DNA from: a virus
Direction: 5' to 3' (one strand)
DNA length: 57,574 bases
IMG/VR virus record: IMGVR_UViG_3300017788_000029
Location: 1 to 57,574 of that record
Shown: in pieces, positions 1-57,574 of the stretch
Numbering within the stretch: position 1 is the first letter of the stretch
Layout: every line of letters starts with the position of its first letter
The notes under the pieces: model-generated
What the model was told of the DNA's origin: nothing
What the model saw: the letters and a program-made list of their open reading frames with translations, nothing else
Databases searched by the model: none
Translations under genes and position numbers: made by a program

Positions 1-123
1 AGCCGGTGTCCGGGATGTCGTCCATTCCATCGACGGGCATCAGTACCTCCCCACGCCGCGAGCCGACCACTGCAACGGGATCGGTCTCCCGCCGTCGATC
101 GCGTCCTCGGGCTGCACCACGCA
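1..123. repeat. Terminal direct repeat, left copy
   Basis: Bases 1-123 are identical to 57452-57574. The repeat contains the end of the endolysin gene and the first codons of the coiled-coil membrane protein, whose ATG (38-40) overlaps the endolysin TGA (40-42). The gene is therefore intact only in the right-hand copy or in the circle. An overlap of this size is what an assembler leaves when it closes a circular or circularly permuted genome. A true short terminal repeat cannot be excluded. Confidence 0.97.
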
Positions 124-744
124 CCCGAGCTTGCCCACGCCGTACTCCATCACGAGGCGCTTCCAGGTCGCCTCTCCGGGATCGCTCCTCCGCGTCTCGT
201 TCGACTGTCGGTGGGCGAGCAGGACCGGAGGCCCGCGCCGGAACATCCCCTCGCGCTGACCCTCCTCGATGAGCCAGAGGAGCGCGGCCTTCGCCGCCTC
301 CAGGGTCTCGTCGGAGAGCTTCATCGGAGGCTTGTTGCCCCACGTGGTGACGAGATCCTCTCGGGGGATGGTGTTCGGGTCGTCTTCGAGGCCGGCGTAG
401 AGCCCCTCGACCTCCAGGCCCAGCGACCGCTCGTTGTAGCCGTTGCCGTGCCAGACGTACCACCGGAGCGGGTTCGGCGAGGCCCAGAAGCCGCGGAACG
501 CGAGCGCGTGGCAGCCGACGTCGAGCGCGCGCCGAGCGACCGCCAGCTGCCGATCGCCGAGCGCCCGCTTCACGGATGCCTCGCTCGCGCCGAACACGCA
601 CGCCGTCTGGTGGATGACGATCGCGTCGACCAGCGCCGGGTCACGCTCGACCACCCGACCTCGGCGGACCAGGTGCTTGCGCCGAGGTGTCGCGGGAGGG
701 TTCCGCTGCTCGGCGCGGAGGTCGATGTGCTTGGGCCCCGTCAC
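40..744 (-). CDS. Endolysin, N-acetylmuramoyl-L-alanine amidase (Amidase_2/PGRP fold)
   Basis: A 234-residue putative zinc amidase that cleaves the stem peptide from peptidoglycan during lysis. The PGRP-like signature is visible: IHQTA with H45, the strand GLEVEG around E113, and LLAHRQS with H178 followed by SDPGEATW with D188; these are likely zinc and catalytic positions. There is no signal peptide, so it should depend on the holins that follow. The start is GTG in a GTGA overlap with the upstream tail gene, and its stop overlaps the ATG of the next lysis gene across the circle junction. The short C-terminal extension after residue 200 shows no recognised wall-binding repeat. Confidence 0.88.
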   Translation of the reverse strand: MTGPKHIDLRAEQRNPPATPRRKHLVRRGRVVERDPALVDAIVIHQTACVFGASEASVKRALGDRQLAVARRALDVGCHALAFRGFWASPNPLRWYVWHGNGYNERSLGLEVEGLYAGLEDDPNTIPREDLVTTWGNKPPMKLSDETLEAAKAALLWLIEEGQREGMFRRGPPVLLAHRQSNETRRSDPGEATWKRLVMEYGVGKLGCVVQPEDAIDGGRPIPLQWSARGVGRY

Positions 745-2126
745 TCGGTGTACCCCAGGAGCCGGACCTGGAAGATACCGCCGCCCGCGGGAGCCGGAGC
801 GGAGTAGTTGAGGTCCACGCCCGTGGCCGGGTTGAACGGGATCTGCGTGACCATCCGAGTCGCGCGGTCGTCGGAGGTCAGCCAGTTGCGCAGGTTCGTC
901 GCCGAGCCCGTGTCCTGGAGGTTGACGTTGGTGACGGAGAGAGCGGCTCCCGTGCCGTCATGGAAGACCTCCAGGTCGACCGCGCGTGCCGTCGCGGGAA
1001 CCGGGTAGAGGTTCAGCGGGAAGTCGCCGAGAGCCGGAGCGCCGGTCGCCGCGAAGGCGTAGTTCCCGAAGACGGTCCTGGCGTTGTCGCTTCGCTGGTA
1101 GATCCACCCGGTGTTCGCCGCGTTTCGACCGAGCGTCCCGACGTGGTAGGCGCTCCCGATCGCGGCTTGGATCGCCGCGTAGGGTGCCGGGAGGTCGAGG
1201 AGCGCAGAGTTGGTTCCGTCCGAGGTCGGAGGCACGTCCGAGAGGACCAGGACGCCATCGAACTGGACGCTCCCGGACTGTCGTGGAGCGAGCGAGAAGC
1301 CCGACCACGGAGCGAGATAGAGGTGGTAGGCCGTGTTCCCCGCGAGGACCACGGCAGGGCTGATCACGGCCGCCGAGGTGACGTCGAGGCCCACCGCGCG
1401 CGCCGCGCGCTCGCCGAGCGGCCCGTTCATCTCGACGAGGAGATCGATCGCGTTGCCGGCAGCGAGTGTCGTGATGATCGAGCGGCGTTCGCGGACGACC
1501 ATCGGAGGACGTCGGCTGCTGATGAGCGGGCGCACGTCGATGACGTCGGAGAACGCGACCGGACCGCCGCCGCCAGGTCGGCGGACGATGGCGATCGGCA
1601 CCCAATCTCCGCCGCTCGGGCTCGGTGCCTGTCCGCCGACTCCGGCCACGATCTGGGTCTGGATCTGGCGCTCCCGCTGCTTCGGGACCAGTTGGGGGAC
1701 AAACGGCCCGCTCGGTGCCGTCCAGATGTCCCGGATCGCGCTCGCGGTCGTGACCTCGACCATCTGCGCCTCGACGAGATAGAAGGTCGTCACGCCAGGG
1801 GACGGCATCGAGACGAGGATCGGAGCGCCCGCGCGCGAGAGCCGGTAGGGGGAGTCGAGCGGGCCCGGCACCGGCGGGAGCGTCGCGGACAACTGCCCCA
1901 TGACGCCGGTAGAGAGAACGACGTCTGCGCCCGACGGCTGGGCGATGAGCCCTCCCAGGACGAAGGAGCCGACCACCTCCGCGGTCGGGTCGGCGATGCG
2001 CTTGGAGGCGAACTGGTAGCGGCTCATCTCCGAGACGAAGCGAGCGATGAACGCCTGCGCGTCGTTGACGTCGGCGCTCGCCGCGCGCTCCAGGAGGTTG
2101 AAAACCTCGTTGTCCATTCCGGCCAT
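741..2126 (-). CDS. Tail protein after the baseplate-J genes (fibre or baseplate-rim candidate)
   Basis: A 461-residue protein of unknown family. It is rich in short beta-type segments, Gly, Ala and Pro, with no catalytic motif visible. Its position, directly after two baseplate-J-like proteins and before the endolysin, is where myoviruses encode baseplate-periphery or tail-fibre-attachment proteins, so that role is inferred from context only. The start is ATG with GAGGAC a few bases upstream, 7 nt after the previous stop. A second in-frame ATG four codons in is an alternative start. Confidence 0.7.
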   Translation of the reverse strand: MAGMDNEVFNLLERAASADVNDAQAFIARFVSEMSRYQFASKRIADPTAEVVGSFVLGGLIAQPSGADVVLSTGVMGQLSATLPPVPGPLDSPYRLSRAGAPILVSMPSPGVTTFYLVEAQMVEVTTASAIRDIWTAPSGPFVPQLVPKQRERQIQTQIVAGVGGQAPSPSGGDWVPIAIVRRPGGGGPVAFSDVIDVRPLISSRRPPMVVRERRSIITTLAAGNAIDLLVEMNGPLGERAARAVGLDVTSAAVISPAVVLAGNTAYHLYLAPWSGFSLAPRQSGSVQFDGVLVLSDVPPTSDGTNSALLDLPAPYAAIQAAIGSAYHVGTLGRNAANTGWIYQRSDNARTVFGNYAFAATGAPALGDFPLNLYPVPATARAVDLEVFHDGTGAALSVTNVNLQDTGSATNLRNWLTSDDRATRMVTQIPFNPATGVDLNYSAPAPAGGGIFQVRLLGYTE

Positions 2127-2133
2127 TTCGTCC

Positions 2134-3408
2134 TCACAGGGTGGGGTCAGAGACCAGCGCCCAGCCTACACCGGCCGCGCGCGCGCGCTCGATCGATTGG
2201 TAGAGCGCCTCGATCAGGGCGCGGTACTCCGCCGGGTAGCCGTCGTAGAAGTTGAGCGCCGCACCCGGAGCGTCGTAGGCGTTGCTCGGGTAGGGGGCGT
2301 CGTAGGGCATCCCGAACTCGCCCTCCCCCCCGAGGCCCACGCGGACGAGGAAGAACCGGGTCGCCGGAGCGAACACCACGCCGTCGACCAACGTGCCGTA
2401 GTCGAAGGCGTGGAAGTCCCAGATCATCCCGATCAGGGTCGCCGGGTCGCGGGTCTCGGAGAACGCGTAGCCGATCCCGAGCGGCGTGAGGATGCGCGCA
2501 AGGATCCGGAGGATCGCCGCCGGGCTCACGACGTCGGGGAGCGCGACCAGCCGCCGCCGGTAGTCCTCGTCGGTCTCTCCGGGCGCTCGTCCGGTGCCTC
2601 GGTCTCGGCCGATCGCGTCGAGCCACCCGTGACGCCCTCCGCTCGTCGCCGTCGGCTGCGAGACGGTCAGCGAGAGGTCGGCGAACTCCTCCACCTCGAC
2701 CTGCGTGGTCGCGCCCGGCACGAGCGCCGGCCCATCGACGACCGCGACGTTCGGGCTCCCCTGCGTCACCGAGAGGATGCGCCGAGGGAAGGTCCCGGCG
2801 TTCGGGCCTCCGATGATCCGGACGTACTGGCCGATCATCGCGAGCGTGAAGAAGTCGGGGATCGGCGTGTCGCTGATGTCGTTCGCCGCTCCAACGACCG
2901 CTGCCGGGATCGTCGCCCTCCCGCGCTCGGCGAACGCCGAGATGCTCTCCGCCGTGACGTTCCCCTGGTAACCCGGCCTCTCGGCGGTCACCGGGACCGT
3001 CACAGGCCCGAGCGTTCCCGCGGGAATCGTCGCGTCCGCCGAGGTCGCGAAGGTCACGCCGTCGACCTCCACGCCGTCGGAGTTGCGCTCGCGGACGACC
3101 AGCCGCGTGCCCGCGATGAGCGTCAGGCTCCCGACCGCGGAGCCGATCCGCCGGACCTCTACCGAGCCCGTGGCTCGTCGCTCCCCGGCCGCCTCGGGCC
3201 GGACCTGCGAGGAGTGGGGGCGGAGGTAGTAGGCCTGCGTCGAGACCGCGATCGCCTCCGAAAGACGCTGGAACTGCGCGGCCTGCTGGGCGTAGATGTC
3301 GAGCCCCTGACCGTTGTTTCCCTCCTCGATCGGCACCGTGTAGGAGCGCGGGAAGAGGGATCGCCAGAGATCCAGCAGGTCGTCTTTGGTGGAGGGCTCA
3401 AAGCTCAT
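2134..3408 (-). CDS. Baseplate J-like protein, second paralogue
   Basis: A 424-residue putative baseplate wedge protein of the Mu gp47/P2 J type. The middle part has the family features: a strand-rich stretch with TIPAGTLGPVTVPVTAE and GNV (about 125-155), then GETDEDYRRRLVALPDVVSPAAIL (about 280-303), the helical segment typical of J proteins. The last 120 residues resemble a separate receptor-side domain. It follows the 374-residue J-like protein by 7 nt, so the baseplate seems to use two J-type subunits. There is little Shine-Dalgarno sequence and it is probably translated from the same mRNA as its upstream neighbour. Confidence 0.75.
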   Translation of the reverse strand: MSFEPSTKDDLLDLWRSLFPRSYTVPIEEGNNGQGLDIYAQQAAQFQRLSEAIAVSTQAYYLRPHSSQVRPEAAGERRATGSVEVRRIGSAVGSLTLIAGTRLVVRERNSDGVEVDGVTFATSADATIPAGTLGPVTVPVTAERPGYQGNVTAESISAFAERGRATIPAAVVGAANDISDTPIPDFFTLAMIGQYVRIIGGPNAGTFPRRILSVTQGSPNVAVVDGPALVPGATTQVEVEEFADLSLTVSQPTATSGGRHGWLDAIGRDRGTGRAPGETDEDYRRRLVALPDVVSPAAILRILARILTPLGIGYAFSETRDPATLIGMIWDFHAFDYGTLVDGVVFAPATRFFLVRVGLGGEGEFGMPYDAPYPSNAYDAPGAALNFYDGYPAEYRALIEALYQSIERARAAGVGWALVSDPTL

Positions 3409-3415
3409 CGGGGGG

Positions 3416-4540
3416 TCACTCGAAGGTCACGAGGTCGGGTCGCGTCCGGATGACCTGGCCGAGCGCCGGTACGAGGTCTCCGACGGGAGCCACGATCGCG
3501 TCGTCCAGGACGATGACGCCAGGGACCGAGCGAGCAGCCGCGAAGAGGAGCGAAACCGGGAGGACGGCGTTCGGGCGCAGGACGTTGACCGCCGCGACCG
3601 CCGCGAGCCGCACCGACTCCGCAGCGACCGTTGTGTTCACGCTCGCCGAGAAGCGGAGCCGGAACCGGATCGACACGAACTCGGGGATCGCGCTCAGGAC
3701 GTCCACGATGATGCCCGCGGCCCGGTACTCCAGGAGGGCGAGGAGGACCGCCGTCACGAGCGCGGAGTTAGCCTGCCCCTGCGCGTCGGCGACGAAGATC
3801 GAGACCCGTCCCGTCGGGAGACCTCCCGGATCGACCTCCTCGATGGCCGACGCCTGGCGCACGCCCGGCACGGTCAACGCGCCGAACTCGATCGCGCCAA
3901 GCGTCCCGCGCCGCGCCTGCCGGAAGAAGTCCCGCGCGCGCGCACGGAGCGCCGGATCCTTCTCCTCGTCGTCGCCGCCGGCCGCCGGCTCCTCGTTGAC
4001 CACGATGAGGTTCGGGTCGGCCGGAGGCTCGGAGAACTGCGTGATGGTCCCGGCCGCGACGTTCCCAGCCGTCCCGGCCACTGTCGCCTCGGCGAGCACC
4101 GTCACGGGGCCCGTCGAGCCGGCCGCAAGGGAGACCGCGCTCGTGGTCGCGAACTCAAAGGAGGAGCCCGTTCGGACCTTCGTCCCGATCGGGAGCGTGA
4201 TCGCCGCGAGCGGCCCGAGGCTCCGCGAGATGATGAGGGGGACGACCGAGGGCACCGCCTGCTTTCGGACGACCGTCGGCGAGAAGCGGTCACCGACGAT
4301 GCGATCGAGGTCGATGCCCGAAGCGCCGTCGAGCAGAAGCACCTTCTCGCGGAGCGCCAGCTGCCGCGTGACCTCCTCGGCCATCGCCGAGGCCGAAGCC
4401 GTCACGATGTTGATGTCGCTGCCTTCGGTGAAGACCTCCTCCGCGGAGATCCTCTGCCCGATCGGACGAGCAGCGGAGCGCGCCAGAACCTCGTCGGCTC
4501 CGATCTGGAAGTACGTCTGTCGCGTGGGAAGGTCGGGCAC
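3416..4540 (-). CDS. Baseplate J-like protein (Mu gp47 type)
   Basis: A 374-residue putative baseplate wedge component. It matches the J family by its layout: a helical N-terminus (AEEVTRQLALREKVLLLDGASG), a central beta domain (LPIGTKVRTGSSFEFATT, then TVAGTAGNVAAGTI, about 115-165), the helical DPALRARARDFF segment near 195-210 and VPGVRQASAIEEVDPG near 225. Expected partners are the gp25-like protein encoded just upstream and the second J protein downstream. The start is GTG; a TAGACT hexamer lies 9 nt upstream with no clear ribosome site, so the mRNA may have a very short leader. Confidence 0.82.
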   Translation of the reverse strand: MPDLPTRQTYFQIGADEVLARSAARPIGQRISAEEVFTEGSDINIVTASASAMAEEVTRQLALREKVLLLDGASGIDLDRIVGDRFSPTVVRKQAVPSVVPLIISRSLGPLAAITLPIGTKVRTGSSFEFATTSAVSLAAGSTGPVTVLAEATVAGTAGNVAAGTITQFSEPPADPNLIVVNEEPAAGGDDEEKDPALRARARDFFRQARRGTLGAIEFGALTVPGVRQASAIEEVDPGGLPTGRVSIFVADAQGQANSALVTAVLLALLEYRAAGIIVDVLSAIPEFVSIRFRLRFSASVNTTVAAESVRLAAVAAVNVLRPNAVLPVSLLFAAARSVPGVIVLDDAIVAPVGDLVPALGQVIRTRPDLVTFE

Positions 4541-4549
4541 GGTGTCCCG

Positions 4550-4555
4550 AGTCTA
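4550..4555 (-). promoter_or_regulatory. Late TANNNT hexamer before the baseplate-J gene
   Basis: TAGACT lies in the 20-nt gap, 9 nt before the GTG of the J gene. It belongs to the class-2 set. The spacing is the widest of the set, so a few leader bases are expected. Confidence 0.45.
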
Positions 4556-4560
4556 CGCCG

Positions 4561-5391
4561 TCACGAGGACAGAGGCACCGGAACCGTCATCTGGTCCGCC
4601 TCGCCGTTGGTGTCGACGACTTTGATCGAGATCACGAGGATGTCCGACCGCGCGAGAAAGACCTCCACGGCCGCCTTCGCCACGTCGGGCTCGCGGAGCA
4701 CCTGGGCGAGGACCGCCGACTGGAGCGAGCGGATCACCGAGGGCTTGATCAGCCCTTTCAGCGGCTGCTCGAAGCCGTACGCCGGGAGATGGAAGAACGA
4801 CCCGAGCGCGCTCGTGGCTCGGCGGAGGATGCGCTTCCGGAGATAGGCCCGGCCGCTCTCCAGCGCGAAGTCGCCGCGGTCGTTGATCTGGAACGTCCCG
4901 AGCGGGTTCGTGACCTTCTCGTCGTTGAGCAGCTGCGGGTTCGCGAGGTCGACCCGAGCCGCGCGCGCGCGCGCCGGAGGCACCCGGAACAACGGGAAGG
5001 TCGCGAACGCCGCCGCACGACACTCCTCGTCCAGCGAAATCTCGCCGCCGCCGACCTCACGGACGTTCTCGACGACGATCCGGTAGGTCGCCGGAGCATC
5101 CAGGGGACCGTCGAAGAACACGTCCACCGCGGTCTCGGCGACGCGCCGGACGACCTGGGCCAGCCGGACCACGATCCCGTGCGGGGAGAGCGGTTCGAGC
5201 CTCCAGTTTTCCGGGTTGAGCGCGTCCCATGCAGTCGCCGGATCGGAGGCGACGGGAGCCGTCGAGAACGTCACGCGCACCGAGTTTCGTGAGACCTCTC
5301 GCGCCTCGGCCACCGCAAGATAGGACGCCGAGCCGAGCGGGGTTGATCCCGCTCCGCCCGAACCGAGCGCGCCCGTGCATTCCTGCGTCAC
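4561..5391 (-). CDS. Baseplate wedge protein, gp25/gpW-like with extra N-terminal domain
   Basis: A 276-residue protein. Residues from about 165 to the end look like the T4 gp25/P2 W family: RAYLRKRILRRATS, then helices around AVLAQVLREPDVAKAAVEVFL and a final beta hairpin with VVDTNGEADQ. The first 130 residues form a beta-rich segment resembling an Ig or fibronectin fold (SRNSVRVTFSTAP, ATYRIVVENV), longer than a standard gp25. It starts with GTG in a GTGA overlap with the small coiled-coil gene upstream and is followed by the J genes, the usual wedge order. Confidence 0.75.
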   Translation of the reverse strand: MTQECTGALGSGGAGSTPLGSASYLAVAEAREVSRNSVRVTFSTAPVASDPATAWDALNPENWRLEPLSPHGIVVRLAQVVRRVAETAVDVFFDGPLDAPATYRIVVENVREVGGGEISLDEECRAAAFATFPLFRVPPARARAARVDLANPQLLNDEKVTNPLGTFQINDRGDFALESGRAYLRKRILRRATSALGSFFHLPAYGFEQPLKGLIKPSVIRSLQSAVLAQVLREPDVAKAAVEVFLARSDILVISIKVVDTNGEADQMTVPVPLSS

Positions 5392-5657
5392 TCCTCCTCG
5401 CCCTCACGCGCATCGCGCTCCTCGCGCTCGCGATGCGAGGCCCGGAGCCGAACCATCGCGGCCTTCGCGTGGCCGTGGACGTCGCCGATCGCCTTCCGCT
5501 GTGCCTCGCGCGAGACCGCCGACGCAGCCTTCGCCGAAGCGACCGCCGCTTGTTGCTCCTCGACCTTCGCCGCCGCCGCCGCGCGCGCCGCCGTGACCTC
5601 GGCGACCTTCGCCGCCTTGCGTGCGACCTCGGCCGCGATCTCCTCCTCCGTGGGCAT
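5388..5657 (-). CDS. Small Ala/Glu-rich coiled-coil protein
   Basis: An 89-residue protein, almost entirely alpha-helical and rich in Ala, Glu, Lys and Arg with heptad-like spacing. It has no Cys and no membrane segment. It lies between the tail spike and the gp25-like wedge gene, so it may be a spike chaperone or an oligomerisation factor; this is a guess from position. It has a strong ribosome site (GAGGAGGACGGG before ATG) and is coupled to the next gene by GTGA. Confidence 0.7.
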   Translation of the reverse strand: MPTEEEIAAEVARKAAKVAEVTAARAAAAAKVEEQQAAVASAKAASAVSREAQRKAIGDVHGHAKAAMVRLRASHREREERDAREGEEE

Positions 5658-5667
5658 CCCGTCCTCC

Positions 5668-7683
5668 TCAGCTACCGTTGACCCAGCCGATCTCGGCGTA
5701 GAAGAACCCGCCTCCGATCGCCGCGTCCACGTTGAACCCGAGCGCGCCTCCAGGACCGGCCGTGAGCACCTCGCCCGGCACGAAGTTGTCGGGCTGGACG
5801 ACGATCCAGTTGTTGCCGCTGCCCGCGGGGCCCCACGGGAAGGGGAAGAAGTTGGGGCCCGCGACGGTCGGTCCGAAGGCGATGATCGGCCTCCAGACGC
5901 CCGGCGTGAAGGTGCCGCTGCCTCCGATCGAGATCGTCGGCATGATGTTCGCCGAGAAGATGTTGCCGTCGATCCCCTCGTTGCAGATGAACAGCGAGAA
6001 GGAGCCGGGCCCCGAGAGATCCGAGATCCGCGGAGTCGTCCTGCCGTTCACGCTTGCGAGCCGCTCAAACGCGCAGACGACGAGCCCGTTCCAGTGCGGT
6101 CTCGTGAATAGGAACGTCGGCGAGACCGGCACGTCGAGGATGAACTGCGACGCCGTGAAATCGATGAACGTGAGGCCGCCGCCGGAGCCTACGATGCAGT
6201 CGCTCTCCGACCAGATCGACGCGACGCCCGTACTGGAGTTTCCGAGCGGGTTGAGCGAGGTGAGCCCGCGGTAGGAGCATCGCTCGGGCTGCACGTCCGG
6301 CTGGAGATCCAGCAGGACCTCTCCGAGTGAGCACTCCCGGAACCGCATCGGCTCTCGGCCCATAGGGAAGCCGAACGCCTGAGCCACGTCGTCGTCCCAC
6401 GCGATGTAGGTGTTCGTGAGGACCGAGAGGTTCTGGAGGAGGCTCGGATCCTGGCTCAGCGAGGGAGCGGAGTGACAGGTGTTGAAAGAGACTCCGCCGT
6501 CGACCTGGACGTTCTCGATCACGAGCCGGTTCACCGCCGTGAAGACCCACCCCTGGACCGGAGCGGCGCCGGGGCTCCGTTCGAAGCGCACCCCCGATAG
6601 CTCCAGGCCTTCGCGCATGAAGTCGCCGTTCCCCAGCGAGCCATCGGCGACGATCCCGATGTCGCCCGTAGCGAGCCGGATCGTGAAGTTGCGCATGGCG
6701 AGGCGCTCGACGAGCGTCACGCCGCAGGAGAGGAGCGGGAGGAACCCGCCGCCCGAATCCATCGAAACGGTGGTGACATCGCGCCCGTAGCCCACGAACG
6801 AGATGCGCCCCACGAGCGGCTCGGGGAGCGTCGCGGAGACGCTGTGCTCCCCCGGAGCAAGCACGATGCAGTCGTCGAGGGCGATGACCGCTCCGATCGC
6901 AGCCGCGATCGTCAAGAACGGGAGGTCCGCGCGCCCGCGTTGTCCCGTGCCGTCGTTGCCGGCCACCGGGTCGACGAAGACGCACTGCGCTGGCCCGACG
7001 GGCGCACCGCTGGGGAGCGTGGTCGGGAGCCACGCCGCGCCGTTCCACACGAGCGCCTGGCCGACGAGCGGAGCGACCGGCGAGACGGGGTTCCCCTGGA
7101 TCCGAGCGACGATCGCCGCGACGGGACCGACGCCAGGCCCGGCGAGGACGTCGCCGAGTAGCTGCGTGATGCCTCCTCCGACCACGAGGCTCTCGACGTA
7201 GAGGTAGAGGTCCCGCCAGGACTTCCACCAGCCCCACGACGAGCCCGAGGCGAACGGACCGAAGGGCTCGTTGTTCTCGCTCCGGTCGATCGTCGCCGGG
7301 CCCGCGTTGAGCAGGGTGGCCCTAGCGTCAGCGCCCTCGTTCGCCGCCGGGACCAGCAGACCGCTGAGCGGGAGCCGGATGCCGAAGATCCTCCGCTGCC
7401 TGCTCTCCGATGGCGTCCCCTCGTCCACCACAAGCTCGATCCGGTAGGTACCCCTCGCTCCCGGAGTCGGCGAGAACGTCCATGTCGCCGGCCCGGTCTG
7501 CGTGAGGGTCGACACCGCCGTGGTGTCCTCGGGAGGAACCCAGAGGAGCCGGAACCGATGCGTCGTCCCTCCTCCAACGGACGTGAGCGTCACGAGCGCG
7601 CCGGTGTCGAGACCGTCGGTGCGGGCTTGTCCCGGCGTCCCTACGGGCAGGCCGGCCTGGTCGATCCTCATGCTCGCGGGCAT
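5668..7683 (-). CDS. Tail spike with right-handed beta-helix-like region
   Basis: A 671-residue putative receptor-binding or depolymerase spike. Residues about 20-110 form an Ig-like adhesin segment. From about 235 (VFVDPVAGNDGTGQRG, then FLTIAAAIGAV) begins the repeat pattern of pectin-lyase-fold spikes: APGEHSV, SFVGYGRD and runs of Val, Ile and Asn strands to about 560. The C-terminus is Gly and Phe rich. No enzymatic triad is evident. The start has TAGGCT 7 nt upstream and no Shine-Dalgarno sequence, suggesting a leaderless mRNA; MRIDQAG, four codons later, is an alternative start. Confidence 0.8.
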   Translation of the reverse strand: MPASMRIDQAGLPVGTPGQARTDGLDTGALVTLTSVGGGTTHRFRLLWVPPEDTTAVSTLTQTGPATWTFSPTPGARGTYRIELVVDEGTPSESRQRRIFGIRLPLSGLLVPAANEGADARATLLNAGPATIDRSENNEPFGPFASGSSWGWWKSWRDLYLYVESLVVGGGITQLLGDVLAGPGVGPVAAIVARIQGNPVSPVAPLVGQALVWNGAAWLPTTLPSGAPVGPAQCVFVDPVAGNDGTGQRGRADLPFLTIAAAIGAVIALDDCIVLAPGEHSVSATLPEPLVGRISFVGYGRDVTTVSMDSGGGFLPLLSCGVTLVERLAMRNFTIRLATGDIGIVADGSLGNGDFMREGLELSGVRFERSPGAAPVQGWVFTAVNRLVIENVQVDGGVSFNTCHSAPSLSQDPSLLQNLSVLTNTYIAWDDDVAQAFGFPMGREPMRFRECSLGEVLLDLQPDVQPERCSYRGLTSLNPLGNSSTGVASIWSESDCIVGSGGGLTFIDFTASQFILDVPVSPTFLFTRPHWNGLVVCAFERLASVNGRTTPRISDLSGPGSFSLFICNEGIDGNIFSANIMPTISIGGSGTFTPGVWRPIIAFGPTVAGPNFFPFPWGPAGSGNNWIVVQPDNFVPGEVLTAGPGGALGFNVDAAIGGGFFYAEIGWVNGS

Positions 7684-7690
7684 GGGACCG

Positions 7691-7696
7691 AGCCTA
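7691..7696 (-). promoter_or_regulatory. Late TANNNT hexamer before the tail spike gene
   Basis: TAGGCT, preceded by TGC as in an extended -10 box, lies in a 21-nt gap 7 nt before the ATG at 7683. No ribosome site is present. It is a class-2 member. Confidence 0.55.
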
Positions 7697-7704
7697 GCAC
7701 GGGC

Positions 7705-8502
7705 TCACTCGCCCTTGATCTTCGCGCTCAGGTAGGAGTTGCGGGCCGCCTTGAACTGCCCGACCGCGACCGCGAGCGCGGCGTAGGCCGTCGTGATCGT
7801 CGTCACCGCGGAGGTCGCCTGGGCCTGGGTCACGGGCGTGACGGGCGGGCCGGGAGGCACGAGGTTGCCGAACGCCGCGAGCACCTGCTGCCCGAAGTCG
7901 TCCGTGGCGTCGGCGAGCGCGTCGGCCGCGTCGGCGTAGTCCTCGCCGCGCACGTAGGACTGATCGGCGTCCTCGTTCGCCAGCCGGACCTCGGGAGCCT
8001 CCAGGGTCGCGCGGTCGGTCGCGCTCGTGCGCCATCGCTCTCCGACCTCCTGCTGGACCGAGTGCGGCGTGACGAGGATGTGGTTGGCCTTCGCGAAGTC
8101 CTCGTCGATCGTCTGACCGTTGACCTCCTCCGGAACGCGAACGTCCTGGGAGTTGAACGCCACGCCGACGATGAGCGGAGCGGTCATCGGGTCGCCGCCG
8201 GGGAGGAGCACCGCAACCTCGGAGCCTCGCTCGATCGGTGAGATCGAAGCCTTGCCGTCTCCTCCGAACGCCGAGGACACGCGGCACGCGATCGGTCCCT
8301 CTCCGGACATATCGCCGAACGTGAACGTCACGTCGGCGATCCAGCCGTAGCCCTCCTCCCATCGCACCGCGTCGTCGTCGTCGTCCACGCGCGCGAGCAC
8401 GACCCACGAGCGAGGGTCGGAGCCGGGAGCGGCCATCGCCTCGCGGAGCCGCCCGAGGTCGAGCGAGCGACGGATCCGAGCGCGTCCCGATCTCCTCGTC
8501 AC
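7705..8502 (-). CDS. Baseplate assembly/central spike protein, Mu gp45/gpV-like
   Basis: A 265-residue protein. The N-terminal half has an OB-fold-like stretch with RVSSAFGGDGKAS and GSEVAVLLPGGDPMTAPLIVGVAFN (about 75-115), which is the hallmark of phage baseplate spike proteins. The C-terminal 90 residues are helical and Ala-rich. It would sit at the tip of the tail tube under the hub. It starts at GTG in a GTGA overlap with the hub gene and comes directly before the tail spike gene. Confidence 0.72.
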   Translation of the reverse strand: MTRRSGRARIRRSLDLGRLREAMAAPGSDPRSWVVLARVDDDDDAVRWEEGYGWIADVTFTFGDMSGEGPIACRVSSAFGGDGKASISPIERGSEVAVLLPGGDPMTAPLIVGVAFNSQDVRVPEEVNGQTIDEDFAKANHILVTPHSVQQEVGERWRTSATDRATLEAPEVRLANEDADQSYVRGEDYADAADALADATDDFGQQVLAAFGNLVPPGPPVTPVTQAQATSAVTTITTAYAALAVAVGQFKAARNSYLSAKIKGE

Positions 8503-10577
8503 GAGCCACCTCCTCGAAGGAACGGCACGTCAAGCACGGGCCCGTCCTCCGAGATCGTGACGTCGCGAAGCCGCGCGCGCTCCTCCTCCATCGCCGCCGG
8601 GATCTCCGGATCGTCTGGAGTGCGCGCGCGCCGATCCGCCGACGCGCGCCGAGCGTCCTGCGCCGCGGTGTCGGTGCGTCCGGCCGTGGCCTGGTCGACC
8701 GCGCGCGAAGGCACGCGCCGCCGCGTTGCCGTCTCCTGTGGAGCCGCCTCGTCCTCTCGGACGACGATGAAATTCACGAAGTCGACGACGATCGAGATCC
8801 CCTCCTCGGCGTCGAACGAGATCCTCGCGTTCTGGACGCGGAACACGGTCTGGAAACCGGAGGCGTCTTGTAGCTCGGCGAACCGTTCCGCGACGTCGGC
8901 CGACCACCCGAGCGACTGGAGATACCGCGCGCGCGCCTCTCTCGTCTGCGCCTGGATCGTCGTCGCGGTCGAGGGCGCGGAGGTCGGATCCGACCGATCG
9001 GCTGCCGCCACGAGGATCTCGACCGGATCTCCGGAGAGGAGCGAGAGGAGATCCGAGGCGTCCTCCTCCGATCCGAACGAGCGGAGGTCCGAGGTCTTGA
9101 AGTTTCCCTCGATCTCCTGGCGGCCGATCTGCTCGTAGAGCGAGCGAGCGATCGACGCGAGCGCGCCCGGAGAGCCTCCGTAGCGCACGGTGAACGTCTG
9201 CACGCGCTCGTCGGGGTTCGCGCCCGTTGGACCCACCTCGTTCGCGCGGAGCGCCGCCGGAGGATTGTCCTGCCCCAGGACGCCCTCGCGCCGTTCTCCC
9301 TCGCGGACCGGCCAACGGGCCCAGCGCGTCCGCCCGATCGTCGGGTCGTAGGCTCGGACCTCGATGGTGGGGACCTTCACGCCGCCGAGCTTCCGCGTGA
9401 ACTGGAGGCTCGTGAGGTTCCGCCCGTAGATCATCCGACGTGGCTGGGAAGCTCCCGTTGGACCTCTCCCGGTGAAGAGGGTCCGCGGGTTGATGAGGCG
9501 AAGCTCGTAGTCACGGACGAGCGGAACGACGCCGCACTGCACGCAGACGTCGGTGATGTGGTCCCAGACCGTCATCCGTTGGTCGCCGCTCCTCGGCTGC
9601 CTCGCGACGCGCCCTCGGCGAGCGCGAGAGACCGCGGGGACGGCATCGCCGGGCGTCGGAGCCTGGCCCGGCGTCGGGTCGGAGACGTCGCCCCACACGA
9701 CGCGGAGGCCGGCCGCGGTCGGGTACTGCTCCAGGAGCCTCGTCACGCCGACGTCGACCGGCACGAGGAGGTCGATCCGGTTGTTCCCCAGCGGCGTGTC
9801 GATGAGCAGCGCGGTCATGTCGCGCGCCTCCATCGTGACGATCTCGCCGTCGTCCGGGTCGTAGCTCACGGTCCAGTCGTCGACCCACCCGACGAACCGC
9901 GTGGCCGTCTGGCTCACCGGGCCCGCGGGGATCTGCTCGACGATCGAGCGAAGGCCTCCGCTCGCTCGCCGCTCGCCGCGCACGCCGGCTTGGAAGTCGT
10001 CGGCCGAGACGGCTCCCAGGATGACCTCGATCCCGCACGCGCGGACGAGCCGAGGATCGAACGGGACATCCGCCCACGCGATGTCGACGCGCGCCGTGTC
10101 CGCCTCCCTGAACCCGTTGCGCTCGATCTCGACGCTCGCGGGGATGATGCCGCCGCGCACGAAGCGGTCGTCCGGGCTCGCTCCGCTCATCGCCTCGACG
10201 CGCGAGCCGGGAGACCCGAGCCCGGAGAGGCGAGCGACGAGCCGGTTCCGCTGCGCTCGGAGGCGTCGAACCGTCGTCCCTCCCTGCCCCTCGTCCGACG
10301 CGCCCTCGGCTCCGGTCGTCTCGCTGTCGCGCTCCTCCGACGCCTGGCGGAGCGCCGTTCGGATCTGCGTGTTGAGCCTCGCGATCTGCGTGGTCAACTC
10401 CCGCGCCGTCGCCGCCGGATCCGAGGGCGGCTGGCTCGCGGGCCCCTCCGCCACGCGCGCGATGTCCGCGCCGCCCAGCCGTTGCTCCAGCGGGTGCGTG
10501 TCCGACAACTCGTCCACGCGGATCCACAGCGCGACCTGCGCCGAGACCCGGTAGACGTTGCGCGTGTAGGCCGTCAC
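8499..10577 (-). CDS. Baseplate hub protein (gp27/gpD/gp44 type)
   Basis: A 692-residue protein. Hub-like features are the early segment VEIERNGFREADTARVDIAWADVPFD, an adaptor beta domain with VGWVDDWTVSYDPDDGEIVTMEARD, and later YGRNLTSLQFTRKLGG, as in late-control D-type proteins. Residues 60-120 and the last 100 are charged and low in complexity. GTG at 10577 is preferred because AGGGGTGA precedes it; longer reading frames extend upstream without a ribosome site. It follows the LysM protein and is coupled to the spike gene. Confidence 0.78.
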   Translation of the reverse strand: MTAYTRNVYRVSAQVALWIRVDELSDTHPLEQRLGGADIARVAEGPASQPPSDPAATARELTTQIARLNTQIRTALRQASEERDSETTGAEGASDEGQGGTTVRRLRAQRNRLVARLSGLGSPGSRVEAMSGASPDDRFVRGGIIPASVEIERNGFREADTARVDIAWADVPFDPRLVRACGIEVILGAVSADDFQAGVRGERRASGGLRSIVEQIPAGPVSQTATRFVGWVDDWTVSYDPDDGEIVTMEARDMTALLIDTPLGNNRIDLLVPVDVGVTRLLEQYPTAAGLRVVWGDVSDPTPGQAPTPGDAVPAVSRARRGRVARQPRSGDQRMTVWDHITDVCVQCGVVPLVRDYELRLINPRTLFTGRGPTGASQPRRMIYGRNLTSLQFTRKLGGVKVPTIEVRAYDPTIGRTRWARWPVREGERREGVLGQDNPPAALRANEVGPTGANPDERVQTFTVRYGGSPGALASIARSLYEQIGRQEIEGNFKTSDLRSFGSEEDASDLLSLLSGDPVEILVAAADRSDPTSAPSTATTIQAQTREARARYLQSLGWSADVAERFAELQDASGFQTVFRVQNARISFDAEEGISIVVDFVNFIVVREDEAAPQETATRRRVPSRAVDQATAGRTDTAAQDARRASADRRARTPDDPEIPAAMEEERARLRDVTISEDGPVLDVPFLRGGGS

Positions 10578-10581
10578 GAGG

Positions 10582-11640
10582 TCACCCCTGCGCGCGCGCC
10601 GTGGAGGCGGGCACGACGACGATCGTCCCGGCCTCGACGATCGCACCCACGAGGTCGTTCGCGTCGGCGATCTGCTGCCACGAGTCGGCGGTGCCGTAGT
10701 AGACGCGCGCGAGGTCTCGGAGCGTTTGATCTCCGGGCATCACGACGACCGCGATCGCGCTCGGGATCGCCGCCTTCGCGACCTCGATCGAGCGCCGCTG
10801 GCACGACGCGCGAAGACGTCGCGACGCCTCGGCGGTCGACATCCTCCACGCCTCGCACGCGAACACCTCCACCACCGTGTCGAGCAGCTGCGCCTCGGTG
10901 TAGGGCCGATCCGAGAGCGCGAGGAGGGTTCCGCCGACGCCCGTTCGGACGCTCTCGGCGGAGGAGAGCGCGGCCTGAACCGTCGCGATCGAGGTGTTGA
11001 CCTGCACGCGGATCTCCTGGAGCGCGACGAATAGCTGGCCGACGTTCACCCGCGTCTCGTTCGTCTGCTCGGTGACGCTCTCCTGGTAGTCCGAGTCGAT
11101 CGAGGCCGGATCCGCCACGAGCGCGTCGTCGACCTGCGTGCTTGCGTCCTCCACCGAGGAGTCGTCCGACGGTGCCGCGGTCGCGCGAGCGGGGATCTCG
11201 CTCGCCCCGGACCACTCGAACTCCGCCGTCCACCGCACATCCTGCGGTCGGATCCAGACGTGCTCGAAGTTGACCATCACGCCGTAGCGGACGATCGGGC
11301 CCCATTGGACCGCGAGGTTGTTCCCCGAGGTCACGAGCGACTCGAAGAGTCGCACGGCCTCCTCCGGCCGCGTGATCTCCTCGCCCGTGCTCACGACGAT
11401 CGCGCCCGTGAGGAAGCGTTGCTTCCACATCCCCTCGATCGTCGTGTTGTCGAAGTCGGGCCCGAGGATCTGGATCGTCCCCACGGGGTTGCCGGCGTAG
11501 GTCGATTTCTTCGTCCTCTGCCGCGCGTTCCAGCCGACGCCCTGGTAGGGCAGCGCGCGCCCCTGGAGGAGCACGACCCGCTGCTCTCCGGTCAACTCCT
11601 CGATGCCGAAGCCGGGAGCCTGTGAGGTCGGAGGAGGCAT
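10582..11640 (-). CDS. Tail/baseplate protein with C-terminal LysM domain
   Basis: A 352-residue protein. The last 50 residues form a LysM-type repeat (MPGDQTLRDLARVYYG, then WQQIADAND and AGTIVVVP), a fold seen in T4 gp53 and in Mu and P2 baseplate or tail-tip proteins that touch peptidoglycan or neighbouring subunits. The first 140 residues contain GTIQILGPDFDNTTIEG and VMVNFEHVWIRPQDV, typical of tail-tip proteins next to the tape measure. It starts 3 nt after the tape-measure stop and is followed by the hub gene. Confidence 0.78.
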   Translation of the reverse strand: MPPPTSQAPGFGIEELTGEQRVVLLQGRALPYQGVGWNARQRTKKSTYAGNPVGTIQILGPDFDNTTIEGMWKQRFLTGAIVVSTGEEITRPEEAVRLFESLVTSGNNLAVQWGPIVRYGVMVNFEHVWIRPQDVRWTAEFEWSGASEIPARATAAPSDDSSVEDASTQVDDALVADPASIDSDYQESVTEQTNETRVNVGQLFVALQEIRVQVNTSIATVQAALSSAESVRTGVGGTLLALSDRPYTEAQLLDTVVEVFACEAWRMSTAEASRRLRASCQRRSIEVAKAAIPSAIAVVVMPGDQTLRDLARVYYGTADSWQQIADANDLVGAIVEAGTIVVVPASTARAQG

Positions 11641-11643
11641 CGC

Positions 11644-13557
11644 TCACCTCGTGAGAGCGGGGACGAACCCCGACTGCGTGCGCTGCTCGGCGAGCCGCGC
11701 GATGTCGTTGATCATATCGACCGCGACCCGATCCGGGTCGGCCTCTCGGAACTCCTGCCGGACCGAGATCCGAGAGCCGCGGAAGTCGTTGTGCGTCGTC
11801 GATCGGCCCGTCGGAGGAGCGGTCAGCGAAGGCTCGGGAGCCTCCGCGTCGCGCGTGGTCTGGTCGCGGAGGTCGCTCACCGCGCGATGCGCCGCCTCCT
11901 GCGCCTCGCGGTCGCGCGCCGCCGAGTTGGTGGCGTCTCCGAACAGGTCTCCGATCATCACGGAGATGTACCGCGCCGCCTCCAGGAACGACTCCACGGC
12001 TTCGTCGAGATAGCCCTGCACGGCCTCGGCGACGTAGGCCGTGATCTCCAGGAAGTCGGCGAACGCAGCCGCCGCTCCTCGGATGACGACGAGGAGCAGC
12101 TGGAGCGTCGGGATGAGGATCGCCGCGAGGATGAAGCCGAGGCCATCGAGCATGGGCGAGAGGGTCTGGCCGCCGAACAGTCCGATCCGTTCGAACTCCG
12201 AGTAGACGCCTTCGAGCATCGGCGTGAGCGGCTCGAACACGGCCAGGATCCCATCCCAATACTCGGTGGCGAACGAGACGAGCGACGTCACCGCGCCGAG
12301 CGCGAGCGCGAGCGGAGCCGCCGCGAGCGAGAGCCCTTCGAGGATCGGTCCGAGAGCCGCGAGGCCGCCCGCGCCGCCCGCGCCCGCCGCCGCCGCTGCG
12401 CCTCCGGCCGCCGCCGCTCCGCCCTCGGCCGCCGCTGCTCCTCCGCCGATGAGGCCGCCGAGGCTTCCCACGAAGCTCGCGCCCGCGCCGAGCGCGGAGA
12501 TGCCCGAGCCGACGACCTGCCGCCCGATCTGGATCATCGCGAACGAGCGCGCCGCCGCCATCAGGTAGGGGGCCATCCGGTAGACCGTCGCCACGACGCG
12601 CTCGATCTGGGCCTGGAACTCCCCCCAATGGGCCGTGATGTAGTCGATCCCGGCGAAGGCCCGATCGAAGACGTTGGAGAGCGCGCCGGCCGCTCGCTCG
12701 CCGAGGTTGCTCAGGACGTTCTCGATGCCCTGGCGGTTCGCCAGCAGCCGATCGTTGACGCCCCCCAGCGAGCGCGCGAGCACGTCGAACACCGGGCGGA
12801 AGGCCGCCCGCCGCAGCTGCTCGGCCACGTCCTGGAAGGACGAGGTGACGCCAGGGAGCGAGGTCGCGTAAGCCTCGCCCGCCGCGTCGAACCCCTGGAG
12901 CGCGCGCTGGAGGCGCTGGATGCGCTCGGCCTGCGTGAGGCGGTTGAACTCCTGCGCGTCCTCGGTGATCGCGCCCATGGAGCGCAGCGAGGAGAAGAGC
13001 CGCACGTCGACGCCAGCGGCACCGCGCACCATGGCCGAGATGTCTCGGGAGGCCTGCTGGAAGTCCACCCCGAGCGCCGAGGCCGCCAGCGCCGTCTGGC
13101 TGGTGATCCCGAGCACCTCGTCCAGGGCGAACCCGGCGTTGCGGATCGGCCCGTAGATCGCCGAGTAGATCGAGAACAACTCCTCCGTCGTGGCGGTGCT
13201 CCGTAGCGCCTCGTCGGTGAGGTCGCGGAACACCGACCCGGCCACCTGTCGGGCTTGCTCGAACGAGAGCCCCTCGACCGAGGCCATGATCGACGACAGG
13301 CCGATCTCGGTCGTCTGCATCGACGTCTCGAACTCGGCCGCGGAGCGGACGAGCCCGGAGAAGCCGGACGCGAGCGCGTTCACGCCGACGTAGCCCGCTC
13401 CGAGCGCGAGGACGTTCTGGACCATCCCGCCGAACATCCCGTTCGCGCCGCTGATCCGGTCTCCGAGCGCCGAGAGTTGGCCACCGAGCGACCGGATGCC
13501 ACCGAGCGCCGCTCGGGTCTCCAGCGATAGGACCGCCTCGATGTCGAAGTCCGTCAC
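11644..13557 (-). CDS. Tape measure protein
   Basis: A 637-residue protein that sets tail length and acts as the tail-tube scaffold. The N-terminal third is helical with the common segment AAEFETSMQTTEIGLSSIM (about 73-91). The middle is strongly hydrophobic (about 325-520) with long Ala/Gly runs and membrane-like helices such as FILAAILIPTLQLLLVVI. The C-terminus is charged. It follows the tail-assembly chaperone frames, the standard order. Its GTG start is preceded 7 nt upstream by TAGGAT with no Shine-Dalgarno sequence, so translation may be leaderless. Confidence 0.92.
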   Translation of the reverse strand: MTDFDIEAVLSLETRAALGGIRSLGGQLSALGDRISGANGMFGGMVQNVLALGAGYVGVNALASGFSGLVRSAAEFETSMQTTEIGLSSIMASVEGLSFEQARQVAGSVFRDLTDEALRSTATTEELFSIYSAIYGPIRNAGFALDEVLGITSQTALAASALGVDFQQASRDISAMVRGAAGVDVRLFSSLRSMGAITEDAQEFNRLTQAERIQRLQRALQGFDAAGEAYATSLPGVTSSFQDVAEQLRRAAFRPVFDVLARSLGGVNDRLLANRQGIENVLSNLGERAAGALSNVFDRAFAGIDYITAHWGEFQAQIERVVATVYRMAPYLMAAARSFAMIQIGRQVVGSGISALGAGASFVGSLGGLIGGGAAAAEGGAAAAGGAAAAAGAGGAGGLAALGPILEGLSLAAAPLALALGAVTSLVSFATEYWDGILAVFEPLTPMLEGVYSEFERIGLFGGQTLSPMLDGLGFILAAILIPTLQLLLVVIRGAAAAFADFLEITAYVAEAVQGYLDEAVESFLEAARYISVMIGDLFGDATNSAARDREAQEAAHRAVSDLRDQTTRDAEAPEPSLTAPPTGRSTTHNDFRGSRISVRQEFREADPDRVAVDMINDIARLAEQRTQSGFVPALTR

Positions 13558-13564
13558 GCGTCCG

Positions 13565-13570
13565 ATCCTA
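13565..13570 (-). promoter_or_regulatory. Late TANNNT hexamer before the tape measure gene
   Basis: TAGGAT lies 7 nt before the GTG at 13557, in the 36-nt gap after the chaperone frameshift product. It is a class-2 member. Confidence 0.5.
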
Positions 13571-13593
13571 CACGGTTCAGAGGAGCCGCGCCG

Positions 13594-14321
13594 TCACGAC
13601 CTCGGCTTGTTCTCCCCCTCTACGATGACCTGCAACTCGTCGGCGAAGAGGAGGCCCGCTCGCGTCTCCATGTGGAGCGCCTCGGTCAGCGGGATGTGCC
13701 CGTAGCGGCAGATCCACGCGAGCCGCCTCCAGATCTTCCTCTCGTAGTCGGACACCGAGCGCCGAGCCCAGGTCGAGATCCACGCGAGATAGCTCGCGTA
13801 GAGCCCTTCCCGGTTCAGTGAACGCGCAGCGTCCTCCGCGCTTTTCCCGCGGCACCCGCTGCCGTCCCGGTCAACTCGGCGAACATGCCCGTGATGATCT
13901 GCCGGCCGCCGACGTCGAGCGCGCCCCACAACCAGTCGTCCACGCCCGGCGGGATCGGCGACCCGTTGATCGCCTCCATCGAGTGGCGGGCCATCGTGAA
14001 CGCCATCGAGATGGAGTCGCCCTTCGCCTCCGCGATCGCTCGAAGCTCGTCCGACGGCGTGAGCGACGCCAGCGTGATCTCGAAGTCCTCGGCGAACACG
14101 CCCGGAGCGCACACCGTGTGGTCGACGAAGAACGAGACGCGCCGCCTCGGGAGAGGACGAGCCGCCGCGAGGGAGGAGCCGGCGAAGGCGCCGAACGCCG
14201 CCGCGAGCACGCCTGGGTCGAGAGCCGCTCGGCGCTTCTCCAACTCCGCCGCCGCGAGTTGCGCGGCTTGCTCGGGCGTCAGGGGAGCCGTGGGGGTTCC
14301 GATCGGGTTCTTGGGATCCAT
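13594..14321 (-). CDS. Tail assembly chaperone, long -1 frameshift product
   Basis: The predicted product is 242 residues: the first 160 codons of the short chaperone, then a -1 shift at GGGAAAA into a second frame of 82 codons reading SAEDAARSLNREGLYASYL onward to 13594. The second frame has no start of its own and encodes a plausible helical, Trp-rich tail (WISTWARRS, IWRRLAWICRYG). Lambda G/GT and P2 E/E' proteins are made this way immediately upstream of the tape measure gene, exactly as here. Only a minority of ribosomes should make this form. Confidence 0.82.
13815..14321 (-). CDS. Tail assembly chaperone, short product
   Basis: A 168-residue protein. The N-terminus is Pro and Ala rich (TAPLTPEQAAQLAAAELEKR), followed by a compact domain with FEITLASLTPSDELRAIAEA and DDWLWGALDVGGRQII. 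It probably binds the tape measure protein during tail assembly. The start at MDPKNP is chosen because AGGCAGACG precedes it; an ATG six codons upstream is possible. It lies between the tube and tape-measure genes and contains the slippery site near its 3' end. Confidence 0.8.
   Translation of the reverse strand: MDPKNPIGTPTAPLTPEQAAQLAAAELEKRRAALDPGVLAAAFGAFAGSSLAAARPLPRRRVSFFVDHTVCAPGVFAEDFEITLASLTPSDELRAIAEAKGDSISMAFTMARHSMEAINGSPIPPGVDDWLWGALDVGGRQIITGMFAELTGTAAGAAGKARRTLRVH
13842..13848 (-). promoter_or_regulatory. -1 ribosomal frameshift slippery site GGGAAAA
   Basis: On the coding strand the zero-frame codons read GCG GGA AAA GCG, so the heptamer is a canonical X XXY YYZ site (G GGA AAA). 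Slipping back one base joins the 160-codon prefix to the frame ending at 13594. A short stem (AGCG/CGCT) can form immediately downstream as a possible stimulator. Confidence 0.85.
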
Positions 14322-14352
14322 CGTCTGCCTGCCTTCCATGTAGGCCGCGGGT

Positions 14353-14404
14353 CCTCCGGAGGCATGGAGTGCTGCCCCGGCCAAGGGCAGCCCTCCGGAG
14401 GGCT
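14353..14404 (-). repeat. Overlapping inverted repeats between tube and chaperone genes
   Basis: The 118-nt gap carries CCTCCGGAGG at 14353-14362, a hairpin of GCTGCCC and GGGCAGC at 14371-14391 and the palindrome AGCCCTCCGGAGGGCT at 14389-14404. The last two share bases and cannot form fully together. The position between an abundant tube protein and a scarce chaperone suggests mRNA processing or partial termination. There is no T-run to make it a standard terminator. Confidence 0.6.
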
Positions 14405-14439
14405 CGCGGTGTCGTCAAGCGCGCGGAGCGCGAGGGCGA

Positions 14440-14874
14440 TCAATAAAAGAACCGAACGTCCTCGCACTCGAACTCGACCGTCCCCTGCACGAACTCGTCG
14501 CGCGCTCCAGCGTTGACCGGGAGGGGACCGAAGAAGAGGTCCGTGAGGACGGCGCGCGGTCGCTGGCCGTTCGGGAGGGAGAACGCGCAGGTCGCCGTGA
14601 ACTGCGCGTTGGTCGCCTCTCGGCGCTGCGAGCGGAGCTTCACCTGGTCGGCAAACCGGAAGTAGTCCTGCGAGGAGATGTGGACCTCCATCCGGCCGCG
14701 GACGCCCTTGAACACGTCGTCCTTCCGCTCCGAGGTCTCTCCCAGGTAGCCCTCGGAGAGAATCTCGGTCTGGATCTCGAACTCGAACGACTGGATCGCG
14801 TCGAGCGCCGTGATGGTCCCGTTCGGGCCGGTGAACGTGATCCGCGTCTCCTGGCCTTTGACTCGCTGCGCCAT
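14440..14874 (-). CDS. Tail tube protein
   Basis: A 144-residue beta-rich protein with the size and position of a myoviral tail tube subunit. It has strand pairs such as IQSFEFEIQTEILSEGYLGE and GRMEVHISSQDYFRF, typical of tube proteins that stack in rings around the tape measure. It follows the sheath gene by 47 nt, with a good ribosome site (GAAGGAG) before ATG. Its 3' side carries overlapping hairpins that may limit downstream expression. Confidence 0.85.
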   Translation of the reverse strand: MAQRVKGQETRITFTGPNGTITALDAIQSFEFEIQTEILSEGYLGETSERKDDVFKGVRGRMEVHISSQDYFRFADQVKLRSQRREATNAQFTATCAFSLPNGQRPRAVLTDLFFGPLPVNAGARDEFVQGTVEFECEDVRFFY

Positions 14875-14921
14875 GCTCTGCTCCTTCTAGGTCTCTCGGG
14901 TCGGGTGGTCCGCGGAGGATC

Positions 14922-17141
14922 TCAGGTCGCCGTGACGATGACGACGCCCTCGCCGATCTCGGTCTGCACCACGATCGCGTCGAGGCTCGAAAGGGTCCGG
15001 ACGCGCGTGATGAAGACGACGATGCCGCGCGCCTCCATCGACGGGGTGTTCCCCGAGATCGGGTCCACGGCGTAGTCGTTGATCCGCTGGGTCTCGGGGT
15101 TGTTCGGTGAGAGGAGGTCGTTCAGGAACTGGTCGATGTCCGCCCGGACGCCCTCTCGCCGCGACTGCGTGGAGAGCTTCTTGGAGTAGGGCACGAGCCG
15201 CTGGGCAAGCGTGTCCTGGATGAAGTCGGCCATCTTCCGGCGGGCCTGCGTCGTGAGGCCCGGCGTGACATTGCTCGTGATGCCCGACTGGTAGATCGAG
15301 CCCGAGATCGGGTCGCGCCGAGGAGCGGAGATGCCCGCGGCCTTGAGGCGCGTGTACGCGCCGATGTCGAGCGGGGAGGAGGTCGCCTCGACCGCGAAGA
15401 ACTGCTCGATCAGCCCGGTCTGCTGGCCGGGGTTCTCCTCCGGCGGAAGCTGGCAGTCGAGCGTTGCCAGAGGACCGTCGCCGCGGACCGTGATCACGCC
15501 ATCGGCCGTGAAGCCGAGGCCGCCCGCGAGACCCAGGAAGGCGATCTCGGGGATGCGAACGCTCCAGCCGGGCCAGGTGTAGAACACCCGGTCCGAGCGC
15601 CAGAGAGCGACGTCGGCCTGGGCCTGGGACTGCGTGAAGCCGATCGGCGCTCCGGTGAGGAACTTCCGGCCGAAGTGACCTCCCGCGCTCGCGTCGATCG
15701 CGTTCTCGCGACCCTTCCGGATCACCGCGGTCGAGCGACGAGCGGAGATCGAGAAGTTGGCTTCGCGCGCCGGACTCGCGAGGTTCAGGGTCGCGTCGAA
15801 CGCCGCCTCATAGGCCACGTCCAGCTGGTTCTCGGTGAGCGCCGCCGAGAGGGCGATCGGGTTCGTCACCGTGACCTCGCCCCACAGCGGCTGGTCGACG
15901 ACGACCGTGACGGTCGAGGCCGCCGCCGCCGCTCCGGTCCCGTCGTCGAGCGCCGGCCGGACCTTGACGGTGTGCGGGCCGGGGTTCCCGCTCGCGCTCG
16001 TCCCCTCGGCGACGATGAGCGTCTGCATCGTCACCCACTCGGCTCCGCCGACGGTCCGGACGCGTGTGCCGGCGGGGATCGTCCCGGCCGCGTGGACGTC
16101 GGCTTCGGCGAGGACCGCGACCGGGAGCCCGAGCGCCGTGGCCACCGCGGAGGCGTTGATCGTGATCTGGCCGGCTCCGGGCGTCGTCGAGAACACGCGG
16201 AGCGAGCCATCGGCCTGCGCGCGCGCGGAGCAGTTGATCGCCGAGAGCGCGACCGTGGCGTTGATGATCGTCGCCATCTCCGTGGCCGTCACCGCGGTCC
16301 GGTCGGCGACGTTGCCGGTGCCCGCCGTCGTGCCCGCCGCGTGGCCGATCGCCGCGAGCGCGCCCGCGGAGACGTCCGCGAGCGTGACCTCACCCGCGGT
16401 GCCCTCGATGAGACCTCGGATGCGGAGGCCGCCCGGAACGTCCGCCGCCGCGTAGCCGAGCGCGAGGTTGATCCGCGCTGCGACCTGGGCGGGCGTCTGG
16501 TCCGCCGCCGCGAAGGTCACGGGGACCACCACGCCGTTGTCGATCTGGACCGTGATCTGCTCTCCGCCGACGTAGCCCGAGTTGACGAACACGCCGCCCG
16601 TGATGGAGGCGCGCGCCGCCGCGATCGCGGTCGAGAGCGCCGGTCCACCGACATCGGTGGTCACCGACAGCTGGTCTCCGACCGCGAGCGTGAAGGGCCC
16701 GACGTCGCTCTCGTGGAACGCGATCGGGGAGAACGCGACCGAGCCCACCGACGTGTCGACGCGCGCGAGGATGAGGCGTCGCGGACGCATGAACTTGAGC
16801 TTGATGAAGCCCGAGCCGTTCCAGAACTCGGAGAGATGCCGGCGAGCCGCCGGGTTCTGGTAGGGCGTCGTCCCGTAGGTGAAGCCGAAGCCGCCGCTCC
16901 GCTGGCGGAGATCCTCGGAGGAGAACACCTCGAACACGCCTCGGGTCGCGGGGTCGTACTCCGCCGCGTCGCCTCCGACCGCGAAGGCCCCGTCTTCGAA
17001 CTCGCCGAGGACGAGCGCCGTCCCGCTTCCTACGCCGGTCGTTGGCGCAGGGGGCGGGAGGTCCACGATGTTGACCGCCTCGATCTCGGCGAGCACCTCG
17101 ATCGAAGGGAAGCTGGTGAACCGTCGCACGAATCCGGCCAT
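14922..17141 (-). CDS. Contractile tail sheath protein
   Basis: A 739-residue sheath subunit. The C-terminal third has sheath hallmarks: TWPGWSVRIPEIAFLGLAGG, then EQFFAVEATSSPLDIG with TRLKAAGIS, and the final DAIVVQTEIGEGVVIV strand used for inter-subunit handshakes. It is longer than the usual 400-500 residues because of insertions; residues about 190-270 and 285-345 are tandem beta segments of the DQTPAQVAARINLAL type, resembling flagellin-hook IN motifs. The first copy is also found in the 244-residue capsid-region protein. It has a ribosome site AAGGAG about 10 nt before ATG and a TACCCT box about 40 nt upstream. Confidence 0.9.
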   Translation of the reverse strand: MAGFVRRFTSFPSIEVLAEIEAVNIVDLPPPAPTTGVGSGTALVLGEFEDGAFAVGGDAAEYDPATRGVFEVFSSEDLRQRSGGFGFTYGTTPYQNPAARRHLSEFWNGSGFIKLKFMRPRRLILARVDTSVGSVAFSPIAFHESDVGPFTLAVGDQLSVTTDVGGPALSTAIAAARASITGGVFVNSGYVGGEQITVQIDNGVVVPVTFAAADQTPAQVAARINLALGYAAADVPGGLRIRGLIEGTAGEVTLADVSAGALAAIGHAAGTTAGTGNVADRTAVTATEMATIINATVALSAINCSARAQADGSLRVFSTTPGAGQITINASAVATALGLPVAVLAEADVHAAGTIPAGTRVRTVGGAEWVTMQTLIVAEGTSASGNPGPHTVKVRPALDDGTGAAAAASTVTVVVDQPLWGEVTVTNPIALSAALTENQLDVAYEAAFDATLNLASPAREANFSISARRSTAVIRKGRENAIDASAGGHFGRKFLTGAPIGFTQSQAQADVALWRSDRVFYTWPGWSVRIPEIAFLGLAGGLGFTADGVITVRGDGPLATLDCQLPPEENPGQQTGLIEQFFAVEATSSPLDIGAYTRLKAAGISAPRRDPISGSIYQSGITSNVTPGLTTQARRKMADFIQDTLAQRLVPYSKKLSTQSRREGVRADIDQFLNDLLSPNNPETQRINDYAVDPISGNTPSMEARGIVVFITRVRTLSSLDAIVVQTEIGEGVVIVTAT

Positions 17142-17181
17142 GGTGATCGCTCCTTGCGCGCGCCTTCGCGCCTCGGGAGCG

Positions 17182-17187
17182 AGGGTA
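17182..17187 (-). promoter_or_regulatory. Late TANNNT hexamer with leader before the sheath gene
   Basis: TGC-TACCCT is an extended -10-like box. Unlike most late copies it is about 40 nt from the ATG, and the leader contains a small GC-rich stem (GCGC, GAAG, GCGC) and an AAGGAG ribosome site, as suits a highly expressed gene. Confidence 0.45.
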
Positions 17188-17195
17188 GCACGGCG

Positions 17196-17894
17196 TCAGT
17201 CCGGCGTGTCGAGCCGTCGGAACTCCTCGGGGGTGGGCCCGACGTCGACCATCTCTCCGACCTCGGCGAGCACCACCGACGGCTCGAAGGGAACCGCGCA
17301 GCGGAGGTCGACCACATCGACGTCGAGGCGGACGACGGCCATCAGCCGCCGCTCCCGGACGTAGACCGTCGACACCTCGTCCATCCGACGCCACGAGACC
17401 AGCGACGCGCGCACGGGCCGCTGCCAGTAGCGGGGCGTCCCTCGGAGAACCACGCGGGTCGCGTCCTCGCCCGGAGCGAAGAGGGACGGCAGCTGCGCCG
17501 CGATCGCCTCCCGCGTGGGCTTGTTGTCGGTCCAGAAGTCGACCTGGAACGTCGCCGTCATCTCGCCGAGCTTCCAGAGGACCGTCCCGGCTCCGAACTG
17601 GTCCCAGGTGTCCTCCAACGGCACGGGGACGAACGAGGAGGCGGACACCGGGATGTCCTCACGATCGGTGATCGACACCGACGGGTAGGTCATCTGCTTT
17701 TTCGGCTCCGGCCACTCGTCGAGCACCTCGCGGAGCCGGAACGGCGTGTCGATGTCCTGGCCGCCGCCGAGGAGGAACTCCGCGCACCGGAGGTACTCCC
17801 CGAGCACGAGCGCCGCCGCGCCGCGCGCATCGATCGTCGCGCGCCGTGCCGGCGGACGAGCGTCGGCGGGGACGAGGATGGAGCCCACGGACAT
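17196..17894 (-). CDS. Head-tail joining/tail terminator-like protein
   Basis: A 232-residue protein, not recognised by a clear motif. Its position, directly upstream of the sheath and after the gp10-like protein, is that of tail terminator or tail completion genes in myoviruses. Beta segments such as TATFQVDFWTDNKPTREAIAAQLPSLFAPGE fit the gpU-like pattern of a strand followed by a helix. A TAGCCT hexamer lies 6 nt before ATG and there is no ribosome site. Confidence 0.65.
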   Translation of the reverse strand: MSVGSILVPADARPPARRATIDARGAAALVLGEYLRCAEFLLGGGQDIDTPFRLREVLDEWPEPKKQMTYPSVSITDREDIPVSASSFVPVPLEDTWDQFGAGTVLWKLGEMTATFQVDFWTDNKPTREAIAAQLPSLFAPGEDATRVVLRGTPRYWQRPVRASLVSWRRMDEVSTVYVRERRLMAVVRLDVDVVDLRCAVPFEPSVVLAEVGEMVDVGPTPEEFRRLDTPD

Positions 17895-17900
17895 CGCCCG

Positions 17901-17906
17901 AGGCTA
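17901..17906 (-). promoter_or_regulatory. Late TANNNT hexamer (leaderless type) before the tail terminator-like gene
   Basis: TGC-TAGCCT lies in a 20-nt gap and ends exactly 6 nt before the ATG at 17894. No Shine-Dalgarno sequence is present. It is a clear class-2 example. Confidence 0.6.
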
Positions 17907-17914
17907 GCACGGGC

Positions 17915-18397
17915 TCACCGGCCTCGAACGCGTCCGAAGCCGATCCGGCTCAACTCCTGGAGGATCTCCTCGCGGATCAACGGCTTTGCGCGCTCCACGG
18001 CTTTCTCGAAGTAGTGCCGGGGTGCCGTCCCCTCTCGGGCGATCTTCCGCTGGATCGCGCGCGCCGCGCCCGCGTCGAGACCCTTCCGGTTCGCCCACTC
18101 CAGGAGCGGAGCGAGCGGAGGCGTGTGCGGGCGGGTGCCGTACTCCAGGAACGCCGCGTGAGGAGCATCGACGTGGACGATCGCACCGTCGGAGATCGAC
18201 GTCACGTTCACCGAGTTGCGAAGCTCGCCCGTGTCGACCGCGGGGTAGGGCTTGGCCGCGTCGATTTCGTTGATGGTCGCGACCTGGAGCCGGAGCGCGC
18301 CGCTCCGGAGGCCCGTGATGCACGCGTCTCGGATCTCGGGCGTCATCCTCGCGAGGAACCGCGTGAACTCAGGGATCGTCACGCGATAGCGCGCCAC
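17915..18397 (-). CDS. HK97 gp10-like neck/tail completion protein
   Basis: A 160-residue protein. The segment VDTGELRNSVNV followed by HAAFLEYGTRPHTPP and the C-terminal ARHYFEKAVE-like helix (residues about 55-150) matches the HK97 gp10/minor-tail-Z pattern found in head-tail joining proteins. It is placed between the two joining proteins and upstream of the sheath. It begins 3 nt after the preceding stop and is probably translated by coupling. Confidence 0.8.
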   Translation of the reverse strand: MARYRVTIPEFTRFLARMTPEIRDACITGLRSGALRLQVATINEIDAAKPYPAVDTGELRNSVNVTSISDGAIVHVDAPHAAFLEYGTRPHTPPLAPLLEWANRKGLDAGAARAIQRKIAREGTAPRHYFEKAVERAKPLIREEILQELSRIGFGRVRGR

Positions 18398-18400
18398 GGA

Positions 18401-18964
18401 TCACTCCTCTCCGACGTAGGGCACCGAGCCGTTCCTCCGCCGGTCGGTGTCCTGGCGGAGGAGCTTCGCGACCCACTGGAAGCGGTCGACCTCTCGGAAC
18501 GGCATCCCCGAGACGACGAACCTACGCCGCTCGGTCGAGCCGTCGCGCGCATCCACGCGGACCTCGACGAACGTCTCTACGCCGGGCTCCTCGTCGCAGC
18601 CGAAGAGGCTGCGCACCTCGTCCTCGGTGTAGCGCGGGCTGATCGCCGTGAGCCGCGCGCTCCCGCGCTCGACAAGGCCGCCCGTCTTGGGCTCGTTGTT
18701 CACCGACGGCTCGGCGAGCTTCGGCGTCGGGAGGAACTCCCGCTCAGCCGACGTCGGCGTGCCGCGCCCGATCTCGCCGCCCGTCCACCGGACGACGACC
18801 GAGAACACGCGGTAGGGCCGCATCCCGAGGTCCACGCCGATCTGACGCAGGTCGTCGGCGACTCCTCCGAGGCTCTCCACGAGGCTCTCGGCTGGGTCGC
18901 ACGCTGGACCAAGCGCGGGATCGGTCGACGGGACCTGCCACCGGGGGTTGCACGGGTCGCTCAT
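18401..18964 (-). CDS. Head-tail connector-region protein, unknown
   Basis: A 187-residue protein with four Cys, a helical N-terminal part and a beta-rich middle (RVFSVVVRWTGGEIG, ETFVEVRVDARDG). The family is not recognised. Its place between the capsid genes and the gp10-like gene suggests a neck or connector component. TATCCT lies 6 nt before the ATG without a ribosome site. Confidence 0.65.
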   Translation of the reverse strand: MSDPCNPRWQVPSTDPALGPACDPAESLVESLGGVADDLRQIGVDLGMRPYRVFSVVVRWTGGEIGRGTPTSAEREFLPTPKLAEPSVNNEPKTGGLVERGSARLTAISPRYTEDEVRSLFGCDEEPGVETFVEVRVDARDGSTERRRFVVSGMPFREVDRFQWVAKLLRQDTDRRRNGSVPYVGEE

Positions 18965-18970
18965 CCCCCG

Positions 18971-18976
18971 AGGATA
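18971..18976 (-). promoter_or_regulatory. Late TANNNT hexamer (leaderless type)
   Basis: TATCCT ends 6 nt before the ATG at 18964, in an 18-nt gap with no ribosome site. It is a class-2 member. Confidence 0.6.
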
Positions 18977-18982
18977 GCGCGC

Positions 18983-19387
18983 TCAGCCGACCTTCGCGTT
19001 GATCCCGCCGCCCATCCCTTGATACTCCATCTGGGAGTAGGGGTTCGGGAACACGCCCAGGTCGTCCGAGAGGCGCTTGATCCAGAACTGCAACTCGCCT
19101 CGGAGTTGCGTCGTCTCCTGGGCGTTGAGCTTCATCTCGCCGATCGCAGTCGCCCGCATCCGGCTCCTCGCGTCGCTCAGCTGGCGCTCGATCGCCTCGC
19201 ACTCGCACAGGTCGCGACGCACGCTGTTCTCGCCGGCTGGAGAGAGCCGGTCGAACGAGTCGCGGACGAGGAAGAGGGGCTGCGTACTCGCGGGGTAGCC
19301 CAACTGGATCGACGACGCGAGCGACTGCCAGTCGGGGAAGCCGAGAAAGTGAAGCACGCGCGTTTTCTCGTCGTCGGTGAAGGCCAT
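18983..19387 (-). CDS. Head completion-region protein, unknown
   Basis: A 134-residue mostly helical protein with DKTRVLHFLG-like helices at the N-terminus and a long amphipathic helix (ECEAIERQLSDARSRM). It is in the position of adaptor (gp6/gp15-like) proteins after the capsid genes. No motif proves this. TATCCT lies 6 nt before its ATG. Confidence 0.65.
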   Translation of the reverse strand: MAFTDDEKTRVLHFLGFPDWQSLASSIQLGYPASTQPLFLVRDSFDRLSPAGENSVRRDLCECEAIERQLSDARSRMRATAIGEMKLNAQETTQLRGELQFWIKRLSDDLGVFPNPYSQMEYQGMGGGINAKVG

Positions 19388-19393
19388 CGCCGG

Positions 19394-19399
19394 AGGATA
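19394..19399 (-). promoter_or_regulatory. Late TANNNT hexamer (leaderless type)
   Basis: TATCCT ends 6 nt before the ATG at 19387 in a 15-nt gap, again without Shine-Dalgarno. It is a class-2 member. Confidence 0.6.
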
Positions 19400-19402
19400 G
19401 CC

Positions 19403-19597
19403 TCAACGACCGCCGCCCGCGAGACGGTCGAGAGCCACCCGACCGCCGAACGCCGGCATCCCTGCCAGACGCCCAAGCGTCGAACGACCCTCAGACTCTC
19501 GCGGAGGTGTCGGTGTCTCCGGGGGTATGTCACCGCCTCCATCTCCTCCTGGCGGAGAAGCGAAGCGGCCGAGATCATCCCGGAAGTACTCCCGCAC
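19403..19597 (-). CDS. Small basic Gly/Pro-rich protein in the capsid cluster
   Basis: A 64-residue protein starting at GTG, with GAGG upstream next to the previous stop. It opens with YFRDDLGRFAS, a motif seen at the ends of capsid-region proteins, then a Gly/Pro linker and two copies of a RLAG segment (GRLAGMP, DRLAGGG). The same RLAG pattern ends the neighbouring 61-residue protein, so the two may share a binding partner. Function unknown. Confidence 0.55.
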   Translation of the reverse strand: MREYFRDDLGRFASPPGGDGGGDIPPETPTPPRESEGRSTLGRLAGMPAFGGRVALDRLAGGGR

Positions 19598-19603
19598 GCT
19601 GCC

Positions 19604-19789
19604 TCAGCGACGAAGGCCGGCGAGCCTCTTCGACGCTCCGGCCTTGAGCACCGGAGCCTTCTTCTCGTCGCTCACGCCGTCGGTGGGGAGCGCGGGGAGC
19701 GAGCCGTTCGACGGTGCCGCGGTCATCCCGGCGAGCTTGCGCGGGGGAGCCTTCTTCGCGCCGAACTTCTTGAAGTCGGAGCCCTTCAC
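19604..19789 (-). CDS. Small Lys-rich protein after the 265-residue capsid-region gene
   Basis: A 61-residue basic protein (FKKFGAKKAPPRKLAG at the start, SKRLAGLRR at the end). It starts at GTG in a GTGA overlap with the gene upstream. Function unknown; small basic proteins here are often minor head proteins. Confidence 0.55.
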   Translation of the reverse strand: MKGSDFKKFGAKKAPPRKLAGMTAAPSNGSLPALPTDGVSDEKKAPVLKAGASKRLAGLRR

Positions 19790-20583
19790 GACACGACTCC
19801 GAGCGCGCGGAGGAGCGGATCGGAGTGCTCCTGGATCTCGAAGTCGTGCGAGGGGCTCACCTGGAACCCGCTCGCCGCCGCAGAGGGATGAGCGACCGGA
19901 GCGCCGCATCGGCGGAGCGGAACGCCCTGCGCCTCGACGTCGGAGATCGAGTGCGTGAGCGAGGAGATGATCGAGCCGGCCGCGAGCGAGGTGATCGAGC
20001 CGGCGACGATGAAGCGCGACGTCGCCGTGACCTCGAAGTACTCCACCGGCTTCGGCTTCGGCCCGTCGAGCCGACGAGCGAGCGCCGTCATCCGACGCGC
20101 GTGCTCCTCGATCTCCAGTCGGATCATGCGCGGAGAGCCGAGCCTGTCCGCCGTCTTGCGGATCGTCGTCACGAGCGTGTCGATGACCTTCGCCGCGTCC
20201 GAGTCGCTGAGACTCGGAGGCGGAGGCTTGCCGCACACGGACTCCGCCGCGCTCCGGACCTCCATCACGAACTGCTCCGAGGTCTCGAAGACGGAGAACG
20301 CGCGCTCGATCTCCGAGACCATGAGATCGAACTGCGACATCGGCTCGTTCGATTCGAGCACCGGAGGCAGGCTCGCCTCGTCGAGCACGGGAGGCTCGAA
20401 CGCCGGAGAGGCCGGAGGCGCATCGTCGACGCTCGGCGGAGCCGCCTCGGCGACCAGCGGAGCCTCGGGCGCAGTCGCGACCGGCGGAGCGGTCTCGGGC
20501 GGAGCCGATGCCTCGGGAGCCGACGTCGGCTGCTCGGGAGCGGGAGCGGGAGCGGGTGCCGTCTTGGTGCTTGCCTTCGCCAT
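19786..20583 (-). CDS. Capsid-region protein with Pro/Ala-rich N-terminus
   Basis: A 265-residue protein. Residues 1-80 are a Pro, Ala, Glu and Thr linker; about 80-190 is helical with SDSDAAKVIDTLVTTIRKTADR and EEHARRMTALARRL; after 190 come beta segments (SRFIVAGSITSLAAGSIIS). It directly follows the major capsid gene and a strong terminator, so it is probably expressed from its own TACCGT box 8 nt before ATG. It may be a minor head or adaptor protein; the family is not recognised. Confidence 0.65.
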   Translation of the reverse strand: MAKASTKTAPAPAPAPEQPTSAPEASAPPETAPPVATAPEAPLVAEAAPPSVDDAPPASPAFEPPVLDEASLPPVLESNEPMSQFDLMVSEIERAFSVFETSEQFVMEVRSAAESVCGKPPPPSLSDSDAAKVIDTLVTTIRKTADRLGSPRMIRLEIEEHARRMTALARRLDGPKPKPVEYFEVTATSRFIVAGSITSLAAGSIISSLTHSISDVEAQGVPLRRCGAPVAHPSAAASGFQVSPSHDFEIQEHSDPLLRALGVVS

Positions 20584-20591
20584 AGGTCCGG

Positions 20592-20597
20592 ACGGTA
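20592..20597 (-). promoter_or_regulatory. Late TANNNT hexamer before the post-capsid gene
   Basis: TGC-TACCGT lies 8 nt before the ATG at 20583 and just downstream of the major-capsid terminator, which makes an internal promoter here logical. Confidence 0.5.
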
Positions 20598-20613
20598 GCA
20601 CGAGAGCGGACGG

Positions 20614-20646
20614 AAAGACGAAGGGCCCGTGCCGAAGCACGAGCCC
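20614..20646 (-). terminator. Rho-independent terminator after the major capsid gene
   Basis: On the minus strand a 10-bp stem (GGGCTCGTGC and GCACGGGCCC, one T-G wobble) closes a TTCG tetraloop and is followed by TTCGTCTTTCC. The extra-stable UUCG loop plus the T-rich tail is a classic terminator. It would reserve most transcription for the capsid gene. Confidence 0.85.
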
Positions 20647-20727
20647 ATCGCTGGAGACCATCTGTCGGTCGCGGGGACCTCTCGCGGCCTCTCTCGGCTG
20701 CCGACCCGATCGCGGTCGGCGAACTCG

Positions 20728-22116
20728 TCAGCCGTGCTCGATGACCGCCGCACGCTTGTAGCGCGCCGCGCCGCCCGAGAGCCCGTCCGAGGGCACCGGG
20801 AAGTCGCCGCTCCAGGTCCACGTCTGCGAGACGACCTGCTGCGCGCGGTCGAGCGGAGCGCGGACGATGAAGCGGATCCGCTCGGTCATCACGGCGACGC
20901 CGTTGTTCGTGATGTTGAACTCGCCGATCTTGCCGGTCGCGCCCGCCTCCGAAAGGAACTTCCCCTCGTCCAGGTACTTCTCGTAGATCGCGCCGCCGCC
21001 GATGACCAGCGCGCGCTTGATCGGCACGCCGGCCTGGTTGATGACCTCTCCGCCGATCTCGCTCGCCTCGCGAGCGGAGCCGCCGCCACCCGAGGTGTCG
21101 ACGAGCGCGCCGGAGTTGTCCTGGTTCGGGTTCTCCGTGTTCCGGTAGAACCGGCAGCCGACCAGCTGGCCGATCGCGAGGTCGCGGTAGGCCGCCGAGT
21201 CGGGGAGCGACTGGTGGAGGCGCTGGAACGCGTTGTCCGCGAACAGCTGGGCCTCGCCCTCGGGCGTGACGTGGATGTGGTAGAAGCCGTCCGGCGTCGG
21301 GGGGATCAGCTGCGCGCGCATCCGCGCCACGGTGTCGATGATGGTCTGGAGCGTCAGGACGCTCGCGCCCGTGAGGGCGTCGACCGTCGCGCCGCCGCCG
21401 ACGCGCGTGATGAGCGATCGCGTGCTCGCGAGGATCGCCGAGCGCACCGGGATGGGGTTCACGGTCGGAGCGCCGAGCGTGATGATGCCCGGCCCGGCCG
21501 GATCCGCGGTGAGGGGAGTCGCGTCGACCACCGTGTTCGCCGGCTCGCCGCCGACACCGATCGTGATCGGGAGCGCGTTCGTCGAGGAGACCGGAGAGGG
21601 GCGGCCGTTGAGGAGACGCTCGCGGAACCCGTTCAGGCTCGCGACCGTCAGCTGGAGCGCGCCCGCGAGAGCCGCTGCCGCCGTGACGGTGTTGCCGCCG
21701 AGGTAGGAGAGGTAGAGCGCGTTCCGCACGAGGCGGTTCAGGGTCTCGCCCGCGTTGAGGCCCAGCTGGACCGTGTTCCGCTGGAAGAGGGGAGCGAGCG
21801 CGACGTACGACGACGGCATGTGCGTGTCGATCGTGTCGCCGTGCTGGCGGGCCTCCGCCTCCCACTGCTCGATCGCGTAGCTGCTCGGCGTCGGGTCGGA
21901 GCCCGGCGTGAGGGGCGTCGTCCGCACGGGGATGCGGCCCGTCCGGGTGAAGATCATCCGCTCGCCGAGGTTGCTCGCCCAGAACTCGGGGATCGCCTCC
22001 GAGCGGAAGAGGAGCCTCGGGAAGAGCGAGTCGTGGAAGACGCGCTCCAGCGTGCGGTCCTGGATGATCGCGGTGATCTCCGCGGGGATGCCGAGAGCAG
22101 CGAGAGAAACGGCCAT
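20728..22116 (-). CDS. Major capsid protein
   Basis: A 462-residue protein. It is placed after scaffold and fibre-like genes and before the joining genes, with the longest leader, the best ribosome site (GGAGG before ATG) and its own terminator. The N-terminus is helical (EITAIIQDRTLERVFHDSLFPRLLF), followed by FRSEAIPEFWASNLGERMIFTR. DGFYHIHVTPEGEAQLFAD near 300 and a C-terminal P-domain-like beta region (VGCRFYRNTENPNQ, NNGVAVMTERIRFIVR) resemble HK97-fold coats of the P22/N4 type. The upstream codons from 22164 are not used: ATG 22116 has the ribosome site. Confidence 0.85.
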   Translation of the reverse strand: MAVSLAALGIPAEITAIIQDRTLERVFHDSLFPRLLFRSEAIPEFWASNLGERMIFTRTGRIPVRTTPLTPGSDPTPSSYAIEQWEAEARQHGDTIDTHMPSSYVALAPLFQRNTVQLGLNAGETLNRLVRNALYLSYLGGNTVTAAAALAGALQLTVASLNGFRERLLNGRPSPVSSTNALPITIGVGGEPANTVVDATPLTADPAGPGIITLGAPTVNPIPVRSAILASTRSLITRVGGGATVDALTGASVLTLQTIIDTVARMRAQLIPPTPDGFYHIHVTPEGEAQLFADNAFQRLHQSLPDSAAYRDLAIGQLVGCRFYRNTENPNQDNSGALVDTSGGGGSAREASEIGGEVINQAGVPIKRALVIGGGAIYEKYLDEGKFLSEAGATGKIGEFNITNNGVAVMTERIRFIVRAPLDRAQQVVSQTWTWSGDFPVPSDGLSGGAARYKRAAVIEHG

Positions 22117-22245
22117 GGTGTGTGCCTCCGAATCGGGGAAGGGATCTGTCGTCCCGACGGGCACCCCTGGACCGACCGTTGACCGCCGTCGTGCGCGTGG
22201 AGGGGGCCAGGCCGCCCTCGGCCTGGATGGGAACTGATTCCGACG

Positions 22246-22251
22246 ATCCTA
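22246..22251 (-). promoter_or_regulatory. Late TANNNT hexamer with long leader for the major capsid gene
   Basis: TAGGAT lies 130 nt before the capsid ATG. The leader holds a perfect 8-bp hairpin with a 4-nt loop at 22207-22226 (CCAGGCCG and CGGCCTGG) and then a strong ribosome site. A structured leader would stabilise an abundant mRNA. Confidence 0.45.
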
Positions 22252-22283
22252 CCGACGGTCAGGCCTTCGCGCAACGGTCGAAG

Positions 22284-22457
22284 TCAGCGAGCGTCGCTCG
22301 GCGTCGAGGAGCCGACGGGCGGAGAGGCCGAACGCGCAACCCTCGGGACGACCTTCTTGCACGACCGGCACACCAGGGGCGCGTAGGTCGAGGTCCACGG
22401 ACCCTTCGCCGCGACCAGCGCCGCGGAGCACTTCGGGCATTTCGTTGGAGCAGACAT
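22284..22457 (-). CDS. Small zinc-ribbon protein upstream of the major capsid gene
   Basis: A 57-residue frame with ATG 11 nt after the previous stop codon and a good ribosome site (GAGGTG). It reads CPKC near residue 7 and CRSC near residue 30, a four-Cys zinc ribbon, followed by a Ser/Pro tail. It fills a gap that is otherwise unexplained. Function unknown. Confidence 0.7.
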   Translation of the reverse strand: MSAPTKCPKCSAALVAAKGPWTSTYAPLVCRSCKKVVPRVARSASPPVGSSTPSDAR

Positions 22458-22466
22458 CGGATCACC

Positions 22467-23954
22467 TCACGAGACGACGTAGGAGAAGTCGACCGACATC
22501 GTGAACGCCGTCGGTGCGTTCGCGAAGGCGAGCGAGAAGTAGAGGCGAGCGAGACCGCCGGCCGCACGGATCGGCCCGGTCGCGGTCATCACATCCGTGT
22601 TCCCGTTCGGGAGAGTCGAGCCGGAGCACTGGCCTACGAGCCCGACCGCCGACGCGGTGGCCACCGGCAGGTCGATGTCGATCTGGTTGTCTCCAGAGAG
22701 GAGCGGAGGCGTGACGGTCAGGATGCCGGTCACGCGCACGAGGTCGCCGATCCTCGTCCACGAGAACGTCCCCACGGCCACGGCCGCGAGGAGCGCAGGA
22801 GTGATCGGCGTGACGATCGGCGCGTAGGTATTCTGCTCGCTCGGAGCGCGCGCCGCGAGCGCGACTTTCAGAACATCGATCGCTCCCTGCGCGTTCGTCG
22901 CTCCGAGCGGAGGCGAGATCACCGCGTCGTCGTACGCAGCCCACTTCGCGAGAGTCCACGAGAGCGGCGTTATGTTTCCTCCGCCGGTGAACTGAGGACA
23001 CCACACCGCGAGGTTGTCGGTGTCCGGGTGCGCGCCGTCGTCGTAGAAGTTCAGTAGGTCCGAGCCCGGTCCTCCGCCCGCGAGCCAGCCGGTGGGGAGC
23101 CCGCCGTTCCCCCACTGCACGCTCACGGCGTCGTCGGTCGCTCCAAGCTCGACGAGCGGGCCCGAGAGCGGAGGCGAGAGCGCGCTGTTCTGCATCGCCC
23201 CCGCCGTCACCATCACGCACGAGCGGTCGGTGTCGTCGCCCCGCATGTACGCGCCCGTGTCGGTCGAGTGGTCCACGAACGAGCCGCCACCGATGACGTG
23301 GATCCACGGAGCGTCGGGAGGGAGCGCCGTGAACTCCAGCACGCCCGTGCCGGGAGGAGGGGCGATCTTGATGACGACGGTCTCCTGCCCGAGCGTCTCT
23401 CCGCCAAACGAGAAGAGGTTGTCGAGCTTCACACCCGGCGGACAGTCGAGAACGACCGCCCCGGTCGCGCCGAAGAAGCTCGCCACGGAGCCTCCGCGGA
23501 AGTCCCAGCCAGTCGCGGGCATACCTGCGACGGGCACGACGAACGGCGTGCCCTGGTACGCGAGGCGCACGACGGGAGCCGCGCCGAACTGGATCGTGGC
23601 GAGCTTCGCCATAAGGTCGATCCAGCCCTGCGTGCCGACGTAGCGCCCCTGCGCTTCATCCTGCGTGCCGAAGTCGGCGTGGATGAACTCGCCGACGCCG
23701 AGACCTCCGCCGCTCCCTCCGCCGCCGAACACCCCGGCAGCGGCCATCATCGCTACAAGCGATGCGTTCGCGTTCGAGAGCGCCTGGATCCGGTACGCAT
23801 CACGAGCAACGCGTGCGGTCGACGACGTGGCGATGACCGCGAGCCCTCCGCGCACCAACTCGGCGAGGGGGACCTGGGAGGCATCGACGTCCTCGCCGGC
23901 TCGGAACGAACGGGTGCTGTCGGCGTAGTCGGCGAGGACGATGTGCGTGCTCAT
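22467..23954 (-). CDS. Capsid-associated beta-rich protein (head fibre or decoration candidate)
   Basis: A 495-residue protein. Residues 1-75 contain a short domain that starts with SFRAGEDVDASQVPLAELVRGG, resembling capsid-anchor domains; a Gly linker near 76-88 leads to an all-beta body with carbohydrate-binding-like strands; the last 110 residues (GTFSWTRIGDLVRVTGILTV onward) match the layout of tail-fibre or head-fibre tip domains. It lies between scaffold and major capsid, which favours a head fibre. TATCCT lies 6 nt before ATG with no ribosome site. Confidence 0.7.
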   Translation of the reverse strand: MSTHIVLADYADSTRSFRAGEDVDASQVPLAELVRGGLAVIATSSTARVARDAYRIQALSNANASLVAMMAAAGVFGGGGSGGGLGVGEFIHADFGTQDEAQGRYVGTQGWIDLMAKLATIQFGAAPVVRLAYQGTPFVVPVAGMPATGWDFRGGSVASFFGATGAVVLDCPPGVKLDNLFSFGGETLGQETVVIKIAPPPGTGVLEFTALPPDAPWIHVIGGGSFVDHSTDTGAYMRGDDTDRSCVMVTAGAMQNSALSPPLSGPLVELGATDDAVSVQWGNGGLPTGWLAGGGPGSDLLNFYDDGAHPDTDNLAVWCPQFTGGGNITPLSWTLAKWAAYDDAVISPPLGATNAQGAIDVLKVALAARAPSEQNTYAPIVTPITPALLAAVAVGTFSWTRIGDLVRVTGILTVTPPLLSGDNQIDIDLPVATASAVGLVGQCSGSTLPNGNTDVMTATGPIRAAGGLARLYFSLAFANAPTAFTMSVDFSYVVS

Positions 23955-23960
23955 CGCGCG

Positions 23961-23966
23961 AGGATA
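23961..23966 (-). promoter_or_regulatory. Late TANNNT hexamer (leaderless type) before the head-fibre candidate
   Basis: TATCCT ends 6 nt before the ATG at 23954 in a 31-nt gap; no ribosome site. It is a class-2 member. Confidence 0.6.
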
Positions 23967-23985
23967 ACGCGCGCCAGAGGCGTCG

Positions 23986-24660
23986 TCACCCGATGCCGTT
24001 CCGAGCCTTGTACGCCGCCCACTCCGCCGGGCTCATGTCGAACGCCGTCTTGGCTGGAGCAGGAGCGCCTGCGCCGGGCGGGAGCGGAGGCGTGCCCGCT
24101 GCGGGCGTGCTCGTCGCCGGCCGCTGTCCGGGAGGCGCAGGAGGTGCGGGAGGAGCCGCGATGCCGAGAGCGGCTGCCTGCGTCGGGTCTTTGGCCAGGT
24201 CGCGAAGGAACGCGCGCTCGTCCAGGGTCTCGTCCTCGGGGATCGATTCGAGCTTCCGCGTCACGGCGAAGAACCCGTAGTCGAAATTCTTGACCCCCTC
24301 TTCCGCGAACACCCGATGGAGGTGCGCGCGAAGCTCGGCCTCCTCGGCTCGCGACATCGCCGCCTTGGCGTCGGCGTTCGCCTTGGCCTGGTCGGCGCGG
24401 AGGCGCTCGATCTCGCTCATCTGAGCGCGCTTCGCGTCCTCGTTCGCCTTCTCCATCGCCGCCAGCTGGTCGAGCCGCGTCTTGGCCGCATCGGGGTCGT
24501 CGATCCCGAGGTCTTTCAGCCGCTTCCGGGTCTCGCGCTCCAGCCGCTTGTTGAACGAATCGGCGTCCGGGAACACGGCGAAGGGCTCCGCGGGTGGAGC
24601 CGGGGGGGTTGCCGGGGGGACCACGGGGGTGCCTCCGGCGCTTGCCTTCTCGTCTGACAT
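23986..24660 (-). CDS. Capsid scaffolding protein
   Basis: A 224-residue protein with the standard scaffold layout: a disordered Pro/Ala N-terminus (1-30), a long charged coiled coil (about 35-120; RLERETRKRLKDLG, then AAMEKANEDAKRAQMSEIERL), a Pro-rich linker and a C-terminal helix (SPAEWAAYKARNG) likely to bind coat protein. It lies upstream of the major capsid gene. It is expected to be absent from mature virions. Confidence 0.85.
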   Translation of the reverse strand: MSDEKASAGGTPVVPPATPPAPPAEPFAVFPDADSFNKRLERETRKRLKDLGIDDPDAAKTRLDQLAAMEKANEDAKRAQMSEIERLRADQAKANADAKAAMSRAEEAELRAHLHRVFAEEGVKNFDYGFFAVTRKLESIPEDETLDERAFLRDLAKDPTQAAALGIAAPPAPPAPPGQRPATSTPAAGTPPLPPGAGAPAPAKTAFDMSPAEWAAYKARNGIG

Positions 24661-24718
24661 CGGTCCTCTCCTGCCGGGCGCTTACCGGGGCCCGTCTCCG
24701 TGGTGGAGGGGAGGAGGT

Positions 24719-24800
24719 CGACGCCCGGAGTGGGGGGTTCTCCGGGCGTCGTGCGGTGCCTCCTCGGGCACCGAGGGACGAGGATGTGGCTCGTCCCTCG
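24719..24800 (-). repeat. Three tandem hairpins between the 215-residue gene and the scaffold
   Basis: Three adjacent perfect stems fill the gap: 24772-24800 (11 bp, 7-nt loop), 24754-24773 (7 bp, 6-nt loop) and 24719-24751 (12 bp, 9-nt loop). On the coding strand the first stands a few bases after the stop codon at 24807. None is followed by a T-run, so they may be RNA-processing or 3'-end-stabilising structures, or rho-type pause sites, rather than a simple intrinsic terminator. Confidence 0.8.
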
Positions 24801-24806
24801 AAGGAC

Positions 24807-25454
24807 TCAGAAGCCGACCGTCGCGCGGAGCGACGAGGCGATCGAGGCCGCCGGGCCCACGCCCACGCCGGGGACCGCTCGGTAGCGGATGGTCGCGCGT
24901 CCGGCCACGACGTCGGCCGCGTTGAACGAGACGCCGGTGCCCGCAGCGGTGAGAGCAGCCGAGCCGGCCGCCGGAGCGGAGCCGCGCGCCGCCGGAGTCT
25001 TGGCACCGGGGATGAGCCCGGTCACGACCTCGACCGAGAGGATCTGGAGCGCGCGCCGCGACTGCGGAAGGGTCGCCGCCGAGGCCGCGACGTCCACGGT
25101 GTCTTCGAACACCTCGCCCTCGGCCGGGGCGTAGATGACCTCCGCGCTCGTCACGGCGTCGGCCGCCGCGAACGCGACATCACCCGAGGCCGTGATCGCG
25201 CACTGACCCGCCGCGGGCGTCGTCTCGGGAGCGACGACCGTCTTGTAGCCCGGAGCGCCTCCCGTGCGCGCGTAGGCGCGGAGCACCTGGCCGGCCTTCT
25301 GCTCCTCGGGGAGCACGAGGACGTTCGACGCCACGGCATCGGCCGCGAGGAGCGAGAGGAGCGAGAGCGCGTTCCCCATCGGGAGCAGCTGGCTCGCCGT
25401 CGGGAGCTTGTTCGGGTTCGACTCGTTGAGCGCAGCGCGGAGGTTTCGGGTCAT
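24807..25454 (-). CDS. Capsid-region beta protein with internal duplication
   Basis: A 215-residue protein. Two similar beta segments are visible: AAGQCAITASGDVAFAAADAV (about 81-101) and AAGSAALTAAGTGVSFNAADVV (about 162-183), each ending in a run like VIYAP or TIRYRA. The N-terminal 60 residues are helical. It could be a decoration or capsid-stabilising protein. A ribosome site (GGAGACGAG) precedes the ATG; a TAGTCT box at 25487 overlaps the stop codon of the gene upstream. Confidence 0.65.
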   Translation of the reverse strand: MTRNLRAALNESNPNKLPTASQLLPMGNALSLLSLLAADAVASNVLVLPEEQKAGQVLRAYARTGGAPGYKTVVAPETTPAAGQCAITASGDVAFAAADAVTSAEVIYAPAEGEVFEDTVDVAASAATLPQSRRALQILSVEVVTGLIPGAKTPAARGSAPAAGSAALTAAGTGVSFNAADVVAGRATIRYRAVPGVGVGPAASIASSLRATVGF

Positions 25455-25486
25455 GGGTGCTCGTCTCCAGGAGGGTTGCGGGTTCG

Positions 25487-25492
25487 AGACTA
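25487..25492 (-). promoter_or_regulatory. Late TANNNT hexamer that contains the upstream stop codon
   Basis: TAGTCT begins with the TAG stop of the 244-residue gene and lies about 33 nt before the ATG at 25454, which also has a ribosome site. It may be a leadered promoter or chance. Confidence 0.35.
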
Positions 25493-26224
25493 CGCCGAGG
25501 TGCGACCCGCGGCAACGATGGAGAGGGAAGCCTGGCCGCTGACCTGCACCCGGCTCACGGAGTCGGGGTAGGAGCGGAACTCGGCCAGGAAGGAGCCGTT
25601 GATCTCGACGTCCTGGCCGGAGCCGACCGCCGACGCGCCCGCGAGCCCGAGCGTCGCCGCGCCCGTGCCGCCCGTCACCGAGACCGTGCTCTGCGGTCCG
25701 GTGAGGAGCCCGTCGATCGCGATCTGCGTGCCCGAGACCGAGGCGCGAGGAGTCGGGAGACCCGCGAGCGCGCACGCCGCGTTGATCCGAGCGACGACCT
25801 GCGCCGCAGTCTGGTCTCCGGCGAGGAACGTCACCGAGACCGGAACGAGCCCGACGAGGAAGGTGAGCGTCTCGCCGCCCACGAAGCCGGTCGGGAAGGT
25901 GCCGCCCGAGCCGACGACGCGGGCTGCCGCCGCGTCGAGGCGGAGTGCGATCGGGGCGTCGGACTTGACGTAGAGGAACTCGACGCCGATGAGGTCCGCG
26001 AGGAGGTCGAGATCCACGAACTCCGCGCCGAGCACGCCGACGGTCTGGACCCGGATCGGAGCGCCCGTGGCGACGACCGACTGGTAGTAGGCGCTCCCCG
26101 GACATCGGAGCCCGAGCGCGCGAACGGTCCGGTCGGTGCCGCCGCCCGCGCAGCCGCCGCCGCCGCCGCAGCCGCCGCAGTCGCTGCCCACGTCGAGCGA
26201 GCCTCTCAGGAGTAGCGAGCCCAT
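25490..26224 (-). CDS. Capsid-region protein with hook-IN-like domain shared with the sheath
   Basis: A 244-residue protein. Residues 15-29 are a Gly/Cys run (GGCGGGGGCAGGG). Residues about 115-195 (VGGETLTFLVG, VTFLAGDQTAAQVVARINAA, then ATLGL) match residues 190-270 of the tail sheath in order and spacing. The C-terminal 40 residues are beta rich (VQVSGQASLSIVAAG). The ribosome site GAGGT stands 7 nt before the ATG. A structural role is inferred from position and from the shared domain. Confidence 0.65.
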   Translation of the reverse strand: MGSLLLRGSLDVGSDCGGCGGGGGCAGGGTDRTVRALGLRCPGSAYYQSVVATGAPIRVQTVGVLGAEFVDLDLLADLIGVEFLYVKSDAPIALRLDAAAARVVGSGGTFPTGFVGGETLTFLVGLVPVSVTFLAGDQTAAQVVARINAACALAGLPTPRASVSGTQIAIDGLLTGPQSTVSVTGGTGAATLGLAGASAVGSGQDVEINGSFLAEFRSYPDSVSRVQVSGQASLSIVAAGRTSA

Positions 26225-26268
26225 GCGTTGACCTCGGATTCAGGGGATGGACGGGAGGAGGTCGCCGC

Positions 26269-26553
26269 TCAGCGGCGGTGGCCGCTCGGCGGGAGGCCGC
26301 AGCCGTCGCACGAACCCGGAGCCGGGAGCGGGGCCTGGCCGCCCGAGGCCGAGTAGCCGTCGAGAGACATCGGCGGACCTCCGTGGACCGAGACCACCGG
26401 AAGCTCGCTGTCCGAGGGGACGAGGCCGGCCGGAGCCGCTCCCTGCGTCACGCCCGAGAACGGAGCGAGGTCCCCCACGGGGCCCTGCGCCGCGCTTGCC
26501 ACCCCTGCCTGTGCCCGCATGGGCAGACCGTTCGCCGAGTAGTCGTTCGCCAT
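26269..26553 (-). CDS. Small Gly/Pro/Ser-rich protein opening the capsid cluster
   Basis: A 94-residue low-complexity protein ending in CDGCGLPPSGHRR; the Cys pair resembles the Cys/Gly run of the next gene. Function unknown. The ATG is chosen because CATCCT, a late-type hexamer, lies 6 nt upstream and a strong hairpin separates it from the island upstream. Confidence 0.55.
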   Translation of the reverse strand: MANDYSANGLPMRAQAGVASAAQGPVGDLAPFSGVTQGAAPAGLVPSDSELPVVSVHGGPPMSLDGYSASGGQAPLPAPGSCDGCGLPPSGHRR

Positions 26554-26559
26554 GCCGCG

Positions 26560-26565
26560 AGGATG
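26560..26565 (-). promoter_or_regulatory. Late hexamer, imperfect (CATCCT), before the 94-residue gene
   Basis: TGC-CATCCT ends 6 nt before ATG 26553. The first T of TANNNT is replaced by C, but the spacing and flanks match the other class-2 copies. Confidence 0.4.
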
Positions 26566-26587
26566 GCACGGGCGAAGCCGAAATGCG

Positions 26588-26621
26588 AGAGGGCGTCTCG
26601 ACCCGGAGATCGAGACGCCCT
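26588..26621 (-). terminator. Strong hairpin closing the accessory island
   Basis: A perfect 13-bp stem (GAGGGCGTCTCGA and its complement) with an 8-nt loop lies just after the stop of the 68-residue gene. The minus-strand tail is TCGCATTTCGGC, poor in T, so termination strength is uncertain. It marks the border between the 26.6-32.6 kb island and the capsid operon. Confidence 0.65.
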
Positions 26622-26643
26622 CGGCGACCACTCCCGGTCTCGA

Positions 26644-26850
26644 TCAGCGGCGAGACGAGAGGTTCTTCCACGGCACGGGGTTGCCGGGCGTCGGCTGGAC
26701 CGGGAGCCCATCCGGCTGGTCGGGGAGGTCTCCCGACATCCGACGCTCCTGCTCGAAATGCGCGGCCCGCTGGTCTCCGAACCGCTCGACCTCGGGCAGC
26801 GGAGTCTCGAACGGTCCGTTGAAGAACGTGGGGTTCACGGGCTTGGCCAT
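26644..26850 (-). CDS. Small Pro-rich protein at the end of the accessory island
   Basis: A 68-residue protein (FFNGPFETPLPEVERFGDQR, later DLPDQPDGLPVQPTPGNP). Family unknown. It starts 6 nt after a TAGGCT hexamer without a ribosome site, so it is probably expressed late, unlike the island genes upstream. Confidence 0.55.
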   Translation of the reverse strand: MAKPVNPTFFNGPFETPLPEVERFGDQRAAHFEQERRMSGDLPDQPDGLPVQPTPGNPVPWKNLSSRR

Positions 26851-26856
26851 GCGAGA

Positions 26857-26862
26857 AGCCTA
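26857..26862 (-). promoter_or_regulatory. Late TANNNT hexamer (leaderless type)
   Basis: TAGGCT ends 6 nt before the ATG at 26850 in a 49-nt gap. It is a class-2 member. Confidence 0.5.
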
Positions 26863-26899
26863 CGCGGACGCCGCGTCGTTGTCGATCGCGTCGGGCGTC

Positions 26900-27322
26900 T
26901 CATTCGAGCACCCATCGGTCCGCCCACGACTCCGCGTAGGCCCGCTCCTCGGCCTTCTTCGCCGAGGTCTCGAAGCGGAGGAGCCGGTGTCGCTCCTCTC
27001 GCAGCCAACGCGCCTCGACCTCCGCGATCGTGGCGCGCTTGCGCTCGTAGTAGAGCGACGAGATGAGCGTGGGCATCCGGAGCGCGTCGGCCTCCTGTAG
27101 CTCCATCGCTCCCTCGCCGACGACGATCCGGATCTCGTTCGGGTCCCTCGTCGGACAGTACGCGCCGATCCGGATCCGGTAGGTCAGGCCCGGCACGATG
27201 CGCTCGCCGTTCTGCCTCTCGGGGTCGAGCCCGAACAACGGAGGTCGAGCCGAGAAGAACTGGACCGTCTCGCCGCGCGAGAAGGGCGGGAGCGCCTCGA
27301 CCGTGAGCTTCACCGAGGCCAC
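26900..27322 (-). CDS. Island protein of unknown function, beta N-terminus and helical C-terminus
   Basis: A 140-residue protein. Residues 1-75 are beta rich (VKLTVEALPPFSRGETVQFF, LTYRIRIGAY); the rest is a charged helix (RATIAEVEARWLREERHRL). GTG at 27322 has GGGGAG 7 nt upstream; a GTG three codons later would make a GTGA overlap with the upstream stop. Family not recognised. Confidence 0.6.
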   Translation of the reverse strand: MASVKLTVEALPPFSRGETVQFFSARPPLFGLDPERQNGERIVPGLTYRIRIGAYCPTRDPNEIRIVVGEGAMELQEADALRMPTLISSLYYERKRATIAEVEARWLREERHRLLRFETSAKKAEERAYAESWADRWVLE

Positions 27323-27642
27323 TGCGCGCTCCCCTTGATCTGCGCGCGCGCGTTCGCGTCGAGCGCGAACACGAGCCCGACGCGACGGAGGAGCGCCGAG
27401 ACGGCGACGCCCTCCTTCTGCGCCGCCGACTCGATCGCCGCGCGCTCCGAGGTCGCGAGCCGGACGCCGTGTCGGCGACCTCCCACCACGGCGTTGATCA
27501 CGCCCGATCCCTCTCCGCGCTTCGGTCGACCTCGGCCGCGCTTCGCCGGCTCGGGGTAGGGCGGCATCGTCGCCGACGTGTCTCCCTCGAAGAACCGCTC
27601 TCGCGGGTCAAGCGCCTTCACCTTCGCCTTCGCCTTCGCCAT
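27310..27642 (-). CDS. AT-hook plus ribbon-helix-helix-like DNA-binding protein
   Basis: A 110-residue protein. It has a Lys/Ala start, then KRGRGRPKRG near residues 34-43, which is a textbook AT-hook, followed by a possible RHH or helical DNA-binding segment (HGVRLATSERAAIESAAQKEGVAVSALLRR). It may regulate island genes or compact DNA. ATG follows GGAGGAGACG. It overlaps the next gene slightly. Confidence 0.65.
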   Translation of the reverse strand: MAKAKAKVKALDPRERFFEGDTSATMPPYPEPAKRGRGRPKRGEGSGVINAVVGGRRHGVRLATSERAAIESAAQKEGVAVSALLRRVGLVFALDANARAQIKGSAQWPR

Positions 27643-27654
27643 CGTCTCCTCCAA

Positions 27655-28371
27655 TCACGCGGTCGTTGGTCGAGCCGCGAGCTTCTCGTAGTAGCGCCTC
27701 GACTTCTTGAGCTTGGCCAGCGCGGTCTGCGCGCGCCGGAGCTTCGTCGTCCACGCCTTCTCGCGCTCCTCGATGCGCGCGAGCTTCGACGCCGCGCGCT
27801 CCTCCGCGCTCGGAGGAGGAGGAGCGACACGCGCAGGTTTTGCTGGGAGGGTCTCGCCGTAGCGCGCGATCTGCGCGGCGTACTGCTCCCGGATCGCCTC
27901 CCTCGAACTCGGCGTCTCGTGCATGACGGCGTTCGGGAAGTCCTCGTGGCCGACTCCGAAGAGGTGCCACGCCTCGTGGCGGACGAGCCAGAGGAAGCTC
28001 GCCGTCGAGTCGGTCGAGAGGGTCAGCCGGAGCCGGCTCCCCGAGAGCATGGCGTAACCGCTGCTCCCTCCTCCGGTCTCGGCGAACACCGCGAGCCGGA
28101 GCGCCCGATCGTCCTGGCCCTTCTCCGCCGCGCGCGCCGCCTCCTGCCCGTAGTCGCGCGCGCCGCGCGAGGTCCGCCGAGCCCGGTGCTGTCGGATCCA
28201 CACGTCGCAGCCGCCGAGGATCTTCTTCGCGCGCGCCGCGACCATCTCCGGCGTCCAGCCGAGACCGAGCGGGTGATGCGCCGCCATCGTCCGCTCGACG
28301 TCGCGGACGACGACCCGGATGAGCGAGCGGAGCGCGTCGGTGTCGTAGTCGGTCGTGTTCCGGACCTTCAC
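27655..28371 (-). CDS. Metzincin-like zinc metalloprotease in the accessory island
   Basis: A 238-residue protein. Residues 132-142 read HEAWHLFGVGH, an exact HExxHxxGxxH metzincin zinc motif, and VMH at 149-151 is in the position of a Met-turn. The stretch before it (SRLRLTLSTDSTASFLWLV) is a plausible edge strand. The last 60 residues are a basic coiled coil (ERAASKLARIEEREKAWTTKL). There is no signal peptide, so it should act inside the host cell or be packaged. GTG start, GTGA-coupled to its neighbour, in the transcription unit that begins with element A. Confidence 0.75.
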   Translation of the reverse strand: MKVRNTTDYDTDALRSLIRVVVRDVERTMAAHHPLGLGWTPEMVAARAKKILGGCDVWIRQHRARRTSRGARDYGQEAARAAEKGQDDRALRLAVFAETGGGSSGYAMLSGSRLRLTLSTDSTASFLWLVRHEAWHLFGVGHEDFPNAVMHETPSSREAIREQYAAQIARYGETLPAKPARVAPPPPSAEERAASKLARIEEREKAWTTKLRRAQTALAKLKKSRRYYEKLAARPTTA

Positions 28372-28700
28372 GAGTGCGCCTCGCCGGCCGCGAACGCGCG
28401 CTCGACCTGGTGAGCCCACACCCGGCAGCGAATCCAGGAGTCGTCGGGCTGGGCCTGGATGCCGGCGGCCTCCTGCCAGAACTCCGGGCGCTTGGCGCAA
28501 TGCTCGACCGACACGCGAGCCTCGCGGACGCGAGCGAGGAGCTTCTCCGCGGCCTGGCGCGCGCTCTCCTTCTGGCTCCCGTAGCGCCAGGTGAACGAGA
28601 CCTTGTGCTGGTGGTCGGTCGAGCCGTCGCTGACGACGACGTAGAACGTTCCGCCGATTCCGGGCGCTCCGAACGATGCGTAGGTGATGAGGGCGATCAC
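28368..28700 (-). CDS. Island protein with DRBM-like length, unknown
   Basis: A 110-residue protein: a beta-rich first half (GGTFYVVVSDGSTDHQHKVSF) and a helical second half with two Cys. The family is not recognised. GTG start in a GTGA overlap; second gene of the element-A transcript. Confidence 0.6.
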   Translation of the reverse strand: MIALITYASFGAPGIGGTFYVVVSDGSTDHQHKVSFTWRYGSQKESARQAAEKLLARVREARVSVEHCAKRPEFWQEAAGIQAQPDDSWIRCRVWAHQVERAFAAGEAHS

Positions 28701-28900
28701 GAGGCATCTCCGGTCGAGTCGGCCGCGAGGTAGACCGAGAGCGCGAGGGGGTCGGCCGGCTGGTCGCACCCGTCGGGGCAGGGACCTCCCCGGTGGACGA
28801 CGAGGGAATGGACCGCCGCGATGTGCGCCCAACCCGTGAGGGCGTTCGCCGCGCGAAACCCGGTCACGAGCTTGTTGATCTCCGCCTGCCTGTTCGTCAT
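28697..28900 (-). CDS. Small island protein after element A
   Basis: A 67-residue protein (MTNRQAEINKLVTGFRAAN, then HSLVVHRGGPCPDGCDQP). Function unknown. The start is fixed by the GGAGAAGGAGAAG ribosome site of the element just upstream; codons upstream of it would run through that element. Confidence 0.65.
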   Translation of the reverse strand: MTNRQAEINKLVTGFRAANALTGWAHIAAVHSLVVHRGGPCPDGCDQPADPLALSVYLAADSTGDAS

Positions 28901-28972
28901 CTCGCCTTCTCCTTCTCCGCCGGCCGCTGCCGACTCCTCATCCTTGGATCCGCGGCTCCCGAATGGCAACAA
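28901..28972 (-). promoter_or_regulatory. Class-1 promoter/hairpin/ribosome-site element A
   Basis: On the minus strand: TTGTTG at 28967-28972, 18 nt, TCCAAG at 28943-28948, a hairpin at 28919-28934 (GTCGGC, AGCG, GCCGGC) and GGAGAAGGAGAAGG before ATG 28900. A GC-rich stem followed by TTTTT immediately upstream could end the preceding transcript. Confidence 0.75.
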
Positions 28973-29032
28973 GAAAAACACCGAGCCCGGCGGTTTCCCG
29001 CTCAGGCCCGGCGTTCCGGGGAGATCCGAGGC

Positions 29033-30232
29033 TCAGGCCGCGCGACGCGCGCGCGCGCGGAGGTAGCGCCCGGCCGCATCCTCGATGTCGAGGCGACGAT
29101 CGATGGGGCGGGTCTGCGCGTAGGCCGTCATCCCGTTGAGGACGTCGTAGGCCGAGACGTCGCCCATGGTCCGGAGCGTCTCCGCCCACGAGCCGGTGTC
29201 CTCGGGGAGCGCGATCCCGCGCTCGGCCGCGACGGTGCGCGTGACCTCGCGAGCCTCGGAGGCCGCGAACCCGAAGGAGCCGAGGCCCGCGAACTCGGCG
29301 TCCACGTCGTCGATCATCCGCTCGGTGACGCTGCGCAGGACGTTGGCGTTGCCGGCCGCCTCCTCGATCGCCGCGGGGATCGCATCGCGGAAGGCCTCGT
29401 AGAGACGGGCCGGATCGCCCGAGTGGTTGAACCGGCGCTTCGTCCCGGTCTCGGCGACGCGGAGCCCGTTCAGGCAGACGAGGCGGTAGAGGCTCGGGAC
29501 GACGCCCACCGAGCGATTGCCGATCTCGCCGTTGGTGATGTCCAGGCCGCCCTCGACGACATCGCCCTTCCGGACCTCGAAGGCCTCGCGCTCCCAGGTG
29601 AGTCGGACGACCGTCGAGGTTCCGAGCGCGACGCCGCGCACCTGGACCGTCCCGAGGAGGCCGCGCGCCTGCAACGCCTGCTCGGCGACGTCGAGAACGT
29701 AGGCGTCGTCGAGCGCCGCGTAGCGACCGCTGACGATCGCGCGAGCCTGACCTCCGGCGAGCCGGATCATCCCGGTCGACGACTCCTCCGAGGTCGTGAG
29801 CCCGTGCATGAGGCAGGCGCGCGTGAGCTTCGCGGGGAGCTTCGCGAGGTAGCCAGCCGGAGCGCCCGCGCGCGTGGCCAGCTGGAGGAAGGCGGCCTTC
29901 CGGAGCGGGATGGGGTTGGACGCGGGGACGAGGCGACCGTTCGCCTGCTCGGTCTTGCAGACCATCAGGAGGCCGGTGGGGTCGAAGTCGACCGCGAGCC
30001 GGTCGAGCGCGCCCGCGCCGATGTCCTCCCGCGCGCCGTCCGCCTCCGCGTGCGCCGCGACCGCCGCGCGCATCTCGGTCCAGGTCATCGGAGCGCGCTT
30101 CGAGCGGTGCGCGCCCGCGTCACTCGGGCGGCCCGCGATCCAGGTCTCGCGAGCGTCCGGGAGGACGCGAATCGGCGAGGCCGAGGGGTTGAAGGTCGCG
30201 GTCGTCGTCGAGTTGCTGGTGATCGTCTGCAT
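29033..30232 (-). CDS. DUF932-like phage/plasmid protein
   Basis: A 399-residue protein of the phage/plasmid-like family known as DUF932 (TIGR03299). Family-like stretches are KAAFLQLATRAGAPAGYLAKLP, IVSGRYAALDDAYVLDVAEQAL, then GLDITNGEIGNRSVGVVPSLYRLVCLNGL and the Ser/His segment after it. The biochemical role of this family is not settled; members occur on phages and plasmids and are often expressed early. It has its own class-1 element (B). Confidence 0.8.
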   Translation of the reverse strand: MQTITSNSTTTATFNPSASPIRVLPDARETWIAGRPSDAGAHRSKRAPMTWTEMRAAVAAHAEADGAREDIGAGALDRLAVDFDPTGLLMVCKTEQANGRLVPASNPIPLRKAAFLQLATRAGAPAGYLAKLPAKLTRACLMHGLTTSEESSTGMIRLAGGQARAIVSGRYAALDDAYVLDVAEQALQARGLLGTVQVRGVALGTSTVVRLTWEREAFEVRKGDVVEGGLDITNGEIGNRSVGVVPSLYRLVCLNGLRVAETGTKRRFNHSGDPARLYEAFRDAIPAAIEEAAGNANVLRSVTERMIDDVDAEFAGLGSFGFAASEAREVTRTVAAERGIALPEDTGSWAETLRTMGDVSAYDVLNGMTAYAQTRPIDRRLDIEDAAGRYLRARARRAA

Positions 30233-30308
30233 GGTCTCTCTTCTCCTTCTCCGTGAGCCCCGTGCTCACACGCCAGACCTTGGATCCGATGCCCGGCGGT
30301 GGCAACAA
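30233..30308 (-). promoter_or_regulatory. Class-1 promoter/hairpin/ribosome-site element B
   Basis: TTGTTG at 30303-30308, 18 nt, TCCAAG at 30279-30284, hairpin at 30253-30269 (GTGAGC, 5-nt loop, GCTCAC) and GGAGAAGGAGAAG. The stem sequence differs from the other copies on both sides while keeping pairing, which is evidence that the RNA structure is selected. Confidence 0.8.
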
Positions 30309-30319
30309 GAAATCTGCGA

Positions 30320-30583
30320 CTATTCGGTAACCGTCCGCTTCACCGGGTCTTTTTTCTCCTCTCGGGGGAGCCACTCCCGACCCTTCTCTTCTCCGGGGAG
30401 CCACACCCGGACCCAGGTCCCGAGGCCGAGCCCATCGCGAGGGTCCGCCTCCGATTGACGCGCCGCTTCTGCGACGACTGACGCCGCGAACGCGCGCACC
30501 GAGAGCCCTCGACGAGCGGCCACGCGCTCGACGCGCTCCTGGTCCGCCTCGGCGAGCGAGATCCGGATCGACTTCTTCGTCAC
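30320..30583 (-). CDS. Small ribbon-helix-helix-like protein with a repeated tail
   Basis: An 87-residue protein. Residues 1-45 (SIRISLAEADQERVERVAARRGLSVRAFAAS) have the strand-helix-helix pattern of CopG-type regulators. The C-terminal tail repeats a short unit (LPGEEKGREW, LPREEKKD). It starts at GTG with a GTGA overlap and ends 12 nt before element B. Confidence 0.6.
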   Translation of the reverse strand: MTKKSIRISLAEADQERVERVAARRGLSVRAFAASVVAEAARQSEADPRDGLGLGTWVRVWLPGEEKGREWLPREEKKDPVKRTVTE

Positions 30584-30864
30584 GACGCGCCTCCCTCCGG
30601 AGACGTCCAGAACGCCTCCAACGCCTCACGCCACTCGCGATCGGAGTAGCCGGGGCCCGCGATCTCGTCGGCCCGCTCGACGCACCGCGCGCGAGCAGCC
30701 GCCAACTCGTCGAGGTCATCCGCGCGTCGCTCCCGCTCGCGGTAGTCGCGGTGGTAGAGGATCGCGTCCTCCTCCTTCCCGGCCATGTACGCGAGCCAGA
30801 GGTAGACGCGCGCTTGCCGCCTCCGCGCCGCGCACTCGTCGCACGCCGCGAGCCGGAGCTTCAC
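30580..30864 (-). CDS. Small helical island protein with a Cys pair
   Basis: A 94-residue helical protein (ACDECAARRRQARVYLWLAYMAG at the start). Function unknown. GTG start, GTGA overlap with its upstream neighbour. Confidence 0.6.
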   Translation of the reverse strand: MKLRLAACDECAARRRQARVYLWLAYMAGKEEDAILYHRDYRERERRADDLDELAAARARCVERADEIAGPGYSDREWREALEAFWTSPEGGAS

Positions 30865-31085
30865 GGTTCTCCGAGGAGCGCCTGGAGGAGCGAGATCGCG
30901 CCGAGCGCGAAGTGGCGCTCGATCGGCTTGTCGGCGTAGAAGCGGCCCGAGTCGGACCAGGTGAGCGCGCGCGCGGTGAGGTCGAGGCCGGCCCGCGTCG
31001 ACTTCGCGGCGAAGAACCAGGCTCGTCGCTCTCGACCCTCGGGCGTCTGGTCCTTCGGTCGGGCGTTTCGGTGGAACGTGGACAT
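30861..31085 (-). CDS. Small island protein, unknown
   Basis: A 74-residue protein with a basic N-terminus (MSTFHRNARPKDQ) and a helical C-terminus (HFALGAISLLQALLG). The ATG has GAGGAGAAA upstream. Third-from-last gene of the element-C transcript. No family recognised. Confidence 0.6.
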   Translation of the reverse strand: MSTFHRNARPKDQTPEGRERRAWFFAAKSTRAGLDLTARALTWSDSGRFYADKPIERHFALGAISLLQALLGEP

Positions 31086-31109
31086 CGCGGTTTCTCCTCG
31101 GTGAGCGGT

Positions 31110-31433
31110 TCAGTAGGTCCCGACCTCGAAGCCGGCCGGGAGAGCGCCGCCCTCCATGGCGGAGAGGATCTCGGCCGCGAAGGCGCGACCCTCGGCGACG
31201 GTCGGCGACGAGCGCCAGCGATGCGCGTAGACCTGATCGCCCTCGTTGTTCGCGAAGAAGAGGTCCGCGCCGCGCGTGTCGACGACGACGAGGACGTGCT
31301 GGTAGACGGTCCCGGCGATCCGCCAGGGCTCGATCGCGAAGTCGTCGACGATGAGGGGAGCCGCGTCGTCGAACGACTCCGCGCCAGCGAACCCAAACCA
31401 GTCTTCGCGCGTGAACTCTCGAATCGTCGCCAT
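31110..31433 (-). CDS. Island protein after element C, unknown
   Basis: A 107-residue acidic protein with alternating strands (QHVLVVVDTRGADLFFANN) and a final helix (EGRAFAAEILSAMEGG). It could be an anti-host or decoy protein given its early-type element, but nothing shows that directly. The ATG is set by the element's ribosome site. Confidence 0.65.
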   Translation of the reverse strand: MATIREFTREDWFGFAGAESFDDAAPLIVDDFAIEPWRIAGTVYQHVLVVVDTRGADLFFANNEGDQVYAHRWRSSPTVAEGRAFAAEILSAMEGGALPAGFEVGTY

Positions 31434-31506
31434 GTTCGCTTCTCCTTCGCCGCCGGCCCGATGCCGACTCCCCACTCTTGGAGCGCGCGCGGTCGGATGG
31501 CAACAA
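31434..31506 (-). promoter_or_regulatory. Class-1 promoter/hairpin/ribosome-site element C
   Basis: TTGTTG at 31501-31506, 18 nt, TCCAAG at 31477-31482, hairpin at 31452-31468 (GTCGGC, ATCGG, GCCGGC), then GGCGAAGGAGAAGC. Confidence 0.75.
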
Positions 31507-31520
31507 GAAAAACGACGCCG

Positions 31521-31808
31521 CTACGATTTCGGCTCCACCCACGAGAGATTCGGGCGCTCGCCGCGCGCGAGCGGGTCGTAGAGCTTCCCGTCATCGCCCT
31601 CGAAGGGCTCCCGGTGGTCGTGGTCTCCGCGGAGGATCTCCTCGGGGATCGGACCTCCGAACGCCTCGCACGCGAGGTTGAGCCGGAGCCGCCGGCAGTT
31701 GGCGCACTGCGAGGAGAACGAGCGCCAGGAGTCGCCGAGGATCTGCGGCTCTCCGGTCGCCGGGTCGCGGTCGTAGGTCGGGACGAGCCATCGGACGAGC
31801 GGGATCAT
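31521..31808 (-). CDS. Small island protein with CxxC and a CEAFGG motif
   Basis: A 95-residue protein: a Trp/Pro start (MIPLVRWLVPTYDRDP), CANC near residue 35, then CEAFGGPIPEEILRGDHDHREPFEGD. This Cys, AF, IPEEI, H pattern is one I know from small uncharacterised phage and bacterial proteins; it looks like a metal site. ATGA overlap with its upstream neighbour; last gene before element C. Confidence 0.65.
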   Translation of the reverse strand: MIPLVRWLVPTYDRDPATGEPQILGDSWRSFSSQCANCRRLRLNLACEAFGGPIPEEILRGDHDHREPFEGDDGKLYDPLARGERPNLSWVEPKS

Positions 31809-32110
31809 GGCTTGACCCTGTCCTGCGCGTGCTGGAACAGCACCTTGTCGCTCGCCTGCTCTCGCAAGTTGAACCACACGAGCCCGGCAGCGTCAGCGTC
31901 CTTCCTGGCCCTCTCCACGAGGGCCAGTAGTCGCATGTGCTCCGCGCGTGCCTCGCGGAGCTTCGTGAGCAGCTCACGGTCGCGCTCTTCGCGTAGCTCG
32001 TCGAACACGGTCGTGGCGTGACCTCGGGCGACGCGCTCCATCGCCGCTTCGATGTCTTCGTTCACGGCGACCTCGCGACGCGCGGCTTCGATCTGAGCGG
32101 ATCGGTTCAC
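31805..32110 (-). CDS. Small helical island protein
   Basis: A 101-residue charged, mostly alpha-helical protein (AAMERVARGHATTVFDELREE) that probably forms a coiled coil. GTG start with GTGA overlap. Function unknown. Confidence 0.6.
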   Translation of the reverse strand: MNRSAQIEAARREVAVNEDIEAAMERVARGHATTVFDELREERDRELLTKLREARAEHMRLLALVERARKDADAAGLVWFNLREQASDKVLFQHAQDRVKP

Positions 32111-32337
32111 GAGCCACCTCCGGCCCGGACGTGCTCCGCCCACCAGGCGTTTTGGGCGAGGCGGTTCGCCTCGTCGCGGTAGCCGTCGGTCCAGTCGACC
32201 GGCGAGCCGGGAGGACACGAGGCCGCGAGCGACTCGACCGAGACGCCCGCTCGCAGGTTCGCGCGCGCCGCGCGCTCGCCGTCGGCGTAGCGCGAGGCCG
32301 CCGCGCGTTGGCCGTAGCCGTTCTCGTTGGCGCTCAC
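32107..32337 (-). CDS. Small island protein, unknown
   Basis: A 76-residue protein (ENGYGQRAAASRYADGERAARA, then DWTDGYRDEANRLAQNAWWAEH) resembling short helical repeats of host-take-over-type proteins, without a known family. GTG start with GTGA overlap. Confidence 0.6.
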   Translation of the reverse strand: MSANENGYGQRAAASRYADGERAARANLRAGVSVESLAASCPPGSPVDWTDGYRDEANRLAQNAWWAEHVRAGGGS

Positions 32338-32582
32338 GAGCACACCTCGACGTAGAGGTTCTCGACTCCGCCGCCCTGGAGCCGCGGGAGCCGGTCGAGG
32401 AGGATCTTCGTGAACGCGCGCTTCGCGTCCGTGTAGGTCGAGGCGGGCACGAACTCCGGCCCGGTCCCGACGTCGAAGGCCCAGGAGCCGTAACCCGAGG
32501 GACGGCGACCGTGGGCCGCCTCGAACCGCGTGGTCTCGAACCGGACGACGATCCGCCCACCCTTGCTCTCTCGCTTCGTCAT
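32334..32582 (-). CDS. First gene of the island, after element D
   Basis: An 82-residue protein with a basic N-terminus (MTKRESKGGRIVVRFET) and strand-helix layout (YGSWAFDVG, then YTDAKRAFTKILLDRLPRL). Function unknown. The ATG has the class-1 ribosome site upstream. Confidence 0.65.
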   Translation of the reverse strand: MTKRESKGGRIVVRFETTRFEAAHGRRPSGYGSWAFDVGTGPEFVPASTYTDAKRAFTKILLDRLPRLQGGGVENLYVEVCS

Positions 32583-32656
32583 AGTCGCCTTCTCCTTCTC
32601 CGCCGGCCGCCCGCCGACCCTCTACCCTTAGATCGCCTCCTCGGGGTTGGCAACAA
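32583..32656 (-). promoter_or_regulatory. Class-1 promoter/hairpin/ribosome-site element D
   Basis: TTGTTG at 32651-32656, 18 nt, TCTAAG at 32627-32632, hairpin at 32602-32618 (GTCGGC, GGGCG, GCCGGC) and GGAGAAGGAGAAGG. It separates the MuF/zincin gene from the accessory island. Confidence 0.75.
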
Positions 32657-32668
32657 GAAATGCGACGC

Positions 32669-35086
32669 TCACGGGTGCCGGCGAGCTACGACGCCTTCGA
32701 GCCGCCGCCGCTCCTCGTCCGTGAGATCGGTCTCGATCGTCCGAGGGCGGTAGCCCGTGCGACCGCGCCGCCGTAGGGAGGCGTCGAGGTCCGCTCCGCT
32801 CGACGCGGTATGGGTCGACACCGAGGCTCCGCTCACCGGCACGAAGCCCCATCGGTCGTAGGCGGACTGGACCCGCTCGAAGTAGCGTAGGAGAGGCGGG
32901 CAGTTGCTCTCCAGGAACGCGCGCCCGCGTGGGCACTGCGAGAGGGCGTAGCCCTCCGCCCACGACTCCTCGACCGAGTATCTCGTGGCGTCGGAGACGT
33001 ACCAGCCGCCGTGCTGGCGGAGCGCGTCCCGACCTCCTTGCTCGACGAGGACGCGCTGGAACTCCACCGTGTCAGACATCCGGAACGCGGGAGCGCCGCC
33101 GGGCGGGCGTTGCGACGAGAGGGCGTGCCCAAGCTCGTGGGCCGGCACGTCGGTGTCGCCCGCGAGGATCTCGCGCCTCGGGCGATCTCGGTTCCACCAC
33201 GTCGCATCGCGCCCGGAGTCAAAGACGCCCTCGACCTGATCCCAGGTGCGGGTGTCCCGTGCGTCGGGCCCGGAGCGGCCCGTCATCCCCCAGCGAGGGT
33301 CGCGGCCCACGCCGAGGTTGCCGGGGAGGATCCGCGAGGAGTGACCTCGTGCGTGGAGGTGCTCCATCTGCGAGGCCGGAAGCTCGGTGAGACGGTCGGC
33401 GAAGATCCGCAGATCCGCCTCGGTCAACGCCGCCGTCCCGGCCACGTCGACCTCGACCGTCGAGAAGGCCACGCGCAGGTACTCCGCCGCCTCGGCCTGG
33501 CTCGCGAACGCATCGCCTGGACGACGACCCACGAGGTGCCCGAGCCCGGCCCGCTGAAGCCGCTCGGCGCGGACCTCCAACGGAGGCCGAGGAGCCGCGC
33601 GCGTGCGCCGCACCTCCTCCTCCGCGTCCCACCGCTGCCGCGCCACCCACATCGCCGCCTCGCGCTCGGTTCGCATCACCGGCCCGCGGACGTAGCGGTA
33701 GCCCGAGCGCGTGGATCCGGTCGGATCCTCCACCCACAACTCGCCCTGGTGCCCGGCTCCCGAGTCGGCGTTGACCACGGAGCCGACCGACCGGCCATCC
33801 CACTTGACCGTCGAGTACCGCTTCCACTCCATCAGGTCGCCTGCCTCCGCTCGGAACCGCGCCGTCGCCTCACGCTCCTCCGGAGTGACCCTCGGACGCC
33901 GAGCCCTCCGCGTGGCCGGCACCGCCTCGACCTCGGGCACCACGGCGCTCTCCGCGCGCGCGCGACGTCGCTCCGCGGCCTGCGTGCGCCACCGCTGCCG
34001 TCGCGTCTCGCCGAGCAGCCGGCGTTCCTCGGCGACGTCGTGAGCGCGCTCGATGCCGGCCACGCGAGGTGTCCCGAGGTTGTTCCGGAGGAAGGCCACG
34101 CGCTCGGGCGTGAGCGGAGCCGTCGATGGCGTCTCGGACCAGCGCGAGCGCCAGGGGATCAAGACCTCTCGGTCGTTCGGGCGTCCGGGAGGCCGCTGGT
34201 ACTGCCGTCCGAGCCCGTCCGTGAAGTAGCCGTCGAGCGGACGGATCTGCCCGTGGACCACGATCGAGTCGTAGGCCGTCCGCTGGTCGAACGTCGCGAG
34301 GATCTTCTTCCCGAGGTCGGGCATCTCCGCGCGCATCTCGATGAGCCCGGCCAGCCGCGCCTCGTTGTACGCGTGGCTCGTCTCGGTCCGGACGATGCGC
34401 CAGGCCCACGAGCGGTAGCGGGTGAACAGCCCCTCGGGGATCTCCTCCTCGGCGAGCCGCTCGACCCTTCCGTTCACGACGCGCGCGCTCATCGAGACGG
34501 TCCCGCGAGGACCGGCGTGCCCGGTGAGGGCGTTCACCATGTCCCACTGCGTAAAGCCCGCGACCATCCCGGTGGCCATCGTCTGCTCGATCTCGCCGAT
34601 CATCGCGACGCCGTAGCGGTCGACGCTCGTGAGGTGCTGGCGGAGGAGCGACGAGTGGACGCCGCGCGCCACGTTGTCGAAGACGAGCGCCTGGCGGAGC
34701 CGGAGCGGCTGCGCGATCCCGGTGAACGTCTCCTCCAGACGAGCGATCGAGTCGACCGTGTGGCCGAGGCTCGCCGCGATGGCCGCGCGCGCCTGCTCGT
34801 CGGTCAGGCCCGCGAGCCGAGCGCGGACGTACTCCGAGGTGAGCCGGACCTGCTCGCGGTACATCGACGCCTGCGCCGCCGAGAAGCGAACGTCACGGCC
34901 GCCCGACGCGACCATGACGCGCTGGAGCCTCTCGCCGAGGAGTCGATCGGCATCGGCGAGGAGCCGCTGGAGCCGTTGGGCAGCCGCTCGTCCCGTCGGA
35001 TCCTCGCAGGCCACCACGCGCTCCGCCTGCTCTCGCATGACGCGAACGGTCGACTCCGCGGCTTGTAGCGCGCGCCGCGTGACCAT
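32669..35086 (-). CDS. MuF-type minor head protein fused to a zincin-like metalloprotease domain
   Basis: An 805-residue protein. Residues about 225-300 carry the MuF core (WRIVRTETSHAYNEARLAGL, then ATFDQRTAYDS and HGQIRPLDG). A long basic linker follows (about 350-420). The C-terminal domain holds HELGH at 650-654 and ESWAEGYA at about 707-714, a gluzincin-like zinc pair. MuF proteins enter the host with the DNA in some phages, so the protease may be an injected effector. It follows the portal gene by 3 nt. Confidence 0.8.
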   Translation of the reverse strand: MVTRRALQAAESTVRVMREQAERVVACEDPTGRAAAQRLQRLLADADRLLGERLQRVMVASGGRDVRFSAAQASMYREQVRLTSEYVRARLAGLTDEQARAAIAASLGHTVDSIARLEETFTGIAQPLRLRQALVFDNVARGVHSSLLRQHLTSVDRYGVAMIGEIEQTMATGMVAGFTQWDMVNALTGHAGPRGTVSMSARVVNGRVERLAEEEIPEGLFTRYRSWAWRIVRTETSHAYNEARLAGLIEMRAEMPDLGKKILATFDQRTAYDSIVVHGQIRPLDGYFTDGLGRQYQRPPGRPNDREVLIPWRSRWSETPSTAPLTPERVAFLRNNLGTPRVAGIERAHDVAEERRLLGETRRQRWRTQAAERRRARAESAVVPEVEAVPATRRARRPRVTPEEREATARFRAEAGDLMEWKRYSTVKWDGRSVGSVVNADSGAGHQGELWVEDPTGSTRSGYRYVRGPVMRTEREAAMWVARQRWDAEEEVRRTRAAPRPPLEVRAERLQRAGLGHLVGRRPGDAFASQAEAAEYLRVAFSTVEVDVAGTAALTEADLRIFADRLTELPASQMEHLHARGHSSRILPGNLGVGRDPRWGMTGRSGPDARDTRTWDQVEGVFDSGRDATWWNRDRPRREILAGDTDVPAHELGHALSSQRPPGGAPAFRMSDTVEFQRVLVEQGGRDALRQHGGWYVSDATRYSVEESWAEGYALSQCPRGRAFLESNCPPLLRYFERVQSAYDRWGFVPVSGASVSTHTASSGADLDASLRRRGRTGYRPRTIETDLTDEERRRLEGVVARRHP

Positions 35087-35089
35087 CGA

Positions 35090-36796
35090 TCACTCCTCGG
35101 GCTCGTCGTCCTCGTCGTCCTCGGGCTCGTCCTCGGGCTCGTCCTCGGGCGGGTCGGTCGCGAGAGGCACGCGGGGACCTCGACCCTCACCGGACATCGC
35201 CCGCATCGCGCGCTCGGTCGCCTCCTCGGCTTCGTCTCCCATCGCCTCGATCTCCGCATCGACGTCGTGGACGTTGAACAACGTCTGGACCGCGGTCGTC
35301 GCCGTCCGCTGCGAGATGAGCGCCTTCCCTCCGCTCGCGGTCTGCGTCGCGGTGACTGCCTTCGAGATGTCCTCCCACGTCGGCGCGAAGTAGGGGTTCC
35401 AGTTGAGGTCGATCGTCTCGCTCTCGCCGGGGTCGCGCTCGACCACCTTCCCCTCGTGGAGCTTCGGCGGGAGAACGATGGTCTCGCGGACCTCCTCGCC
35501 GTTGACGTCGACCGACGGAGGACGCGCGAGGATGATCCGCGCCGCACGGAGCATGTCTCGGGCGATCGGCTTGATCCCGAACTCCCCGTACTGCTCGCGG
35601 TAGAGGTCGCAGCGCGCGAGCATCGGCGCGTAGAGGATGCGGAGCGCCTGCGCGGACTGCGCCGCACCCGAGAGCTTGTCCGGGTCGGCGAGGACCACCG
35701 AGGAGGCGTCGAGCGCGTAGAGACGGATCCGCTCCATCATCTCGATCGCGGCCTTCGTCGCCTGGCCCTTCAACTCCAGGTACTCCGCGCCACCCGCGGA
35801 AAAGATCGCGTTCTCCGAGCCCTTCCGGACGTTCCCGTTGTTGTGGGCCGGGTCCATCTTGATCACGAGCGTCGGGTCGATGTTCGCCTTCGTCCCCTTC
35901 GACGACGCCGAGAGCAGCTGGTCGATCTCGTTGAACTTGTCCTCCAGCCCCTCGTAGTCGCCCTCCCCGTCCGGCTCGGCGGAGTCGGCGATGTTCTGGA
36001 TCCAGTAGAACGGGGCGAAGCCGAAGTCGTGCCGGACGCGCTTGTGCGGGGCCCGCGTCCACGTCGGAAGATCGGCGATCCGCTTCGGGATCGGCTCCCA
36101 CACGATCTCCTCGGTCTCGCTCCAGTACCGGGCGTAGTAGAACGTCACGTCCTGGATGCGCTTCGCCTCGGGGTTCCAGACCTGCCGCGTGTAGGCGTAG
36201 GCCTTCAAGACCTCCGCCGGCCGCCGCTCGCTCTCGTCGGCCCATCGGAGGACCGTGCAGTGCTTCGCGTTGTGGACCTCGACGCGAGGAGCGCCGCGGA
36301 CGAACGCGAACGAGAGGCACGAGGTGCCGACCGCGCCGCCGAGGTCTCGCGCCTCGACCATCCGCATGGGGAGCCGCGACGTCGTGATGAGCGCCCGAAC
36401 ATAGTCCTCCGCCGCCTCGTCTCCGACCATCGTGACCTCGGGGAAGCGGTCGGTCCCGAAGAGCATGGACGTCAGCCGGCGGACGATGACGACCGCGAGA
36501 TCGTAGCGCGCCGCCGGCCTCCGCTGGGCGTAGGGCACGACATAGCCCGGCTTCACCGGGCTCTCGTCGCCGTAGCCCAAGAACCGCCCATCCCAGTCGT
36601 ACCGCTTCGTCGCGTGCTGCGTCTTGCGGAAGTAGGCTTCGAGCCGGTCCATGATCCGGAACCGCTCGGTCTCCGCGAAGTCGACGAGGCGCACGCCGTC
36701 GAGGGGGATGGGCTTCACGGCATCGCCGTTGCCGGCACCGCTTCCATCCTGCCCACGAGGAGTCGCGAGCACGTCGAGCATCGGGAAGATGGCCAT
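35090..36796 (-). CDS. Portal protein
   Basis: A 568-residue protein forming the dodecameric DNA gate at the capsid vertex. Portal-like features: an N-terminal adaptor with RYDLAVVIVRRLTSMLFG, the wing region, then IDQLLSASSKGTKANIDPTLVIKM and a helix-rich stem ending with SAQALRILYAPMLARC. The last 30 residues are a run of Asp, Glu and Pro. It lies between the terminase and the MuF gene. TAGACT is 6 nt before ATG, with no ribosome site. Confidence 0.9.
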   Translation of the reverse strand: MAIFPMLDVLATPRGQDGSGAGNGDAVKPIPLDGVRLVDFAETERFRIMDRLEAYFRKTQHATKRYDWDGRFLGYGDESPVKPGYVVPYAQRRPAARYDLAVVIVRRLTSMLFGTDRFPEVTMVGDEAAEDYVRALITTSRLPMRMVEARDLGGAVGTSCLSFAFVRGAPRVEVHNAKHCTVLRWADESERRPAEVLKAYAYTRQVWNPEAKRIQDVTFYYARYWSETEEIVWEPIPKRIADLPTWTRAPHKRVRHDFGFAPFYWIQNIADSAEPDGEGDYEGLEDKFNEIDQLLSASSKGTKANIDPTLVIKMDPAHNNGNVRKGSENAIFSAGGAEYLELKGQATKAAIEMMERIRLYALDASSVVLADPDKLSGAAQSAQALRILYAPMLARCDLYREQYGEFGIKPIARDMLRAARIILARPPSVDVNGEEVRETIVLPPKLHEGKVVERDPGESETIDLNWNPYFAPTWEDISKAVTATQTASGGKALISQRTATTAVQTLFNVHDVDAEIEAMGDEAEEATERAMRAMSGEGRGPRVPLATDPPEDEPEDEPEDDEDDEPEE

Positions 36797-36802
36797 GGGG
36801 CG

Positions 36803-36808
36803 AGTCTA
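36803..36808 (-). promoter_or_regulatory. Late TANNNT hexamer (leaderless type) before the portal gene
   Basis: TAGACT ends 6 nt before ATG 36796, in a gap of only 14 nt. It is a class-2 member. Confidence 0.6.
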
Positions 36809-36810
36809 CG

Positions 36811-37074
36811 TCACTCGTCGGAGCCGTCGAAGGGCGACGGAGGAGGAGCCGGAGGTTCGGTCGACGCCGCACCGACGCGCGCGCGGTGCCTCTCGATCAC
36901 CTCGTCCACGGCCTCGTGGATCGAGCCCGGTGCCGGGAGCGCCGCCGAGGCCGCCGCGAGACGCGCGCGCACGCGCTCGGCCGATCGCTCGTTGAGCATC
37001 GCCAGGACTTCGGGGACCTTGCCGGCGAGACGCGCGAGCGCCTCGACCGCCGCCTCTTCGAGACTGGCACTCAC
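36811..37074 (-). CDS. Small protein between lipoprotein and portal
   Basis: An 87-residue protein: a helical first half (LEEAAVEALARLAGKVPEVL) and a Pro-rich acidic tail (EPPAPPPSPFDGSDE). Starts at GTG with a GTGA overlap. Function unknown. Confidence 0.55.
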   Translation of the reverse strand: MSASLEEAAVEALARLAGKVPEVLAMLNERSAERVRARLAAASAALPAPGSIHEAVDEVIERHRARVGAASTEPPAPPPSPFDGSDE

Positions 37075-37490
37075 GAGCCACCTCCGAGGAGGCCCATCAG
37101 GTCGAGCGACGGGAGCGTGATCCCGTGCCTCCCGAGGATGAGCGCGAGGGCGTCCCACGAGACCTTGAGCGAGCGCGCCGCGGGGAGGAGAACCGGGAGC
37201 ACGTCGCCCTCCTCGGCGAGCGAGGCGAGGCGCACGGCATCGACGTAGGCGCGCGTGGCCGCGGTCGTCACCTCGAAGACCTGGGCGACCTCGTGGCAGC
37301 CGGCTCCGACGCGCTCGACGCACGCGTCATCGGCGCACGCCGAAAGCTCGCGATCGCACGCCGCGGGCACGAGAGGAGCCGTCGAGACGATGGCCGCCGA
37401 GGCGACGGTGCCGATCGTCGCGTGGACGCTCAGGGCGTTCGCACACGCGAGGAGAGGGAGAGCGAGGAGAGCGAGGAGCATCGTTCGCAT
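37071..37490 (-). CDS. Putative phage lipoprotein
   Basis: A 139-residue protein with a signal peptide and lipobox LLACA (Cys16), so it is probably lipidated and membrane anchored. It has five further Cys (ACDRELSACADDACVERVGAGC region) that may form disulfides. An envelope lipoprotein between terminase and portal genes could be a superinfection-exclusion or spanin-like factor; both are guesses. TAGGCT lies 7 nt before ATG, with no ribosome site. Confidence 0.7.
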   Translation of the reverse strand: MRTMLLALLALPLLACANALSVHATIGTVASAAIVSTAPLVPAACDRELSACADDACVERVGAGCHEVAQVFEVTTAATRAYVDAVRLASLAEEGDVLPVLLPAARSLKVSWDALALILGRHGITLPSLDLMGLLGGGS

Positions 37491-37497
37491 GAGGGGG

Positions 37498-37503
37498 AGC
37501 CTA
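37498..37503 (-). promoter_or_regulatory. Late TANNNT hexamer (leaderless type) before the lipoprotein gene
   Basis: TAGGCT ends 7 nt before ATG 37490 in the 25-nt gap after the terminase stop. It is a class-2 member. Confidence 0.55.
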
Positions 37504-37515
37504 CGGGTCTCCGGG

Positions 37516-39060
37516 TCATCGGTCGAGAGTGGGCATGTGGGCCATGATCGAGGCGATGAGGTCCCGCGCCCCTTCGCGCGCGAACCACGAAGCCATCAGC
37601 CGGTCGCCCGTGTGCCCTTGCGGCGTGAAGTGGAGCATCTCCGAGAACCACGCTTCGATCTCGGGATCCGACTTCCCGTGGATGTCCGAGGGGACGACCC
37701 ACAGCCCGGAGCGGAACTCGACCGCGAGCGCCTCGACGCCGAACACCTCGTCTGTCTTGTTGCGGCCCGTCGTGAACGGGATCACGGGGATCCCTCTCGT
37801 GGCGGCCCACTGGAGGAGGAACGTCTGCGCGCCATTGTCCTCCACGAGCATCGTCGACTCGAAGCGGGTGAAGGTCGACTGGAGCCGCGTGAGGATCTCG
37901 GGGCCCGTCCATCGGCCCGACTCCAGCGCCACGACGAGGCGACGCGCGCGGTCGTCGATCGCGATCGTGAAGAGGACCGAGAGCCCGTCGCCGTGGTCCG
38001 CCCCCTGCGCCACGCGCCTCTTGCGCTTGCTCGTCCCGAGGTCGACGCCCGTGAAGCACGGGAGCTTCCGGCCCGAGGGTTGGAGTATCGGCCGGTGCGA
38101 GAGGAGCGCGCGACCTCTCCCGAGCACCTTCGCCGCATCGAGCCACTCCTGCCGGAACCGGGCGCTCGCGTCGTCCCGGATGCGGCAGAAGTACTTCCGC
38201 ATGAAGGTCAGCGGGAGCGTGTTCCGCCATCGCTCCAGGAGGCGCTCCAGCGACCACGCCTCGGGCCAGACAGGACGCCATCGCTCGGGCGAGTCGTCTG
38301 GGTTGTGGACGGCGCAGTAGACCTTGATCGCCCAATCGGGCCGCTTCTGGATCGAGGCGAGGAGGTCGTTCGTGCTCCAGGGCGTCCCGATGACGATGAT
38401 CCGCCCGCGCTTGCTCAGGCGCGTGAGCACGGTCGTCTCGAACCACTCGATGAGCTTTGCGCACTGCTCGGGCGTGCGCGTGTTGTCGAAGTCCAGAACG
38501 TCGTCGAGGAGGATGAGATCGAGGCGGGAGCCAACGAGCGGGCCGCCGACGCCGAGCGCCTGGATCGTCGGATCGCGGACGATGAGCTTGCGGTCGACCG
38601 TGATGGCCGACTGGCCCCAGGACGCCTCGGGATGGTCGCTCGCTCGGAGATGCGGGAAGACCTCGTGCACGAGCGCGTTTCGCTCGATGTGCCCGCGGAT
38701 CGCCGCGAGCGGCTTCTCCGCCTGCGTCGCGGTGTTCGAGATGATCGCCGCCCGGATGTTCGGGTTCGTCCCGATGGCGTGGAGCATGTAGCCCACGGCG
38801 ATCTGCGAAGTCTTGCCGTGCTCGACCGGGGCGATGATGCCCACGAGCCGGTTCTCCCGGATGGTCGCGTGCCACTCCTCGTGGATCGGAGCCGCCTTGA
38901 TCGGCAGGCCCGTCTCCTCGTCGGGGATCGCGAACTCGACAAAGGCGCAGGAGTCGGCGACCGCCGCTCGGACGTTCGCCTCGTGAGCAGCCGCTACCCG
39001 CTCCCGAACCTCGGGGAGCGGGAGCCCGGCAAGCTCCGACGGCTGGAGGCGGAGGAGCAC
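37516..39060 (-). CDS. terL: Terminase large subunit
   Basis: A 514-residue DNA-packaging motor and nuclease. Walker A is APVEHGKTS (77-85), Walker B LILLDD (182-187) with a following Asp, and the coupling motif GTPWS at 225-229. The RNase-H-type nuclease has TGVDLGTSK (D340), LVEDNG (E407/D408) and GDRLMA (D486). It starts at GTG 8 nt after the small terminase stop. Packaging mode (headful or cos) cannot be told from the sequence. Confidence 0.95.
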   Translation of the reverse strand: MLLRLQPSELAGLPLPEVRERVAAAHEANVRAAVADSCAFVEFAIPDEETGLPIKAAPIHEEWHATIRENRLVGIIAPVEHGKTSQIAVGYMLHAIGTNPNIRAAIISNTATQAEKPLAAIRGHIERNALVHEVFPHLRASDHPEASWGQSAITVDRKLIVRDPTIQALGVGGPLVGSRLDLILLDDVLDFDNTRTPEQCAKLIEWFETTVLTRLSKRGRIIVIGTPWSTNDLLASIQKRPDWAIKVYCAVHNPDDSPERWRPVWPEAWSLERLLERWRNTLPLTFMRKYFCRIRDDASARFRQEWLDAAKVLGRGRALLSHRPILQPSGRKLPCFTGVDLGTSKRKRRVAQGADHGDGLSVLFTIAIDDRARRLVVALESGRWTGPEILTRLQSTFTRFESTMLVEDNGAQTFLLQWAATRGIPVIPFTTGRNKTDEVFGVEALAVEFRSGLWVVPSDIHGKSDPEIEAWFSEMLHFTPQGHTGDRLMASWFAREGARDLIASIMAHMPTLDR

Positions 39061-39068
39061 GGGTGCCC

Positions 39069-39608
39069 TCAGTGGGTCGCGGGAGCCTCGGTCTCCTTCG
39101 CCTCATCCGGCCATCGGCCGGTGCGCGCGAAATGCACGAGATCCTCCCGAGAGCGAGCGGAGAACCCGACGTTGAGGCTCCCACCGAGCGAGCCCGTAAC
39201 CTTCACCTCGTCCTGGTAGAGACCGTCGAGCCGGCAGAGGATCTCGGCCGCCCGAGTCGCCGCACGGAAGTCTGGGCGCTCCATCCGGAGGGGCTGGCCG
39301 TCGGGCCCGAGCATCACGTTGCCCTTCGAGTCGCGGACCACCTCGGTTCGGCTCATCGCGCGCGTGTAGAGGTCGTTCACGGAGGCCCGCATGTGCGACC
39401 GCTCCGCGCGCCGGTCGTCGCTCACGGCCTCCTTCTCCCAGCGAGCGCGGACCTCCCGCACGTAGTCGTGGACCTGCCTCGACGTCACGCCCCAGACCTT
39501 CGCGAAGTGGATCTCGATCGCCTGCGACGAGAGCCGCCGCACAAGCGCGGTCTCGACCTCGGCGAGCCTGCGTGCCTTCTCCGCGCGATCCGCGCCCTTC
39601 CTGGCCAT
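39069..39608 (-). CDS. Terminase small subunit
   Basis: A 179-residue helical protein with an N-terminal helix-turn-helix region (AIEIHFAKVWGVTSRQVHDYV, about 28-51) and a central helical oligomerisation part. It lies directly before the large terminase. It probably binds the packaging site. Its leader holds a hairpin and the ribosome site GAGGAGAAGAGAA. Confidence 0.8.
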   Translation of the reverse strand: MARKGADRAEKARRLAEVETALVRRLSSQAIEIHFAKVWGVTSRQVHDYVREVRARWEKEAVSDDRRAERSHMRASVNDLYTRAMSRTEVVRDSKGNVMLGPDGQPLRMERPDFRAATRAAEILCRLDGLYQDEVKVTGSLGGSLNVGFSARSREDLVHFARTGRWPDEAKETEAPATH

Positions 39609-39664
39609 CGTTCTCTTCTCCTCGCCCGACCGTCTCCGTGGTCGTCTGCCGTGCGACTACGGTA
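39609..39664 (-). promoter_or_regulatory. Leader of the packaging operon: TACCGT box, hairpin and ribosome site
   Basis: TGC-TACCGT at 39659-39664 is a late-type box, followed by an inverted repeat (CGACC, 8 nt, GGTCG) and GAGGAGAAGAG before ATG 39608. It combines a class-2 box with a class-1-like leader. CCGTCTCCGTGGT at 39630-39642 recurs at 24692-24704 upstream of the scaffold gene. Confidence 0.5.
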
Positions 39665-39911
39665 GCACGCCGGAGCCGACCGCCGCTGCGTAGGCGCGCA
39701 CCCGCGCCGGGCTCACCCCGGTGAGCCGCGCGATCTCGGGCTGCGTCATGCCTCGGCGGAGGCGGAACCCGACCTCGCGCTTCTCCGCGGTCGTCATCGG
39801 GAGCGTCCGAACAAGCTCCTCCACGGCGTACCGCATCGGGCAGACCGGGAGCCGCACCCTCGACGCGCACCGAGAGCAGCGGCCTCCGGCCATGATGCAC
39901 GCCCGCTTCAC
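39657..39911 (-). CDS. Small helix-turn-helix protein with N-terminal Cys cluster
   Basis: An 84-residue protein. Cys5, 12, 15 and 24 could bind zinc, and residues 53-78 (RGMTQPEIARLTGVSPARVRAYAAAV) are a clear helix-turn-helix. It may regulate late transcription, since it lies between the early fusion gene and the packaging genes. ATGA overlap with the upstream gene. Confidence 0.7.
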   Translation of the reverse strand: MKRACIMAGGRCSRCASRVRLPVCPMRYAVEELVRTLPMTTAEKREVGFRLRRGMTQPEIARLTGVSPARVRAYAAAVGSGVLP

Positions 39912-42340
39912 GCCTCGGAGCCCTCGACCGGGCGCTCCTCCTCGTAGGTCGCGAGGCCCACCGACGCCGATGGGTCCTCCAACCTCGGGATGACGTTCGC
40001 GACCGAGCCGCGGACGAACACGAGGACGTTCTGGTGGGCCTTCCCGAACTTCCGGCCCTTCTCGAACTGCCGCGCGACGCGCACGGGGACCGAGCCGAGC
40101 GCCTGGAGGTAGATCGCCTCGTTGTAGAACGCCATCCCGGCCTTCTCGAAGGCGCGGATCGTGTCGGCGACGAACCCGTGGTAGGCACCGTCGCGCTCCG
40201 CGCCGCGGACCTCTCCGACGACGATGGCCGCGAACGCGTCCTCCCGGAGCATCGAGACCGTCTCCGCGATGATGCGCTCGTACGCCTCGCGGAACGCGTG
40301 GTAGGGCATCGTCGAGAGGTCCCGCGGGTCGTCAGAGTAGACCTCCAGATCGGCGTAGGGAGGGCAGGTCAGGAGGAAGTCGAACTTCCACGTCTCCTTC
40401 GCGCAGACCGTGCGGATCGCCGTCGAGTCGCCCTGGTACCAGGTCGCGTCCCCGAGCGCCGGCTGCTCGTCGTTCTCCCGGTAGTCCGAGGCCGTGGCGA
40501 ACAGCCAGAGGAGGTCGCCGGGCTGGACGTGCGGGAGGCACTTTGCTTCGTACATCGGATCGAGCCGGACGCCGCCGACGTCGGTGACGCGGGCCGGCGT
40601 CTCGTAGGGCAGCCCGCTCTCGACGAACTTCACCCGCTCCCTCCAGTCGGCGGGAGCGCGCCGGTCGAGGAGGTCATCCACCGGACGGTCCGAGACGCGC
40701 ACGCCGAGCACGGCCACGTCCTTGCGACCGATCCGGTCGAGCCCGTGGAGGACCGAAGAGAGGCCCATCCCGGAACCCACCGGGCAGACGATCCGCTTGA
40801 CCTCGGTGGGGAGGTTCTCGATCTGCCGCGCGTTCGTCGGCACGTAGCAGTCGGCATCGAGCCCGAGCCGGACCATCTCCCAGCCGCGCTCGGCCGCGTC
40901 CTTCTCCGCCATCGGGATCAGGCGCTTGAGGAACCCGCGCCCGCTCGGCCGGATGAGGTCCGCTCCGTGGAGGACCGCATCGCGCTCCGCCGGGGAGAGG
41001 TCGTTCGCCTTCGCGGTGTAGACCCGGCACGGGATCTTGAGCGCCTGCGCCAGGCGAGCGACGCGGGAGACCATGGGGGAGTGCCGGGAGCCGGCCGCGA
41101 CGAAGCCGCGAGCGCCGGTCTCCTTCGCGAGCGCGAGGCCCGCGCGCGCCTTCGCGCCGCTCACCCCGTTGACCTCGAACAGGTCATCTCGCTTGAGCCA
41201 GATCCGGCCGCCGTCCGGGTGCTCGACCTGCTCGACTGGCGTGATCGCCTCGGGATCGGTGACGAGCGCCGCGTGGCCCGGGCGAGGAGCGCGAGGGGCC
41301 CGCGCCGCCTTCGGCAGGATGCTCTCGGCCTGCTCCCGGTTCGCCTCGACCTGCTCGCCGCGGAGGTCGACACCGACGTAGGAGCGCCCGAGCCACGCCG
41401 AGACGATGCCCCGAACGGAGCCGCCCGCGAACGGGTCGATCACCCGCCCGCCGGCCGGGCAGAACCACCGCACGAGAAGCTCGGTCAGCACCGGGTCGAA
41501 GACGCTCGTCCCGGTCGACGAGAGGCCCGAGGCGTCGGCGACACGGAGGTAGGAGGCTTCGAACTCCTCGTTCGTCGTCGCCCTCCCCAGCATGGCGTCG
41601 ACCGCGCGCTTCTGGTCGTAGTAGTCGGGGACCTGCCCCGAGAGCGACGCGAACAGGGCGCCCTTCGACTTCTTCGCCTCGGCGTAGGCCTTGGGGTCGC
41701 GAGCGCCGGAGGAGAGCCCGAGCGCGTTCCGCGGACGACCGATCTCCGACCGGATGCCGATCGCCATCCACGCGCGCCGCCGAGCCACCCAATACCCCTG
41801 CCGGGCGTCGAGGATGGAGAAGGGCGGGGCACCGAACCGCTCGGCGAGCGTCCGCCTGGTCTCATCGCCGTCGTCCCCTCCAGTGTTCGCGGACGCGAGC
41901 ATCTTCGCGACGTCGGCTGGCTCCCAGCCGGTGAGCCGGATCTCCTCCGGCGAGAACCCGGAGAAGAGGTCGGCGAGACGGAACGGGTTCCACGTCGCGA
42001 TCTCGCCCAGGCGGTTGTCGGCGGGGACGTAGAGCTTGGCCAGCCGCTCGTCGTGGTCGGTCTCGACCACGGGGACCTCCTCCAGCCCGAGGTTGAGCGC
42101 CGCGAGGTAGCGCGTGTCGCCGGCCTCCAACTCGCCGCGAGGGTCCACGATCATCGGGGTCGTCCAGCCGAACTCGTTCAGGGACCGAACGATGTCGGGG
42201 ACCGCGTGGGCGTTGTCCCTCGGGTTCCCCTCGCGCCGCCGGAGGTCGGCGAGCTTCCGAAACGGCACGCCCTGCGCCCGGAGCCGAGCGAGCGACGAGA
42301 GGAGGCGGGAGGAGGGCTGAGGGCGGGAAGCGGTCGGCAT
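39908..42340 (-). CDS. ParB-like / DNA methyltransferase split by a PLP-dependent enzyme domain
   Basis: An 810-residue protein with three parts. Residues about 28-150 resemble ParB/Srx domains (LEAGDTRYLAALNLG, VPVVETDH). Residues about 280-345 contain methyltransferase motif I (DPFAGGS, 302-308) and YVGVDL; GDS (637-639) and motif IV CPPY (659-662) lie far downstream, with a typical C-terminus (HQNVLVFVRG). Between them residues about 358-615 match the ACC deaminase/D-cysteine desulfhydrase fold: IWLKRDDL, SGAKAR with K397 as the likely PLP lysine, and PVGSGMGL as phosphate loop. ParB-methylase fusions are known in phages; this inserted enzyme domain is unusual. Function is unproven. Confidence 0.8.
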   Translation of the reverse strand: MPTASRPQPSSRLLSSLARLRAQGVPFRKLADLRRREGNPRDNAHAVPDIVRSLNEFGWTTPMIVDPRGELEAGDTRYLAALNLGLEEVPVVETDHDERLAKLYVPADNRLGEIATWNPFRLADLFSGFSPEEIRLTGWEPADVAKMLASANTGGDDGDETRRTLAERFGAPPFSILDARQGYWVARRRAWMAIGIRSEIGRPRNALGLSSGARDPKAYAEAKKSKGALFASLSGQVPDYYDQKRAVDAMLGRATTNEEFEASYLRVADASGLSSTGTSVFDPVLTELLVRWFCPAGGRVIDPFAGGSVRGIVSAWLGRSYVGVDLRGEQVEANREQAESILPKAARAPRAPRPGHAALVTDPEAITPVEQVEHPDGGRIWLKRDDLFEVNGVSGAKARAGLALAKETGARGFVAAGSRHSPMVSRVARLAQALKIPCRVYTAKANDLSPAERDAVLHGADLIRPSGRGFLKRLIPMAEKDAAERGWEMVRLGLDADCYVPTNARQIENLPTEVKRIVCPVGSGMGLSSVLHGLDRIGRKDVAVLGVRVSDRPVDDLLDRRAPADWRERVKFVESGLPYETPARVTDVGGVRLDPMYEAKCLPHVQPGDLLWLFATASDYRENDEQPALGDATWYQGDSTAIRTVCAKETWKFDFLLTCPPYADLEVYSDDPRDLSTMPYHAFREAYERIIAETVSMLREDAFAAIVVGEVRGAERDGAYHGFVADTIRAFEKAGMAFYNEAIYLQALGSVPVRVARQFEKGRKFGKAHQNVLVFVRGSVANVIPRLEDPSASVGLATYEEERPVEGSEA

Positions 42341-42364
42341 ATAGGGAACTCCGTAGGGGGAGGG

Positions 42365-42559
42365 TCAGCGGGGAGGTCGGGAGGGAGGAGCGAGCGCGCC
42401 GCACGCCGTGCAGGCCCATCCTGCCTTGGTCGAGCGCCAGGAGGTGTCAGGCCCGCACGATGGGCAGGCCACGGCCGTGGTGACCTTCGTCACCTCCACG
42501 GGAGTGCCAGAGGCCAGGGGAAAGACGATGGAGAGAGCGGAGATGATGGTTCGGAGCAT
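42365..42559 (-). CDS. Small protein with hydrophobic N-terminus and zinc ribbon
   Basis: A 64-residue protein: residues 1-19 (MLRTIISALSIVFPLASGT) are a possible signal or membrane segment; CPSC and CTAC near 32 and 50 form a zinc-ribbon pattern. Starts 2 nt after the upstream stop. Function unknown; the membrane segment would be at odds with a nucleic-acid role. Confidence 0.6.
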   Translation of the reverse strand: MLRTIISALSIVFPLASGTPVEVTKVTTAVACPSCGPDTSWRSTKAGWACTACGALAPPSRPPR

Positions 42560-42561
42560 GT

Positions 42562-43143
42562 TCAGCGGTCCTCGGGGCAGGGTTCGAAGGAGAGGTGACC
42601 AGGAGCGTCCTCGTCGCGAGGCTCGGGGTGCCCGCAGATGCGGCAGACCCAGGTCGGCGGAGGAGGGAGCCGTGGAGGGGCCAGCGGGGATTCGTCGTCG
42701 ACGGCAGAGAGGAGGCGTCGGCCTCCGGGCCGGAACGGCGAAGGAGGGTCCGAGGAGGCACCCGAGCCCGCGGGAGACGAGCGGGGTGCGGGTGCCTCCT
42801 CGGGAGGCACGTCCGATGGGGCGTGCCCGAGGCCGGGCGAGGCTTCGGGCATCGGACGCGTGTTCTTGGAGAGGAAGAGATCCAGCGCCTCCCGGATGAG
42901 GACCGCCTGCGGCACGCGCCGCTCATCGGAGAGAGCGCGGAGAGCACGGAGGTGCGCGGGGTCGAGGTAGACCGTCGTGCTCACTCGTCGCTCGGGCACC
43001 TGTCGTCCTCCTCGCATCATCCAGTCCGCCGTCATGCGCACCGCCTCCGGAGCGGTCTCGGCCACCTCGACCGCCGGCTGACCGTCGACGCTCGTCCTCC
43101 ACGTGCCGTCGCGGGTGAGCGTCACCCGGATGTCGTAGATCAT
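42562..43143 (-). CDS. Ribbon-helix-helix regulator with C-terminal zinc-ribbon-like motif
   Basis: A 193-residue protein. Residues about 55-95 (RVSTTVYLDPAHLRALRAL, then VPQAVLIREALDLFL) are a CopG/Arc-type ribbon-helix-helix DNA-binding unit. A long Pro/Ser linker leads to CRICGHPEP and a last Cys. It is a good candidate for a phage transcription regulator. Starts at ATG just after the previous stop. Confidence 0.75.
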   Translation of the reverse strand: MIYDIRVTLTRDGTWRTSVDGQPAVEVAETAPEAVRMTADWMMRGGRQVPERRVSTTVYLDPAHLRALRALSDERRVPQAVLIREALDLFLSKNTRPMPEASPGLGHAPSDVPPEEAPAPRSSPAGSGASSDPPSPFRPGGRRLLSAVDDESPLAPPRLPPPPTWVCRICGHPEPRDEDAPGHLSFEPCPEDR

Positions 43144-43145
43144 CG

Positions 43146-43787
43146 TCACGGCTTCCCCTCTCGAAGGGGGCACCACGAGGGAGGCTCGGCGTCACCCATC
43201 GTCGCGGCCGGTAGAAGGCCATCGCTCGTCGGGATCGCCGCCGACTCGTGGTAGCAGGGGCCGTGGTGTTCAGAGGCCTCGGCCTTCCCGAAACGAGGGC
43301 ACTCGCCGCAGGTCATGGGCAACGAGTGGTCCGGAGCGAGGACCCAGCTGAGCCGGATATCTCGCTCGGTGACCGTCCCCACGTCGCCGTCCTCGTAGTC
43401 GTGCGCCGTCGCCTTCGTGACGACGACGACCGGCCAGAAGCCGTGGAAGCCGGGATCGGGCGGCAACTGCGGGCCCGTGACGCGAACGACCTCGCCGTCT
43501 CGACCTCGGTAGAGCTTCCCGATCACGACCTCCTGCGAGCGGAGCGCCGCGACCTCGGACCGCAGCCGAGCAGCCTCAGCGGCCATCGCCGCCGCGACCG
43601 ACTCCGCCTCGAAGTGCTTCGCGTGGAGCACCTCGACCTCGGCGACGATGGTCTGGGCGATCTGCGCCATGCGCTCGGCGACCTGCGCGCGCCACTGGTT
43701 GCTCGGGAGGTCGATGCAACGCACGAGCGCCTCCATCGCGTGGTCCACGAGCGTCTCGTGAACTTTCCTCGGGTCGTTGATGAGCAT
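43146..43787 (-). CDS. Early protein after element E, coiled coil plus Cys-rich tail
   Basis: A 213-residue protein: a helical N-terminal half (RMAQIAQTIVAEVEVLHAKHFEAE), a beta domain (VVIGKLYRGRDGEVVRVTGP) of a type seen in RNA- or DNA-binding barrels, and a C-terminal Cys set (CGECPRF, then WCPL). Function unknown. The ATG is fixed by the class-1 ribosome site. Confidence 0.65.
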   Translation of the reverse strand: MLINDPRKVHETLVDHAMEALVRCIDLPSNQWRAQVAERMAQIAQTIVAEVEVLHAKHFEAESVAAAMAAEAARLRSEVAALRSQEVVIGKLYRGRDGEVVRVTGPQLPPDPGFHGFWPVVVVTKATAHDYEDGDVGTVTERDIRLSWVLAPDHSLPMTCGECPRFGKAEASEHHGPCYHESAAIPTSDGLLPAATMGDAEPPSWCPLREGKP

Positions 43788-43860
43788 CGGTCCTTCTCCT
43801 TCGCCGTCGGCCCTTCGCCGACGCTCCATCCTTGGATCGTCCGCCGAACGAAGGCAACAA
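43788..43860 (-). promoter_or_regulatory. Class-1 promoter/hairpin/ribosome-site element E
   Basis: TTGTTG at 43855-43860 directly follows the TAG stop of the upstream gene; 18 nt; TCCAAG at 43831-43836; a perfect 7-bp hairpin at 43805-43823 (CGTCGGC, 5-nt loop, GCCGACG); then GGCGAAGGAGAAGG. The stem pairing GTCGGC/GCCGAC replaces the wobble pair of the other copies. Confidence 0.8.
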
Positions 43861-44436
43861 CTACCGTCGCTCGGGAGCGACTCGGGCCGCCGGCTCGGTC
43901 CACGGCACGCCGATGGTCTGGAAGAATTCCCGCTCGGTCGCGCCGGGGAAGACGCGCCCGGTCTTCTCCGAGACCACACGCCCCTCCTCGACGCGCACGC
44001 CTACGCGCCGGCAGACCGTCACGAGGTGCTGGGAGTACTCCGCCGGGCCCGTGCGGATCGCGAGGATGACGCCCCACTGCGCCGGAGGTCGGACTGCGAA
44101 CACGTCGAGTCTCGCTCCCTCGGGGAGCACGACGAGGGACCAGACGCGCCGCGAGGTCCGAACGTCAGGGACGATCGGATGCGTCTCGGTCCTCCACCGG
44201 AGCTTCCCGGCCGCGACCATATCGCCGAGGAGGAGCGCGAGCCGACACTGCCCCGTCGGCTCGCCGAAGAGGTCCGTGGTGACCTCGGGCTCGGCGACGA
44301 TCTCGATGTCCTTCACCTCCGCCGCGCCTCGCCGAAGCGAGCCGGCGATGACGATCTGCTTGCACGCCGGAGCGAGCGCATCGCGCACGCGTTCGGCGAT
44401 CGGTGCGGCCTTCGCCGCCAGCATTCGGTCGAGCAT
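43861..44436 (-). CDS. PolX-type (DNA polymerase beta-like) nucleotidyltransferase
   Basis: A 191-residue protein. GSLRRG (32-37) with VKDIEI (D43, E45) and LDVF (D111) form the nucleotidyltransferase triad of family X polymerases, and AEYSQHL-type residues near 132 fit the C-terminal palm. It lacks the N-terminal HhH and lyase domains of full PolX, so it is a minimal or truncated form that may do short gap filling or untemplated transfer. ATG with GGAGGAG upstream, in an ATGA overlap. Confidence 0.85.
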   Translation of the reverse strand: MLDRMLAAKAAPIAERVRDALAPACKQIVIAGSLRRGAAEVKDIEIVAEPEVTTDLFGEPTGQCRLALLLGDMVAAGKLRWRTETHPIVPDVRTSRRVWSLVVLPEGARLDVFAVRPPAQWGVILAIRTGPAEYSQHLVTVCRRVGVRVEEGRVVSEKTGRVFPGATEREFFQTIGVPWTEPAARVAPERR

Positions 44437-44561
44437 CACTCCTCCTTCACCGCGGCCAAGGCCGCCTCTACGACCGCGCACAGATTCCCGATCCGTGCGC
44501 GGCCTCCATGCGTTCGGTTCCATGCCTCCCGGATGCGCGCGAGCGCCTCCCGGTGCGTCAG
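44436..44561 (-). CDS. Small protein with a probable CTG start
   Basis: A 41-residue frame, LTHREALARIREAW then IGNLCAVVEAALAAV, ends in an ATGA overlap with the PolX-like gene. No ATG, GTG or TTG lies between its plausible start and the upstream stop; CTG in a CTGA overlap (44559-44561) fits the pattern of the neighbouring overlaps. It is helical and of unknown function; the ribosome site is weak. Confidence 0.45.
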   Translation of the reverse strand: MTHREALARIREAWNRTHGGRARIGNLCAVVEAALAAVKEE

Positions 44562-44854
44562 CGGTCCGCCGTCGCGCCGTCCAGCACCGCCCTCGGCTTC
44601 GGCGTCGTCGCCTTCGAGTGGATCCCGTGCTTCCGGTCCATCTCCTCCCGCTTGTCGGGAGCGAGGAGGTCTCGGACCAGCAGGTAGAGGCGCAGTTGCT
44701 CCCTCGGGCTCCCGGCCAGGGCTTGCTCCAGCGAGCGCCCCATCCGGGCCCGATTCGGAGCCGAGAGTTGCCACCACCGGATCCGGAGCTTCCGCGGAGC
44801 GATCTCCATCGCCGCCGCCGCCCTTCGCGTCAGTCGGTCTCGTTTCGTGCTCAC
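44558..44854 (-). CDS. Small basic early protein, unknown
   Basis: A 98-residue helical protein (RLTRRAAAAMEIAPRKLRIRWW, then SPREQLRLYLLVRDLLAP). GTG at 44854 has GGAGGAG at a good distance; a GTG 4 nt upstream in another frame is too close to it. Function unknown. Confidence 0.6.
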   Translation of the reverse strand: MSTKRDRLTRRAAAAMEIAPRKLRIRWWQLSAPNRARMGRSLEQALAGSPREQLRLYLLVRDLLAPDKREEMDRKHGIHSKATTPKPRAVLDGATADR

Positions 44855-44876
44855 CCACTCCTCCTTTTCGCGGGTC

Positions 44877-45389
44877 TCAGCCCGCGCTCCTTCGACGCCC
44901 ACGGAGCGTCACCTTCTCGCCGGCCTCGCGATCCTCGCGGAGCGCGCGCCGAGCATCCTCCTCCAGAGCAGCCGGGAAGATCGCGCGCACGGTCCCGTCC
45001 TCTTCGACGAGGATCCACGAGACGATCGGGTCGACCGTCCGGCACCGGATCGCGCGCGCCCACCGGATGGCGACCGCCGCGACCTGCACCAACTCCTCGT
45101 AGCGCGCCTCGTCTCCCTTCGCCGAGAGCGCCTCCGCGACCTCCTCCCGCAGGATGTGCTCCCACGAGACCTGTCCTCGGTCGGCCGCTCGGTCGCAGTG
45201 GTCCCGGCTGTTCGCCTCCTCGACCGCGAGCGCCTCCGCGCTCGTGTGGACGTCGGGGAAGTCCTGATCGTCGCCGAAGCCCTTGGAGCGTTGCCGGTCC
45301 CGCTCGGCGAGGACCGCGCCGATCTCGGTCGCGTCTCGGTTCAGCGCGGTGACGAGCGTCGCGATCATCTCCCGGTCGAGCGCCTTCAC
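44877..45389 (-). CDS. MazG-like nucleotide pyrophosphohydrolase
   Basis: A 170-residue protein of the all-alpha NTP pyrophosphatase superfamily as seen in many actinobacterial phages. Signature parts: VLAERDRQRSKGFGDDQDFPD (26-46), WEHILREEVAEAL (76-88) and ELVQVAAVAIRW (99-110); E82, E83, E86 and D93 are likely metal ligands. It may remove non-canonical NTPs or degrade (p)ppGpp. GTG start in a GTGA overlap. Confidence 0.8.
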   Translation of the reverse strand: MKALDREMIATLVTALNRDATEIGAVLAERDRQRSKGFGDDQDFPDVHTSAEALAVEEANSRDHCDRAADRGQVSWEHILREEVAEALSAKGDEARYEELVQVAAVAIRWARAIRCRTVDPIVSWILVEEDGTVRAIFPAALEEDARRALREDREAGEKVTLRGRRRSAG

Positions 45390-45697
45390 GACCCGCTCCC
45401 GTCCGGAGCAACCCAGCCGTTCCACGCTCGGTCCACGAGGTTGCCGTCGATGGCCGCTCCGAGCGCCGCGAGCGCCTGGCCCGGCGTGTCACCCGTCCCG
45501 CAGAGGAACGGCGCGGAGTCGACCGCCGCCAGGAAGCGATCCGACGTCGCCTCATCGTCGACCGACGTCAGCGAGATCGCGATCGTCCGCTCGACGGGCA
45601 GCTGGACCTCCGGAGGGCTCGCCTCGCTCTCCGGCTCAGGGTCGGGGGGTGGCTTCGGGTGCCCCGTGTACGGGTCCCGCTCGATCTCTTCGCTCAT
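45386..45697 (-). CDS. Small Pro-rich early protein
   Basis: A 103-residue protein: the first 35 residues are Pro/Glu rich, then a short alpha/beta unit (RTIAISLTSVDDEATS, GTGDTPGQALAALGAAID) faintly like HicB-type proteins. No family claim. A hairpin and GAGAAGGAGAAGG precede the ATG. Confidence 0.6.
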   Translation of the reverse strand: MSEEIERDPYTGHPKPPPDPEPESEASPPEVQLPVERTIAISLTSVDDEATSDRFLAAVDSAPFLCGTGDTPGQALAALGAAIDGNLVDRAWNGWVAPDGSGS

Positions 45698-45713
45698 CTC
45701 CGCCTTCTCCTTC

Positions 45714-45727
45714 TCGGGCTCTCCCGA
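45714..45727 (-). promoter_or_regulatory. Leader hairpin plus ribosome site (class-1 3' half)
   Basis: The hairpin TCGGG, AGAG, CCCGA sits in the 30-nt gap and runs into AGAAGGAGAAGG, the same hairpin-plus-ribosome-site unit as the class-1 elements but without the TTGTTG and TCCAAG boxes. Confidence 0.65.
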
Positions 45728-46369
45728 TCACCACCAGCCGGTCTCGACGAGATCGACCGGGAACTTCTCGCGCGAGAAGCCGGGCTCTCGCCCGAACCGC
45801 CTCGCGAGGTGCAAGACCTCGAACTCGTGCCGCGGGGTGCCGTCCTTCCCCTCCTCGGCGTCGATGAACGAGGGTCGAGCGCGCAGGATGCGCTCCCTCA
45901 GCAGCGAGCACTCCGAGAACAGCCGCGCGCGGTCGGTCGAGCCGTGCCGGAACGCCGAGCGGACGATCGCGATGACCTGCTTCGAGACCACCGACGCGCC
46001 CTCGACGTGATCGGAGTCTTGGCCGTCGTCGTAGGGCGGGTTCATCACGGCAAGGTCAAAGGGCGGTTCCGTTGGTCCGCCGTCCTCGTAGAGATCCTCG
46101 ACCCACGAGAGGAAGTCTCGGTGGATGACGCGGAGGCCCGGCCACGCGCGCCGGAGGTGCTTCACGCGCCCCGAGTGAAGCTCGACCGCGGTGATCGAGG
46201 AGACCGGAACGCCGAGGTCCACGAGCGCCTCGACCAGCGCGCCCTCTCCGGCGCTCGGTTCGAGGATGCGGAGCTTCGACAGGTCTACGTCGGGGAATGC
46301 CTCCAACGCGAAGGTGGCGGTCCGCTTCGCGAGGACCGGATCCGTGAGCCAGGGAGCGAGCTTACTCAC
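45728..46369 (-). CDS. DNA adenine N6-methyltransferase
   Basis: A 213-residue class I methyltransferase: motif I LEPSAGEG (36-43), an acidic residue AVELH (61-65) and motif IV NPPYDD (110-115) of adenine-N6 enzymes. No separate specificity domain is seen, so the target is unknown. It may protect the phage DNA from restriction. GTG start, 8-nt overlap with its upstream neighbour. Confidence 0.85.
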   Translation of the reverse strand: MSKLAPWLTDPVLAKRTATFALEAFPDVDLSKLRILEPSAGEGALVEALVDLGVPVSSITAVELHSGRVKHLRRAWPGLRVIHRDFLSWVEDLYEDGGPTEPPFDLAVMNPPYDDGQDSDHVEGASVVSKQVIAIVRSAFRHGSTDRARLFSECSLLRERILRARPSFIDAEEGKDGTPRHEFEVLHLARRFGREPGFSREKFPVDLVETGWW

Positions 46370-46589
46370 CGAGAGCCTCCTTCAAGCGGTCGATCAGACC
46401 GCCGATGTCGCGGAGCGTCATCGTCACGAGCCAGCCGTCGATCGACTTCCCGAGCCGCTCGCGAGGAGCGCCCCACCGCTGCACATGCCTCTCGTCGATC
46501 CGCGAGAAGCCGGGCTCGGCCCGCTCCGGGAGCGAGAAGGCGTAGCGGACCTGGGCCTTGGTCGCCCGGTCGAACGTTCCGCCGCTCAT
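46362..46589 (-). CDS. Small early protein with short-helix motif
   Basis: A 75-residue protein (TKAQVRYAFSLPERAEPG, then TMTLRDIGGLIDRLKEALG). The pattern, ATxKQ-like start and a C-terminal selector helix LIDxLK, resembles small domains that accompany phage helicases or DNA-binding proteins. Function unknown. ATGA overlap. Confidence 0.6.
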   Translation of the reverse strand: MSGGTFDRATKAQVRYAFSLPERAEPGFSRIDERHVQRWGAPRERLGKSIDGWLVTMTLRDIGGLIDRLKEALGE

Positions 46590-46933
46590 CGCGTCACCTC
46601 GGCCCGGATCCGGTCGACCTTCGTCCGGAGCGAGATGACCTCGTTCCGGAGCGAGACGTTCTCCGCCTCGATCGTGTCGAGCCGCGCGTGGAGAGCACGC
46701 GCAGCCGCGAGGAGGGTCTGCATCGGGTTCGGTGCCTTCCGAAGCGACTCCGGAGGGACACCGAGAACCTCGGCGAGCCGCTCGCGGTCATGGAGCGCGT
46801 CAGCGAGCCGCGAGATCGCGACGTCGGCCGCCGTGCGAGACGACTCCAGCGCCTTCGCCAACCCCGCGTTCGTCCTCCTCAGTTGGACGCTCTCATCGCA
46901 CCCGCATCTCTCGATCTCGTCGTCGTCGCTCAC
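46586..46933 (-). CDS. Early coiled-coil protein
   Basis: A 115-residue protein with two Cys near the N-terminus and a long heptad region (ARLDTIEAENVSLRNEVISL, about 86-107) that looks like a leucine zipper. GTG start with a GTGA overlap. Function unknown. Confidence 0.6.
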   Translation of the reverse strand: MSDDDEIERCGCDESVQLRRTNAGLAKALESSRTAADVAISRLADALHDRERLAEVLGVPPESLRKAPNPMQTLLAAARALHARLDTIEAENVSLRNEVISLRTKVDRIRAEVTR

Positions 46934-47211
46934 CGTTTCCTCCTGCCTTGGTTCTCGAAGAGGTCGGCCTCGGCCGCTCGCTTCGCTCGCTTCGCGCCCT
47001 TCGCTCTCTCAGGGACGGGCACCGTCGGTGCCGGTCTCGCTCGGGGCTGCGTCCCCTTGCGCTCTCCTCCGCTCCAGACGAACCGGAGCCGCTTCCCGTC
47101 GTGGCTCTCGTAGACCTCCTCGATCTTCCTCTCGGGAAAGGCCTCCGCGCACCACTCGACCAGCCACCGAGGCGGAGGGTCGACGAGCACGAAGCCGTTC
47201 GGGATCGGCAT
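46930..47211 (-). CDS. Small basic early protein, unknown
   Basis: A 93-residue protein with a Pro/Trp N-terminus (VDPPPRWLVEWCAEAFPER) and a Lys/Arg-rich tail (AKGAKRAKRAAE) that could bind nucleic acid. ATGA overlap. Confidence 0.6.
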   Translation of the reverse strand: MPIPNGFVLVDPPPRWLVEWCAEAFPERKIEEVYESHDGKRLRFVWSGGERKGTQPRARPAPTVPVPERAKGAKRAKRAAEADLFENQGRRKR

Positions 47212-47579
47212 CAGTCGAGGTTGTCGACGAAGATCCGCGCGCGCCGCCGCACGTCGTCGAGCCGCGCCTGCGCCTGGTCTCGGGCCTCCCTCGTCGTCGC
47301 CACCTCTCGCTCCTCGATCGCGTCCACGATCTCGGCGAGCACGACCGTCGCCGTGTCCTCGTCGCCGAGGCTCGCTCGGTGGTAGTTGAGCGCCTGGATC
47401 GCCGCCCGGAGCGCACCCGCCTCCTGGGCGTCGTACTCTCGGGTCGTCGACTTCCGGCCGGGATCGTCCGACTTCGCGCGCCGCGCGAGATAGTCCGCGC
47501 GCCGCTCCAGTGTCGCGATCTTCGAGTTGAGGTTCTCGATCACCGGGCCGCCCACTCCTCGCGGTCTCTCTTCGCCCAT
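47211..47579 (-). CDS. Early coiled-coil protein
   Basis: A 122-residue, almost entirely helical protein (IENLNSKIATLERRADYLARR, later REVATTREARDQAQARL). Start at ATG 47579 is favoured by a hairpin and GAGAGGAGAAGG upstream; a GTG at 47630 with GAGGG upstream would add 17 residues through the hairpin. Confidence 0.6.
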   Translation of the reverse strand: MGEERPRGVGGPVIENLNSKIATLERRADYLARRAKSDDPGRKSTTREYDAQEAGALRAAIQALNYHRASLGDEDTATVVLAEIVDAIEEREVATTREARDQAQARLDDVRRRARIFVDNLD

Positions 47580-47596
47580 TGGGGCCTTCTCCTCTC

Positions 47597-47612
47597 CGAC
47601 GCCGATGCGTCG
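47597..47612 (-). promoter_or_regulatory. Leader hairpin plus ribosome site (class-1 3' half)
   Basis: A perfect hairpin CGACGC, ATCG, GCGTCG precedes GAGAGGAGAAGG. Pairing is kept with another stem sequence, as in the class-1 hairpins. Confidence 0.6.
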
Positions 47613-47631
47613 AGTCACATAGTGCGCCACG

Positions 47632-48228
47632 TCATCCCTCGTCGCAACGGCGAATCCACGCGACGAGAAGCCGGACCTGCTCGCGGAGGAACCGCTCGGT
47701 GGTCTCGGCCCTCGTTGAGTCTCCCTCCACCACGTGCTCGGCGTGCCATCGGTCGTGGCATCGCCGGCAGAGGGGGACCGTTCGGTAGTCGTCGGTCTTC
47801 TGGCCCATGCCTCGGCGACCGAAGTGGTGGGGGTCGCTCGGGCCCGGAGCGGAGCACGCGCAGCACGGCTGCTGCCGAACGAACCGGAGGTAGGGTTCGC
47901 TCCTCGCCGGAGCCGGAGGCTTGGGCTGCTCGACGAGCCGCGCCGTCACCGCGCGCGCGACTGCGATGCGCTCCGAGACCGAGCGGACCTCCGGAGACGT
48001 CACGCGCGCCTCGACAGCGAGCCGCTCGGCCTCTCCGGAGACGTCGGCCGGGGGTTCGCGATCGGGAGCGTCAAGCGGCCGGACGTGCCTCGGAGGGCAG
48101 ACCGAACGCTTCCCGCGCACGTCGACCTCGACGCGCCCGCGGTCGTGGATCGCGATCACGCGCCCGCGGACCCAGCCGCCCAGACCCTTGCTCGGCTTGC
48201 ACTCGACCGTCTGACCGACCTCGATCAC
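47632..48228 (-). CDS. HNH-type nuclease, DUF968/NinG-like
   Basis: A 198-residue protein. Residues 1-45 form an SH3/KOW-like barrel (VRGRVIAIHDRGRVEVDV). The C-terminal part has CCAC (122-125), HH (134-135), LCRRCHDRWH (C154, C157, H158, H162): a treble-clef HNH arrangement like DUF968 and other phage recombination nucleases. It probably cleaves branched DNA. GTG start in a GTGA overlap. Confidence 0.8.
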   Translation of the reverse strand: MIEVGQTVECKPSKGLGGWVRGRVIAIHDRGRVEVDVRGKRSVCPPRHVRPLDAPDREPPADVSGEAERLAVEARVTSPEVRSVSERIAVARAVTARLVEQPKPPAPARSEPYLRFVRQQPCCACSAPGPSDPHHFGRRGMGQKTDDYRTVPLCRRCHDRWHAEHVVEGDSTRAETTERFLREQVRLLVAWIRRCDEG

Positions 48229-48611
48229 CCGTCCCTGCCTTCCAGGAGCCCTTCGCGCTCCTCCGCTCTCGCCTGCTCCGACACGACCTCGATCGCGAGG
48301 TCGAGCGTCTCGTGGTCCACGCCGGCTTCGAGCCGATGGTAGGCGTCGTGGGCGTCGGAGACGCCCGCCACGCGCGCCTCCTCAACGACCGCGCAGAGGG
48401 CACGGAAGTCGTGCGACATCGCCTCCGACCACGGGGCGAGCATCGCCGCGATCTCGGTCGGGAACATCTGCTCGGGCCTCCGGCTCTCACGGCTCGCGAG
48501 GAGCCGCGCGTAGGTCGCCCGGACGATCCTCCAGATCGTGACCTTCCGTTGCTCGGCGGGAGGAAGCTCCTCGTCGCCGGCTTCGAGCTTCTCGATCTCG
48601 TCCTGCGTCAT
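48225..48611 (-). CDS. Early helical protein, unknown
   Basis: A 128-residue acidic, helical protein (TIWRIVRATYARLLASRESR, AIEVVSEQARAEEREGLLEG). ATGA overlap with the exported hydrolase upstream. Function unknown. Confidence 0.6.
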   Translation of the reverse strand: MTQDEIEKLEAGDEELPPAEQRKVTIWRIVRATYARLLASRESRRPEQMFPTEIAAMLAPWSEAMSHDFRALCAVVEEARVAGVSDAHDAYHRLEAGVDHETLDLAIEVVSEQARAEEREGLLEGRDG

Positions 48612-49264
48612 GGCTCGATCCAGAAGGAGTTGTCGGTGCGCCCGCACGAGACCTCGACCCAACCCGCGCGCGCCGCGCGCTCGTGGTCGTTGCACCTCCA
48701 CTCGCCGGCCCGCTCGTGGCCGGGAGGGAAGCGACCGCAGCCCCAATGGAGCGGTGGGACCGTGCATCGGTGCGTGACCTGCCCGGCGAGGACCGCGCGC
48801 GCGTGCTCGACGACCGCAAGCCACGCCTCCCGTCGGCTCTCCCACGGGACTCCCGCACGCCAGCACCGAGGCTCGCTCCCGCTCTCGTCGAGCCACGCGA
48901 CGTCGCAGGCCGGGTCGGTGCGCGTCCGGTCGAACGCGCGCCCGCGCGAGTATGCGAACACCGCCCGCGCGACCGAGACCGGCTCCGAGCGCCCGCGCGA
49001 GAGGGAGAGCCGCACCCGCTCGATCACCGCGTAGATGGCTGGGCAGTCGTCGCCGTGGTCCCACCACGCGCGCGCGCCTCGACCTCGGCGCGGAGGGAAG
49101 CCAGCCTCGTGACGGCAGATGCGTGCGAGCGCGAGCACGTCCGAGACGCCCTCCGTTTCCGGCGGGGCCTGCGCCGCTGCCGGACCGCACTCGTTAGCGG
49201 CCACCGCGACGAGGAGGAGAAGCGCGACGCACGCCGCGAGCATGAGATCATCCGAGCGAACCAC
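48608..49264 (-). CDS. Exported putative cell-wall hydrolase (SleB/Hydrolase_2-like)
   Basis: A 218-residue protein with a signal peptide (hydrophobic 8-23, likely cut after AAAQA near 33). Then ALARICRHEAG (E53) with a long domain ending in WLAVVEHARAVLAGQVT, the layout of SleB-type transglycosylase-like hydrolases; several Cys pairs suggest disulfides outside the cytoplasm. It sits in the early region, not with the endolysin, so it may remodel the wall early or act against competitors. GTG start with a perfect GGAGGT site. Confidence 0.7.
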   Translation of the reverse strand: MVRSDDLMLAACVALLLLVAVAANECGPAAAQAPPETEGVSDVLALARICRHEAGFPPRRGRGARAWWDHGDDCPAIYAVIERVRLSLSRGRSEPVSVARAVFAYSRGRAFDRTRTDPACDVAWLDESGSEPRCWRAGVPWESRREAWLAVVEHARAVLAGQVTHRCTVPPLHWGCGRFPPGHERAGEWRCNDHERAARAGWVEVSCGRTDNSFWIEP

Positions 49265-49267
49265 GAG

Positions 49268-49882
49268 TTACCTCCGAAGAACACGGACGCCCCGAGGGGC
49301 AGTGGCCCACCATGTCGCGATGCCCCAGGCGTCGCAAAACGCGGACCTTCTCTCGACAGACTGGCCGTCTCCGATCGGCCGCGCGTCGAGACGCCGCATC
49401 GCGAGGTCGGCCGCGTCGATCGCCTGCCGCTTTCGCTCGTCCCGAGCCGCCGCGGTCGAGAGGTCCAGCGACCACTCCTGCCACGTCGCCGGAGGGACGT
49501 GGACGAGGTGCATCGGGATGCCCGCGTGCGCCGCGATCGCCCCGATCGCGAGACCGCACGCGCGCGCCGTCGTGAGGGAGGACGGCTGTCGGACGTTGAG
49601 GTAGCCGGCCTCGGCGACGATCGCCGCCGCGTCAACCTCGGCCGCCGCCTGCCCCAGCCGGAAGAGGGCGTTCTCGTCGGTGAGGAACTCCGCGAGGTAG
49701 GGCACGACCGGCCACCGCTTCCACGGCCGGATGACGAGCGCCGCGCCCGAGACTCCGCCGTCGATCGCGACGAAGCCACGCCCGTAGAGCGTCTCCCGGA
49801 GCGGGTTCACGCCCTCGGTGTCCTCCGACCTCCACGCTCGCTCCGAGGCGAGCAGGCCGGCCCATCGCGTCGTCGTCGTCAT
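49268..49882 (-). CDS. RuvC-like Holliday junction resolvase
   Basis: A 204-residue RNase-H-fold protein: AIDGG (D41), IVAEAG (E91) and CDAWGIATW (D184) are the acidic residues of RuvC-type resolvases; RKRQAIDAADLA-like helices (150-161) fit the fold. It would resolve branched replication intermediates before packaging. ATG in an ATGA overlap. Confidence 0.82.
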   Translation of the reverse strand: MTTTTRWAGLLASERAWRSEDTEGVNPLRETLYGRGFVAIDGGVSGAALVIRPWKRWPVVPYLAEFLTDENALFRLGQAAAEVDAAAIVAEAGYLNVRQPSSLTTARACGLAIGAIAAHAGIPMHLVHVPPATWQEWSLDLSTAAARDERKRQAIDAADLAMRRLDARPIGDGQSVERRSAFCDAWGIATWWATAPRGVRVLRR

Positions 49883-50535
49883 CCGAACACGTCCTCCCAC
49901 TCGACCTGCTCCGAGCCCGGATCGGCCTCGTTGTGCTCCTCGCCTCGCGTCACGGCGAAGCGACCTCGGCGGACCGCGAACGAGCAGAGATCCCACCTGG
50001 CCACCAACTCGACGAGCCGGTGATTCCCGAACCCGCACACGTACTCCGGCGGGATCGGCGGGATCGTGAGCCCGTAGTTCCGCCGGATGAAGGCCGAGAC
50101 CTCCTCGATGCCCGAGCGAACCTCCGGCCTCCCCTCGTCGCCTCGCTGGTAGAGCGTGATCGTCCAGATGAGCATCCGGAGCCGCTCGGCCGCCTCGTAC
50201 TCACTCCGCTCGACCGCGTAGCGCCACCGAGCGACGACCGACGCCAGCTTCTTGTCGATCATCGACGCCGTGTCCGTCGACGTCTTCTGGAGGAGGTCCA
50301 CCACCTCCTCGTCGGTGCTCGGGATCATCGCCGGCCGATCGGGAGCGGTCGGCCGGAGGAGGTTCTGGTTCATCCCTCTCCGGATGTCCTCCGCCATCAG
50401 GAACCCGTTCTGCACGGGGTCGTCGGTCGTCGCTCCGATCTTCCTCGTCCACGGCGAGATCGCCGCGAGCTTCGACTCCAGGTCAGCGAGCGCGCCTTGC
50501 ATCGGCGAGCTTCCGGTTCGCGGCGTTGTAGGCAT
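49879..50535 (-). CDS. Early protein of unknown function next to the resolvase
   Basis: A 218-residue helical protein (ASMIDKKLASVVARWRYAVERSEYE, then RNYGLTIPPIPPEYVCGFG). ATG 50535 has GAGGAG upstream but overlaps the previous gene by 53 nt; ATG 50502 is an alternative with GGAAG upstream. Family not recognised. Confidence 0.6.
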   Translation of the reverse strand: MPTTPRTGSSPMQGALADLESKLAAISPWTRKIGATTDDPVQNGFLMAEDIRRGMNQNLLRPTAPDRPAMIPSTDEEVVDLLQKTSTDTASMIDKKLASVVARWRYAVERSEYEAAERLRMLIWTITLYQRGDEGRPEVRSGIEEVSAFIRRNYGLTIPPIPPEYVCGFGNHRLVELVARWDLCSFAVRRGRFAVTRGEEHNEADPGSEQVEWEDVFG

Positions 50536-51097
50536 CGGTGTCTCCTCGGTCCATTGCGGCCATAGCTTCGGCCTCCAGCTGGTCTATCTCGGCCCGCTTC
50601 GCCTCACTCATCCCGGTCGGGAGCGGGTTCCTCTCCTCGCGACCCATCGCCGCGAACTGCTCCAGCTTCGAGCCGTTCCGGAGGATCAGGGTCAGGTCGT
50701 CGTAGCGCGTCCCGGTCTCGTTGGAGCCGGTGTGGTGCGGGCTCGACGCGCACCCGCGTATCGCTCTCCGGATGGTCTCCTCGGAGTATCCGTCGGCGAG
50801 CCGAGCCCGGATCTTCGCGGTCCTCTCGGGCGTGAGCTTGGCCGTCGGGTGGTCCAGCTGCGTGCGCCAGTAGGCAAAGATTCGGTCCACGACCTCCCGA
50901 TCGTCGGGAGCCTTCTCCGGCTCGGAGAAGCCGGGTAGCGGTGCCTGCGAGCCAGGCGGGTCAACCCGATCGGCGAGACGTCGAAGCTCCGCCGCCATCC
51001 CTCGCCCGTCGAGACTTCCGTTCGCGACGTGGACGAGCAGTTGGGCGATCGCCTCGATCGCGCGCGCGCGACCGTCTTTCTGGTCCTTCTCCTTCAC
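50483..51097 (-). CDS. Replication initiator-like protein with phage C-terminal domain
   Basis: A 204-residue protein. Residues about 65-150 (VVDRIFAYWRTQLDHPTAKLTPERTAKI, then RARLADGYSEETIRRAIRG and DDLTLILRNGSKLEQF) resemble the conserved phage C-terminal domain (Phg_2220_C) of replisome-organiser proteins. It may recruit host helicase. GTG 51097 is chosen since the frame upstream (to 51169) runs through a very strong hairpin. Confidence 0.65.
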   Translation of the reverse strand: MKEKDQKDGRARAIEAIAQLLVHVANGSLDGRGMAAELRRLADRVDPPGSQAPLPGFSEPEKAPDDREVVDRIFAYWRTQLDHPTAKLTPERTAKIRARLADGYSEETIRRAIRGCASSPHHTGSNETGTRYDDLTLILRNGSKLEQFAAMGREERNPLPTGMSEAKRAEIDQLEAEAMAAMDRGDTDAYNAANRKLADARRAR

Positions 51098-51121
51098 CGA
51101 GGTCTCGTCCCTCTGCGTCCG

Positions 51122-51165
51122 CTCGGGGCCCGCGCTGCGTGGGTTCGCAGCCCGCGGGCCCCGAG
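51122..51165 (-). repeat. Very stable hairpin between the SSB and replication genes
   Basis: A 13-bp plus 5-bp stem with one 2-nt bulge and a 6-nt loop (arms of GCGGGCCCCG type). No T-run follows on the coding strand. It could slow transcription or protect the SSB mRNA 3' end. It supports the GTG start at 51097 of the next gene. Confidence 0.7.
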
Positions 51166-51181
51166 GCAAGCCCGCGCTCGA

Positions 51182-51844
51182 TCAGAACGGGATGTCGTCG
51201 TCATCGCGACGTCGGCCGCCGCCTCCTCCGCCGTCGTCGAAGTCGTCGTGGCTGCGTCGACCTCGGGAGGGAGAAGCATCGTGGTCGTCGGGGCCCGGAT
51301 CGTCCGGGTCGCCCTCGTAGGAGTCGCCGAGCGCCGAGTCGTGCGTGGCGCTCCGAGCGGCGTTCTCCTCCATCCGCTCCTCGAACCACGCCACCGCCGA
51401 CTTCCGCTGCTCGTCGGTCATGTCCTCCCATCGGTCGATGTCGTTCCTCGTCTGCTCCTCGCCGCGGTAGGTCTCGCGCTTCGCGGTGATCTTCGCGAGG
51501 AACGGACGGAACATGAACCGCTTCCGGATCTCCTTGTCGCTCGTCTCGTCGATCGGGTCCTCGTTCCCGACCGCGTGGCAGTAGGCCGCGAACCGCGCCG
51601 CCGCCATCGGCTTGCGGAAGTTGAGGCTGACGAACGTGAAGAACCCCCTCCCCTTCGCCGGGCCCCAGACGCACTCGAACTTGGCGCGGATCATCTGTCC
51701 GCCGTCGGAGGCTTTCTGCCGTTTGAACCACGTCATCGCGATCATCGCGACGCCCGCCGGCATCGGGCGGAGGTCTCCGCCGCCGCCCCCACTCGGAAGC
51801 TCGCCCTTAGTCTTCTCTCGGTACTTTCCGGGATTGAACGTCAT
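51182..51844 (-). CDS. Single-stranded DNA-binding protein with bacterial-type acidic tip
   Basis: A 220-residue DUF669/SSB-like protein. The N-terminal 120 residues are a probable OB-fold (GVAMIAMTWFKRQKA, IRAKFECVWGPAKGRGFFTFVSL). A Gly/Asp-rich disordered region leads to the last residues DDDDIPF, almost identical to the tail of bacterial SSB (DDDIPF) that recruits partner enzymes. It lies next to the Sak4-like ATPase. ATG just after the upstream stop, with GGAGGGGG before it. Confidence 0.8.
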   Translation of the reverse strand: MTFNPGKYREKTKGELPSGGGGGDLRPMPAGVAMIAMTWFKRQKASDGGQMIRAKFECVWGPAKGRGFFTFVSLNFRKPMAAARFAAYCHAVGNEDPIDETSDKEIRKRFMFRPFLAKITAKRETYRGEEQTRNDIDRWEDMTDEQRKSAVAWFEERMEENAARSATHDSALGDSYEGDPDDPGPDDHDASPSRGRRSHDDFDDGGGGGGRRRDDDDIPF

Positions 51845-51845
51845 C

Positions 51846-52892
51846 TCACACCCCCTCCTCGCGCCCGCGGCGCGACTTCTTCGTGGCCGGCTTCTCCTCG
51901 GTCGCCTCGGTCTCGGGAGTCGTCTCGGCCGGAGCCGGACCGTCGACCGCCGGATCGTGCGTGGGCTCCGGAGCGGGCTCGGGCATCGGCGGAGCAGCCG
52001 CCGGAGCGGGCTCGGCCGCCGGAGCGGGCTCGGGCGTCCCCTCGGAGCCCGGCACGAACTCGGGAGCCTCCGGAGCGGTCGAGAGCCCCTCGAACACGCG
52101 CCCGATCCAGTTGCCGAAGTCGGGCACCTCGCGGTCTCGGAGGGGGCGGAGCGGCTTCGTCACCATGTAGCCCGGCCCATAGGTCAGGACGCCGAACTCG
52201 TAGACCACCTGGCCGTCGCGACGCTCGATCTCGTCGTTCTTCGCGCGCTTCACCCGCCGGTAGGTCACGCCGACGACGTTCACTGCCGCCGAGGCGACTC
52301 CGCGCAGACCCTTGGTCGCGAGTTGGGGCCCGACCTTCGCGCTCTCCTCGTCGTCGTCGTCCTCCTTCCGATCGTCGGCGAGGAGCGCGAGGAAGAGGGT
52401 GTGCATCGGGAGGTCGCGGAAGAGGCGCACGAACTTCTCGCACCGATCGATGAGGACGCCCCAGTACCTCTCGGGGAGGACCGGGAGCCCGTCCTTGCCG
52501 TTCTTCGGCGGGGACTGCTGCTGCACCTCGTCGGCGAAGATCTTCATCGCGTCGGTGATCGAGTCGACGACGCAGGTCTTCGGCCACCAACCGGGGAAGC
52601 GGACGATCTCGTTGCCGTCCCGGTCGCGAACCACGAAGTCCTTGGCGGGAGGCATCCGGAGCGTCCGGAGGACGTCGCGGTAGTCCTGCGCCGTCCGCAT
52701 CAGGAGCGTCCTCGGCGTCGGGATCCCCAGCCGAGCCGCCGCGTGCCGGATGTGGGTCATCCCCTGGCGCTCGCTGAGGAGGATCAGCGGCTCGGGAGCC
52801 GTGACGCCGATGCTCGTCTTCCCGGTGCCGGGGTTGCCGTAGATGAGGGCTTTCAGGAGCCTCTCCTCGGGCCTGTCGTCGATCCGTTCCAT
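51846..52892 (-). CDS. Sak4/RecA-like AAA ATPase
   Basis: A 348-residue putative recombinase or nucleotide-binding protein. Walker A GNPGTGKTS (19-27) and Walker B CVVDS (107-111); the region between is RecA-like as in phage Sak4/AAA_24 proteins. The last 90 residues are a Pro/Ala/Glu-rich tail ending in basic residues (KKSRRGREEG). Together with the SSB and nuclease it makes a phage recombination set. ATG with GAAAGGAACGG upstream. Confidence 0.82.
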   Translation of the reverse strand: MERIDDRPEERLLKALIYGNPGTGKTSIGVTAPEPLILLSERQGMTHIRHAAARLGIPTPRTLLMRTAQDYRDVLRTLRMPPAKDFVVRDRDGNEIVRFPGWWPKTCVVDSITDAMKIFADEVQQQSPPKNGKDGLPVLPERYWGVLIDRCEKFVRLFRDLPMHTLFLALLADDRKEDDDDEESAKVGPQLATKGLRGVASAAVNVVGVTYRRVKRAKNDEIERRDGQVVYEFGVLTYGPGYMVTKPLRPLRDREVPDFGNWIGRVFEGLSTAPEAPEFVPGSEGTPEPAPAAEPAPAAAPPMPEPAPEPTHDPAVDGPAPAETTPETEATEEKPATKKSRRGREEGV

Positions 52893-53008
52893 CTCGTCCG
52901 TTCCTTTCGTCGGGAGGCGTTCGCTTGCCTCCTCGGGGTCCCGTCGAAGAACCCGAGCCGAGCGCGAGCGGGAGGCTCACGCGCGGCTCGCGCCCTTCGG
53001 CGCGACGC

Positions 53009-53323
53009 TCAGATCGCGATCGCCGCGGACGAGGGCACCCACCCGTGTCCGTAGGTCTCGGCGGGAGGGTACACCGCGTGCTCCAGCTGCATCCGGGGCT
53101 CGGGGTTGCCGCGCCGGATCATCTCCGAGCGCCACTCGCCCGCGAGCTTGCGGGCCTGCTCCTCGGTCGGCTCGGAGTAGATCGCGCGCCCGTTGGAGAA
53201 CACCCACCACGCCTTCGGAGGCTCGTAGCTCCCGACGAGCGCGTAGGCCGTCTCGCACATCGCGCCGGTCTCGCCGCCGCACTCCTCGTCGCCGCAGTAG
53301 GGGCAGATCGCTCGCTCGCTCAT
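53009..53323 (-). CDS. Small zinc-ribbon protein after element F
   Basis: A 104-residue protein. CPYCGDEEC and a further Cys near 23 suggest a zinc ribbon; then EQARKLAGEWRSEMIRRG. Function unknown. The start is fixed by element F; it begins the recombinase transcript. Confidence 0.65.
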   Translation of the reverse strand: MSERAICPYCGDEECGGETGAMCETAYALVGSYEPPKAWWVFSNGRAIYSEPTEEQARKLAGEWRSEMIRRGNPEPRMQLEHAVYPPAETYGHGWVPSSAAIAI

Positions 53324-53396
53324 CTCGACTTCTCCTTCTCCGCCGGCCCGATGCCGACATCCCGGTGTTGGACCAGGAGCGCGGAGGAAGCAACAA
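53324..53396 (-). promoter_or_regulatory. Class-1 promoter/hairpin/ribosome-site element F
   Basis: TTGTTG at 53391-53396, 18 nt, TCCAAC at 53367-53372, hairpin at 53342-53358 (GTCGGC, ATCGG, GCCGGC), then GGAGAAGGAGAAG before ATG 53323. Confidence 0.75.
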
Positions 53397-53431
53397 GAAT
53401 CTCGTCGTCGCTTCCTCCGCCTCGGCTCCGA

Positions 53432-53989
53432 TCAGTCGTTGTCGAAGAGGGTCATCTGACGAGACTCCTCCACCGCGCGCTCGAAGGCCTTCTCTGCCTT
53501 GGTGCGCTTCTCCTTCGCCTCCTTGCGCTCCTCCACGCCCTCGGCGATGGCTTCCTGCCAGCCCTGCCACGCGTCCACGACGTCGTGGAGCTTCTGGGCG
53601 GCCTGGGCCTGGTTGCCGGCCTCGATCCCCTTCTCGATCTCGGTCTTGAACGACTCCTCCGCGGCCTTGTTCCGGTCGCGGATCGTGACGTTGACGTCGT
53701 GGAGCGCGCCGGTCGCCTTCTGGTAGGCGTCCCACCGAGAGACGATCCGCTTCGCGGCCTTCGCCGAGTCGAGATCGTCGCTGTCCACGGCCTCCCGAGC
53801 CCGATCCGCCGCCTCCTCGCCCTTCTTGGGCTTGCCGGCCTTCTCCGGCTTCGCCTTCGCCTTCTCGGGCTTCTTGGTCGCCGCCTTCTTGGCTCCCTTC
53901 TTCGGGGCCTTCGCGTCGCTCATCGCCTTCGCCGCGACCCGAGCCGCGGTCTCGTCGTGTCCTCGTCCACCACCATCGCTGAGAGCCAT
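53432..53989 (-). CDS. Histone-H1-like coiled-coil protein ending in a clamp-binding motif
   Basis: A 185-residue protein. Residues about 30-60 are a Lys/Ala/Pro run (GAKKAATKKPEKAKAKPEK) like H1 tails; an acidic helix and a coiled coil follow (EIEKGIEAGNQAQAAQKLHD). The end reads QMTLFDND, where QMTLF fits the QxxLF sliding-clamp-binding motif. It lies between the RecB-like nuclease and the recombinase genes, so it may tie recombination to the host replisome. ATG in an ATGA overlap. Confidence 0.7.
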   Translation of the reverse strand: MALSDGGGRGHDETAARVAAKAMSDAKAPKKGAKKAATKKPEKAKAKPEKAGKPKKGEEAADRAREAVDSDDLDSAKAAKRIVSRWDAYQKATGALHDVNVTIRDRNKAAEESFKTEIEKGIEAGNQAQAAQKLHDVVDAWQGWQEAIAEGVEERKEAKEKRTKAEKAFERAVEESRQMTLFDND

Positions 53990-55215
53990 CACGCACCGTC
54001 CTTTCGTCTTTCGATCTCCTCGTGGGCGACCTCGGCCACCCTGTACTGCGAGCGCGTCTCGGGCGCATCCTGGAGGCACACGAGCCGGTATTCGCACGGC
54101 GGAGACCAGGGCATCGTACACGCGCCGGGCGAACGCGTCCGCTCGGACGGATCGCGATCCGCTCGTCGGATCCGCCCGGCCTCGACGTACATCTCACGAC
54201 GCCACTGCTCGATCTCCTCGTCGCTCCTCCAAAACTCGGTCCGCGCGAAGAACCGATCGCCCTGATGCTCCAGCCGCTCGACGAGCGCGCCCTGCTTCAA
54301 CCGGAGGTTCCGCCACCGCTCCTCGACCTCCGAGGCTCGGGCTCCGCCCTTCTCGCGTCCCTTCGCGAGCCACTCGGGCTCGGCCTGCTTCTCGATGGCC
54401 GCCGCGTAGAGCGCCGCGGTCGTGTCGCACGCGGCGATCGAGACGGTCCCATCCTGGTTGATCTTCGGCTCCTCCGGACGAGCGCGCCGCATGACCGAGT
54501 AGACCACCCGGCCCGTCTTGGCCGTGTCGAGCCCGAGCGGAGCGGTCATCGGGAAGAGCGGCTGGACCTTCCCGCGCCGCTGGAGCGCCCGGAGCGCCGC
54601 GATGTAGCCCGCCATCTGCGGGTCCAACTCCAGCCGCTTCTCGACGTTCCACGGAGCGACCTCGACCGTCTTGTGGTCGGTGAGGAGGATGTCACCGAAG
54701 TCGAGATCGAAGAACGCGAGGTCCATCACGCCCGCGTGCCACAGCGGTCCTCCGCGCGCGCCGCGATGATCGATCGGCACCTCGAAGACGCGCTCTACCG
54801 CGAGGGGGACGCAGCGCGAGAAGTCGGCCGCGGTCCGCGTGAAGTAGTGCTCGATCATCCACGGGAGGACGCGCCGCGCCTCGGCGTCTTCTCGCTCGGC
54901 GTCCTCTCTCGCGTCGTCTCGCACCGAGGCGTCGACCTCCTTCCAGTCGAGGTCGACCTGCTCGATCGCCGCCGTGACTCCGGCCGCGATCGCGACCCTA
55001 GCCGCGTCCTCGTTGGAGCCGCGCGCGTCGTAGATCCACCGGAAGCCCGCGAGCACGCCGACCTCCACGCCTCGGTGGTAGGCCTGCCCGATCCTCGTTC
55101 TCGCGCCCGACCGCTGGAGCCGGAGCCTCTCTCGGTAGCGGAAGTGGTGCTTCCGAGGGCACGTCCGGAACGTCTCGACCTCCGAGTAGGTCACGAGATG
55201 CCGCTTCAAGCTCAC
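53989..55215 (-). CDS. RecB/Cas4-like PD-(D/E)XK nuclease
   Basis: A 408-residue protein. RTCPRKHHFRY (C19), GQAYHRG (H47), GVMDLAF (D165) and ILLTDHKTV (D180, K182) are the motifs of the RecB-type nuclease family; ACTMPWSPPCEYRLVC adds C366, C374 and C380, so an iron-sulphur cluster as in Cas4/AddB is likely. It is a probable exonuclease for single-strand annealing or double-strand break repair. GTG start in a GTGA overlap. Confidence 0.85.
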   Translation of the reverse strand: MSLKRHLVTYSEVETFRTCPRKHHFRYRERLRLQRSGARTRIGQAYHRGVEVGVLAGFRWIYDARGSNEDAARVAIAAGVTAAIEQVDLDWKEVDASVRDDAREDAEREDAEARRVLPWMIEHYFTRTAADFSRCVPLAVERVFEVPIDHRGARGGPLWHAGVMDLAFFDLDFGDILLTDHKTVEVAPWNVEKRLELDPQMAGYIAALRALQRRGKVQPLFPMTAPLGLDTAKTGRVVYSVMRRARPEEPKINQDGTVSIAACDTTAALYAAAIEKQAEPEWLAKGREKGGARASEVEERWRNLRLKQGALVERLEHQGDRFFARTEFWRSDEEIEQWRREMYVEAGRIRRADRDPSERTRSPGACTMPWSPPCEYRLVCLQDAPETRSQYRVAEVAHEEIERRKDGA

Positions 55216-55697
55216 GAGCCACCTCCCCTCGGGTTGTTCTCTCCCAGCCGATCTCGGATGCTCTCCGTGCCGGCCTCCACGAGCCGCCGAAAGCCCTCGG
55301 TGCCTGGAGCGATCCCGGCGAGGAGCGCCTCCACCTTCTCTCGGTCGAGAGCCGGCGTCGTCGCGTCGATTACGGCGACCTCGAACGCGGCATCTGCGCG
55401 CACCGCGGCTCGACCGGCCTCGTGTGCGGCATCGCGCGCCGCCTCGTAGTCGGGGAAGGCGTAGGGCCGACGCCCGTACTTCCGCGCGAGGTCCGCTCGG
55501 AGCTTCTCCGCATCGAGCAACGTCCGCCGAGCGTTCGTGCGCGCCTCCCAGGCGGCTCGGAGAACCTCCAGCCGGGCCTCGTGCCGGTCGAGCAGCGCGA
55601 GCGCGCGCGCCTCCTCCACGTCGGTCGGAGCGCGGAGGAACGGCGGGAGGATGACGTAGAGCGCCGCGAGGACGTCCTGGGCCTTCTTGGTCGACAT
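55212..55697 (-). CDS. Early helical protein, unknown
   Basis: A 161-residue helical protein (EEARALALLDRHEARLEVLRAAWEAR, then YEAARDAAHEAGRAAVRADAAF). ATG with an ATGA overlap. It precedes the RecB-like nuclease in the same operon. Function unknown. Confidence 0.65.
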   Translation of the reverse strand: MSTKKAQDVLAALYVILPPFLRAPTDVEEARALALLDRHEARLEVLRAAWEARTNARRTLLDAEKLRADLARKYGRRPYAFPDYEAARDAAHEAGRAAVRADAAFEVAVIDATTPALDREKVEALLAGIAPGTEGFRRLVEAGTESIRDRLGENNPRGGGS

Positions 55698-56218
55698 CAC
55701 AGCCCCAGGAGCGAGCGCGTCGCCGCGCCGGCCTGAACGGGTTCCCACACCGGGACGGTCCGCGCGTGCGAGCCGTCGGCCTTGCGTCCGACCGCGCGCC
55801 ACCCCGCGCGAAACACCACGCCCATGAACCGACGGTCCACGAGGTCGAGCGTCCGCCCGTGGCCCTTCTGGCGGAGCGCCTCGATCACCTCGGGCGACGT
55901 CACCGAGCCGTTGGCGCTCGCGATCTCCATCGCGGTCGAGCGAGCGAGCCGCACGAGGTCCGCGCGCTTCTCGGCGAGGAGGTCGAGCGCCGCGTCACGC
56001 TTCTCGGTCTCGGTGGGCTCGGTCCGGAGGCCCGCGCGCCCGATCACGGGCTCGGCCTCGGTGAGCGCGGCTTCCAGGTCGTCACGAGCGACGTCCTGGA
56101 TCGTGTCGAGGTTGCCGGTCGGCTCCTCGGCGACGTCGCGGTAGGCGCGCGCCTTCTCGCAGACCGACGCCAGCAGCCGCTCGGCCTCCATCGCCCTCCG
56201 CTTCCACGAGCGGCTCAC
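55697..56218 (-). CDS. Early protein with winged-helix-like C-terminus
   Basis: A 173-residue protein. The last 70 residues (GSVTSPEVIEALRQKGHGRTLD, then DRRFMGVVFRAGWRAVGRK) resemble a winged-helix DNA-binding unit that occurs in several phage early proteins. The N-terminal 90 are helical. GTG start in a GTGA overlap, with GGGAGGTC upstream. Confidence 0.65.
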   Translation of the reverse strand: MSRSWKRRAMEAERLLASVCEKARAYRDVAEEPTGNLDTIQDVARDDLEAALTEAEPVIGRAGLRTEPTETEKRDAALDLLAEKRADLVRLARSTAMEIASANGSVTSPEVIEALRQKGHGRTLDLVDRRFMGVVFRAGWRAVGRKADGSHARTVPVWEPVQAGAATRSLLGL

Positions 56219-56409
56219 GACCGGACCTCCCGCATCGCGAGCAGCGTAGCCAGGAGCGCCTCGTGGAGCATGAGGAACGGAGCCCTCGTCGAGACCTCTC
56301 CGCCGTCGAAGCGCGCCGTCACGATGACGACTCCCTCTCTCGCGACCGCGCGCAGCCGCACTCCCGGTCTCTTCGCGCGCGCGAGCGCGCCCACCGTGTT
56401 CTCGTCCAT
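56215..56409 (-). CDS. First early gene, small protein after element G
   Basis: A 64-residue protein (MDENTVGALARAKRPG, then VVIVTARFDGGEVSTRAPF and a final helix). Function unknown. ATG set by the ribosome site of the element; the frame extends upstream through the promoter but there is no other start signal. It would be the first protein made after infection. Confidence 0.65.
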   Translation of the reverse strand: MDENTVGALARAKRPGVRLRAVAREGVVIVTARFDGGEVSTRAPFLMLHEALLATLLAMREVRS

Positions 56410-56484
56410 CGTCCTTCTCCTTCTCCGCCGGGCGATCCCGGCATTCGAGGCACTCTGATCGAACGCGAGCGATTCGGCAACAAC
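56410..56484 (-). promoter_or_regulatory. Class-1 promoter/hairpin/ribosome-site element G (divergent -10)
   Basis: TTGTTG at 56478-56483, a box TCAGAG or ATCAGA 18-19 nt away, hairpin at 56427-56442 (GCCGGG, ATCG, CCCGGC) with a different stem sequence but full pairing, then GGAGAAGGAGAAGG. It is the most upstream copy, the likely first early promoter. Confidence 0.7.
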
Positions 56485-56849
56485 GAACACCCCGAGCGCC
56501 TCGCTCGGGCGTTCGGGAGGCAAGCGCCCCCCCTACCCCCCCGAGACTCGGGAGGAGCAGGGAGAGCACCGAGCGTCCCGGTATGGCGTCGGCCCGTTGG
56601 CTTCTGCCAACCCCCGAACCCGCGTGAGACGCGCACGGGCCCATGCCTCGGCGATCACGCACGCGTCCCGTGGAGGCGATCCAGTCGGGAGACGGGCCGA
56701 TGACTCCGCGCACGCCCACGAACGCCTCCGACGGCGACGTAGACGGCTCGGCTCGGTTCCCGGCTTGTCCTGCTATGACGCACCGGGCGGGGACGGGGCC
56801 CCGCCAGAGTGATCGATCGGATCCTCTCAAGACGCAACCGCGAAAGACG
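56485..56849. other. Non-coding gap between lysis terminator and first early promoter
   Basis: No supported gene. It contains a perfect 6-bp hairpin at 56596-56611 (GTTGGC, 4 nt, GCCAAC), a 7-bp hairpin at 56786-56805 (GGCGGGG and CCCCGCC) and runs of C. It is the only long intergenic stretch in the genome and could hold an origin, a packaging site or a small RNA; none of these can be shown. Confidence 0.6.
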
Positions 56850-56882
56850 GAAAGACAAACCCCCCGGTGATTCGCCGGGGGG
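56850..56882 (-). terminator. Rho-independent terminator ending the lysis/late transcript
   Basis: On the minus strand an 8-bp GC stem (CCCCCCGG and its complement), extended by a wobble pair and a closing pair, with a 3-nt loop, is followed by TTTGTCTTTCCGTCTTT. It stands 77 nt after the holin stop. The tail shares GTCTTTCCGTC with the terminator after the major capsid gene. Confidence 0.88.
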
Positions 56883-56958
56883 AGTCTAGGTGCCCTGGAG
56901 CGATAGCAGCGCCCATTCGGGCACCCGCCGTCGATTCTGCGGGCGCGCGATCTGCGCG

Positions 56959-57177
56959 TCAACCGGGAGGAACACGCCGCGGAGGATCGGGACGCTCGCC
57001 CGTGCCCAGGAGCGTCGAGACCGGCGAGCCGGGGATGAGGAGGCCGCCGACGAACGCGAGGATCTCGGTGACGTGCGCGCCCTCGGCGAAGATCGCGAGG
57101 AGCACGACCGCCGCGATCGCCGCGAGGACGACCGCGAGGTTGATCGTGTGCTTGGGGCTCCAGGTCTCGCGCTTCAT
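56959..57177 (-). CDS. Small holin-like membrane protein
   Basis: A 72-residue protein with a strong membrane helix (LAVVLAAIAAVVLLAIF, about 14-30) and a second hydrophobic stretch (TEILAFVGGLLIPG), a basic/polar C-terminus; size and position match class II holins. ATG in an ATGA overlap with the coiled-coil membrane protein. Confidence 0.8.
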   Translation of the reverse strand: MKRETWSPKHTINLAVVLAAIAAVVLLAIFAEGAHVTEILAFVGGLLIPGSPVSTLLGTGERPDPPRRVPPG

Positions 57178-57491
57178 CGGTGCGTTCCTCCGCTCGTGCT
57201 CGTCAGCGTAGGACGATCCTCGATGCGCGTCACGCGCCGCTCGATGTCCTCCACCGCCTGGAACCGGCCGCCGACGTAGATCGCCGCCGAGATGACCGAG
57301 ACCATCACGGCGAACGAGCCGCCGAGGACGACCCAGAACAACCGTTCGATCCGCGACTCCAGCCGCTCGTGGCGTTGCTCGACCGCCTTCTGGTCTCGCA
57401 TCAGCTGGGCGAGCTTGATCTCCGTGGCGAGCACGCGTCCTCCGATCCCCGAGCCGGTGTCCGGGATGTCGTCCATTCCATCGACGGGCAT
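57174..57491 (-). CDS. Coiled-coil membrane protein of the lysis cassette
   Basis: A 105-residue protein: helix with heptads (KAVEQRHERLESRIERL, about 35-51), a membrane segment (WVVLGGSFAVMVSVISAAIY, 53-72) and a short tail; resembles holin partners of the XhlA type. The start at ATG 57491 has GGGGAGGT upstream; an upstream GTG is not used. In the circle it is coupled to the endolysin. Confidence 0.8.
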   Translation of the reverse strand: MPVDGMDDIPDTGSGIGGRVLATEIKLAQLMRDQKAVEQRHERLESRIERLFWVVLGGSFAVMVSVISAAIYVGGRFQAVEDIERRVTRIEDRPTLTSTSGGTHR

Positions 57492-57574
57492 CAGTACCTC
57501 CCCACGCCGCGAGCCGACCACTGCAACGGGATCGGTCTCCCGCCGTCGATCGCGTCCTCGGGCTGCACCACGCA
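57452..57574. repeat. Terminal direct repeat, right copy
   Basis: Identical to 1-123. It gives the complete start of the coiled-coil membrane protein and the last codons of the endolysin (stop TGA at 57491-57493). Confidence 0.97.

Follow-up and report, generated by a model that had tools for sequence, protein, structure and literature searches.

A fold-type-II PLP enzyme and a ParB-fused DNA methyltransferase (MTase) form a widespread two-enzyme module in phages, and hundreds of phages pair these enzymes. The PLP enzyme is compact and keeps its catalytic residues, and either fusion or a shared operon links it to a transferase that has the N4/N6 DNA-methyltransferase fold and a ParB part. The partnership between the two enzymes is well supported; the chemistry that they carry out is inferred. 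We describe the module from a single fused protein encoded in a 57,574-nt viral sequence (IMG/VR record IMGVR_UViG_3300017788_000029, positions 1 to 57,574; hereafter the window).

A predicted PLP enzyme within a split transferase

The open reading frame at 39908-42340 on the minus strand starts with ATG and encodes 810 aa, exactly as reported in the initial annotation of this sequence. It is the top-scoring ORF of the window, and its GC content by codon position (0.71/0.49/0.94) matches the pattern of real genes in this phage, whose overall GC content is 70%. The features of this protein and its neighbors are as follows.

39908..42340, minus strand: ParB / MTase-fold transferase / inserted PLP enzyme, a single 810-aa protein
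41861..42259, minus strand: ParB-like N-terminal domain, residues 28-160 (phrog_620 'ParB-like', E 1.4e-28)
41306..41524, minus strand: transferase part 1, residues 273-345 (Pfam N6_N4_Mtase, phrog_498, alignment)
codons 41408-41437, minus strand: motif I DPFAGGSVRG, residues 302-311
40475..41281, minus strand: inserted fold-type-II PLP enzyme, residues 354-622 as modelled (PALP, AF2, Foldseek)
41150..41152, minus strand: K397, the lysine expected to form the Schiff base with PLP (conserved in 185 of 187 family members)
40769..40777, minus strand: G522-S523-G524, predicted PLP phosphate-binding loop (G in 187, S in 187 and G in 185 of 187)
40541..40552, minus strand: YEAK, residues 597-600 (Y597 in 185 of 187, K600 in 187 of 187)
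39989..40444, minus strand: transferase part 2, residues 633-784 (phrog_498, phrog_12517, alignment)
codons 40355-40366, minus strand: catalytic CPPY, residues 659-662
39657..39911, minus strand: small HTH protein (weak HTH matches; 4-nt overlap with the fusion gene)
39069..39608, minus strand: probable small terminase subunit, judged solely from its place ahead of the large terminase (zero matches in a family search)
37516..39060, minus strand: large terminase subunit (phrog_38, E 2.5e-62)

The motifs DPFAGGS (302-308), SGAK with K397, and CPPY (659-662) all lie where the initial annotation had placed them. Its domain reading, a predicted ParB-like domain and a split MTase with an inserted fold-type-II PLP enzyme, is borne out. 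The ParB-like part matches phrog_620 (E 1.4e-28) and scores 18.5 bits against Pfam ParB_N, below the cut-off of 26.3. Within the transferase, N6_N4_Mtase (PF01555) matches residues 285-333 at 28.4 bits (gathering cut-off 26.7), and both hallmarks of N4/N6 DNA methyltransferases are present, an FxGG motif I (DPFAGG) and an [SC]PPY motif (CPPY). The PHROG DNA-methyltransferase family phrog_498 spans residues 273-784 (E 1.5e-96), yet no more than ~250 positions of its model are covered, indicating that the methyltransferase match is interrupted. By alignment, each of the 33 proteins with the insertion has it past the helix that follows motif II and ahead of strand 3, and a location at the target-recognition domain was rejected accordingly. 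Judging from the general MTase fold, such a site should be remote from the SAM/base pocket, a point against the mechanism proposed below; the full-length model of the fusion is poor (pTM 0.45).

The inserted domain was recognized by both profile and structure. Pfam PALP (PF00291) matches residues 361-550 with an E-value of 7.7e-12 (45.6 bits vs a gathering cut-off of 35). AlphaFold2 (AF2), given residues 354-622 with 19 relatives added to the input, returned a model with a pLDDT of 89 and pTM of 0.85, for which Foldseek listed 415 PDB matches at E<=0.001, headed by D-cysteine desulfhydrase (best match, E 1.7e-14) and ACC deaminase. Given the PALP match and the AF2/Foldseek fit, the objection that this segment does not fit the PLP fold fails. 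From sequence and model, residues ~361-615 are predicted to be a complete fold-type-II PLP enzyme with intact catalytic residues, including a phosphate-loop-type PVGSG at residues 520-524. Across 187 PLP sequences the active-site K, GSG, Y and K hardly vary, even though the two subtypes are only ~20% identical.

D-cysteine desulfhydrase and ACC deaminase (PDB 4d8u, 1j0a, 1rqx) have the fold, Schiff-base lysine and GSG-type loop in common with this family, but identity is ~18%, they are longer (~330 aa vs ~250 aa), and the SNH substrate carboxylate loop of D-cysteine desulfhydrase is replaced by SRxSPQ or SPxxGGAQ. We rejected a plain ACC deaminase or D-cysteine desulfhydrase identity, as the curated cut-offs are far from reached: the TIGR01275 score of the PLP domain is 18.6 vs a cut-off of 289.4 bits, and all other DCyD/ACCD equivalog cut-offs are likewise missed.

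Recurrence and arrangement of the pair

The initial annotation had treated the fusion as singular, which proved wrong. The PLP domain occupies the identical MTase point in 33 proteins, a count that takes in redundant copies and a contig near-identical to the window's own. These further proteins with an equivalent fusion also led us to reject a unique event or an assembly artefact. Insertions at this single site come from both PLP subtypes, and the hypothesis that inserted PLP domains form a single clade was rejected (AU p 5e-65) in trees that place the long-branch rows Alsa_1, L332 and L361 unsurely. Besides insertion, we observed PLP enzymes fused to the MTase tail, fused to its head, and encoded adjacent to it on either side. 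For example, a standalone PLP gene adjoins a non-inserted ParB-MTase in Microcystis phage Mae-JY30. In several phages with the module, including that of the window, the gene lies just ahead of terminase.

Among loci selected by the MTase only, a PLP gene was found in 40 of 80; among those selected by PLP only, an MTase was found in 78 of 80, with both exceptions truncated at a contig end. The MTase is upstream on the same strand in 76 of these PLP-selected loci, directly adjacent in 74 of them, and 89 of 130 adjacent PLP genes show a 4-nt overlap with it. MTases lacking a nearby partner (n=46) carry the same G..R form of motif I as PLP-partnered ones. Phage ParB-DNA methyltransferases of phrog_498, such as HCTV-2 gp11 and Enterococcus phiFL3A gp36, have the same ParB and transferase chain uninserted, and neither a PLP nor a SAM decarboxylase partner was found for these two; in the complete phages HCTV-2 and prophiGD43A-5, no PLP gene was detected at the sensitivity used. 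Together, partnerless MTases with the same motif I and PLP-free complete phages suggest that the transferase can act without the PLP enzyme, which also weighs against that mechanism.

A sister clade paired with SAM decarboxylase

Elsewhere in the ParB-MTase family, the gene slot of the PLP enzyme is taken by S-adenosylmethionine (SAM) decarboxylase. This gene follows the MTase in 73 of 80 loci selected by the FD[TC]FAGD-type MTase, and a PLP gene follows in none of the 80. The decarboxylase passes TIGR03330 (86.1 vs a cut-off of 75.65), and 58 of 59 distinct sequences keep the motif ESH..xHT.PE (ESH processing site, catalytic H and C). The MTases of this clade (support 99) sit beside PLP-associated MTases in the tree, with motif I shifted from FAGGSVRG to FAGD[ST]VFG. 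The shift follows the partner: with PLP, 181 MTases have G..R and none D..F; with decarboxylase, 76 have D..F and none G..R. The decarboxylase gene belongs to this sister clade and is not in the window. With a related clade paired in this way, we regard the window protein as a predicted N4/N6-type transferase and do not assume that the group it transfers is methyl.

Ordinary N6A/N4C methylation, in which the PLP protein either regulates in response to metabolites or serves auxiliary metabolism unrelated to the transferase while sharing its operon, would fit the family matches of the transferase part, which are exclusively to DNA methyltransferases, and the many relatives that function without PLP. 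This reading would leave the decarboxylase replacement without a reason, and fusion repeated at one site and near-invariant catalytic residues in such divergent PLP subtypes also argue against it; we consider it unlikely. Far less probable still is that the partner enzymes destroy SAM and thereby starve host SAM-dependent restriction enzymes. Phage T3 SAM hydrolase acts in just this way, and SAM decarboxylase does use up SAM. However, with fusion to a SAM-dependent transferase, or overlap with its gene, the phage would deprive its own enzyme of SAM, and the covariation of motif I with the partner also counts against depletion.

Related systems and a possible modification chemistry

Among the characterised enzymes we found, the one most closely related to this PLP enzyme belongs to the M6-type thymidine-hypermodification cassette (PMC9476957). 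Against the family profile, the M6-type PLP of Bordetella phage CN2 reaches 49.7 bits, compared with 28.8 for the best solved enzyme, and hhalign of the family against the cassette PLP gave 97.6%. The M6/YuA-type enzymes (phrog_7093; for example the 'threonine dehydratase' of CN2 and Sphaerotilus phage SN1_023) are homologous to the family described here and, like it, compact fold-type-II enzymes. They serve phage base hypermodification (PMC9476957), and they share a C-terminal FP.xPxYDxKAW...FWN block with our standalone PLP subtype. Their partners differ (thymine hydroxymethylase, kinase, aGPT-Pplase and radical SAM enzymes), and, unlike the window enzyme, they have no link to a ParB-MTase. 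The window does not look like an M6-type system, as no dUMP hydroxymethylase, 5hmdU kinase, aGPT-Pplase or radical SAM enzyme was found among the window genes scanned.

CmoA/CmoX provides a phage precedent for a transferase that uses a non-methyl SAM derivative on DNA (PMC12783734). As in our proposal below, the CmoA/CmoX/CmoY carboxymethylcytosine system combines an MTase-fold DNA transferase, a non-methyl group from modified SAM and a subsequent tailoring enzyme, often with ParB genes nearby; it differs in its C5-cytosine enzyme with an SPPC motif, its CmoA donor synthase and its AMP-forming ligase, and has neither a PLP enzyme nor a SAM decarboxylase (PMC12783734). The window transferase is instead N4/N6-type with CPPY, and neither CmoA nor an AMP-forming ligase is among the window genes scanned. 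By analogy with CmoA/CmoX (PMC12783734), and with the SAM decarboxylase of the same gene slot acting on free SAM, the PLP enzyme might convert free SAM or another amino acid to a non-methyl donor that is then transferred to DNA. Such tailoring of the cofactor seems rather improbable to us: motif I of PLP-partnered transferases is that of partnerless ones, indicating that the PLP gene comes without an accompanying change in the cofactor pocket, and fold-type-II chemistry on SAM (gamma-elimination, racemisation) yields no obvious donor. We also dropped a Dnd-like phosphorothioation system (ParB, PAPS reductase and PLP), as no PAPS reductase is among the window genes scanned; a PAPS-reductase-like gene does lie near the fusion in phages R6L/ZS04.

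Of the functions offered by the initial annotation, a novel DNA-modification chemistry is now the best-supported reading, based on recurrent fusion at a single site, PLP gene adjacency, the SAM decarboxylase swap and homology to the M6 cassette. Another, a metabolite sensor, is weakened by the near-invariance of the catalytic residues. In the mechanism we propose, the ParB part would bring the transferase to DNA, and the transferase, going beyond methyl-only transfer, would put the SAM side chain (3-amino-3-carboxypropyl, acp) on a base amine. The PLP enzyme would then act on this DNA-linked alpha-amino acid, most likely by decarboxylation to leave a 3-aminopropyl base, such that the window enzyme would hold both acp transfer and PLP decarboxylation in one chain. 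The sister clade would reverse the order: SAM decarboxylase would make decarboxylated SAM, from which a transferase whose SAM-pocket motif appears to have lost an Arg and gained an Asp would move aminopropyl directly. Such a base would hide the phage genome from restriction enzymes, label it for packaging, or both.

Microcin C maturation by MccD/MccE follows the same proposed order, with acp transfer from SAM and then PLP decarboxylation to aminopropyl; the likeness is one of reaction order, by analogy, as the substrate there is a peptide-nucleotide rather than DNA. The M6-cassette PLP enzyme is a decarboxylase. Fold-type-II PLP enzymes mostly catalyze eliminations, replacements and racemisations, however, which counts against the decarboxylation that we propose. 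We grade the parts of this proposal separately. That the PLP enzyme works on the amino-acid part of a group placed on DNA has, in our judgment, about an even chance of being right. The specific acp-to-aminopropyl route is a tentative suggestion, and equally tentative is the wider idea of an undescribed class of DNA modification in which bases receive the amino-acid side chain of SAM instead of its methyl, through either of two interchangeable routes.

The usual chemistry of this fold raises another alternative, in which the PLP enzyme adds a serine- or cysteine-derived aminoacrylate to the base amine by beta-replacement and the transferase supplies base flipping or a methyl group. The fold is indeed that of beta-replacing enzymes, and plant beta-substituted-alanine synthases attach alanyl to uracil, a precedent for such a reaction on a base. 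We nonetheless consider beta-replacement quite improbable, because the decarboxylase swap points to the SAM side chain rather than serine and the SNH-type carboxylate loop is replaced in this family.

If the proposed acp-to-aminopropyl chemistry is correct, it would constitute a third chemical logic of phage DNA hypermodification, beside the thymidine-derived pathways and carboxymethylation, and phage DNA with positively charged 3-aminopropyl bases would in effect bear a covalent polyamine stub. It would also account for many phage genes that lack an annotation or carry a wrong one, being labelled 'DNA modification methylase', 'pyridoxal-phosphate dependent enzyme' or 'hypothetical protein', and would provide two enzyme pairs able to place a primary amine on DNA, useful for labelling. 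Literature searches, with many subscription journals outside their reach, returned no relevant description of PLP-ParB-MTase proteins, of phage SAM decarboxylase with ParB or DNA modification, or of acp-modified phage DNA. Cultured phages available for testing include, on the PLP side, Erythrobacter phages R6L and ZS04, Pseudanabaena phage Pam4 and Mae-JY30 and, on the decarboxylase side, Pseudomonas phage ZRG1 and Croceibacter phage P2559S, and cultured bacteria with prophage-type loci of this kind also exist.

The inserted PLP enzyme and its active site

The window, a virus record of 57,574 bases from IMG/VR, has a GC content of 70%, with essentially all of its genes on the minus strand. The genes considered here are:
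39908-42340, minus strand: 810-residue fusion of a ParB-like domain, a split N4/N6-type transferase (MTase) and an inserted fold-type II PLP enzyme
43861-44523, minus strand: small protein matching the DNA polymerase beta thumb (PF14791, E 7.4e-9) and, weakly, the palm; by these matches a family-X polymerase-like phage protein
45728-46369, minus strand: a further methyltransferase-like gene besides the fusion (NPPY motif; matches to PHROG DNA methyltransferases)

The 810-residue reading frame is present as first described, with the strongest coding pattern of the window (GC3 0.94). Pfam matches exceed their cut-offs for both PALP (residues 361-550, E 7.7e-12) and N6_N4_Mtase (285-333). PHROGs places ParB-like families at residues 28-160 (E 1.4e-28) and also a DNA methyltransferase family whose match the PLP region interrupts (residues 273-784 on model positions 354-603, E 1.5e-96).

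That this region adopts a PLP fold, as had been read from sequence, is borne out by AlphaFold2 modeling of residues 354-622 aligned with 19 relatives (mean pLDDT 89, pTM 0.85), with Foldseek matches to D-cysteine desulfhydrase (4d8u, E 1.7e-14, TM 0.72) and ACC deaminase (1j0a, TM 0.75). The sequence profile of the family matches the same solved enzymes only weakly (28.8 bits). We rejected either enzyme as its identity, as all curated models score far under cut-off (18.6 versus 289.4). Across a set of 187 distinct relatives, 185 retain the Schiff-base lysine, 185-187 the GSG loop, 185 Y597 and all 187 K600. Because these catalytic residues are near-invariant even though the two PLP subtypes share only ~20% identity, the pattern appears to mark an enzyme that is still active, on a new substrate, rather than a relic. 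Such an enzyme might alternatively perform beta-replacement chemistry.

Recurrent pairing of PLP enzyme and transferase

Fusions of this architecture are also encoded by Pseudanabaena phage Pam4 (38% identical across 91%), by the Erythrobacter phages R6L and ZS04, and by 27 further IMG/VR contigs, some of them near-duplicates (28 less L336, whose contig carries the window protein in identical form). The insertion point is identical in 33/33 inserted proteins examined, redundant ones counted: the domain enters downstream of the helix that comes after motif II, ahead of the strand that runs into the GDS/CPPY part (profile positions 65-77 / 69-92). This site hosts both PLP subtypes, window/Pam4 and R6L/ZS04, the latter 47% identical to a standalone enzyme. 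A single clade of inserted domains was rejected (AU p 5e-65), so fusion and separation took place more than once. PLP domains are also found tail-fused, head-fused, upstream and downstream of the MTase.

In Microcystis phage Mae-JY30, a standalone PLP enzyme directly follows a ParB/MTase pair (L010:7585-8295, XAI96327); its annotation as a 'DNA modification methylase' is wrong. Across IMG/VR loci, the PLP gene is present in 40/80 selected by MTase and the MTase in 78/80 selected by PLP gene, proportions that, like those for the decarboxylase loci below, hold for these samples only, as contig collections are redundant and loci were chosen by similarity. Among those 78, the MTase lies upstream on the same strand in 76 and directly adjacent in 74; the two loci lacking it both start at the PLP gene. 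Adjacent MTase/PLP pairs overlap by exactly 4 nt in 89 of 130 cases. Related loci of prophage type come mostly from alphaproteobacterial hosts.

Together, these findings show that a PLP enzyme with an intact active site is functionally coupled to a DNA transferase. A rival account of this coupling is plain methylation, with the PLP protein as a regulator. At the sensitivity used, the PLP gene was not found in complete genomes such as HCTV-2; with the partnerless relatives, this indicates that PLP is an accessory the fold can do without.

Two more distant arrangements were observed. Loci L346-L360 encode a longer PLP relative (~330 aa, mostly 26-30% identical to the window-type subtype), in most cases with a highly divergent SPPY transferase downstream; these loci may be another branch of this pairing. 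In Staphylococcus phage Alsa_1 (L014; CDS31, CDS35), a standalone PLP gene lies four genes past a diverged TSPPYF DNA methyltransferase.

SAM decarboxylase as an alternative partner

An S-adenosylmethionine (SAM) decarboxylase gene overlaps the ParB-MTase gene in Pseudomonas phage ZRG1 (L173, 5926-7771) and Croceibacter phage P2559S (L171, 5980-7621). Both decarboxylases are confirmed by PF02675, and that of ZRG1 passes the TIGR03330 equivalog cut-off. Retrieval by this MTase alone gave 80 loci, with a decarboxylase just downstream in 73 and a PLP gene in none; part of the selection was for FD[TC]FAGD, through the pattern searched with, so these loci are conditioned on the motif, not on the decarboxylase. 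Of 59 distinct decarboxylase copies, 58 have an intact ESH..xHT.PE processing motif. ParB-MTase plus decarboxylase, with the altered SAM-binding motif FDxFAGD[ST]VFG (also in L176 and L177-L256), is a module in its own right, and these data show that the PLP partner can be replaced by an enzyme removing the SAM carboxylate.

Motif I follows the partner. PLP-partnered MTases carry DPFAGGSVRG (G..R in 181, D..F in 0, 34 others unmatched or diverged), decarboxylase-partnered ones FDxFAGD[ST]VFG (D..F in 76, G..R in 0), and partnerless ones G..R in 46 and D..F in 6. In the MTase fold, motif I lines the methionine end of SAM, and spermidine synthases have an Asp within their GGGDG motif. Loss of the Arg and gain of an Asp is what use of decarboxylated SAM, a cofactor lacking the carboxylate, would call for. 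In the unrooted MTase tree, the decarboxylase group forms a supported cluster (99) beside PLP-associated and partnerless G..R rows, and is likely nested within them.

Directly downstream of a PLP-less ParB-MTase, L019 and L020 (encoding the same protein) carry a gene resembling PP-loop ATPases (SGGKDG), which may represent a third partner type. One phage contig (L005, 9956-13369) has two tandem copies of a non-inserted MTase ~2.5 kb apart.

Proposed chemistry and a relative in thymidine hypermodification

The transferred group, target base and step order are matters of inference. In the simplest view, both routes would yield a 3-aminopropyl base: the PLP route by transfer of the 3-amino-3-carboxypropyl (acp) side chain of SAM to the base and then decarboxylation by the PLP enzyme, the sister route by SAM decarboxylation and then aminopropyl transfer. 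Microcin C (MccD/MccE) provides a precedent for acp transfer followed by PLP decarboxylation. Among phage DNA transferases, CmoX sets the precedent for working with a modified SAM (PMC12783734). The PLP enzyme might instead tailor the cofactor.

By profile comparison, the closest relative with known context comes from Bordetella phage CN2, whose PLP enzyme scores 49.7 bits with the phage PLP profile (A5); the top hit among solved enzymes scores 28.8. An hhalign comparison with the CN2 enzyme reaches 97.6% across 218 columns, the FP.xPxYDxKAW...FWN block among them. The CN2 gene neighbors a radical-SAM-type 'photolyase', an NTPase and a dUMP hydroxymethylase. In the M6-type cassette, a phage thymidine-hypermodification gene set, the PLP enzyme reportedly decarboxylates a base-linked amino acid (work of Lee et al. 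in 2022). Besides CN2, ~65 phage records have the CN2-type gene, most of them from Pseudomonas phages. One is SN1, whose gene is reported to encode the PLP enzyme of an M6-type thymidine-modification cassette (PMC9476957).
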